Shown piece after piece: positions 1-35,874 of a stretch of DNA of 35,874 bases. Source of the stretch: Clostridiales bacterium DTU070. Lineage in GTDB: Bacteria > Bacillota > Clostridia > DSM-8532. The DNA lies in NCBI GenBank assembly GCA_001513105.1, contig LFSH01000078.1:1-35874 (forward strand), in the 5' to 3' direction. Under the pieces are notes generated by a model. It was not told the origin of the DNA. It saw only the letters and a program-made list of their open reading frames with translations, and ran no database searches. The translations under genes and the position numbers were made by a program. Each line of letters opens with the position of its first letter. The stretch's first letter is position 1.

Positions 1-291
1 ACTAAATGCAACCGGGTCGCATTTAGTCTTTCAAAGGTTGCATTTACTTTGTCCATTCACCGTCTTGAAATAATCCTCTAAGGCCTGTTGCATAAGAATT
101 TCGCGTGCAGACCGTGACTTCCTCACCCGACGGGTTTGGTATCATGGCGCACAGGATTCAGTATGGTTCAGTAATAACAGGTGGAAGTTATTCTTGTTGA
201 TACCAACTATTACAGCTTGAAACAAGGGAAATATTATGTTAACCTATGTTATGTAAATTGTGAAATGATTGAAACAGAAAGGAGTGAGCCG
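1..291. other. Non-coding left edge with nested inverted repeats
   Basis: No convincing gene is seen before the small ORF at 292. Bases 1-9 and 19-27 form a perfect 9-bp stem (ACTAAATGC/GCATTTAGT). Bases 3-13 can instead pair with 36-46 (TAAATGCAACC/GGTTGCATTTA, 11 bp), so two hairpins compete for one strand. On the minus strand, about 31-142, there is a short open stretch with a charged sequence ending in stop, but it has no start or ribosome site and I do not recognise it. It could be the decayed end of a gene or mobile element lying to the left. Confidence 0.5.
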
Positions 292-546
292 ATGCTTCAG
301 CAAATACAGTTAATCCGAAAAAGGCTTAAAAAACTGAACAAAACCTCAAAAGTATTAATGAAGGCAGGATTATGGTGTCTTCTTGCATTAACCTCTGCCT
401 CCGCCATACTGGCTGTTTATAATATGCTGGCACCGGCGGAGTTCTCCAATTTGCCTTTACTGATTCAATCACTTTTCACATACGGATTTTTAGTATGGGC
501 GGAGCTGACAGTGGGTGCAGTTATATTGGATATTGTATTCCAATAG
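292..546 (+). CDS. Small two-helix membrane protein, unknown function
   Basis: Predicted 84-residue protein. The frame is open back to 181, but the ATG at 292 is preferred because AAAGGAG lies 7 bases before it. The upstream part reads as an unlikely extension. The N-terminal 25 residues are basic (KRLKKLNKTSK). Two hydrophobic stretches follow, around residues 26-45 and 55-80, separated by a short loop with MLAPAEF, so it should be a small inner-membrane hairpin with a basic cytoplasmic N-terminus. I do not recognise a family. It stands alone on the plus strand with a terminator about 140 bases downstream, convergent with secF. Function unknown; reality of the gene is moderately likely. Confidence 0.55.
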   Translation: MLQQIQLIRKRLKKLNKTSKVLMKAGLWCLLALTSASAILAVYNMLAPAEFSNLPLLIQSLFTYGFLVWAELTVGAVILDIVFQ

Positions 547-688
547 CATTTAAGTCATATCTCCAAACAAACCCGGTTAACCGGGAACATGCAGCTTCAA
601 AAGCGGCAATGCATGATATCCTCCTATGCCATTATTATTCTCCAGAATGACTTCTTTGTTAATTTTAACAAACTTGTCTGTGAGTTTG

Positions 689-717
689 ACCTGGCGTTCC
701 CCGCCAGGTTATTTTTT
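689..717 (+). terminator. Rho-independent terminator, plus strand
   Basis: An 8-bp GC-rich stem (ACCTGGCG/CGCCAGGT, 689-696 with 702-709) and 5-base loop is followed by TATTTTTTT. It would end transcripts from the small membrane-protein gene at 292-546. Confidence 0.85.
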
Positions 718-747
718 TCAGATACTTTGCCGGTTTTTTTGTAAAAA

Positions 748-775
748 AATAAGTTTGCGGTGACGCAAACTTATT
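748..775. terminator. Bidirectional terminator after secF
   Basis: A perfect 12-bp stem (AATAAGTTTGCG with CGCAAACTTATT) with a GTGA loop is flanked by A-runs and T-runs, so it works on both strands. On the minus strand it ends the scf-secDF transcript 32 bases after the secF stop. Confidence 0.88.
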
Positions 776-806
776 TTTCATAGTATAACGATTGGCACAA
801 ACCGGC

Positions 807-1751
807 TTACGCACTTTTCAGCGTTTTGGCAATGGACCTTTTCCTCCATCTCAGCCACAGCGGGCTTGCAATGAAAAGACTCGAATAAGCTCCGGCAATT
901 AATCCTACGATCAGGGGCAGGCTGAATTCCTGGAGCGAGCTGATATTATTTACAGAAGCAAAGACGTATAGTGTAACAATAGCAAGCAAAGTTGTTACAG
1001 TTGTATTTATTGTTCGCATGAATGACTGATTAATGCTGGTATTAACAATTTCTTCAAGAGTATTCTTTTTCATAATCCTCGAATTTTCTCGAATACGGTC
1101 GTATATAACTATGGAGGCATTCAGCGAATATCCTATGATTGTAAGGGCTGCAGTAATAAACACTTCGCCGATTGGAAACTGAAAAATCGGGTACAGGGCA
1201 AATGTTACTAAGACATCATGGATTAAGGCTACTATTGCCGTGACAGCGGCAACAAATCCATGTATGGCACTAAATCTCCATGTTACATACAAAATAATAA
1301 GAACAGAAGCAATTAAAACGGCCAATAAACCCTGTCTCTGCGTTTCACGTCCTATGCTCGGCTCAACACTCAGCATTTCCTGGTTACCGCCCTCTTTAAC
1401 ATCAAAATTCTCGGTAATCAGATCTATTACCAAATCCCTCTCCTCGGCAGTTAATGTCTGCTCGCTTGCAATATCCAGCCTGAGCATGTAAATTACTTCG
1501 TTCTCTGCTCTGGGATTATTGGTTTTCTGGGTTCGCGCCGTAACAGACTTGCCGAGCTTTTCTTCAACAAGGGCTTCTGCCTGGTTTGAATCCACTTCGC
1601 CGTTTGTCTCTATCATTATCCTTGTTCCGCCGCTGAACTGTATATCGTACTGAACTCCGTTTATAATGCAGAACACCAGGCCGACAGCAATAACAGCCAG
1701 GGATATGAATAAATATTTATACTGATTCTCTACTACATTCACTTGTTTCAT
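807..1751 (-). CDS. secF: Protein translocase subunit SecF
   Basis: Predicted 314-residue SecF, partner of SecD in the membrane complex that uses the proton-motive force to help pull preproteins out of the SecYEG channel. One N-terminal membrane helix (about residues 13-30) is followed by the conserved FSGGTR motif near residue 40, a soluble periplasmic-side domain to about residue 130, and a five-helix RND-type membrane block with SLNASIVIYDRIREN near residues 209-223. Length is normal. It lies 15 bases after secD on the same strand, so the two are co-transcribed as separate genes rather than fused. A terminator follows directly. It is the last gene of the group that begins with the SCIFF peptide. 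Confidence 0.96.
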   Translation of the reverse strand: MKQVNVVENQYKYLFISLAVIAVGLVFCIINGVQYDIQFSGGTRIMIETNGEVDSNQAEALVEEKLGKSVTARTQKTNNPRAENEVIYMLRLDIASEQTLTAEERDLVIDLITENFDVKEGGNQEMLSVEPSIGRETQRQGLLAVLIASVLIILYVTWRFSAIHGFVAAVTAIVALIHDVLVTFALYPIFQFPIGEVFITAALTIIGYSLNASIVIYDRIRENSRIMKKNTLEEIVNTSINQSFMRTINTTVTTLLAIVTLYVFASVNNISSLQEFSLPLIVGLIAGAYSSLFIASPLWLRWRKRSIAKTLKSA

Positions 1752-1766
1752 CTCATTTACCTCCGG

Positions 1767-3047
1767 TTATTTTACTCCATACAGCCATTTATTCCTAAAT
1801 ATGCTGATATCCAATACACCCTGGAGCATCAGTTTTGTTGCGGTTATCGTCGTAATAAAACTGAGGATAACACCGATACCAAGTGTCATAGCAAAACCCT
1901 TGATAGGACCTGAGCCTACGAGGTACAGGACAACAGCGGTTATTAACGTGGTAACGTTTGAGTCAACAACTGCTGTAAAAGCACAGTGAAAACCTTGATC
2001 AACCGCTGCTCCTAAAGTTTTTCCCTCTCTTAGCTCTTCCTTGATTCTTTCATAAATAATACAGTTGGCATCCACACCCATTCCAATCGCAAGAATTATA
2101 CCGCCTATTCCGGGCAGGGTAATGGAGATTCCCGTCCATGCAACCAGCAATAATGTTAATACAGCAAGACCAAACAGGGCAATATCTGCGATTAATCCGG
2201 GAAGCCTGTAAACCAAAAGCATGAACAGGCACACAAGGATAAATCCTACAATCCCTGCTTTTACTGCAACATTCATTGCCCCTTCACCAAGCTGCGGGCT
2301 TATTGAATCCACCTTTGTTGCCACCATCCTGAAGGGCAGTGCACCCGAACGTATTGTGGCAGCAAGTTCATTGGCTTCTGTAGCATCAGCCATTCCGGTT
2401 ATTATGGCACTTCCGTCCGATATTTTCTGGGAAACCCTGGGTGCGGAGATAAGCTGATCATCCATAAATATTGCAATCGGCTCCCCGACAAGACGACCTG
2501 TGGCTTCAGCAAATGACTCAACACCCGACTTGTCAAGCTCGAGAACAACAATCCAGTCTCCTTCCTGGGTTCTTACAGCGGCATAAGCATCCTTAACCTG
2601 GGTTCCCTGGATAACAATCTTTCCTGTGGGTAAATACCTTCCGAATTCATCCACTTTATCATGGTCCACTTCCTGGAATGTTAACAGGGCTGTTCTTCCA
2701 AGCTCGTCCAACTGTTCCTGCGCATTAAAATCCGTTTCACCTGCAGCCCATGGTATTTCAATAATGATTCGATCATTTACGCTGTCTATGTTTATGCTTC
2801 GATCAAACAGATTCTTTGCATCCAGTCTCTTTCCGAGAATGGTCTGGGCAGATTCCAGGCCTCTGTCAATCTCTTCTGCTGAGAGTGAGGATTTATCGAT
2901 ATCCGGCTCCAAAACGGCATAAACACCGCCGCGAATATCTATTCCCGTACGAATGTTGTTGTTTTTAATCTCATTGTATGCCAGGTATGCACATACTGCT
3001 ATCACAAGGATAACTACAACGATCTTAACTATGCTGAAGCGTCTCAT
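1767..3047 (-). CDS. secD: Protein translocase subunit SecD
   Basis: Predicted 426-residue SecD. It has an N-terminal membrane helix (residues 8-25), the GIDIRGGVYAVLEP motif near residues 35-48, a periplasmic P1-type domain to about residue 250, and a C-terminal RND block with five membrane helices including GMGVDANCIIYERIKEEL around residues 322-339. It is shorter than E. coli SecD but typical of Gram-positive stand-alone SecD. The start has a strong AAGGAGGAG ribosome site. The upstream gene is an HD-domain protein, 76 bases away. The SecD/SCIFF adjacency recurs in Clostridia. It has suggested that SCIFF might be exported or act with the export machinery, but this is unproven. Confidence 0.96.
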   Translation of the reverse strand: MRRFSIVKIVVVILVIAVCAYLAYNEIKNNNIRTGIDIRGGVYAVLEPDIDKSSLSAEEIDRGLESAQTILGKRLDAKNLFDRSINIDSVNDRIIIEIPWAAGETDFNAQEQLDELGRTALLTFQEVDHDKVDEFGRYLPTGKIVIQGTQVKDAYAAVRTQEGDWIVVLELDKSGVESFAEATGRLVGEPIAIFMDDQLISAPRVSQKISDGSAIITGMADATEANELAATIRSGALPFRMVATKVDSISPQLGEGAMNVAVKAGIVGFILVCLFMLLVYRLPGLIADIALFGLAVLTLLLVAWTGISITLPGIGGIILAIGMGVDANCIIYERIKEELREGKTLGAAVDQGFHCAFTAVVDSNVTTLITAVVLYLVGSGPIKGFAMTLGIGVILSFITTITATKLMLQGVLDISIFRNKWLYGVK

Positions 3048-3123
3048 GACATACTCCTCCTTCTTTTGTCATCCGCTCATGTTATTATAAAACTTACTAA
3101 AACTTTGGTCAATAAAAGATTTG

Positions 3124-3783
3124 TTATAAAAGCTGCGTACCGTTAATCACAAGTTCAAACCTCAAACCTAAGAATTCAGCTGCTCTCCGGTTCAGCTTCA
3201 TTCTGTCAAGGAATATTTCAAAGTAGTCCATAACAGGGCATATTTCCGTATCTATCTCAAGCTCCAGTATTGCTTTCTTATTATCGGGATCCACCAGGAG
3301 TTCGGAGCTGACAACGGCATAATTAACTCTGTCGTGGATGTCGAAGGTGGAGATGTCGGTATTCGTGACCCTGCTTCTGTGCACATCCGACTTGTCGGCA
3401 AGTATCAGGGCGGCAGCTACATTGCTGACAGGCATACCCGAACCCTCGTCATGGTTGCCTATTGCCTGCATTATTATACCTGCTTCATGGTAACTCATTC
3501 CCATGCCGGTCAGAATCCTGTAGGCCATGTATGCACCTGTAATTGCATGATCCTCGCGGTTTATCGCATTGCCTATATCATGCAGGTATCCTGCAATACG
3601 GGCCAGTTCCACATCCCTTTCATCATGATCCAGTGTCTGCAGTATTAACCCGGCCATGTTTGCAGTTCTGCCGACGTGGCGGAAGGAGTGTTCTGTATAA
3701 CCGCGTATTTCCAGCTGCTGATGCGAAAGTCTTAAAAGAGTATTAACCTCCTCGTTTTTTTTCACGTCCTCCAACGTAACCAA
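3124..3783 (-). CDS. HD-domain phosphohydrolase-like protein
   Basis: Predicted 219-residue cytoplasmic protein with an HD domain. The metal-binding pattern is visible: H35 in HSFRH, H68-D69 in YLHDIGN, then H79 and a D in ILADKSD near residue 130. HD proteins of this kind usually hydrolyse phosphate esters of nucleotides, but the substrate here is unknown. The start is a TTG at 3783 with a GGGAG element about 9 bases upstream. No ATG gives a full HD domain. It sits between secD and the SCIFF maturase gene on the same strand with short gaps. That position suggests it is part of the same conserved neighbourhood rather than a random neighbour. Confidence 0.8.
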   Translation of the reverse strand: MVTLEDVKKNEEVNTLLRLSHQQLEIRGYTEHSFRHVGRTANMAGLILQTLDHDERDVELARIAGYLHDIGNAINREDHAITGAYMAYRILTGMGMSYHEAGIIMQAIGNHDEGSGMPVSNVAAALILADKSDVHRSRVTNTDISTFDIHDRVNYAVVSSELLVDPDNKKAILELEIDTEICPVMDYFEIFLDRMKLNRRAAEFLGLRFELVINGTQLL

Positions 3784-3849
3784 TCAAACCACTCCCTGAA
3801 TCGTACTTCTGATATCACCTGGGAACCGCCCTGCAGCCCTTGCATACCG

Positions 3850-5208
3850 TTATCCGAACAGTTCCCGGGCCTTAAGCCATAAAGCGCATTCAACCCTTTT
3901 TTTCTCAAGCTCGCATCCTATTTCATAAACACCGGACAAATCCTTCTGAAAATGCCATGCATTTGCCGCACATCCGCCGCTGCAGTAGAATTTTGCCCAG
4001 CAGTTCCTGCAGCTTTTCTTCGTATATACATTTAATCCCCTGAAAGTTTTCACAATATCCTGCCTGTCAATACCGGTAAATACATTTCCAAGCCTGAACT
4101 CCTCCACGCCGGTAAACTGGTGACAGGGATACAAATCGCCCTGCGGCGTAACAGCAAGGTATTCGGTTCCCGAACCGCAGCCTCTTAGCCTCTTTGCCAC
4201 ACATGGACCGCCTTCAAGGTCCAGCATGAAATGGAAGAAATTTATCTTCTTTCCCTGCTTCCTCAGCTCTGATATTTTTAAAGCAAGGCTTTCATACTCC
4301 GAGAATATTTTATCAAGGTGTTCCCTTTTTATTTCAGGTCCCGAGCCGTCGGGGAGAACCACGGGCTCAATCGACAGCTGATCAAACCCCAAACCTGCCA
4401 TATGCAGAACATCTTCGGAAAAATCAAGGTTGTTTGCGGTAAATGTTCCGCGGACATAATAATCCTTGTCTTTCCGGATTGATACCATTTTCTGAAACTT
4501 CGGCACAATCGCATCATAGCAGCCGCTGCCGTCGCGCCTTACCCTCATCGCATCATTTATCTCCTTACGCCCGTCAAGGCTCAGAACAATATTGTCCATT
4601 GTATTGTTGAGATACTCCATTGTTTCGTCATCAAGCAAAAGCCCGTTTGTAGTGACTGTAAAGCGGAAGCGCTTATTTGTACACTTTTCCCTTTCCCGTG
4701 CATATAAAACCGTTTCCCGGATGACATCAAGGTTCAGAAGCGGTTCACCGCCGAAAAAGTCTATTTCAATATTTCTCCTGTTCTCCGAATTCGCTATGAC
4801 AAAATCTATTGCCTTTTTTGCCACTTCAGCAGGCATTTTGGACCTGGTGCCGTGATAGGTTCCTTCCCCGGCAAAGCAGTATTTGCATCTTAAATTACAG
4901 TCATGGGCCATGTGAAGGCACAATGCCTTGACAACAGGAGGGCTTGTATCTGCAGAGAAAGTATCCTCGTAAGGATCGGAAGAAAACAAAAGACCTTCCG
5001 ACTTCAATGCCTCAAGCTCGGATAATGCTTCTGTGACATGATCTTCGCCGTATTTCAGCCTTAAAGCATTTATTTCATCTTCAGCCGGCTTTCCGTTTTC
5101 ATCAAAGCATGACAACACTTCACCGGCGATGTCATCAAGCACGTGTACAGCTCCGCTGTTCACATCCAGAACAATATTCGTATCGTAAATCCTGAACTGA
5201 TGTATCAT
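3850..5208 (-). CDS. scfB: SCIFF peptide maturase, radical SAM/SPASM thioether synthase
   Basis: Predicted 452-residue radical-SAM enzyme that cross-links the SCIFF peptide encoded just upstream. The first 85 residues form a RiPP-recognition-type domain. The radical-SAM cluster motif CNLRCKYC is at residues 104-111. The C-terminal SPASM region holds a long set of cysteines (GCGSGTEYLAV, YPCHQF, CRNCWAKFYCSGGCAANAWHF and a final C near residue 435), enough for two auxiliary 4Fe-4S clusters. The homologue CteB of Clostridium thermocellum joins a Cys sulfur to a Thr alpha-carbon in its peptide. This gene has a good AAAGGAG site. It is separated from scfA by 227 bases with hairpins that could reduce its transcription relative to the peptide. 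Confidence 0.93.
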   Translation of the reverse strand: MIHQFRIYDTNIVLDVNSGAVHVLDDIAGEVLSCFDENGKPAEDEINALRLKYGEDHVTEALSELEALKSEGLLFSSDPYEDTFSADTSPPVVKALCLHMAHDCNLRCKYCFAGEGTYHGTRSKMPAEVAKKAIDFVIANSENRRNIEIDFFGGEPLLNLDVIRETVLYAREREKCTNKRFRFTVTTNGLLLDDETMEYLNNTMDNIVLSLDGRKEINDAMRVRRDGSGCYDAIVPKFQKMVSIRKDKDYYVRGTFTANNLDFSEDVLHMAGLGFDQLSIEPVVLPDGSGPEIKREHLDKIFSEYESLALKISELRKQGKKINFFHFMLDLEGGPCVAKRLRGCGSGTEYLAVTPQGDLYPCHQFTGVEEFRLGNVFTGIDRQDIVKTFRGLNVYTKKSCRNCWAKFYCSGGCAANAWHFQKDLSGVYEIGCELEKKRVECALWLKARELFG

Positions 5209-5235
5209 TCAATCTGCTCCTTTAAACTCGGTGAG

Positions 5236-5293
5236 AACATGCAAAAAAGCAAAAACAGGTACCCTGAACCGCATTTATGCGCAAGGTACTTGT
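5236..5293 (-). terminator. Attenuator-like hairpin in the scfA-scfB gap
   Basis: On the minus strand an 11-bp outer stem with G-U pairs (ACAAGTACCTT with AGGGTACCTGT, bases 5283-5293 and 5255-5265) encloses a CGCAT/ATGCG hairpin. It is followed by TTTTTGCTTTTTT. This has the form of a rho-independent terminator placed before scfB. It resembles hairpins at 11506-11553 and in the purE leader, which share GGTACCTGTTT. Confidence 0.6.
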
Positions 5294-5394
5294 CAAATGC
5301 CCGTCGGGCGCAGCCAGAAACTCGGTTTTAATGCAGAAACCGGGTTGTCTTAAGCACGTAAAGACGGGTATCAGTTACATTATGTAAAAAGTAA

Positions 5395-5419
5395 TTGAAA
5401 TAAAGGGCTTTGCAGCCCT
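5395..5419 (-). terminator. Short terminator-like hairpin after scfA
   Basis: AGGGCT/AGCCCT (5404-5409 with 5414-5419) forms a 6-bp stem with a 4-base loop, followed on the minus strand by TTATTTC. It begins 17 bases after the scfA stop codon. The U-tract is weak, so partial read-through into scfB is likely. More peptide than maturase transcript would follow. Confidence 0.55.
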
Positions 5420-5435
5420 CGTATCACTTATTATA

Positions 5436-5576
5436 TTATTCTCTCTCACACTTCTGATTGGCAACTGTACAGGAGGTTTTGCAGGCTGACTGGCAGGAAG
5501 TCTGGCATTCTCCGCAACCCACCTTCTTTAAGTCCTTATTCAATGAATTGCCGCTTAATGTTTTAGTATGCTTCAT
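5436..5576 (-). CDS. scfA: SCIFF peptide precursor (six cysteines in forty-five residues)
   Basis: This 46-residue gene was read directly from the minus strand. The peptide starts MKHTKTLSGN. Its C-terminal half carries six cysteines, at residues 21, 24, 28, 32, 36 and 43, within the GCGECQTSCQSACKTSC segment. It is the precursor of a ranthipeptide (sactipeptide-like RiPP). In the C. thermocellum homologue CteA the maturase makes a thioether between Cys32 and Thr37, and both residues are present here at exactly those positions. AGGAGG lies about 10 bases upstream of the ATG. A strong promoter precedes it, and scfB follows on the same strand. The mature product's role is unknown across Clostridia. 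Confidence 0.95.
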   Translation of the reverse strand: MKHTKTLSGNSLNKDLKKVGCGECQTSCQSACKTSCTVANQKCERE

Positions 5577-5618
5577 CGTCAAATATCCTCCTAACATCAT
5601 TTTTCTTCGTACCGGTCA

Positions 5619-5648
5619 ATTATACCATACCCGGAATATTAAATGCAA
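5619..5648 (-). promoter_or_regulatory. Sigma-A promoter of scfA
   Basis: On the minus strand, TTGCAT (5643-5648) and TATAAT (5619-5624) are 18 bases apart, and TGG before TATAAT gives an extended -10. The site is 42 bases upstream of the scfA start and would drive the scf group. Confidence 0.78.
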
Positions 5649-5679
5649 GCAGGTGACAACTCCCGGCAAAAGGCTATAT

Positions 5680-6141
5680 TCAGCCCGTTTTACTGCTTAT
5701 CAGCGTCTCAATGTCTGCATATCGTTTAGTCATGGATTCCGCATGTTCAATCAGCTCATTCAGGTACATTTTGTATAAGTCCGTATCATTAATGATATAC
5801 CTGGCATCCAGTATACGTTCGGTCAGCGAACAGTATTTTCTCAGCACCTCGGGTTCTTCCAGCACCTTGTTGTACCTGTCCTTAGCAAGAACCAGCTTCA
5901 ACAGGGACGGAATCTTCACAAGGTAGTTTTCTTCACGGCTTTCTATTCCCAGCAGCATGGCCAGATCAATATCCAGCTTGTTTATTATTCTCAGAAGAAT
6001 TTCAAGATTGGGATTCTTTTTAACGCCGTTTTCAATCTGCGACAGGTATCCAGGTGAAATATCCAGTTCCTTTGAAAATCGCTCAGCGAAATGTTCTTTT
6101 CTTCCCGTTTTGCCCTTATTATTTCACCAACCTTGATTTCC
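5680..6141 (-). pseudogene. XRE-family HTH regulator, split by a frameshift
   Basis: The gene starts at an ATG at 6141 with AGGGGGG 6 bases upstream and reads MEIKVGEIIRAKREEKN, the first helix of a Cro/C1-type helix-turn-helix. Around 6071-6076 (TTTT on the minus strand) the frame is lost. Adding one T gives a continuous domain with SPGYLSQIENG, the recognition helix, then LEILLRIINKLDI and about 90 further residues in the frame ending at 5680. Restored length would be about 153 residues. The missing base lies in a homopolymer, so either a real single-base deletion or a sequencing error is possible. The C-terminal domain (residues about 65-153) is charged and unrecognised. It is not a metallopeptidase. 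As read, the product is non-functional. Confidence 0.8.
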
Positions 6142-6242
6142 ATGATAACCCCCCTGTTAATGCATGCAGTTGATGTCATAAACGCATAATGGCTCTTGCC
6201 ATATCTGTCTTTATATCTTTATATCTTTCTCCAATAATTTTA

Positions 6243-7472
6243 CTATGAAAGGACAATCCTGTGGTACACTTTTTTCCCTTTTCGGATCAGCAGCTGGTTT
6301 TCATTAAAGTCCCCGGCGGTAATCACAAGGTTCTGATCATCAACACGCTCACCGTTGATGTAAATGCCGCCCTGCGCTATAAGCCTTCTGGCTTCTCCCT
6401 TTGAAGGGATCAAACGGGCCAGCATCAGTAAATCCAGAACACCAATGCCGTCACTTAGATCAGACCGGCTGATTTCGGTTGAAGGCGCATTATCCAGATC
6501 CCCGCCGCTGGCAAACAAGGCTCTTGCTGCCTGCTGTGCCTTTTCGGCCTCCTCTTCCCCATGAACGATTTTTGTTACTTCGTATGCAAGGATTTCCTTG
6601 ACTTCATTTATTTTTTCATCCTTATACTGCGACAGTCTTTCTATTTCGTCCATCGGAAGGAATGTCATCAGTTTAAGGCACTTGATAACATCTGCATCAT
6701 GAATGTTTCGCCAGTATTGATAGAACTCATAGGGTGAAGTTTTCTCAGGGTCAATCCACAGGGCGCCCTTTTCGGTTTTACCCATTTTCTTTCCTTCGCT
6801 GGTTGTCAAAAGGCAGAAAGTCATCCCGTAAACTTCTTCACCCTTGACACGGCGTATCAGATCAACACCGCCTAAGATATTGCTCCACTGATCGTCTCCG
6901 CCCAGTTCAAGGATACAGTTATAATCCTCGTAGAGTTTCAGATAGTCATAGCTCTGCATCAGCATATAGTTGAACTCGATAAATGAAAGACCTTTTTCAA
7001 GCCTTGTTTTGAAGCATTCGGCCGTAAGCATCCTGTTAACAGAAAAATGCACCCCTATATCGCGTAAAAACTCTACATATTTCAACTCCAAGAGCCAGTC
7101 CCCGTTATTGACCATGATTGCCTTGCCGTCGGAAAAATCAATGAACCTGCTCATTTGCTTCTTAAACCGTCCTGCATTGTATTCAATTTCCTCGCGGGTA
7201 AGCATTTTACGCATATCTGTTTTCCCGGTGGGGTCACCTACCATTGCGGTACCGCCGCCCAGCAGTACTATCGGCCTGTGCCCTGCCTTCTGCATATGGG
7301 ACATTACTATCAGCTGCAGAAAATGACCGATATGCAGACTGTCAGCCGTAGGGTCAAAGCCTATATAAAAGGTAACCTTGTCTTTGCCGAGTATTTCCCT
7401 TATTTTTTCTTCATTGGTGGTCTGAGCGATGAATCCCCGTTCCTTCAGAACATCAAATACATTCGTACTCAA
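6243..7472 (-). CDS. tyrS: Tyrosyl-tRNA synthetase
   Basis: Predicted 409-residue class I enzyme that charges tRNA-Tyr. Visible are the [15 protein letters not shown] segment with the HIGH signature near residue 45, the tyrosine-binding [12 protein letters not shown] and GGDDQWSNI region around residues 175-200, the KMSKS-equivalent KKMGKT near residue 228, and a C-terminal S4 RNA-binding domain from about residue 340. I chose the TTG at 7472 because the product then starts (M)[13 protein letters not shown] like clostridial relatives, with AAAGGATGGGG just before it. An ATG at 7481 lies right on the ribosome site, and the frame is open to 7520. No T-box leader is visible upstream. Confidence 0.95.
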
Positions 7473-7538
7473 TTTCCCCATCCTTTCACAGGTTGTATAT
7501 GTTAAAAACAGGTTTTGCAAACAATAATGCTTTTAACA

Positions 7539-7567
7539 ATTATAATGAATTATTCCCCAAAGTTCCA
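7539..7567 (-). promoter_or_regulatory. Probable tyrS promoter
   Basis: TATAAT on the minus strand (7539-7544) has a weak TGGAAC (7562-7567) 17 bases upstream. It lies about 70 bases before the tyrS start. Confidence 0.5.
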
Positions 7568-7584
7568 GTGTAATTGAAAAAAAA

Positions 7585-7613
7585 CTTTTGCCTTTATAAA
7601 TTTATGCTATAAT
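7585..7613 (+). promoter_or_regulatory. Extended -10 promoter of the PBP1A gene
   Basis: TGCTATAAT at 7605-7613 is a textbook extended -10. The -35 (CTTTTG, 17 bases upstream) is poor, as usual for that class. About 150 untranslated bases follow before the start at 7765, and no further structure is obvious there. Confidence 0.65.
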
Positions 7614-7764
7614 ATTATCATCTTTAGAGAGAATGCCCTTCGGACTTAAGCGGAATGCATAATTATTTTTTGCCTGAATGCTTTTCACCATTGTGCTGCA
7701 ATAAAATGACCTGCCTGAATCAAATCTTTCTCCGAAATCTGCATTCTCCTGGGGAGGAAACGAT

Positions 7765-10335
7765 ATGAAGTTTTTCGACTCTGTAATAAACCGGTTCAGC
7801 TCTGTATTTAAAAAGCTGAAAACTGATAAAGCTGAAAAGGAAAAAAGGAAAAAAGAAAAGAAAGAAAAGAAAATAAAGACTGAAATTGTTGCCGAAAAGA
7901 AAAGACATCCCGCTGTTTCGGCGCTTTTATATTCCCTGAGGGTATTATGGGGAGCAATAAAACTTATCATAATTATTCTTGTATTAGTGGGATTTGTCGG
8001 TGCAGGACTTGGTGCAGGACTGGTATATGGCTATATTGTTACGACTCCGGAGCTGAGCGCCAGCGATCTGCAGTTAACGAAGTTCAATACGTTTATTTAC
8101 GACACCGATGGAAATGTCCTTGCCGAGCTGAAGCGGAATGAAAACCGCGTTTGGATTGATTATGTTGATATACCGAAAAACCTGATAAATGCTTTTATTG
8201 CTGTGGAAGACAAGCGTTTCTGGGAACATAAGGGTGTTGATTTCAAAAGGTTTGCATATGCCGCATATTACAGTGCAACTGCCTATATGAGAGGTGAAAG
8301 AACCTTTCAGGGCGGCAGTACGATAACCCAGCAAATGGTTAAAAACCTTACAGGTTCCGATGATGTCACGATAAAAAGAAAAATACAGGAAATGTGGCAG
8401 GCCCTGAAACTTGAGCGGGAAGGCCTGTCAAAGGAAGATATCCTGACCAGGTATTTAAACACGATACCCTTAGGAGGTACGATATACGGTATTGAAATTG
8501 CGGCCCAGGCTTACTACGGAAAAGACGTAAGAGATTTGACCCTCGCAGAATGTGCAAGCCTTGCCGGGATCACGCAATGGCCGTCAAAATATGTTCCGAG
8601 CAGCGAGGAAAATATTAAGAACAACCTTGAAAGGGCACACATGATTTTAGGCCTGATGCTGGAACAGGGAATGATAACAGAGGCAGAATACGAGCAGGCC
8701 ATGCAGGAGGAGATTCATTTTGTTTACAATCCCAGTGCCGGAAAGACAACAAGAACCAGTAACCAGTCGTATTTTGTGGACGAGGTTGTAAAAGCCGTCA
8801 TTAAGGATTTAAGCGAACAAAAAGGCATTAGTGCCCAGTCAGCCGAAGACATGATTTATAATTCGGGGCTTAAAATATATACCACCCTTGAGCCAAAAGT
8901 TCAGAAAGCCCTCGATGAGGTGTTTACCGACGATACTTACTTCCCGCAGGTTAATGCCGAAGCAATGAAGTGGGAGGAAATTCCCCAGTCTGCCATGGTA
9001 GTGGTTGATCCTGCGACAGGAGCTGTTCGGGGCCTGTACGGCGGGTACGGTGAGAAAAAGGGAAGCGTGTTCAACCGCGCAACTCAAATGAAGCGTTCCC
9101 CCGGTTCGAGCATAAAACCGCTGCTGGTATATGCCCCGGGAATTGAAACAGGCCGGATAACCGCCGCAACCGTTATCGATGATGTACCCCAGCACATGCT
9201 TCTGAATGACGTATCGGTTCCGGAAAAGGACAGGACAAAATTATACCCGCAGAATGTTGAAAAAAGGAATTTTGGCTTAACAACGGTACGCACAGCTATA
9301 GTTGAGTCCCGGAACGTTATTTCAGCCCTTACGCTGCGCGACTATACAACTTTCAAGGTCGGGCTGAGTTACCTTGAAAAGGTCGGATTGCCAAGATGGG
9401 AGGACGAAGGAAAGATATCCATTGCGATGGGCGGTTTTACGAACCAGATGAGCCCGCTGGAGATGGCTTCTGCTTTCACGGTGTTCGCATACAAGGGCGT
9501 ATACTGGGAACCTTATTTCTACACGAAAGTTGAAGATGTCAACGGTAATGTGATCCTTGAAAAGAAACCGAAGGGGACAAAGATTTATTCCGAACAGACA
9601 GCCTTTATTATGAACGACATGCTTAAGGATGTTGTTTCCCATGGGACAGCCGAAGGCTACGATGTTAAGAACAAAAACGGGGATATTATCCCAACGGCAG
9701 GTAAAACCGGTACTTCCGACAGTTATATCGACAGGTGGTTCTGCGGCATGACCCCCTATTATGTGGCAGCAACATGGTATGGTTATGACAACAGGCATGT
9801 GCCCATCTCTCTTGTATCTGAAGAGTCTGCAAATGCCAGGAAGATATGGCATGCCGTGATGACTAAAATCCATGAGGAGCTTGAACCGGTTGATTTCTTC
9901 GCAACAGTACCGCCTAAAATTGTAAAGAGAAAGATATGCATGGATTCAGGGAAACTTGCAACCGACCTGTGCGAACACGATCCAAGAGGATCAAGGGTTG
10001 TTGAGGAATACTTCATTGAAGGAACCGAACCTGAATACGGCGATAACTGCGAGGTTCATTACAAGGCAAAAGTATGTACCCAGTGCAAGGATGAGCATGG
10101 CAGGCCTTTCCTTGCAAATGAATACTGCCCTCCGGAAGCGGTGCAGGAAAGGGTTTTGATCCGAAGACCGGTTGAATACAAACCCCTGCTCCCGACCGAT
10201 CCGTATCCCGAGGACTGGTATTACGAGATTTATGAAGGTGAATACTGTACGATACATTACAACACCGAAGAACAGTCTCAAACACAGCAGCAACAGTATT
10301 ATCCGTATTACTACTACTATTACTACCAGCCATAG
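7765..10335 (+). CDS. Class A penicillin-binding protein (PBP1A type)
   Basis: Predicted 856-residue bifunctional enzyme that polymerises and cross-links peptidoglycan. A very basic cytoplasmic tail (residues 15-48, mostly Lys/Glu) precedes one membrane helix (about 63-92). The GT51 glycosyltransferase domain shows EDKRFWEHKG (148-157, catalytic Glu148), GGSTITQQ (183-190) and KIQEMWQALKLE. The transpeptidase domain shows SSIK (catalytic Ser448), SRN (515-517) and KTG (647-649). The C-terminus has a Cys-containing segment and then an odd tail, Gln-rich followed by ten Tyr among the last dozen residues. GGGGAGGAAA precedes the ATG. The gene is divergent from tyrS and ends in a terminator shared with the convergent Spo0A-family gene. 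Confidence 0.94.
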   Translation: MKFFDSVINRFSSVFKKLKTDKAEKEKRKKEKKEKKIKTEIVAEKKRHPAVSALLYSLRVLWGAIKLIIIILVLVGFVGAGLGAGLVYGYIVTTPELSASDLQLTKFNTFIYDTDGNVLAELKRNENRVWIDYVDIPKNLINAFIAVEDKRFWEHKGVDFKRFAYAAYYSATAYMRGERTFQGGSTITQQMVKNLTGSDDVTIKRKIQEMWQALKLEREGLSKEDILTRYLNTIPLGGTIYGIEIAAQAYYGKDVRDLTLAECASLAGITQWPSKYVPSSEENIKNNLERAHMILGLMLEQGMITEAEYEQAMQEEIHFVYNPSAGKTTRTSNQSYFVDEVVKAVIKDLSEQKGISAQSAEDMIYNSGLKIYTTLEPKVQKALDEVFTDDTYFPQVNAEAMKWEEIPQSAMVVVDPATGAVRGLYGGYGEKKGSVFNRATQMKRSPGSSIKPLLVYAPGIETGRITAATVIDDVPQHMLLNDVSVPEKDRTKLYPQNVEKRNFGLTTVRTAIVESRNVISALTLRDYTTFKVGLSYLEKVGLPRWEDEGKISIAMGGFTNQMSPLEMASAFTVFAYKGVYWEPYFYTKVEDVNGNVILEKKPKGTKIYSEQTAFIMNDMLKDVVSHGTAEGYDVKNKNGDIIPTAGKTGTSDSYIDRWFCGMTPYYVAATWYGYDNRHVPISLVSEESANARKIWHAVMTKIHEELEPVDFFATVPPKIVKRKICMDSGKLATDLCEHDPRGSRVVEEYFIEGTEPEYGDNCEVHYKAKVCTQCKDEHGRPFLANEYCPPEAVQERVLIRRPVEYKPLLPTDPYPEDWYYEIYEGEYCTIHYNTEEQSQTQQQQYYPYYYYYYYQP

Positions 10336-10392
10336 CAGCGGCAGCACAAGCATCAGGCATTGAAACTTAACCAGGGATTTCTCTTTATTCTC

Positions 10393-10436
10393 AACAGGCG
10401 GCGGGTTTATAAACTCCCGCTTGTTGTTTTTATGCG
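10393..10436 (+). terminator. Terminator after the PBP1A gene
   Basis: An imperfect stem (AACAGGCGGCGGGTT with AACTCCCGCTTGTT) is followed by GTTTTTATG on the plus strand. It sits between convergent genes. Confidence 0.7.
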
Positions 10437-10452
10437 GATAAACACGAACTGC

Positions 10453-11286
10453 TTATTTCAGCAGATAGGTCAGCTTGATTCTGTCGGCAATGGTGGAAAT
10501 GAATTCTGAATTTGTCGGAGGGACATTTTTTCTGTCCTCGGTGTATGTAAAATACTGGCCAAGTTTCTGCGGGTTGCCTCTCTGCCATACCTTCTGAATA
10601 GCATTCCGTATTCCCCTCTCAACTTTTCCGGGCGAGGTTTTAAAGTATTCTGCTATCATTGGGTAAAGTTTTTTTGTTATTGGAATTTTACCGCGATCAC
10701 TAAGGACGTTTTCGACTATTGCCTTCTGCAGGTAGGGATAGCCGCTCAGATGGGCTGGCACATCAATATCCCGCAGGGCTTTTTTTACATAGATTTCTAC
10801 ACATTCGCGCAGAGTTTGCTTTTTCACAGCTTTGACCTCAGGAATGCCTGATTCCATGTTAACGTTTCCGATATATGGTTTACCCGGCTGTTCATAATCG
10901 CTGTAAATCTGCATGATCCTTTTAGGCAGCAGATTCATGTCGAAGGGTTTAAGTATGTAATACTCCGCACCAAGGCTTAATGCTTTTTTTATGTATTTAT
11001 CATTTCCTATTGCTGTCAGCACGATTATAACGGGTTTTTGATTCTCATGCCTTTCCCTGAGCTCTTCAAGAACAGCAATGCCATCCTTTAGCGGCATTAC
11101 AAGTTCAAGTATGACTATATCGGGTTTTTTTTCAGCAATCAACTGTAATGCAGTTTCACCGTCATAAGCCTTTCCGGTTACATCGAATTCAGGAATGGCT
11201 TTGAGACTGTTCTCCACCTCCGCTGCAAAATCTTCGTTATTGTCAACGATGATAATGCTTATTTTACCGTTCACATTACTCACCAT
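10453..11286 (-). CDS. Spo0A-family regulator with a degenerate receiver site
   Basis: Predicted 277-residue protein of Spo0A layout: receiver domain (residues 8-125), linker, and Spo0A_C DNA-binding domain (about 150-277) with DIDVPAHLSGYPYL, ITKKLYPMIAEYF, the recognition helix KVERGIRNAIQKVW and PTNSEFISTIADRIKL. In the receiver, Thr91 and Lys113 (ILKPFD) are kept. The phospho-accepting Asp is Glu61 (VILELVMPLKDG; codon GAA), and the acidic pair is D15-N16 instead of Asp-Asp. Classical phosphorylation is therefore doubtful. Genuine spo0A normally lies by spoIVB. Here it is alone between PBP1A and a kinase gene, so it is probably a paralogue. The ribosome site before the ATG at 11286 is weak. 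A GTG four codons in, after GGTGAG, is an alternative start. Confidence 0.88.
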   Translation of the reverse strand: MVSNVNGKISIIIVDNNEDFAAEVENSLKAIPEFDVTGKAYDGETALQLIAEKKPDIVILELVMPLKDGIAVLEELRERHENQKPVIIVLTAIGNDKYIKKALSLGAEYYILKPFDMNLLPKRIMQIYSDYEQPGKPYIGNVNMESGIPEVKAVKKQTLRECVEIYVKKALRDIDVPAHLSGYPYLQKAIVENVLSDRGKIPITKKLYPMIAEYFKTSPGKVERGIRNAIQKVWQRGNPQKLGQYFTYTEDRKNVPPTNSEFISTIADRIKLTYLLK

Positions 11287-11361
11287 GCTTTTATAATTTT
11301 TATATAATATATGAGCCTCTGCTCTTTTTTACTATTAAATGCTATTATCTCTTTTATATCT

Positions 11362-11391
11362 ATTATATTCCATTTTGTACAGCTAAAACAA
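11362..11391 (-). promoter_or_regulatory. Promoter of the Spo0A-family gene
   Basis: TTGTTT (11386-11391) and TATAAT (11362-11367) are 18 bases apart on the minus strand, giving a leader of about 70 AT-rich bases. Confidence 0.7.
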
Positions 11392-11505
11392 TACTCAGCT
11401 TCGGGTATTAAGACAAAACAGCAGGCTATGAACTGTAAAGCATATATTATCGAAAAATAACGGTTTTTCAGAAAAAGCATCAGCAGTAAGATATCGGTAT
11501 ACCGG

Positions 11506-11553
11506 GAAACAGGTACCCCGGTGCCTGTAAAGAACCGCCGGGGTACCTGTTTC
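11506..11553. terminator. Long perfect hairpin, GGTACC type
   Basis: A perfect 16-bp stem (AAACAGGTACCCCGG region, 11506-11521, with 11538-11553) with a 16-base loop lies 12 bases after the kinase gene stop. The U-tract is only TTTC on the minus strand and TTTCGGGTTTT on the plus strand, so termination may be weak. It shares ACAGGTACCC/GGGTACCTGT with two other hairpins in the window. Confidence 0.65.
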
Positions 11554-11564
11554 GGGTTTTGAAC

Positions 11565-13226
11565 TTATTCCTTAAAGAAACATGAACCGCCTATAAACTC
11601 GCGCAGTATTGAATTGGGTGGTATCTCATCACTGTCGATATTCAGGAAATAGCTTAAGAATTCTATCAGCCTTCTGCTTTCAGAATATTGGGGCTGATCT
11701 GGCCTTATTTCTGACAGCAGCGGTATTGCATAGGTTTTCAGAACGCCAAGTTCGTATATCAGCGAAGAGTTAAACATAACATCAGCCTGTTCCTGGAAAG
11801 GGAATATGTTCTTTTCCTCTCCCCTTCTGACAGAAGGCCACAGATCTATTGTTGCCGCCGCAGGACAGCCCCTGAACTGGTGATCTCTTACAATCCTGCG
11901 GATAAACCTGAGATCGGTTGTGGGTATCCTGTTCTGCTTATCTATCTGCATTGATGTTATTGCGCTGATATATATTTTGAACTTGCTGTCTTCGCTGACT
12001 TCTTCGGTAAGCCTGGGGTTAAGACCGTGTATTCCTTCTATTACAAGCACATGGTCATCCTTCAGCTGAAGTATCCTGTTGTTGTACTCCCTTTTTCCCG
12101 TAATGAAGTTATAGGTTGGAATACTTACCTTTTCACCGTTTATCAGGCTGTTAAGCTGCAGATTGAACAGTTTCAGGTCCACTGCCTCAAGAGCTTCAAA
12201 ATCCGGTTTCCCGTTTTCATCAAGGGGGGTTTTGTCCTTGTCTACAAAGTAATCATCCAAAGATATATTAACGGGAATCAGCCCATTTACTCTCAGCTGT
12301 ATGGACAGTCTCTGGGCAAAGGTGGTTTTCCCCGATGAAGATGGCCCTGCTATAAGAATAATCTTCGGCCTGTTCTTCCTTTCGGATATCATATCCGCAA
12401 TCCGGGCGATTTTCTTCTCATGCAAAGCCTCGGATATCATGATAAACTCGCCCGCTTTGCCTGCTTCCACAATATCGTTAAGTTTCCCTACATTATCAAC
12501 ACCTAAGATATTAATCCACTGCCTGTATTCACTGAATATCTGAAACAGTTTCTTGGGTATGTCGTGCTCCTCGATGGTGTCAGGATTTGTCTGCCTTGGT
12601 GAGATAAGCACAATGCCGCCGTTATCATGTTCCAGCCTGAACAGGGAAAGATAGCCGCTTGACGGGACCATAAAACCGTAAAAATAATCTTCCATGTCAT
12701 CAAACCTATAAAAGGTAACATATGACTTTTCGCGGTATTTTATAGCGCCGTACTTGTCTGTTCTGTTCTTTTCCAGGAAAAGCTGCCGGGCTTCTTCGGT
12801 GGACATGGTTTTCTTCTCAAAGGGCAAATCCATGTTTACCAGCTCTCTCATGCGGTCTTCAATTCTCTGTACGTCCTCTTCATCAAAATCGTCAACAGAA
12901 CACTCAAAAAACAGGCCTTTGCTTACAGAATGACGGACTTCTATAGTCTCATCAGGGAATATATCATTAAAAGCTTTTGCCAGCAAAAAGGTAAGGCTTC
13001 TCTGGTAAATCCTCACTCCGTCCGCGGAGGAAAGGTCGATAAATGAAATACTGCAGTCCTCTGTAACAGGATGCGTCAACTCCCGTATTTCGTTGTTCAC
13101 GTATGCGGCTACCACAATTGCCTTGTTTTCGCTGCAGAAATCATTTTTAATTTTCTCAAGGCTGGTTCCCCGGATGACACTGTAATTCCTTCCTTCAATT
13201 GTGACTGTAATGCTATCGTTCTGCAT
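11565..13226 (-). CDS. Nucleoside (uridine) kinase-like protein with TGS and ThrRS-like N-terminus
   Basis: Predicted 553-residue fusion. Residues 5-65 resemble a TGS domain. About 70-200 resemble the second, editing-like domain of threonyl-tRNA synthetase, though without aminoacylation motifs. From about 285 on it is a P-loop kinase of the uridine kinase/phosphoribulokinase group, with Walker A GPSSSGKTT at 294-302, ISLDDYFVD near 325 and VIEGIHGLNP near 400. This architecture is common in Clostridia and Thermotogae, where it is annotated as nucleoside kinase. The true substrate is not certain. GGAGG lies 6 bases before the ATG. folA is 47 bases upstream and thyA before that, so it may be the last gene of a pyrimidine/thymidylate operon. 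Confidence 0.85.
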   Translation of the reverse strand: MQNDSITVTIEGRNYSVIRGTSLEKIKNDFCSENKAIVVAAYVNNEIRELTHPVTEDCSISFIDLSSADGVRIYQRSLTFLLAKAFNDIFPDETIEVRHSVSKGLFFECSVDDFDEEDVQRIEDRMRELVNMDLPFEKKTMSTEEARQLFLEKNRTDKYGAIKYREKSYVTFYRFDDMEDYFYGFMVPSSGYLSLFRLEHDNGGIVLISPRQTNPDTIEEHDIPKKLFQIFSEYRQWINILGVDNVGKLNDIVEAGKAGEFIMISEALHEKKIARIADMISERKNRPKIILIAGPSSSGKTTFAQRLSIQLRVNGLIPVNISLDDYFVDKDKTPLDENGKPDFEALEAVDLKLFNLQLNSLINGEKVSIPTYNFITGKREYNNRILQLKDDHVLVIEGIHGLNPRLTEEVSEDSKFKIYISAITSMQIDKQNRIPTTDLRFIRRIVRDHQFRGCPAAATIDLWPSVRRGEEKNIFPFQEQADVMFNSSLIYELGVLKTYAIPLLSEIRPDQPQYSESRRLIEFLSYFLNIDSDEIPPNSILREFIGGSCFFKE

Positions 13227-13273
13227 CTACTACCTCCAAACCATTTATTTTTAAAAAGCATATGCATAATCTA

Positions 13274-13774
13274 TCATATGCTTCTGTAATACTCGTCAAA
13301 ACGAAATTCAATGCCTTTTTTGCTTGTCTGCCATTCGCCTTTTTTTACCAGTTCCCATCCGTCAATATCGTCCAGGCAGGGCAGAAATGCATCGGCCTGA
13401 AACTCTTCGTTGAAACGCGTTATGTAGGCTCTTTTGCAGTAAGGCAGCAGTTGCCGGTAAATGCTTTCTCCCCCGAAAACATATACTTCACCTTCATAAT
13501 CCTTCAATGCATCCATCAGCTGCTGAATGCTGTGCACAACTATTGCACCTTCAGCTTTGAAATCGGTATTGGTAGTAAGCACCACATTTGTGCGGTTGGG
13601 TAACGGTTTCCCGTCCGGAAAGGATTCAAGGGTCTTTCTGCCCATAACAATAACCTTTCCCGTTGTTTTTGACGACACATGTTTCATGTCCTCGGGAATC
13701 CTGGCAAGGAGCCTGTTATTAAAACCAATACCCCAGTTTTTATCAGCCGATGCTATAATAATCCAGTCCTGCAT
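13274..13774 (-). CDS. folA: Dihydrofolate reductase
   Basis: Predicted 166-residue enzyme reducing dihydrofolate to tetrahydrofolate with NADPH. It recycles the dihydrofolate made by ThyA. The N-terminal IIASADKNWGIGFNN, the RIPEDMKHV helix with the acidic active-site residue, the VIVMGRKTLESFP cofactor motif and the later VYVFGGESIYRQLL motif are all present. Length is normal. It lies 116 bases downstream of thyA on the same strand, the usual thyA-folA pairing. AGAGGCGG precedes the ATG. Confidence 0.95.
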   Translation of the reverse strand: MQDWIIIASADKNWGIGFNNRLLARIPEDMKHVSSKTTGKVIVMGRKTLESFPDGKPLPNRTNVVLTTNTDFKAEGAIVVHSIQQLMDALKDYEGEVYVFGGESIYRQLLPYCKRAYITRFNEEFQADAFLPCLDDIDGWELVKKGEWQTSKKGIEFRFDEYYRSI

Positions 13775-13890
13775 TTATAACCGCCTCTTATTCTGTTTAC
13801 TCTTCTGTTTATCAAAAACCATGTTCTTACCTGTCATGTATTTTAAACCTGTCTGTACCTGTAAGTTTACGGCATGGTACGTGTGAAAAT

Positions 13891-14721
13891 TCAAACCGCT
13901 ACCGGTATCTTCCTGACAGGTTCCCCGTGCTGGTAGTTTTCAAGGGCAAAATCCTCAACCTTAAAGTCGTAGAAGTTCTTTATATCAGGATTAATAACAA
14001 GTTTGGGCGCAGCGAAGGGCTCCCTCTGAATAAGTTCTTCAACAATCGGAATGTGCCTGTCGTATATGTGGGCATCGGCAATCACATGCACAAGCTCGCC
14101 GGCGACAAGACCTGAAACCTGCGCAAACATGTGGACAAGGATGGAATACTGTACCACATTCCAGTTATTCGCAACAAGAACATCCTGCGAACGCTGGTTC
14201 AAAATTGCATTCAGCCTGTTGCCCGTTACGTTGAAAGTCATGCTGTATGCACACGGGTACAGGTTCATCTCGTGCAAATCGGCATGGTTGTACATGTTGG
14301 TTATTATTCTTCTGCTGTACGGGTTATGCTTTAAGTCGTACAATACCCGGTCCACCTGGTCAAATTCACCTTCGGGATATTTATGCTTTATCCCCAGCTG
14401 GTACCCGTAAGCTTTGCCGATGGTCCCGTTTTCATCGGCCCATGCATCCCAGATATGGCTGTTCAGGTCCCGGATCCTGTTCGATTTCTTCTGCCATATC
14501 CACAGAATCTCATCTATTGCCGCTTTGAAATTAATAGGTCTTAACGTTAATATCGGGAATTCCCTGGACAGGTCGTACCTGTTGACCACACCGAATTTTT
14601 TTACGGTATGGGCCGGTGTACCGTCCTCCCAGCGCGGACGTACCTTTTGCCCCTCCGAGCTGAAACCGTTGTTAATAATATCCCTGCACATGTCTATAAA
14701 AATTAAGTCTGCCTGGCTCAA
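13891..14721 (-). CDS. thyA: Thymidylate synthase (ThyA)
   Basis: Predicted 276-residue folate-dependent enzyme converting dUMP to dTMP. The catalytic cysteine is C157 in NLYPCAYSM. Nearby are SRRII, the substrate-binding NQRSQDVLVANNWNVVQYS segment (about 175-193) and HVIADAHIYDRH near 212-223. The start is a TTG at 14721 with AGGAGTGA 7 bases upstream. No nearby ATG keeps the N-terminus. It is the first gene of the probable thyA-folA-kinase operon and has its own promoter. The presence of ThyA and DHFR implies the classical rather than the ThyX route. Confidence 0.96.
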   Translation of the reverse strand: MSQADLIFIDMCRDIINNGFSSEGQKVRPRWEDGTPAHTVKKFGVVNRYDLSREFPILTLRPINFKAAIDEILWIWQKKSNRIRDLNSHIWDAWADENGTIGKAYGYQLGIKHKYPEGEFDQVDRVLYDLKHNPYSRRIITNMYNHADLHEMNLYPCAYSMTFNVTGNRLNAILNQRSQDVLVANNWNVVQYSILVHMFAQVSGLVAGELVHVIADAHIYDRHIPIVEELIQREPFAAPKLVINPDIKNFYDFKVEDFALENYQHGEPVRKIPVAV

Positions 14722-14775
14722 CCAAAAATCACTCCTGAATAAAAATTTAAAATCAGGAAATTAATCCTTATGAAT

Positions 14776-14804
14776 AATATATCATGTATAAATATTTTTC
14801 TCAA
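14776..14804 (-). promoter_or_regulatory. Sigma-A promoter of thyA
   Basis: TTGAGA (14799-14804) and TATATT (14776-14781) are 17 bases apart on the minus strand, with TGA before the -10. It lies 55 bases upstream of the TTG start. Confidence 0.75.
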
Positions 14805-14874
14805 ATATAATACGCTTATTATATTATCAAATGCTTACAGCCATTTTCTCCTTTTTAATCAATTGACCAGCCGG

Positions 14875-15198
14875 CCCCTGCAAGCGCAGCGACTGTTTAC
14901 GGGCTTCGCACGATAGCTTTTCTATACTGGTCAACTGTTTTGAGATATCGTGTAAATACGAGGAAACTTTTAGCGGAGTGCGGCTTAGAGATGTGCGAAA
15001 AGAAGCGAGGAACAGCAAGCCGACTGTTTGAGCAAAAATGCTTCCTAACAATATTTTTCATAAGCATTTTTGCGAGTTTCGACTTGCCCGAGCTGAACTG
15101 CGCAGTTCTTGCAAATGAAGCGACTGTTTCCGAGAATTTACACGGTATCTTTGCATTACGTCAACTTACGTGTTTGAAGATACCGTGCGATGCAGGGG
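14875..15198. repeat. Large palindromic non-coding element with nested hairpins
   Basis: A 324-base stretch, non-coding on both strands, that is a long imperfect inverted repeat. Outermost arms are CCCCTGC (14875-14881) and GCAGGGG (15192-15198). Next, 14943-14967 and 15126-15150 match over 25 bases with four differences, and the centre is a perfect 12-bp stem (15032-15043 with 15062-15073, GCAAAAATGCTT). Each arm also holds its own hairpin (14909-14952, CACGATA/TATCGTG; 15141-15187, CACGGTATCTT/AAGATACCGTG), and GAACTGCGCAGTTC (15095-15108) is a perfect palindrome. CGACTGTTT occurs three times. It looks like a MITE or other dispersed structured repeat. I cannot name the family, and no clear target duplication is visible. 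Confidence 0.75.
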
Positions 15199-15218
15199 AT
15201 CTACGATGAATGCATTGA

Positions 15219-15247
15219 AAAAAGAAGGCGGATGCGCCTTCCTTTTT
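15219..15247. terminator. Terminator after uxaC
   Basis: GAAGGCG/CGCCTTC (15224-15230 with 15235-15241) with a 4-base loop is followed by TTTTTT on the minus strand and CTTTTT on the plus strand. It ends uxaC transcription and can work both ways. Confidence 0.88.
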
Positions 15248-15284
15248 GGTTATACGTATTCTGCGATTTCCTGTCCTGCGCTAT

Positions 15285-16685
15285 CTAAAAAACAAAATAA
15301 TTCTTTGCATTGTAATAGCTAATCTCCCGTACCATTGAACCAAGCAGGTCCATATCCTGTGGTACTTCCCCTGCTTCGGCCCATTCGCCGATTAAATTGC
15401 ACAGGATCCTTCTGAAATATTCATGTCTTGTATAGGACAAAAAGCTCCTGGAATCGGTGAGCATTCCTACAAATCTTCTTAACAGCCCCATATTGGCCAA
15501 TGCTTTCATTTGCGTGACCATTCCCTCTTTCTGATCATTGAACCACCAGCCAGAACCGAGCTGTATCTTGCCCGGAACCTCGCTTCCCTGGAAGCAACCC
15601 ATGATTGTTGCCAATACCTCATTATCATAAGGATTAAGGCTGTACAGGATTGTTCTCGGAAGCTCGCCGGTTTTTTCAAGGGAATTGAGAAATGCGGCCA
15701 GTCCTTTTGCCTGCTGTGCATCACCGATGGCATCGTACCCTGTATCAGGACCCAGTATACTGAACATCCTGGTGTTCAAATTCCGGATTGAGTTAAGATG
15801 CAGCTGCATCGCCCAGCCTCTTTTTGCATATTCGCGGCCAAGGAACACGAGCATATGGGTTTTATACTGATCTGCTTCCTGTTGCGTTATTTTCTCTCCG
15901 TTCAGAATCTTTTTAAAGATTTTGTCAACAGTGCTTTCGTCCGCCTCTTCGTAAACACAATATTCAAGGGCATGGTCCGAGATCCTGCAGCCGTTTTCAT
16001 GGAAATATGAAATTCGGTCCTCCAGTGCCTGTTTCAGATCAGAAATTGTTGATACTTCACGGTTTGCTGCCTTCTCCAGTGAACCTATATACTCAATAAA
16101 ACCATCGCTTGCAATGTTCAGTGCCTTATCCGGCCTGAACGTGGGAAGAACCCTGACAGTAAAACTCTCATCCTCCCTGATGGCCTTATGATATTCCAGC
16201 GTATCGGTGGGATCATCGGTAGTACAAATCAATTCCACGTTTGAGCTTTTGATTATACCCCTTGCCGACAATTCGTCGGTTGAAAGCAGTTCATTGCATC
16301 TTTCCCATATTTTTTCCGCGGTTTTCGGTGAAAGCAAGTCGTCTATACCGAAATATCTTTTCAGTTCAAGGTGGGTCCAGTGATACAACGGGTTACCAAG
16401 CAGATACGGCACAGTTTCGGCCCACTTCATGAATTTTTCCTTCGGATCGGCATCACCGGTGATATATTTCTCGTCAATGCCGTTAGCACGGATTGCACGC
16501 CATTTGTAGTGATCACCGCCAAGCCAGACCTCGGTAATATTCTTATATCTCTTGTTCTCTGCTATTTCCCTCGGGCTGATATGACAGTGGTAATCAATAA
16601 TCGGCAGGTCTTTGACATATTCATGGTAAAGGGTTACCGCAGTTTTATTCTGCAGCATGAAATTCTCATTGATAAAGCTACGCAT
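15285..16685 (-). CDS. uxaC: Uronate (glucuronate/galacturonate) isomerase
   Basis: Predicted 466-residue cytoplasmic isomerase of the amidohydrolase-like UxaC family. It converts D-glucuronate to D-fructuronate or D-galacturonate to D-tagaturonate, the first step in using pectin or glucuronoxylan sugars. The metal-binding DYHCHISPREIAENKRYKN segment is at about 31-49. Family motifs VWLGGDHYKWRAIRANG, GNPLYHWTHLELKRYFGI and the C-terminal GMLTDSRSFLSYTRHEYFRRILCNLIG are intact. AGGAGG lies 7 bases before the ATG. It is divergent from a LacI-type regulator, with a cre-like operator between them. No other uronate genes are in the window. Confidence 0.96.
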   Translation of the reverse strand: MRSFINENFMLQNKTAVTLYHEYVKDLPIIDYHCHISPREIAENKRYKNITEVWLGGDHYKWRAIRANGIDEKYITGDADPKEKFMKWAETVPYLLGNPLYHWTHLELKRYFGIDDLLSPKTAEKIWERCNELLSTDELSARGIIKSSNVELICTTDDPTDTLEYHKAIREDESFTVRVLPTFRPDKALNIASDGFIEYIGSLEKAANREVSTISDLKQALEDRISYFHENGCRISDHALEYCVYEEADESTVDKIFKKILNGEKITQQEADQYKTHMLVFLGREYAKRGWAMQLHLNSIRNLNTRMFSILGPDTGYDAIGDAQQAKGLAAFLNSLEKTGELPRTILYSLNPYDNEVLATIMGCFQGSEVPGKIQLGSGWWFNDQKEGMVTQMKALANMGLLRRFVGMLTDSRSFLSYTRHEYFRRILCNLIGEWAEAGEVPQDMDLLGSMVREISYYNAKNYFVF

Positions 16686-16708
16686 AAACCATCCTCCTAC
16701 AAAATAGT

Positions 16709-16722
16709 TGAAAGCGCTTACA
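16709..16722. promoter_or_regulatory. cre-like / LacI-family operator between uxaC and its regulator
   Basis: TGAAAGCGCTTACA fits the CcpA catabolite-repression consensus TGWAANCGNTNWCA at every position. It is centred 30 bases upstream of uxaC, downstream of the likely uxaC -10 region. It may bind CcpA, the LacI-type protein encoded divergently, or both. Confidence 0.75.
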
Positions 16723-16796
16723 GATTTGTTTATACTTAATATATCACAAAAATTAAACCGATAAAAGATAAAAACATTACATAGGAGAGATTTAAG

Positions 16797-17777
16797 TTGA
16801 ATATTTATGATATTGCAAGGGAGGCCAACGTTTCCATCGCCACTGTTTCAAGGGTTCTGAACGACAGCGGCAGGGTCAGGGATATTACAAGGCAGAAGGT
16901 TGAAGCGGTATTGAAAAAATACAATTATGTTCCCAGCGCCATTGCCCGGGGAATGATGACAAACTCGTTAAAAACCATTGGCATTGTTGCCATCGATATT
17001 CGAAATCTCTATTATGCTAATGTTGCACACAGCATAGAACAGTCCCTTTCTGTTTTAGGCTTTAATACAATCCTGTGCAATACCGGTTATGATACAGAAC
17101 AAAAAATAAAGTATCTTAGAATGCTTGTTGAAAAGAAAGTTGACTCAATAATCCTCGTAGGGTCCCCGTTTAAGGATCCGAGCCTTGACAAGCCAATTGA
17201 GCAGATATCGAAAAACACTCCCATTATTATTGTCAACGGGCACTACGAGTATCCCAACATCTATTCTGTTCAGTGCAATGACAGAAGTGCTCTTAAAAGG
17301 AGTGTTGATTACCTGGTTTCAAAAGGAAGAAAGAGTTTCCTGTACCTGTACGATGCAGAAACCTTCAGCGGCAGGCAAAAGCTGCTGGGATTCATGGACG
17401 CGGTTTCAAAGCATCAAGTCAAATCAGAGGTTTTCCTGGTAAAGCCGGGCCTTGAACCTGCTTATGAGAAAATACAGGAACTTGTCAGCAGCGGTCTTGA
17501 CTTTGACGCTGTCCTTACCAGTGAAGACTTTACCGCAATAGGAGTGCTTAAATGCCTGGCCGCAAACAACATTCGTGTGCCCGAAGATGTCAGCGTTATG
17601 GGGTTTAACAACTCGGTACTGTCTGTCTGCTGCACGCCTGCGCTTTCGACGGTTGACAGCAAAATGGAGGAAATGGGCAGGGTTGCGGTAAAAGTCCTGC
17701 ACAAGGTTTTAAAGGGAGAAAAAGCCGAAACAAGCACGGTAATAGACGCAGATCTTATTTTCAGGGAAACAACCTGA
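16797..17777 (+). CDS. LacI-family transcriptional regulator
   Basis: Predicted 326-residue repressor. The N-terminal helix-turn-helix and hinge helix are intact (NIYDIAREANVSIATVSRVLN, residues 2-22; then KKYNYVPSAIARGM). The rest is a periplasmic-binding-protein-like sensor domain that ends with the usual LSTVD and dimer-interface segments. The start is a TTG at 16797 with AGGAGAG 7 bases upstream. It is divergent from uxaC, so it most likely controls uronate use in response to a sugar acid or derived intermediate. That is inferred from position only. CcpA itself is also in this family, but the location argues for a local regulator. Confidence 0.9.
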   Translation: MNIYDIAREANVSIATVSRVLNDSGRVRDITRQKVEAVLKKYNYVPSAIARGMMTNSLKTIGIVAIDIRNLYYANVAHSIEQSLSVLGFNTILCNTGYDTEQKIKYLRMLVEKKVDSIILVGSPFKDPSLDKPIEQISKNTPIIIVNGHYEYPNIYSVQCNDRSALKRSVDYLVSKGRKSFLYLYDAETFSGRQKLLGFMDAVSKHQVKSEVFLVKPGLEPAYEKIQELVSSGLDFDAVLTSEDFTAIGVLKCLAANNIRVPEDVSVMGFNNSVLSVCCTPALSTVDSKMEEMGRVAVKVLHKVLKGEKAETSTVIDADLIFRETT

Positions 17778-17816
17778 TTCATTGCTGTTTTAATCCTTTC
17801 TTAATGTGGGAATATA

Positions 17817-17834
17817 TTGTTATGAGCTTAACTC
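17817..17834. promoter_or_regulatory. Rex-like operator upstream of ldh
   Basis: TTGTTATGAGCTTAACTC matches 11 of 14 defined positions of the clostridial Rex consensus TTGTTAANNNNTTAACAA. It lies 34 bases before the ldh start. Rex is an NADH-sensing repressor of fermentation genes, and ldh is a usual target. The right half-site is imperfect. Confidence 0.42.
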
Positions 17835-17868
17835 ATTCCGATAGCATTTAAGAAAGGAGACAGGTCGG

Positions 17869-18822
17869 ATGAAAAAGGATATTAACAAGGTTTCAATAAT
17901 CGGTGCGGGTTTTGTCGGTTCAACAACTGCCTATACCCTTATGCTGAGCGGGATATTCTCTGAAATGGTAATCATAGATGTTAATGAAGACAAGGCCAGG
18001 GGCGAGGTTATGGACCTGAACCACGGCCTGCCTTTTGCAAAACCGGTAAGGATTTACCACGGAACTTACAGTGATATAAAGGACTCGGACATTATTATCA
18101 TATCCGCCGGCGCCAACCAGAAAGAGGGTGAAACAAGGCTTGATCTGGTTCATAAAAACACCGAAATCTTCAAAAGCATTGTTTCTGAAATCACCAGGTA
18201 CACGACGCCTGAAAAAACCCTGCTCCTGGTTGTAACAAATCCTGTGGACATACTGACCTATGTTACCGCCAAATTGTCAGGCTGGCCGGCCGAAAAGGTG
18301 ATAGGTTCGGGAACGGTACTGGACACTGCGCGTTTCAGATACCTGATAGGCGAGCATGTAGGAATTGATACAAGAAATGTGCACGGTTATATCCTGGGCG
18401 AGCATGGGGATACCGAGCTCCCGGCATGGAGCCTTACCACGATAGCGGGCATGCCGATGGACGAATACTGCAGATCATGCAAATCGTGCCAGGAGGGACG
18501 CAGCAGGTTTGAGATTTTCGAAAACGTGAAAAACGCCGCATATGAAATTATAAGACTGAAAGGAGCCACCTATTACGCAGTGGCACTGGCAGTTAAAAGA
18601 ATAGTTGAAGCCATTATGCGTGACGAGCATTCCATTTTAACGGTATCAAGCCTCCTAAGCGGTCAGTACGGGCTTTCGGATGTATGCCTAAGTGTTCCTT
18701 CAGTTGTTGATCGGAACGGCATTAACCGTATTCTTGAAGTGCCTCTTTCAGATAAGGAAAAGCAGTTGCTTCACAAATCAGGAGAAACGCTGAAACAAAT
18801 AATCGCTCAGCTTAGAATATAG
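17869..18822 (+). CDS. ldh: L-lactate dehydrogenase
   Basis: Predicted 317-residue NAD-dependent enzyme reducing pyruvate to L-lactate. The nucleotide fold [11 protein letters not shown] is at residues 13-23. The specificity loop reads [13 protein letters not shown] (Gln for lactate rather than Arg for malate), [10 protein letters not shown] is near 124-133, and the active-site [12 protein letters not shown] loop with catalytic His is around 177-188. AAAGGAG precedes the ATG. The gene stands alone, 91 bases after the regulator, with a Rex-like site upstream and a terminator downstream. Clostridial Ldh is often activated by fructose-1,6-bisphosphate. That is not deducible here. Confidence 0.96.
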
Positions 18823-18874
18823 TATAAAAACAGGAAGAACACTATCAGTCGTTCTGGATATTTCAGACTGAACA

Positions 18875-18904
18875 AAAGGGCTTATATCAAGCCCTTTATT
18901 ATTT
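18875..18904. terminator. Bidirectional terminator between ldh and the small membrane gene
   Basis: A perfect 9-bp stem AAAGGGCTT/AAGCCCTTT (18875-18883 with 18889-18897) is followed by ATTATTT on the plus strand and TGTTC on the minus strand. It serves two convergent genes. Confidence 0.85.
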
Positions 18905-19058
18905 AGTCGCCAAATACTCTTTTCCCTCTTATAATCCGGATAAGAACACTTATTATGGCTGCTACAAGCAGTAAATGAATAAAACCCCCCAGGGTATAGG
19001 AAGTTACAACCCCCAACAGCCACAGTATGAACAAAACAATCGCAATGGTCCATAACAT
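18903..19058 (-). CDS. Lmo0937-type small membrane protein
   Basis: A 51-residue gene read directly from the minus strand. It starts MLWTIAIVLFILWLLG, continues VVTSYTLGGFIHLLLV, and ends in a basic RIIRGKRVFGD. Two hydrophobic stretches (residues 4-20 and 24-41) are joined by SYTLGG. This pattern is typical of the widespread Lmo0937-family tiny membrane proteins of unknown function in Bacillota. AAAGGTGTG lies 7 bases before the ATG. Its stop codon touches the terminator shared with ldh. A longer overlapping frame from 19053 is its out-of-frame shadow. Confidence 0.82.
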   Translation of the reverse strand: MLWTIAIVLFILWLLGVVTSYTLGGFIHLLLVAAIISVLIRIIRGKRVFGD

Positions 19059-19227
19059 CTTATCACACACCTTTCATATTATGTTTTGTCCAAAAAACTG
19101 CCGCTTCATTCGAGGCAAATTATTCAACACCTGTCTTAATGTTGAATAAGATTCAAACAATAAGCCAAAAATAAGGATCTGAAGAATTCATACAAGCCAT
19201 ACATGGAAATTCACGGGGTGAAAATAA

Positions 19228-20370
19228 ATGCTGAAAAGAACAGCTGTTCTCGTATTGGGATTAATTATGCTTGCTACACTTACAGCATGCCCTGACAAGG
19301 AGCAGTCAGAGCAGCAGGATGATACCGAGATGATACCCAACACAATGCAGAAGGCGGCAGATGAACTGGAACAGATAATTACACTGCTGGGCGGTCCCTT
19401 GTTCAATGGGCGTGATAATATAGAACAGATGAAAAATGAGCAGATGCAAATGCTGTTTGAATCAATACAGAAATTCTCGCTTGGAACACAGGACAATGAG
19501 CAGATGAAAAACGACGACAACCCCGAAAGAGACGAACAGCAGCAGGAAGGCAGCAGGAGTGAAAAGCAGGAGAGCGAGGAAAGCGGACAAAGTGAAGATC
19601 AAAAAGACGCAAAGGATGAACAGCAAAAGGAACAGGAAGGCGAGCAGAACAAAGAGGAAAGCGCCGGTGGTTCTGATAAGGAAAAACCAGGCAGCGAAGA
19701 TGACCAAAATCTGAATCAGAAAGAACAGGAAATACAAAAGGAGAATTCGGGTGAAAAGGAGGATACGCAAAGACCCGGAATAACACATGACAAGACCTTT
19801 CAGTATGAAGACAGTCTTTTCGGCATCCCCCAGTGGCATGATGACAACTGGAAGATTATAAAGGTTCTGGCCGACGGTATGCATTTCACATGGAATAACC
19901 TGCAGCCCGAATTAATAAAAAAGGGAGTTGCCCAGACCCAGATTGAGAACTTCGGCAGGGCTCTCATTTCATTATCACAAAATGTAAATGCAAAAAACAT
20001 AGTTGAATCGCAGAACGCCGCTTTCCAGCTGTCACAGGCATTAGCCGATTTCCACAGCTACTACAAAACCGAAATCCCGGCAGAACTGCCCCGTATTTCA
20101 AGCGGGGTTACAGGCATCCACTTTGCCGTAAAGCAAAACAACTGGCCAAGGGCACAGGAGCTTGCAAACCAGCTTCAACAGGAGTTTGCAAAGCTCAAGG
20201 CAAGTATAGAGGACAACCAGACCCACATTTTTCAGATGCTGGAGTTTTCCCTTAATGATCTCTGCTCTGCAGTTTACAACCAGGATTCCGTGCTTGTAAT
20301 GATACGAACAAACCTGGTAAACACAAATATCCGCGAACTGGATGTAAGGCTGTCGCAAAAACAGGATTAG
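19228..20370 (+). CDS. Lipoprotein with Glu/Gln-rich linker, unknown function
   Basis: Predicted 380-residue secreted lipoprotein. The signal peptide is MLKRTAVLVLGLIMLATLTAC with a lipobox at LTAC and the lipidated Cys at residue 21. Residues 30-90 are helical. Residues 95-180 are a low-complexity hydrophilic stretch dominated by Glu, Gln, Lys, Ser and Asp, probably a flexible spacer. Residues 185-380 form a helical domain (FGIPQWHDDNWKIIKVLADGMHFTWNNLQPEL onward) that I do not recognise. It would sit on the outer face of the membrane. The start has GGGGTG upstream, rather weak. The 3' end is one base from the convergent purD stop, with no terminator between. Confidence 0.8.
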   Translation: MLKRTAVLVLGLIMLATLTACPDKEQSEQQDDTEMIPNTMQKAADELEQIITLLGGPLFNGRDNIEQMKNEQMQMLFESIQKFSLGTQDNEQMKNDDNPERDEQQQEGSRSEKQESEESGQSEDQKDAKDEQQKEQEGEQNKEESAGGSDKEKPGSEDDQNLNQKEQEIQKENSGEKEDTQRPGITHDKTFQYEDSLFGIPQWHDDNWKIIKVLADGMHFTWNNLQPELIKKGVAQTQIENFGRALISLSQNVNAKNIVESQNAAFQLSQALADFHSYYKTEIPAELPRISSGVTGIHFAVKQNNWPRAQELANQLQQEFAKLKASIEDNQTHIFQMLEFSLNDLCSAVYNQDSVLVMIRTNLVNTNIRELDVRLSQKQD

Positions 20371-20371
20371 C

Positions 20372-21631
20372 CTAAAAATTACCTATATCCCTGCGGTAGT
20401 GGGCACCCTCGAAGTGAATGGCCGAAACATGCCTGTAAGCTTTATCCTTTGCCTCTTTCAGGGTTTGCCCGAGGGCGGTTACGCCAAGGACGCGGCCTCC
20501 GTTTGTATAGTACTCGTTACCCTCTTTTTTCGTACCGGCATGGAAAACCATTATATCCTTCGATGCTTTCACCGCATCGAGGCCGAAGATTTTCAATCCC
20601 TTGCGGTAATTCTGCGGATAGCCCTCCGATGCCATTATTACGCAAAGGCATGCCGAATTGTCCCATTCTATCTCTATTTCATTGAGTCTTTCGTCAATTA
20701 CCGCTTCAATGATGTCGAGCAAATCGTTTTTCAGCCGCGGGAGTACAACCTGTGTTTCCGGGTCTCCAAAACGGGCATTATATTCCAAAACCTTGGGCCC
20801 GTCCTTAGTGAGAATCAGGCCGAAATACAAAACACCCCTGAAGGTGCGGCCCTCTTTATTCAAAGCCTCAATGGTCGGGCGGAAGATTTTGCTCATACAT
20901 ATTTCGGCTATTTCCCCGGTATACACAGTGCTTGGCGAGAATGCGCCCATCCCGCCGGTATTAGGGCCCTTATCACCGTCAAAAACCCGTTTGTGATCCT
21001 GGGCGCTGACCATTGGTACAATGGTTTTTCCGTCGGTAAAGGAAAGAACCGAGACCTCGGGTCCTGACAGGAACTCCTCAATTACAACAACATTTCCGGC
21101 GTCACCGAATTTTTTCTTTTCCATCATGCTGATAATGGCTTCCCTTGCTTCATCTTCAGTATTGCATATAACAACGCCTTTACCGAGCGCCAGGCCGTCG
21201 GCCTTGACAACAAGGGGATACTCCTGGTTTTCAATATAGGCCAGTGCCTTGTCCATATCGCTGAAAGTTTCGAACCTTGCAGTGGGAATGCCGTACTTTT
21301 TCATCAGGTTCTTTGAGAATTCCTTGCTCGACTCTATCAGTGCAGCTTCCTTCGTGGGACCGAAGGCACGGATTCCCGCTTCGGTCAGGGCATTGACCAT
21401 CCCCATTGCAAGCGGATCATCGGGAGCCACTATAACAAGAGCTATATTCTTTTCCCTGCAGGCATTTATTATGGACGGGGTATCCATAACGCCTATATCC
21501 AGGCATTCAGCGTATTCACTGATTCCTCCGTTTCCAGGCGCGCAGAAGATCTTATCAATTCTTTTGCTTTGGGAGAGCTTCCATACAATTGCATGTTCAC
21601 GGCCTCCCGAACCTACCACCAGTACTTTCAT
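20372..21631 (-). CDS. purD: Phosphoribosylamine-glycine ligase
   Basis: Predicted 419-residue GARS of the ATP-grasp superfamily, second step of purine synthesis, making glycinamide ribonucleotide from phosphoribosylamine, glycine and ATP. It begins MKVLVVGSGGREHAIVWKL. Family signatures PLVVKADGLALGKGV near 140-154, HKRVFDGDKGPNTGGMGAFSP near 212-232 and YNARFGDPETQV near 287-298 are intact. Length is normal. It is the last gene of the pur operon, 36 bases after purH, and runs almost into the convergent lipoprotein gene. Confidence 0.97.
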   Translation of the reverse strand: MKVLVVGSGGREHAIVWKLSQSKRIDKIFCAPGNGGISEYAECLDIGVMDTPSIINACREKNIALVIVAPDDPLAMGMVNALTEAGIRAFGPTKEAALIESSKEFSKNLMKKYGIPTARFETFSDMDKALAYIENQEYPLVVKADGLALGKGVVICNTEDEAREAIISMMEKKKFGDAGNVVVIEEFLSGPEVSVLSFTDGKTIVPMVSAQDHKRVFDGDKGPNTGGMGAFSPSTVYTGEIAEICMSKIFRPTIEALNKEGRTFRGVLYFGLILTKDGPKVLEYNARFGDPETQVVLPRLKNDLLDIIEAVIDERLNEIEIEWDNSACLCVIMASEGYPQNYRKGLKIFGLDAVKASKDIMVFHAGTKKEGNEYYTNGGRVLGVTALGQTLKEAKDKAYRHVSAIHFEGAHYRRDIGNF

Positions 21632-21667
21632 AACATTCCTCCGGGCAAAATTATTTCAGGTTATCCG

Positions 21668-23209
21668 TCAATGCTTGAAATGACGGATCCCGGTAAATAC
21701 CATTGCTATTCCGTATTTGTCGCATGCATCAATTGATTCCTGGTCTCTTACCGAACCACCGGGCTGGATTATAGCGGTAATTCCTGCCTTATAGGCTGCC
21801 TCTACGCAGTCGGGGAACGGGAAGAACGCATCCGATGCCATAACCGCACCCCTGCACTTTTCCCCGCCGGCTTCAATTGCTATTTTTGCCGCGGTTATGC
21901 GGTTCATCTGTCCACAGCCTATGCCAATGGTTCCGTTGGGTCTGGCAACAACTATTGCATTCGACTTGGTATGCTTGACAACTTTCATTGCGAATTTCAT
22001 TGTTTCAAGTTCTTCAGCCGTTGGTTGTTTTTTGGTTACAACCCTGATATCTGAGTCATCATACAGAATATCGTCCTTGTCCTGGAGCAGCAGGCCTCCT
22101 CCAACCTTTTTCATGTCAAAGCCTTTGACTGATTTATCAGATATTGAAGGCAGCCTCAGAAGCCTTATGTTCTTTTTCTGTTTCAGTATTTCAAGGGCCT
22201 CGGGTTTAAAGGAAGGAGCCACTATAATCTCAAGGAATATTTTACTCATCTCTGCTGCGGTCTTTTCATCTATTTCACGGTTGGCTGCGACAATTCCTCC
22301 GAAAATAGAAACCTTGTCGCCCTCATATGCGTTCATGTAGGCTTCGTAAATATCTGAACCCGTGCCCACACCGCACGGGTTGGCATGCTTTACAGCAACA
22401 ACTGCAGGTTCGTCGAACTCTTTCAGGAGTTCAAGCGCACCGTTCGTATCGTTGATATTGTTAAAGGACAGTTCCTTTCCGTGCAGCTGTTCTGCCTGCG
22501 TGAGCCACCCGGCAGTATTCCCGGTTTCCTTATAGAATACCGCTTTCTGATGCGGATTCTCGCCGTATCTCATGTCCTGAACCTTTTCAAAAGTCAGTGT
22601 AAGAGTCTTCGGAAAGGATTCGTCATTCAGCTGTGTTCGCAGATACTGCTGGATTAATGTGTCATAGTGGCTTGTATGTTCAAAAACCTTATAGCACAGG
22701 CGGAGCCTTGTATGAGGAGAAACATCCCCGCTCTCCCTGATCTCTTTCAGAACTGTTTCGTAGTCCTCAGGGTCAACTATTACCACTACATCCTGGTAAT
22801 TCTTCGCAGCAGAGCGAAGCATTGTGGGACCGCCTATATCTATGTTTTCAATTGCTTCCTGGAGCGTAACATTCTCTTTCAGTATGGTCTGTTTAAACGG
22901 GTAAAGGTTTACCACCACCATATCAATGGGCTCAATTCCAAGTTCCTGGAGCTGTTCCATATGCTGCGGGTTATCTCTTATTGCAAGCAGCCCGGCATGA
23001 ACTTTCGGATGCAGAGTTTTTACTCTTCCGTCAAGGCATTCAGGAAACCCTGTGACATCTGAAATACCTGTAACCTTAATACCGTTCTTCTGAAGAAGCT
23101 CTGCCGTTCCCCCGGTGGAAATAATCTCAACCTGAAGGCCTGCGAGTTCTTTCGCAAAATCCACAATGCCATTTTTGTCAGACACACTTATCAAGGCCCT
23201 TTTAATCAC
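21668..23209 (-). CDS. purH: Bifunctional AICAR transformylase / IMP cyclohydrolase
   Basis: Predicted 513-residue enzyme carrying out the last two steps of IMP synthesis: formyl transfer to AICAR and ring closure. The N-terminal MGS-like cyclohydrolase domain (residues 1-190) has [13 protein letters not shown] and [14 protein letters not shown]. The C-terminal transformylase domain has [24 protein letters not shown] with the catalytic Lys-His, and [12 protein letters not shown] near 460. Gene and domains are complete. It is 48 bases after purN in the operon. Confidence 0.97.
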
Positions 23210-23257
23210 TGAATATCACTCCCATTGCCATATGTTATATTTTTTCATCCATTTATT

Positions 23258-23884
23258 CTATTTCCTGATTATCACCTTTCTCCCGCGAACTTCCAGCCTG
23301 TCTTCCGAGAAAAGGCGAATCGCTTCAGGAAGGAGTATCCATTCTGCCTGTTCCATGACTCTTTTCTGAAGTGTTTCGGGTGTATCGTCGGGCAGTACCT
23401 CCACTGCCTTCTGTAAAATAATAGGGCCTGAATCGTATTCAGGCTCAACAAAGTGCACCGTTGCACCCGTTATTTTAACACCATATTCAAGTGCTTTCTG
23501 ATGAGGTATAATACCATAAAAACCTTTTCCGCAGAATGACGGAATAAGTGACGGGTGTACGTTTATAATCCTGTTGTTGTATTCCTGCACAAAACCTTCG
23601 CCGAGGCGGCTTAAAAACCCGGCAAGAACCACCAGCCCGACCTGGTGATTTTTCATATGCTCAATAAGCGCGCGGTCATAATCCTCTTCATTATCGAAAT
23701 TCCTGCGGGATATAACAGCAACCGGGATGTTCTTCTTTTTGGCTCTTTCTATCGCATAAGCCTTGCTGTTGCTGGAAACCACCGTTACAACGCAGCAGTT
23801 TTTCAGCGTGCCGTCTTCAATCCTGTCAAGTATGGCCTGCAGATTTGTTCCGCCGCCCGATACCATTACACCTATTCTCAGCAT
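23258..23884 (-). CDS. purN: Phosphoribosylglycinamide formyltransferase, folate-dependent
   Basis: Predicted 208-residue enzyme that adds a formyl group to glycinamide ribonucleotide using 10-formyltetrahydrofolate. The phosphate loop [11 protein letters not shown] is at residues 8-18. The catalytic Asn-His pair is in [12 protein letters not shown] near 106-117, and the catalytic Asp is in [12 protein letters not shown] near 144. Its ATG overlaps the end of purM by 7 bases, so the two are translationally coupled. Together with folA and thyA it ties purine synthesis to the folate pool. Confidence 0.97.
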
Positions 23885-24900
23885 ATTTCTATTCTACCTT
23901 CACCTTCATCTATTCTGCCAATTATATAGGCCTTTTCGCCGCGTTCGCCAATGAACCTTAAAATCTCCCCGGCTTCATCCGCATCAACTGCCAGTACCAT
24001 GCCTATTCCCATATTGAATGTATTGTACATATCAGTCTCATCAACATTGCCCTGCCTTGCAATGAGCTCAAATACCGGCAAAACCGGCCATGTACCTTTT
24101 TGGATAACGGCTTTCAGCCCTTCAGGTATCATTCTTGGAATATTCTCAATAAAGCCCCCGCCGGTAATATGGGCTATTCCATTGATATTATATTTTTCCC
24201 TGAGTTCCAGTACTGTTTTGACATAAATCCTTGTCGGGGTTAAAAGAACGTCACCGATAGTTGAATTTAATTCAGGATAGTATTTGCTCAGAGCCTGCCT
24301 GTCGTCGGAGAATATTTTCCTTACAAGGGAGAAGCCGTTGCTGTGGACCCCTGAAGATGCTATACCTATTAATATATCACCGCTTTTTATTGATTTGCCG
24401 TCTATGATTTGATCCTTATCCACGATTCCTACGCAAAAACCTGCGAGATCATACTCGTTTTCCGGGTAGAAACCCGGCATTTCGGCTGTTTCGCCGCCTA
24501 CCAATGAACAGCCTGCCATGAGGCAGCCGTCAGATATACCTTTTACAATGTCCGCAACTTTCTGCGGATCAAGTTTCCCTGTTGCTATGTAATCCAAAAA
24601 GAATAACGGCTGGGCACCGCTGCAGACAATATCGTTGGCACACATTGCCACGCAGTCAATACCTACTGTATCATGCCTGTCAAGCGCAAATGCAATTTTC
24701 AGCTTGGTTCCTACACCGTCGGTTCCCGAAACAAGTACCGGTTTGTCAATTCTGATATTCTCAAGGGAAAACAGTCCGCCAAAACCTCCGATATCGGTCA
24801 ATACCTCGGGCCGCATTGTTTTTGACACATACTTTCTCATCAGCCTGACGGCTTCATAACCTGCATGTACATCAACACCGGCTTCCTTGTAATTTGCCAT
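23878..24900 (-). CDS. purM: Phosphoribosylformylglycinamidine cyclo-ligase
   Basis: Predicted 340-residue AIR synthetase, which closes the imidazole ring with ATP. It has [14 protein letters not shown] at the N-terminus, [15 protein letters not shown] near 60, [16 protein letters not shown] near 135-150, and [14 protein letters not shown] near 240. I chose the ATG at 24900 because GGAGGAA lies 7-8 bases before it. An in-frame ATG at 24915 overlaps that ribosome site. It follows purE closely, with no purC or purF in between, and overlaps purN. Confidence 0.96.
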
Positions 24901-24923
24901 ATAGGGTTCCTCCATTAATAAAA

Positions 24924-25439
24924 TTATAAGGTTTTTATGCCGTTCAGTTTTTCCTGCAGCTTTAAATTCTTCTCTTCAACCGATTTTTTCATCTGTTCTT
25001 TATATAAATGCATTTTCTTTCTAATTTCAGGATATTTTACGCCCAATATCTGAACAGCCAAGAGGGCGGCATTTTCGCTGCCGTTTATCGCTACCGTCGC
25101 CACAGGAACGCCTGCCGGCATCTGAACAATTGATAAAAGTGAATCAAGCCCGTCGAGGGTTGAAGAGTGTATTGGAAGACCTATTACCGGCAAAGCAGTG
25201 TATGCAGCAATAACTCCCGGTAAATGAGCCGCCTTGCCTGCTGCTGCAATAATAACCCCGTATCCCTTTTCCTCTGCTTCCTTTGCAAACTGTGCAGTGT
25301 TTTCAGGCGTACGATGCGCCGAACTGACCAGTACTGTTGTTTCAACTCCAAAATCATTAAGGGTTTTTATACATTTTTCAAGAACCTCGTAATCTGAATC
25401 GCTTCCCATTATTACTGCCGCTTTAGGTTGGTTAAACAT
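24924..25439 (-). CDS. purE: N5-carboxyaminoimidazole ribonucleotide mutase
   Basis: Predicted 171-residue Pur[15 protein letters not shown] at residues 8-21 binds the phosphate, SSAHRTPE near 39-46 is the active-site loop, and [25 protein letters not shown] forms the core. The purK gene, needed by class I PurE to supply carboxyamino-AIR, is not next to it. Class I versus class II cannot be settled by eye. It is the first gene of the operon, with GGAGG upstream, preceded by a roughly 210-base structured leader. No purC or purF follows. Confidence 0.95.
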
Positions 25440-25469
25440 CTCTTTCCTCCGAAACTCCGTTCATGGTAT

Positions 25470-25653
25470 ATGTATAATTAAAAAACAGGTACCCACCTCT
25501 GTCAAGAGGTTGGAATAAGGCTCCTCAGCAGCCTTTTTAAATAATCCTGTTTTCAAATATTTTCAATATTTTCACCCACGGCATGATACTGACTGTAAAG
25601 CGCCGTTATTGCCCTTGCGCCTGATGGTTAATATTTGCACTGATTACTAATAT
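25470..25653 (-). promoter_or_regulatory. Structured purE leader ending in a terminator (candidate riboswitch)
   Basis: The transcript runs about 210 bases before purE. Its 3' half folds into a three-way junction: outer stem AAAACAGG/CCTGTTTT (25546-25553 with 25482-25489), and two inner hairpins AAGGCT/AGCCTT (25517-25522 with 25530-25535) and ACCTCT/AGAGGT (25495-25500 with 25505-25510). A U-run (TTTTTTAATT) follows at once, so the junction is itself a terminator. The 5' half contains ACGGC/GCCGT and could hold a ligand domain or an antiterminator. I could not match it by eye to the purine, PRPP, ZTP or ykkC-type consensus. Control of purine synthesis by attenuation is a reasonable inference. 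Confidence 0.6.
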
Positions 25654-25683
25654 ATAGTACAAAATGGGCTAATGACTTGTCAA
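25654..25683 (-). promoter_or_regulatory. Sigma-A promoter of the pur operon
   Basis: A perfect TTGACA (25678-25683) and TACTAT (25654-25659) are 18 bases apart on the minus strand. It lies 31 bases after the DUF2156 gene stop, about 215 bases before purE. Confidence 0.82.
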
Positions 25684-25714
25684 TAACAAAGATGTACAGA
25701 ATTAACACCTGAAT

Positions 25715-26632
25715 TCACCGGAATTCAGGATAAATGTTATATTTCCATACCCTGCCCGAGGGATGATAGGACTGTTTTGCCTTTCTTAAGCCTTCAATCC
25801 CCATATCCTCCTCGCGGTTGATATATTTCGTGTCCGAAAAGGCCCTTTCGGCAAACTCCCTGTTAATGACTGCATAAATGCCATGGATATCGGCATTTCC
25901 TTTTTCAATGTGAATTACCGCAGTATCGTTGTTCAGCATTTCACCTATAGTGAAAGCCTCGAATCTTCCGTTAACTTTTATAAGTGCACCTTTTAACCCG
26001 GGTATTTCATCCCAGTGCTCAAGCAGCTGGGAACACGCCCATTTTTCGCACTCCTCGGGGACATCGCAGTTACAGCGGTCATTGCCATTGCACCATTCGT
26101 CAAAAATCCTTTCGCATTCGGAAAAGTATTCTTTGCTCAGTTCCACGTACTCAAAACCGCCGTATTCACGCAGGAACCTGTTAATATGATTCCGTTTGGC
26201 GCTAAGTTTTTTCCCTGCAAGGGTTATCAGGCTTTCTGTATCATAAATATAATCAGAAATTGCTTCTATTTTCTTTGCCGTGATTTTTACGTCCAAATGA
26301 TTTTTGAAATTGTCAAGCATGCGCTCCTCGACACGTCCAAAAAACAGTTTCCAGCCCTGGGAATCAAAGTATTCTTTCAGCTTGTAAACAGTATCTTTGA
26401 ATTCTTCGGGATTAAAGGCACCCAAGGGTATCGGGCAAAAGGCAAAGGGTTTGTATTTTCTTGGATTTGCCGCCATGCAGAGCATATTGTTTATAATGCT
26501 GAACCGGGTATTATAGTTTTTGCGCCACATGAACATGTTTGCGAATGACATTTCCGAAGCACGGGAGCCAATGTTGCGAAAAGTCTTCTGAAATATGTCA
26601 ATATCAGTAATTTCAATCTCTTTCCAACTCAT
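25715..26632 (-). CDS. DUF2156-type GNAT-fold protein
   Basis: Predicted 305-residue protein resembling the DUF2156 family, related to the C-terminal acyl/aminoacyl-transferase domain of phosphatidylglycerol lysyltransferase (MprF). It has no membrane helices. Seen are SEMSFANMFMWRKNY near residues 26-40, KKLSAKRNHINRFLREYGGFEY near 140-160 (a typical KxxxxRxxxNRF segment), and INREEDMGIEGLRKAKQSYHPSGRVWKYNI at the end. Soluble members possibly move an acyl or aminoacyl group, but the substrate is unknown. A Cys-rich patch (NDRCNCDVPEECEKWAC, near 185-200) is notable. It sits alone, upstream of the pur promoter. Confidence 0.75.
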   Translation of the reverse strand: MSWKEIEITDIDIFQKTFRNIGSRASEMSFANMFMWRKNYNTRFSIINNMLCMAANPRKYKPFAFCPIPLGAFNPEEFKDTVYKLKEYFDSQGWKLFFGRVEERMLDNFKNHLDVKITAKKIEAISDYIYDTESLITLAGKKLSAKRNHINRFLREYGGFEYVELSKEYFSECERIFDEWCNGNDRCNCDVPEECEKWACSQLLEHWDEIPGLKGALIKVNGRFEAFTIGEMLNNDTAVIHIEKGNADIHGIYAVINREFAERAFSDTKYINREEDMGIEGLRKAKQSYHPSGRVWKYNIYPEFR

Positions 26633-26741
26633 AAACTGTCCTGTTCAACCAGGAATAAACACCTCTCATCTGTTGTTTTTTATAATACAGCAATTTATAT
26701 GTATATAACAGATCATAATGAATACAGTATATTAAGCCTGA

Positions 26742-27824
26742 TCAGTCTCCAAAGGAAACTCCCATATACCTGGCTATCTGCACCATTTCGCCGTCTGTCG
26801 AAACTGTTCTTACCCTTCCTGCCACCTCTTTTATCGGTATGGACTTAATCTGCTCGTGATCAACACATACCATCCTGTTAAACTCGCCTTTTGCAACAAT
26901 ATTTACTGCTGAAACGCCCAGCCTTGTGGCAAGGATCCTGTCGAAGGACGACGGTTCTCCGCCTCTCTGCAGATAACCCAAAACTGTTATACGGTTTTCA
27001 AGGGATGTCAGTCTCTTCAGTTCTCCGGCAAGATATGCACTTGTTCCGGCGAATAACAATGAATTGTCATTACCGGCAACATTGCTTGCAGGTTCACTGT
27101 CCTTCGGTCTTGCACCTTCAGACATAACAATTATACTGAAACTTTTTCCGGCATTTCTGCGCTGGAAAATCGCCCTTGCCACCTTGTTAATATCATATGG
27201 AATTTCGGGAATCAGTATAACATCCGCACCGCCTGCTATTCCGGCTTCAAGTGCAACCCATCCGGACAACCTGCCCATAACCTCAAGGATCATTATCCTG
27301 TGATGGGACTCAGCCGTGGAATGCAGTTTGTCAATTGCATGGGTTGCGGTATCAACGGCTGTCATGAAACCAAATGACATATCCGTTCCGTAGATGTCAT
27401 TCTCAATAGTCTTGGGTATTGCAACCACAGGAATTCCCTTTTCCTCCACCAGCCTGTTTGCATAACTGATTGTTGCGTCGCCGCCGATTACTACAAGACA
27501 ATCAATGTCGTGCATTCTTAGACTCTCAACAATCCTGTCGCTCATATCACAGGCCGTTTTTTCACCGTCCCTGTCCACAGTAACGGCAAACGGGTTATAC
27601 CTGTTGGTAGTGCCCAGAATGGTTCCGCCCTTATCAAGAATTCCTGATACGTCGCTTAACTTCATTCTTAAAAACCGGTTTTCGACAAGTCCGCGATAAC
27701 CGTCTCTGAATCCTATAACCTCATATCCGTAATTATTTATTGCTGTTTTTACAACCGCCCGAATGGCAGTGTTCAGGCCGGGGCAGTCCCCACCGCTTGT
27801 CATGACCCCTATACGCTTTACCAT
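26742..27824 (-). CDS. pfkA: 6-phosphofructokinase family protein, unusual active site
   Basis: Predicted 360-residue member of the PFK family, phosphorylating fructose 6-phosphate in glycolysis. The start is an ATG at 27824 with AAGGAGG 7 bases before. The frame opens further to 27851. MTSGGDCPGLNTAIRA, ILGTTNRYN, MGRLSGWVALEAGIAGGADVILIPEIP and YLQRGGEPSSFDR are all family-typical. Two active-site motifs differ. GGDG of ATP enzymes (GGDD in PPi enzymes) is GGDA at 114-117. The catalytic TIDND is TIEND, with Glu141 (codon GAG) replacing the Asp that acts as base. PKT before it is typical of the PPi/group III branch. Phosphate donor and activity are therefore uncertain. Confidence 0.86.
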   Translation of the reverse strand: MVKRIGVMTSGGDCPGLNTAIRAVVKTAINNYGYEVIGFRDGYRGLVENRFLRMKLSDVSGILDKGGTILGTTNRYNPFAVTVDRDGEKTACDMSDRIVESLRMHDIDCLVVIGGDATISYANRLVEEKGIPVVAIPKTIENDIYGTDMSFGFMTAVDTATHAIDKLHSTAESHHRIMILEVMGRLSGWVALEAGIAGGADVILIPEIPYDINKVARAIFQRRNAGKSFSIIVMSEGARPKDSEPASNVAGNDNSLLFAGTSAYLAGELKRLTSLENRITVLGYLQRGGEPSSFDRILATRLGVSAVNIVAKGEFNRMVCVDHEQIKSIPIKEVAGRVRTVSTDGEMVQIARYMGVSFGD

Positions 27825-27890
27825 AAGTAACCTCCTTGAATTAGCATACATTGATATATTTACCCGCGATAAACCGAAAATAATCCTTCT

Positions 27891-28385
27891 TTACTCGATT
27901 TTTGCCGGAATATGGCCTGCCGGCTCAAGGTTGAAAAAATTCTTCTGCCTGAAAAACTCGTAAGTTATTATAGCGACAGAATTCGATAAGTTCAGGGAAC
28001 GTATCGCGTGGCGCATCGGAATACGAATGCATGAATCATAATTCTCAATCAGCAGGCTCTCAGGCAATCCCCTTGTTTCCTTTCCAAATACAAAAAAGCA
28101 TTCATCAGGATAGGCTATATCCGAATAAACAAGACTTCCTTTTGTTGATACATAAAAAAAGGGTATGTCCGTGTATTTGTTTCTTAAGGATTCAAAATTT
28201 TTATGATAATGGATTTCCACGCTGCTCCAGTAATCAAGACCAGCTCTTTTCAAATATTTATCCGACACTGAAAATCCCAAAGGTTCCACAAGATGAAGCA
28301 CTGCCCCGACGGCAGCGCATGTCCGGGCGATATTCCCGGTGTTCTGAGGTATTTCGGGTTCGACAAGTGCAATATGCAGCTGCAT
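27891..28385 (-). CDS. trmL: tRNA (cytidine/uridine-34 2'-O)-methyltransferase
   Basis: Predicted 164-residue SPOUT methyltransferase that methylates the wobble ribose of some leucine tRNAs. Signatures ALVEPEIPQNTGNIARTCAA at residues 6-25, FFVFGKETRGLP near 96-107, and RIPMRHAIRSLNLSNSVAI near 121-139 form the trefoil-knot SAM site. Length is normal for the family. It lies 86 bases after cheX and 66 before the PFK gene on the same strand. Confidence 0.93.
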   Translation of the reverse strand: MQLHIALVEPEIPQNTGNIARTCAAVGAVLHLVEPLGFSVSDKYLKRAGLDYWSSVEIHYHKNFESLRNKYTDIPFFYVSTKGSLVYSDIAYPDECFFVFGKETRGLPESLLIENYDSCIRIPMRHAIRSLNLSNSVAIITYEFFRQKNFFNLEPAGHIPAKIE

Positions 28386-28471
28386 AAAAAAAACACACCT
28401 CGGTTCTTAATTGGCGTACACTCAAAAAGATGGCTTAATGCCACCCTTCCTTAGTATTTTCTTTATTTTCT

Positions 28472-28933
28472 TCACTCTATGAAAACATTTATATCCACAT
28501 TCCTGCTGTCACCCAAATCCAGCGGCACACAGATGGTATTCATCGTTGATTGCGCATCATCGGTATTTTCTCCAACATGAAGAGACGGGGGAGTTATTTC
28601 AACGCTGATTCCCCGTGTAGACAGTATGGTGGCAGTATTGCCTATTATCATATTTCCCAGCTCCGATATCGCACTCTTTGCCATGTCGTCAAGACTGTCA
28701 ACAGGCAAACCGCCCATCATGTTTGATGCGATAGACTTAGCTGTATCAGTGCTTAAGGAAATAACAACCTGTCCCCGTATTTTTCCTGTTAAGCCAACAG
28801 TAACAGCCACTGAATTACTTTCATATAACTTTTCCTTTAAATATACCTTTTTCAGGCTTGGCTTAACTCCGACAACCATTTGAAATACCTGCTGGCTTGC
28901 TTCAATAAACGGATTTATATAATCTACATTCAT
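28472..28933 (-). CDS. cheX: CheX-like CheY-phosphate phosphatase
   Basis: Predicted 153-residue protein of the CheC/CheX/FliY family. The single active-site helix SAISELGNMIIGNTA (near 87-101) carries the E-x2-N signature used to dephosphorylate CheY. The preceding VSLSTDTAKSIASNMMGG and the length fit CheX rather than the two-site CheC. It would adjust flagellar switching or another two-component output. No chemotaxis or flagellar gene is next to it, so an orphan role is possible. AGGAGA lies 7 bases before the ATG. Confidence 0.88.
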   Translation of the reverse strand: MNVDYINPFIEASQQVFQMVVGVKPSLKKVYLKEKLYESNSVAVTVGLTGKIRGQVVISLSTDTAKSIASNMMGGLPVDSLDDMAKSAISELGNMIIGNTATILSTRGISVEITPPSLHVGENTDDAQSTMNTICVPLDLGDSRNVDINVFIE

Positions 28934-29001
28934 AAAAGTCTCCTATGAGGGTCCAATAACCTTTACATGTAATATATTCAGCATATTTCAGTACAGTATA
29001 T

Positions 29002-29029
29002 ATTCTACCATATTATCGAATATCGTCAA
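29002..29029 (-). promoter_or_regulatory. Promoter of cheX
   Basis: TTGACG (29024-29029) and TAGAAT (29002-29007) are 16 bases apart on the minus strand with TGG before the -10. The spacer holds an ATATT/AATAT inverted repeat, a possible operator. Confidence 0.65.
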
Positions 29030-29057
29030 ATTTTATCCCTTTTTCTGGTAACTAAAC

Positions 29058-29087
29058 AAGGGGACGGTATTCTTTTACCGTCCCCTT
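29058..29087. terminator. Hairpin after tRNA-Asn, GGGGACGG type
   Basis: A perfect 12-bp stem AAGGGGACGGTA/TACCGTCCCCTT with a 6-base loop lies 10 bases after the tRNA 3' end. The tails are CCCCTTTACTTT (plus) and CCCCTTGTTT (minus). The stem sequence matches the dispersed repeat at 35566-35634. Confidence 0.72.
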
Positions 29088-29097
29088 TACTTTAATC

Positions 29098-29173
29098 TGG
29101 CTCCTCAAGTTGGACTCGAACCAACGACCCTGCGGTTAACAGCCGCATGCTCTACCGACTGAGCTATTGAGGA
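29098..29173 (-). tRNA. tRNA-Asn (anticodon GTT)
   Basis: A 76-base cloverleaf including an encoded CCA. The acceptor stem is TCCTCAA/TTGAGGA with discriminator G, the D-arm begins AGCTCAGTCGGTAGAGC, the anticodon loop is CTGTTAA with anticodon GTT, and the T-arm is GTTGGTTCGAGTCCAAC. It is a single gene with its own strong promoter and a hairpin behind it. Confidence 0.97.
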
Positions 29174-29197
29174 ACGTCAAAAATCAGCGCAAGTTAT

Positions 29198-29226
29198 ATT
29201 ATACTGATCAAACCATAATTGGTCAA
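29198..29226 (-). promoter_or_regulatory. Promoter of tRNA-Asn
   Basis: TTGACC (29221-29226) and TATAAT (29198-29203) are 17 bases apart on the minus strand, 24 bases upstream of the tRNA. Confidence 0.85.
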
Positions 29227-29240
29227 GAGGAAATTTTACG

Positions 29241-29268
29241 GCCGGGCTATTATTTGTTTAAGCCCGGC
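29241..29268 (-). terminator. Terminator-like hairpin after paaK
   Basis: GCCGGGCT/AGCCCGGC (29241-29248 with 29261-29268) forms a perfect 8-bp stem 31 bases after the paaK stop. The U-tract is poor (CGTAAAATTT), so leakage toward the tRNA promoter 15 bases on is possible. Confidence 0.6.
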
Positions 29269-29298
29269 AAATTTGTAATATTCACAGGCTTTAAACCC

Positions 29299-30603
29299 TT
29301 ATTTTACTCTCTTGTCTATAACTCTTTTTGCCTTTCCTTCGCTTCTTTGTATGCTTTTAGGTTCAACAAGCCTTACCCTGCACGTTAAGCCGAGAGTGCT
29401 TTCAATGTTGTTGCGTATTTTCTGCTCGGTTTTTTCAATCTGTCTTACCTGGTCTGAAAACATTTCGGGTGTCATTTCAACCTGAACTTCAAGGCTGTCA
29501 AGTGTTCCGACCCTGTCAACGACAAGCTGGTAATGCGGGGATGTAAGGCCGAGTTCAAGAAGCACGCTTTCGATCTGGGACGGGTAAACATTTACTCCAC
29601 GGATAATAAGCATATCGTCGCTGCGCCCGGTAATTTTACTCATGCGAAGCTGCGTCCTTCCGCATTCGCATTTTTCGGGGTAAAGCCTGCATATATCACG
29701 AGTGCGGTAGCGGATCAGAGGCAGCGCTTCTTTTGTAATACACGTAAACACGAGTTCGCCTTCCGCCCCTATAGGCAGTACTTCTTCCGTTTCGGGATCA
29801 ATAATTTCGGCGATAAAATGATCCTCCTGTATATGAAGGCCGTCCTGATGCTCACATTCTATTGAAACACCCGGCCCGATAACTTCAGACAGGCCGTATA
29901 TGTCAATAGCCATAATCCCCATCTGGGCTTCAATTTCCTTGCGCATTTCCTCGGTCCATGGTTCGGCGCCGAATACGCCGGCTTTTAAAGACAGATCCTT
30001 TTTCGGGTCTATTCCCATCTCCATCATTGTTTCGGCCAGATACAGAGCGTATGATGGTGTGCAGGTTAATATCGTCGAACCGAAATCCTGCATGATTTCA
30101 ATCTGTCTTTTAGTATTTCCACCGGATACCGGAATAACCGTCGCTCCAATTTTCTCAGCCCCGTAATGCACGCCGAGGCCTCCGGTGAATAACCCATAAC
30201 CGTATGCTACGTGAACAAACGATGTTGTATCGGTTCCGGCCGCGGATAAACACCGGGCCATAAGTTCCGCCCACATTTCAATGTCGTTCGCGGTATATCC
30301 TACAACCGTTCTTTTACCGGTGGTGCCTGTCGACGCGTGAATGCGTATGACTTCTTCCATAGGTACCGCAAAAAGGCCGTATGGATAAGTGTCCCTCAAG
30401 TCCTGCTTATAAGTAAACGGGAGATTTTGAATATCTTTTACAGACTTAATGTCGTCCGGTTTTATTCCGCTTTCTATCATCTTCTGCCTGTAATGCGGAA
30501 CATTTTCGTAAACCCTCCGCACCGTATTACGCAGCCTTTCCCCCTGCAATATTTCAAGCTGTTCCCTGTCCATGCATTCATATTCGGGATTCCATATACC
30601 CAT
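29299..30603 (-). CDS. paaK: Phenylacetate-CoA ligase family protein
   Basis: Predicted 434-residue adenylate-forming enzyme that activates an aryl acetate (phenylacetate, indoleacetate or similar) to its CoA thioester. The core motif [16 protein letters not shown] (near 86-101) is the ATP/AMP loop. [15 protein letters not shown] near 235-249, RYRTRDI near 304, and [20 protein letters not shown] near 327-346 are typical of PaaK. GGAGG sits 8 bases before the ATG at 30603. An in-frame GTG at 30618 overlaps that site and is rejected. It follows iorB by 24 bases, the usual iorAB-paaK arrangement in anaerobes. Confidence 0.93.
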
Positions 30604-30627
30604 TGCCTGTTCCTCCACTTCAAAAAA

Positions 30628-31200
30628 TTATAGGTGATACCCTTTGTCAAAAGCTTTAATGTTAAGCTCGACGAACTTTTCCTTTACTGTTTCCCTTATA
30701 GCCTCATGCCATGTCTTAACGGGAATATCGGTGTTTTTCGCCATAAGGCCAAGCATAACTATATTTAAAACCTTTATATTGCCAAGTTCCTTTGCGGCAT
30801 CAAGCGCCTTCACCGGTATAACATTCTTAAAATTTGCCGACAGTTTCTCGATAATGCCTTCGGGATATTTTACGCTGCCGATTATAACGGGCATCGGATC
30901 TATTTGCTGATCGTTCACTATTATGGTACCGTCTTTTTTGGTGTAATCAATCCAGCGCAGTGCTTCGAGTTTTTCAAAGCACAGCAGGATATCGGCTCCG
31001 CCCTTTTCAATCACGGGTGAATCTACATTTTCGCCGATCCTGACATATGTTACAACGCTTCCGCCGCGCTGCGCCATTCCATGGACTTCCGACATTTTTA
31101 CGTCATAACCCGCTTTCATTGCCGCCGCCCCGAGCACCTGGCTCGTTAACAGCGTACCCTGTCCTCCGACCCCGGCAATTAATATCGATACATTACGCAT
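30628..31200 (-). CDS. iorB: Indolepyruvate:ferredoxin oxidoreductase, beta subunit
   Basis: Predicted 190-residue gamma-type domain subunit, partner of IorA. It begins MRNVSILIAGVGGQGTLLTSQVLG, the typical glycine-rich motif, then KMSEVHGMAQRGGSVVTYVRIG. The complex oxidatively decarboxylates indolepyruvate or other aryl pyruvates to the acyl-CoA with reduction of ferredoxin. Its ATG at 31200 overlaps the 3' end of iorA by 8 bases, with AGGTGA 6 bases upstream, so the two are coupled. The open frame back to 31221 is an extension inside iorA. Confidence 0.94.
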   Translation of the reverse strand: MRNVSILIAGVGGQGTLLTSQVLGAAAMKAGYDVKMSEVHGMAQRGGSVVTYVRIGENVDSPVIEKGGADILLCFEKLEALRWIDYTKKDGTIIVNDQQIDPMPVIIGSVKYPEGIIEKLSANFKNVIPVKALDAAKELGNIKVLNIVMLGLMAKNTDIPVKTWHEAIRETVKEKFVELNIKAFDKGYHL

Positions 31201-32938
31201 TGCTGTCACCTGCCTTTTCAAACGCGTTGAATTTACATACGTTTATGCAAAGATCGCATCCTACGCACAACGCGTCATTTATTTTTATTTCCTCGCCGGT
31301 GTCCACGATTGCGGGGCAGCCCAAACGCATGCACACCTTGCAGTATCTGCACAAATCGGTATTTACGCGGACCGAACCGCCGTACTTAACCGACTTCAGA
31401 AGCGCGCACGGTCTTTGAGCTATTATCACCGATGGCTCATTCACGCCTGTTTCTTCCCTGACAGCCCTGTCAAACTCATCCAAATCGTAAGGATCGCATA
31501 CTCTTACCCTTTCAATACCGATCGCATGGCACAGTTTTACCAGATCAACCTGCCGTGTCGTTTCCCCTTTCAGTGTTTTCCCCGTGCACGGGTTATCCTG
31601 GTGCCCGGTCATTCCGGTAGTTGTGTTGTCAACGATTATAACCGTCGAAGTTCCTTTATTGTATACTATGTCAATAAGGCCTGTTATGCCCGAATGAATG
31701 AAAGTTGAATCTCCTATCACCGCAACGGTTTTGCGCGCAAATTCGCTGCCGCGCGCTTTTTCAATGCCATGCGCCATCCCTATGCTTGCGCCCATGCAAA
31801 CACATGTGTCCATCGACTCCAAAGGAGGAAGCGCTCCCAATGTATAGCAGCCTATGTCGCCGAGCACGGTTAGCCTGTTCTTTTTCAGCGTATAAAACAC
31901 TCCGCGGTGCGGGCATCCGGGACAAAGCACGGGAGGCCTTGCAGGTACGTCATCCTGCTTTTCTTTGCCGCTTATGCTGTCCGTTCCGAGTAATTTCTCA
32001 CGGATTAAAGCGGCGCTGTATTCACCGACAACCGGCAGTTTTTCCTTGCCGATGCAGCTTATACCGATTTTTTTCAGGAAGGTTTCGATAAACGGATCAA
32101 GCTCTTCGATAACGTACAGTGTTTTTACGCGCGACGCGAATTCCTTTATCAGGTTTTCCGGAAACGGGTAAACCATTCCAAGCTTCAAATATGACGCGTC
32201 ACCAAAAGCTTCCCTGGAATATTGATATGAAATTCCGCTTGTAATAACCCCTATATCGGTATTGCCCCATATAATTTTATTAAGTTCGGTCTCTTCGGCG
32301 TAAAGGGCAAGCTTTTTCATGCGCTCTTCTACCTCAACATGCCGTTTTCTTGCCATTGCGGGCATCATGACGTTCTTTCCGAAATCCTTTTTATATGGTT
32401 TAAGCGGTATTATTTCCCTGTCGTCCAATTCAACAATACTGCTTGAATGCGAAATGCGCGTCGTAAGCCTTAAGATAACCGGCGTATCAAACTGTTCGCT
32501 CATCTCAAGCGCTTTTTTAATATAGTCCTTGCATTCCTGGCTGTCGGAAGGCTCAAGCATTGGAACCTTCGCCGCGAGCGCATAGTTTCTGCTGTCCTGT
32601 TCATTCTGCGAACTGTGCATGCCCGGATCATCGGCGACGCAAATAACGAGCCCGCCATTAACACCGGTGTATGAAGCGGTAAAAAGCGGATCGGCTGCAA
32701 CATTCAGCCCTACGTGTTTCATCGCGCAAACCGCTCTTGCTCCTCCGAAAGACGCGCCTATTGTGACTTCGAGCGCGACTTTCTCGTTCGGCGCCCATTC
32801 TGCGTAAATATCATCATATTTTGCGATATATTCGGTAATTTCGGTACTTGGAGTACCGGGATATGCTGAAGCGACTGTTACCCCTGCTTCATAAGCCCCC
32901 CTTGCGACGGCTTCATTGCCAAGCATAAGTTTTTTCAT
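31193..32938 (-). CDS. iorA: Indolepyruvate:ferredoxin oxidoreductase, alpha subunit
   Basis: Predicted 581-residue subunit holding the thiamine diphosphate site and ferredoxin-type clusters. The N-terminal half is the pyrimidine-binding domain (YPGTPSTEITEYIAKY near 25-40). GDIGCYTLGALPPLESMDTCVCMGASIG near 355-382 and GDSTFIHSGITGLIDIVYN near 402-420 bind ThDP and magnesium. The C-terminus has two 4Fe-4S motifs, CRYCKVCMRLGCP and CVGCDLCINVCK, the last followed by Lys instead of the usual Pro. It is the first gene of the iorA-iorB-paaK operon for aromatic amino acid breakdown. GAGGAGA precedes the ATG. Confidence 0.95.
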   Translation of the reverse strand: MKKLMLGNEAVARGAYEAGVTVASAYPGTPSTEITEYIAKYDDIYAEWAPNEKVALEVTIGASFGGARAVCAMKHVGLNVAADPLFTASYTGVNGGLVICVADDPGMHSSQNEQDSRNYALAAKVPMLEPSDSQECKDYIKKALEMSEQFDTPVILRLTTRISHSSSIVELDDREIIPLKPYKKDFGKNVMMPAMARKRHVEVEERMKKLALYAEETELNKIIWGNTDIGVITSGISYQYSREAFGDASYLKLGMVYPFPENLIKEFASRVKTLYVIEELDPFIETFLKKIGISCIGKEKLPVVGEYSAALIREKLLGTDSISGKEKQDDVPARPPVLCPGCPHRGVFYTLKKNRLTVLGDIGCYTLGALPPLESMDTCVCMGASIGMAHGIEKARGSEFARKTVAVIGDSTFIHSGITGLIDIVYNKGTSTVIIVDNTTTGMTGHQDNPCTGKTLKGETTRQVDLVKLCHAIGIERVRVCDPYDLDEFDRAVREETGVNEPSVIIAQRPCALLKSVKYGGSVRVNTDLCRYCKVCMRLGCPAIVDTGEEIKINDALCVGCDLCINVCKFNAFEKAGDSNA

Positions 32939-33059
32939 GCTTATGTCTCCTCACTATTGTACAAGCCCAAAGCAATCTATTGCCAGGACTTTTTTTTGTA
33001 ATTTTAAATGCCAAACCATTTTAAAAGCTTTCACCCGTTTTCAGGGTTTATTGAATAAT

Positions 33060-33087
33060 ATTATACACGATTGAGCATGTATGTAAA
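33060..33087 (-). promoter_or_regulatory. Promoter of iorA-iorB-paaK
   Basis: TTTACA (33082-33087) and TATAAT (33060-33065) are 16 bases apart on the minus strand, leaving a leader of about 115 bases with no obvious regulatory fold. Confidence 0.7.
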
Positions 33088-33100
33088 TAGAATATGGGGA

Positions 33101-35479
33101 TTATTTAAGCGTTACAACCGTGACGCCCGTTTCGCCTTCGCCGTATTTGCCGAGCCGGAACGAAGCGACGTGAGCGTGGGTTTTAAGGAAATCATGGATT
33201 CCCTTTCTTAAGACCCCGGTACCCTTGCCGTGAATGATAGACACTTCATGCAAACCCGCGATTACGGCTTCATCAATATATTTGTCAACCTTTTCCCTCG
33301 CCTCTTCTATATTATGCCCTCTTATGTCAAGCTCAAGCGGTACTGCTCTGCTTTTTACACCGGTAACAACCGTAGATTTGGCGTGCTGCGTGAGTTCCTT
33401 CTGCTCGTCCACAAGCTTTAATTGAGTAACATGAACCTTAATCTTCATAATGCCCGCCTGTATCTGGACCTCGCCGTTATCGTCGGGCAGGTCAAGCACA
33501 GTTCCTTTACGGTTAAGGTTAAGTATCATGACCGTATCGCCCGGCTTCAGGTTTTCGGGAGGCTCCGCGTCGCCTTTTTCGGGCAGCACCTGTTCGGCCG
33601 TAAGGTAATCAAGCTCATTTATTTTTTGCCGTACACCGGTTTTCAGTTCCATTACTTCCCGGTCATGGATCATCTGCTGCTGTGCTTTTTCAAGTTCTTT
33701 CAGCCTCTCGAGCAATTCATCGGCTTCGCGCCTTGCGTCGAGCAGGATTTTCCTGGCCTGCCGCCTTGCCTCGCTGATTATCGACTCCTTCTCTTTTTCC
33801 AGTTTTCTTATCTCCTGGCTGTGTATTTTTTTCAGTTGCTCTATTTCGAGCTTTTCCTTTTCGGCCTGTTCGCGTTCCTTTTCAGAGGCCGCGCGGTTTT
33901 CCATTATATCGGACAAAATCTCTTCAAACCGGATATCTTCGCCCTTTAGTAACTTTCGTGCTTCATTTATAATCTCGTCGCTTAAGCCGAGCCTTTTCGA
34001 TATCGCAAAGGCGTTGCTTTTTCCCGGAAGCCCGATCAGAAGCTTGTATGTCGGCCTCAGCGTTTCAACGTCAAATTCGCAGCTTGCGTTTATAACGCCT
34101 TCGGTCGTCATCGCGTATATCTTTAATTCACTGTAGTGCGTTGTCGCTATTGTCCTTATCCCTCTTTTTGTGAGCATGTCAAGTATCGCCTTAGCAAGCG
34201 CGGCTCCTTCGACGGGATCGGTTCCGGCTCCGAGTTCGTCAAACAAAACAAGGGAATCTTTGTCAACTTCATTCAGAATATGCACAATATTCGTCATATG
34301 CGACGAAAACGTGCTGAGGCTCTGCTCGATACTCTGTTCATCCCCGATATCGGCGAACACCTTTTTAAATACGCACATCTCGCTGTTTTCGGCCGCAGGT
34401 ATGTGAAGGCCCGCCTGCGTCATAAGGACAAACAGGCCGGCGGTTTTAAGCGTTACCGTTTTACCGCCTGTGTTCGGCCCCGTTATAACCATTGTCGTAA
34501 AATCAAAACCGAGCTCCAAATCAATCGGAACAACATCTTTCGGGTTTATAAGCGGATGCCTTCCCTTATTTATCAGGATGCCGCGATCGTTTATCACGGG
34601 TTCGGTTCCTTTTAAATCAAGGCTGAGCTTCGCTTTCGCGAAGGCGAAGTCGATCCTTCCGAGCAGCGCGACATTGTTAATCAACATATCCGCGTCATCC
34701 GCGACAAGAGCCGTCAATTCCATGAGAATGCGTTCAACTTCCTGCTCTTCCTTTATTTTAAGCTGCCTGATTTCATTGTTCGTCTCGACAACGGAAAGCG
34801 GTTCAATAAACACGGTAGAACCGCTTGCGGACATGTCATGAACGACTCCGGGAACATGGCTTTTAAATTCCTGTTTTACCGGTATGACATACCTGTCTCC
34901 CCTTAATGTTACAACGGCGTCCTGCATGTATTTGCGATAGTGGGCGGAACGGATTATACTGTTGAGCTTTTCCTTTATCGAATCCTGCTTATGCCTTATA
35001 TTCCTTCGGATTGACGCAAGCTGCGGGCTCGCGTAATCGGAAAGGGTTTCTTCCGATTCAATCGACCTGTCAAGCCTTTCTTCAAGCAACTTATTCGTGC
35101 CGAGCGCGCCGCACAGGACGGCTATCGCGTTGTCCTCGCCAAGCTCTATTTTATCCTGCGTAATGTATCCTTTCAGGTTTCTTGACGCGCACAGGACACC
35201 TGCGACTTTAAGCAGTTCTGCGGGATTAAGCATGCCTCCCTGCTCCGCTCTTTTTACCAGATGCCTTATCTCATGGATGCCGCCGAGCGGAGGATAGCCC
35301 TTGCGCAGTATGCAGTTCACCGAATCCGTCGTTTCCTTTAATGCTTCTTTTACCTGGCCGGCATCGGTGAAAGGCTTCAATTCCAGTGCAAGGTCCTTGC
35401 CAATCCGGCTTGATGTCCTTTCGGCCAGTTTCTCGATAATTTTATTAAATTCCAGCACATTCAGTACTTTTTCTTCCAT
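33101..35479 (-). CDS. mutS2: Endonuclease MutS2
   Basis: Predicted 792-residue MutS2, an ATPase-nuclease acting on branched DNA or, by more recent work in Bacillus, on stalled ribosomes. The N-terminal core and clamp domains (about 1-300) lead to the ABC ATPase with Walker A GPNTGGKTVTLKTAG near 334-348, Walker B VLFDELGAGTDPVEGAALA near 411-429 and HYSELK near 452. A long coiled coil (about 515-640, Glu/Lys-rich) and a C-terminal Smr domain (LDIRGHNIEEA, then SIIHGKGTGVLRKGI) complete it. The Smr active-site motifs DxR and HGxG are present. Length is normal. Codon use is richer in CpG than in genes left of 29 kb. Confidence 0.96.
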   Translation of the reverse strand: MEEKVLNVLEFNKIIEKLAERTSSRIGKDLALELKPFTDAGQVKEALKETTDSVNCILRKGYPPLGGIHEIRHLVKRAEQGGMLNPAELLKVAGVLCASRNLKGYITQDKIELGEDNAIAVLCGALGTNKLLEERLDRSIESEETLSDYASPQLASIRRNIRHKQDSIKEKLNSIIRSAHYRKYMQDAVVTLRGDRYVIPVKQEFKSHVPGVVHDMSASGSTVFIEPLSVVETNNEIRQLKIKEEQEVERILMELTALVADDADMLINNVALLGRIDFAFAKAKLSLDLKGTEPVINDRGILINKGRHPLINPKDVVPIDLELGFDFTTMVITGPNTGGKTVTLKTAGLFVLMTQAGLHIPAAENSEMCVFKKVFADIGDEQSIEQSLSTFSSHMTNIVHILNEVDKDSLVLFDELGAGTDPVEGAALAKAILDMLTKRGIRTIATTHYSELKIYAMTTEGVINASCEFDVETLRPTYKLLIGLPGKSNAFAISKRLGLSDEIINEARKLLKGEDIRFEEILSDIMENRAASEKEREQAEKEKLEIEQLKKIHSQEIRKLEKEKESIISEARRQARKILLDARREADELLERLKELEKAQQQMIHDREVMELKTGVRQKINELDYLTAEQVLPEKGDAEPPENLKPGDTVMILNLNRKGTVLDLPDDNGEVQIQAGIMKIKVHVTQLKLVDEQKELTQHAKSTVVTGVKSRAVPLELDIRGHNIEEAREKVDKYIDEAVIAGLHEVSIIHGKGTGVLRKGIHDFLKTHAHVASFRLGKYGEGETGVTVVTLK

Positions 35480-35529
35480 ACGTTAAGCCTTTCGGTAAAT
35501 TCAAACATTCCTGCCTTTCGCACTTTTTC

Positions 35530-35558
35530 ATTATAACAACTGATGCAATTGCTTGCAA
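35530..35558 (-). promoter_or_regulatory. Promoter of mutS2
   Basis: TTGCAA (35553-35558) and TATAAT (35530-35535) are 17 bases apart on the minus strand, 50 bases before the mutS2 start. Confidence 0.75.
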
Positions 35559-35561
35559 TCA

Positions 35562-35634
35562 TGTCAAGGGGACGGTTCTTCTGACACACTTCTGTCATGG
35601 GGACTTCTGTCATGGGTTGTCATGGGGACCGTCC
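35562..35634. repeat. GGGGACGG-type dispersed repeat with tandem TGTCA units
   Basis: Four near-copies of TGTCAWGGGGAC (starting 35562, 35593, 35609 and 35619; the third truncated) lie in 73 bases. The ends pair as GGACGGT (35570-35576) with ACCGTCC (35628-35634), and TGACA at 35582 can pair with TGTCA units. AAGGGGACGGT recurs in the hairpin after tRNA-Asn. Such GGGGACGG hairpins are common dispersed repeats in Clostridia. Mobilisation by a transposase is plausible but not shown here. Confidence 0.6.
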
Positions 35635-35874
35635 GAGACTGCTGAAAAAGGTCTGTTTTTTAGGCTGCTTTTTCCTTAAAAACCCATAATTTTTCTAAAT
35701 AACACTCCTTGATTACCATAATAACCCATATTTTGTTTAGAAAAGAGGATATCAGGTTCGCTATCCTCTTTATATTTACTGCCAATGCAGTTAATTTTGC
35801 TTGCGTTTGCACGCTTCTTAGACCGTAGCCCCTCGCTCGGTCCATTCCATGCAGTATCTTCATCTCCCCATTTT
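35635..35874 (-). mobile_element. 3' end of an IS1182-like insertion sequence (runs off the window)
   Basis: An open frame enters from beyond 35874 and stops at 35660. It encodes MKILHGMDRARGYGLRSVQ, then TQAKLTALAVNIKRIANLI, matching the C-terminal end of IS1182-family DDE transposases (HGxxRARxxGLxxVxxQALLTAxxxNIKR). The codons before the apparent ATG at 35863 are open too, so the gene is cut by the window edge rather than starting here. The element end is probably near 35635, where GAGACTGCTGAAAAA follows directly on the GGGGACGG repeat. That boundary is a guess from the break in pattern. Confidence 0.7.

Follow-up and report, generated by a model that had tools for sequence, protein, structure and literature searches.

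How can a Spo0A-type response regulator act once its receiver domain has lost the aspartate that accepts phosphate? The question is raised by a gene, here called spo0A2, in the window (the whole 35,874-nucleotide stretch of DNA that was analyzed). The initial annotation had described a Spo0A-like gene at this place; it is indeed intact and of the Spo0A type, but it lies on the minus strand, and translation of the plus strand over the same interval gives no open frame. The protein scored 246.6 bits against TIGR02875 spore_0_A in a profile search (cut-off 200), 106.2 bits against PF08769 Spo0A_C (cut-off 25), and 84.9 bits against PF00072 (cut-off 30.2), the receiver being recognized despite the absent acceptor Asp. 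AlphaFold gave a normal two-domain model (mean pLDDT 82, pTM 0.75), poor only at the start and in the linker, and Foldseek matched the predicted receiver to 1qmp, the phosphorylated Spo0A receiver (TMt 0.93), and the C-terminal domain to 1fc3. The features of the gene are collected in the table.

Table. Features of spo0A2 and its flanks, in window coordinates
Feature	Position	Strand	Basis and remarks
spo0A2, 277-aa Spo0A-type response regulator with aspartate-less receiver	10453..11286	-	intact ORF; TIGR02875, PF00072 and PF08769 matches
Receiver domain, residues 9-127	10906..11262	-	PF00072 over residues 11-124; AlphaFold pLDDT mostly 83-96; Foldseek best match 1qmp
Spo0A_C DNA-binding domain, residues 167-270	10477..10788	-	PF08769; 1lq1 and 1fc3 matches
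Acidic pair site, D15 (GAC, 11242-11244) and N16 (AAT, 11239-11241)	11239..11244	-	DD in canonical Spo0A
E61 (GAA), equivalent to D56 of B. subtilis Spo0A	11104..11106	-	alignment and codon read
T91 (ACA), conserved Thr/Ser of receiver pocket, kept	11014..11016	-	alignment and codon read
K113 (AAA), conserved Lys of receiver pocket, kept	10948..10950	-	alignment and codon read
Recognition-helix region TSPGKVERGIRNAIQKVW; canonical, TTPSRVERAIRHAIEVAW	10585..10638	-	paralogue lineage has G for S, N/G for H, Q/R for an invariant E, and K for V
Putative promoter, TTGTTT-N18-TATAAT	11362..11391	-	phylogenetic footprint, conserved in five orthologues/genomes; absent from consensus-scanner listing
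Likely terminator hairpin shared by convergent PBP1A and spo0A2 genes	10392..10425	.	presumed, as read from the sequence; absent from scan listing

The phosphorylation pocket is altered at two of its sites. Alignment to the PDB Spo0A chains 1dz3 and 9phz sets VDNNE of the window protein against (A)DDNR and LELVMP against LDIIMP. This alignment, the codon read, and a comparison of 123 distinct Spo0A-type proteins all bear out what was initially annotated, namely a D-N pair, Glu (GAA) at the acceptor, and retention of Thr91 and Lys113. The five pocket sites read D-D-D-(S/T)-K in 118 of the 123 proteins, and Glu occupies the acceptor site in the window protein only (1/123). The idea that Glu might be conserved in an orthologous clade did not survive, since all six orthologues (in genomes G001, G006, G012, G016, G011, and G005) have Asp, an outcome that the annotation had listed among its refutations; the Glu of the window protein itself is unaffected by this result. 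The acceptor codon is GAC or GAT in the four orthologues aligned by codon. The D-N pair is common to the window genome (G000) and G001, the one congener with the gene, only, the other orthologues that cover this part having D-D. Because D-N is shared with G001 and Glu is private to G000, the change of D to N is the earlier one and falls on the branch to the genus; that of D to E followed in this species. With Glu in one genome only, its maintenance by selection cannot be shown. Neither an acceptor Asp nor a full Mg site is left, and phosphorylation at this site would not be expected from the sequence; the independence from the phosphorelay that the annotation had proposed is in keeping with the natural reading of D-N plus Glu as a loss of phospho-control. 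The Spo0A of G028 (L025) is of the canonical type, but Glu replaces the first Asp of its acidic pair (VAEDN).

It is quite improbable, in our judgment, that codon 61 reflects a base-calling or assembly error, in which case the protein would have Asp there and D to N would be its sole genuine change in the pocket. The codon does differ from those of the orthologues by one third-position substitution (GAC or GAT to GAA) in a single assembly, and an HTH gene about 5 kb away is frameshifted, but the difference is a substitution and not a homopolymer indel, N16, for which G001 provides independent support, had already altered the pocket, and the assembly has a completeness of 99.95% and a contamination of 0.49%. 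The neighboring HTH_3-type regulator (5689-6149, minus strand) is split into two frames and intact in G001 (L139 4991-5476); it could be either a pseudogene or an assembly error.

The 2.89-Mb genome encodes exactly two Spo0A_C proteins. The other is a canonical Spo0A (C66:14097-14882; L145) with VADDN, VILDII, and the usual recognition helix, whose gene is flanked by those for a putative membrane protein and a methyltransferase, and the spo0A2 protein is about 40% identical to it. The window gene had been called a second copy on the grounds that it lies away from spoIVB. The conclusion was right, as the canonical gene, with its DD pair, Asp, and recognition helix intact, is present on C66; the positional argument fails, however, because the canonical gene does not adjoin spoIVB (on C7) either. 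Both SpoIVA and SpoIVB are present in the genome, which makes a sporulation program plausible.

Orthologues of spo0A2 were found in 6 of 31 other genomes of the family, those of G001, G006, G012, and G016 being 60-66% identical to the window protein and those of G011 and G005 51-53%. The seven members form one clade (support 100/100), and a canonical Spo0A accompanies spo0A2 in G000, G001, G006, G012, and G016; G011 and G005, which are less complete, showed none. The locus is conserved, with spo0A2 convergent with the PBP1A gene and followed by rlmL and then a nucleoside kinase gene, with one side each visible on the partial contigs of G005, G016, and G011. The gene between spo0A2 and the kinase gene in relatives had been considered as a lost partner kinase, and this candidate was rejected, since it encodes an RlmL-type rRNA methyltransferase. 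Although most relatives have it at this place, it is missing from 11287-11564 in the window and from the corresponding site in G001, and a search that had no positive control gave no other match in G000. The window has two further features: a GC-rich inverted repeat, GGTACCCCGG...CCGGGGTACC, at 11500-11550, downstream of the nucleoside kinase gene and matching no Rfam family, and a gene at 19228-20370 (plus strand) for a 380-aa protein that has no Pfam match and is found at the same place in G001, G006, G012, and G016 (47-69% identity).

The distribution of spo0A2 is patchy. The sister species G002 lacks it, its PBP1A and kinase genes being only 135 bp apart, and the congener G003 and other relatives are also without the gene. 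A tree of PBP1A and the kinase places G002 as the sister of G000 (89/93), so that at least three gains or losses of spo0A2 are needed, and the shared slot together with the scattered occurrence points most readily to an old gene that has been lost repeatedly. Partial samples of the class and phylum (391 and 398 genomes) gave no additional paralogue of this lineage, and no relative was found among viral contigs. A genome contig collection, from which close kin of the window may have been excluded, yielded only canonical-like Spo0As of at most 42% identity.

The absence of the gene from G002 and G003 means that it is dispensable and could be decaying in G000, with Glu61 a step towards loss of a second Spo0A that is no longer needed and retains little or no function. 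The pace of change fits such a course: identity between G000 and G001 is 64% for the paralogue and 90% for canonical Spo0A, so that the paralogue is by far the faster-evolving of the two. We nevertheless consider decay unlikely, because the frame is open over its full length, the promoter is conserved, and the two domains are equally conserved between G000 and G001 (72% for the receiver, 70% for the DNA-binding domain). Moreover, dN/dS is about 0.08 overall, the G000 branch (0.36) does not exceed the length of the Asp-bearing G001 branch (0.68), and a neutral G000 branch is rejected, although weakly (LRT 5.1, 1 df), selection on this branch being weakly resolved owing to saturated synonymous sites. 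Branch-specific dN/dS values for each domain were discarded for the same saturation, as the estimates lay at their bounds.

In the putative promoter, the -10 hexamer precedes the start codon by about 76 bases. Exact matches to the 0A box TGTCGAA number six in the window, versus 4.2 expected by chance, with none in the spo0A2 promoter, and we accordingly make no claim of autoregulation. TGTCAAA directly follows the -35 hexamer in G012 and G016, and the window gene is without it. Since the promoter is conserved in five genomes, control by synthesis is the simplest model.

The DNA-binding domain is changed throughout the lineage. The canonical helix pattern S-R-V-E-R-A-I-R-H-A-I-E-V-A-W becomes G-K-V-E-R-G-I-R-N-A-I-Q-K-V-W in the window protein, where Gln replaces a Glu that is invariant in 115 other sequences. 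In B. subtilis numbering, with SRVER starting at 210, the lineage-wide changes are S210 to G, H218 to N or G, E221 to Q or R, and V222 to K; residues 210-218 presumably include base contacts in the 1LQ1 complex. Near the C terminus, FGYT(I/V) has become F(T/I)(Y/H)x(E/G) across the lineage and FTYTE in the window protein, in the 231-240 segment that we take to contact sigma A. As the Asp-bearing orthologues carry the same helix changes, the helix was altered before the pocket decayed. The replacement of near-invariant helix residues throughout the lineage makes different or looser DNA targets likely and lowers the likelihood that spo0A2 simply shares the regulon of canonical Spo0A.

These changes bear on two further explanations, both anticipated by the initial annotation. 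If Glu61 were a phosphomimic, it would engage T91 and K113, lock the receiver on, and drive or repress normal 0A-box promoters without the phosphorelay. We regard this as rather improbable, given the altered recognition helix, the change of FGYT(I/V) to FTYTE, and the loss of the second acidic residue before Glu arose. Phosphomimicry has also been disproved for some aspartate-less receivers (PMC12632262), although Glu, the commonest replacement among them, partly activates some regulators (PMC12632262), the D52E form of C. difficile CmrR gains activity (PMC12548384), and the Thr and Lys are kept in the window protein. The K+2 residue of the window receiver is Phe, which favors the inactive form in CheY (PMC12632262); this argues mildly against a built-in active bias, and it weighs on the model preferred below as well. 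The other explanation, that spo0A2 is a dominant inhibitor that damps sporulation through competition or mixed dimers with canonical Spo0A, seems to us very improbable at only 40% identity to the canonical copy of the same genome and with a changed recognition helix. It draws on the architecture common to both copies, on the heterodimers of C. difficile CmrR and CmrT (PMC12548384), and on C. thermocellum second-copy mutants that differ in growth and sporulation-gene expression (PMC4890492, PMC3804516, PMC8303734).

We prefer, at slightly short of an even chance, a model in which spo0A2 encodes an accessory Spo0A that has turned into an aspartate-less receiver and is set by its amount rather than by kinases. 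Under this model, spo0A2 would be an accessory regulator of long standing, distinct from canonical Spo0A, that evolves quickly and has often been lost. Its Mg-binding pair would have changed from DD to DN ahead of the divergence from G001, and its acceptor from Asp to Glu in this species. What remains of the receiver would be a normal fold that retains Thr and Lys, the residues that sense the charge of the acceptor. The protein most likely binds DNA without phosphate, at sites that may overlap canonical 0A boxes only in part; its activity would be set by the amount made from the conserved promoter, and its role may lie in stress or in the transition from growth to stationary phase. More tentatively, at about one chance in three, a Spo0A-type regulator without kinase control and with its own DNA targets could represent an intermediate on the way from a duplicated developmental master regulator to a constitutive, dosage-set transcription factor. 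The pockets DD plus D, DN plus D, and DN plus E all occur in close relatives, a natural series of steps for losing phospho-control in a developmental master regulator, and the effect of each step can therefore be tested.

The window protein is probably an aspartate-less variant of a known second Spo0A rather than a new kind of protein. Seven genomes of family f54 each encode one canonical Spo0A and one divergent second Spo0A, and a branch supported at 99/99, on which long branches meet, separates canonical Spo0As from the window lineage, the f54 second copies, and the second copy of G282. The window lineage and the f54 second copies may well have a common ancestor, and both have AIGQD and an Asn where the canonical recognition helix has His. 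The f54 copies were likened to the second Spo0A of C. thermocellum (Cthe_3087 = Clo1313_0637) by its published identity figures: they are 43.6-49.6% identical to B. subtilis Spo0A, versus a published 49%, and 49-58% identical to their own canonical copy, versus a published 56%. The B. subtilis Spo0A sequence used in the tree and these comparisons is consistent with the Spo0A chains of the PDB. Divergence is much greater in the window lineage than in the f54 second copies, which keep DD and the acceptor Asp where the window protein has neither, show a parallel helix change (Q-K..N as against G-K..N), and lie at aroA rather than between PBP1A and a nucleoside kinase. An rlmL gene is near the second Spo0A in both families, about 2.6 kb away in f54. 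Also near an f54 second copy is a divergently oriented gene (L202 15995-16912) for a protein whose PF00072 receiver starts IDYSEYE and lacks the normal DD pair; a homologue was present in four of four f54 loci read.

In C. thermocellum, which has a canonical Spo0A and the second copy, deletion of the canonical gene abolishes sporulation, and three separate evolution experiments yielded mutations of the second gene: a premature stop in a hydrolysate-tolerant strain, and amino acid substitutions in an ethanol strain as well as in strains adapted to sugars (PMC4890492, PMC3804516, PMC8303734). Such repeated mutation suggests that the second copy may restrain growth or serve a stress response. Strain improvement of thermophilic, cellulose-degrading clostridia has repeatedly hit their second Spo0A, which the present comparison places in an evolutionary frame.

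With canonical Spo0A (TIGR02875; receiver 1qmp/1dz3, C-terminal domain 1lq1 and 1fc3), the window protein shares the two-domain architecture, the fold, the Thr and Lys, and the PTNSEFI motif, and it differs in lacking the acceptor Asp and the second acidic residue and in its altered recognition helix and FGYT segment. Its pocket has close counterparts among pseudo-receivers, in which a change of the second acidic position to Asn and of the acceptor to Glu are both common, Glu partly mimics phosphate in some receivers and not in others, and on/off switching in bacteria is described as unknown, in a review where Spo0A goes unmentioned (PMC12632262). CmrT of C. difficile and AtvR of P. aeruginosa likewise combine a D-to-E acceptor and a damaged DD pair with a retained Thr and Lys, and they are inferred to act without phosphorylation (PMC12548384). 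The three differ in output: CmrT belongs to the OmpR family and AtvR to the NarL family, whereas the window protein joins this kind of receiver to a Spo0A_C domain.
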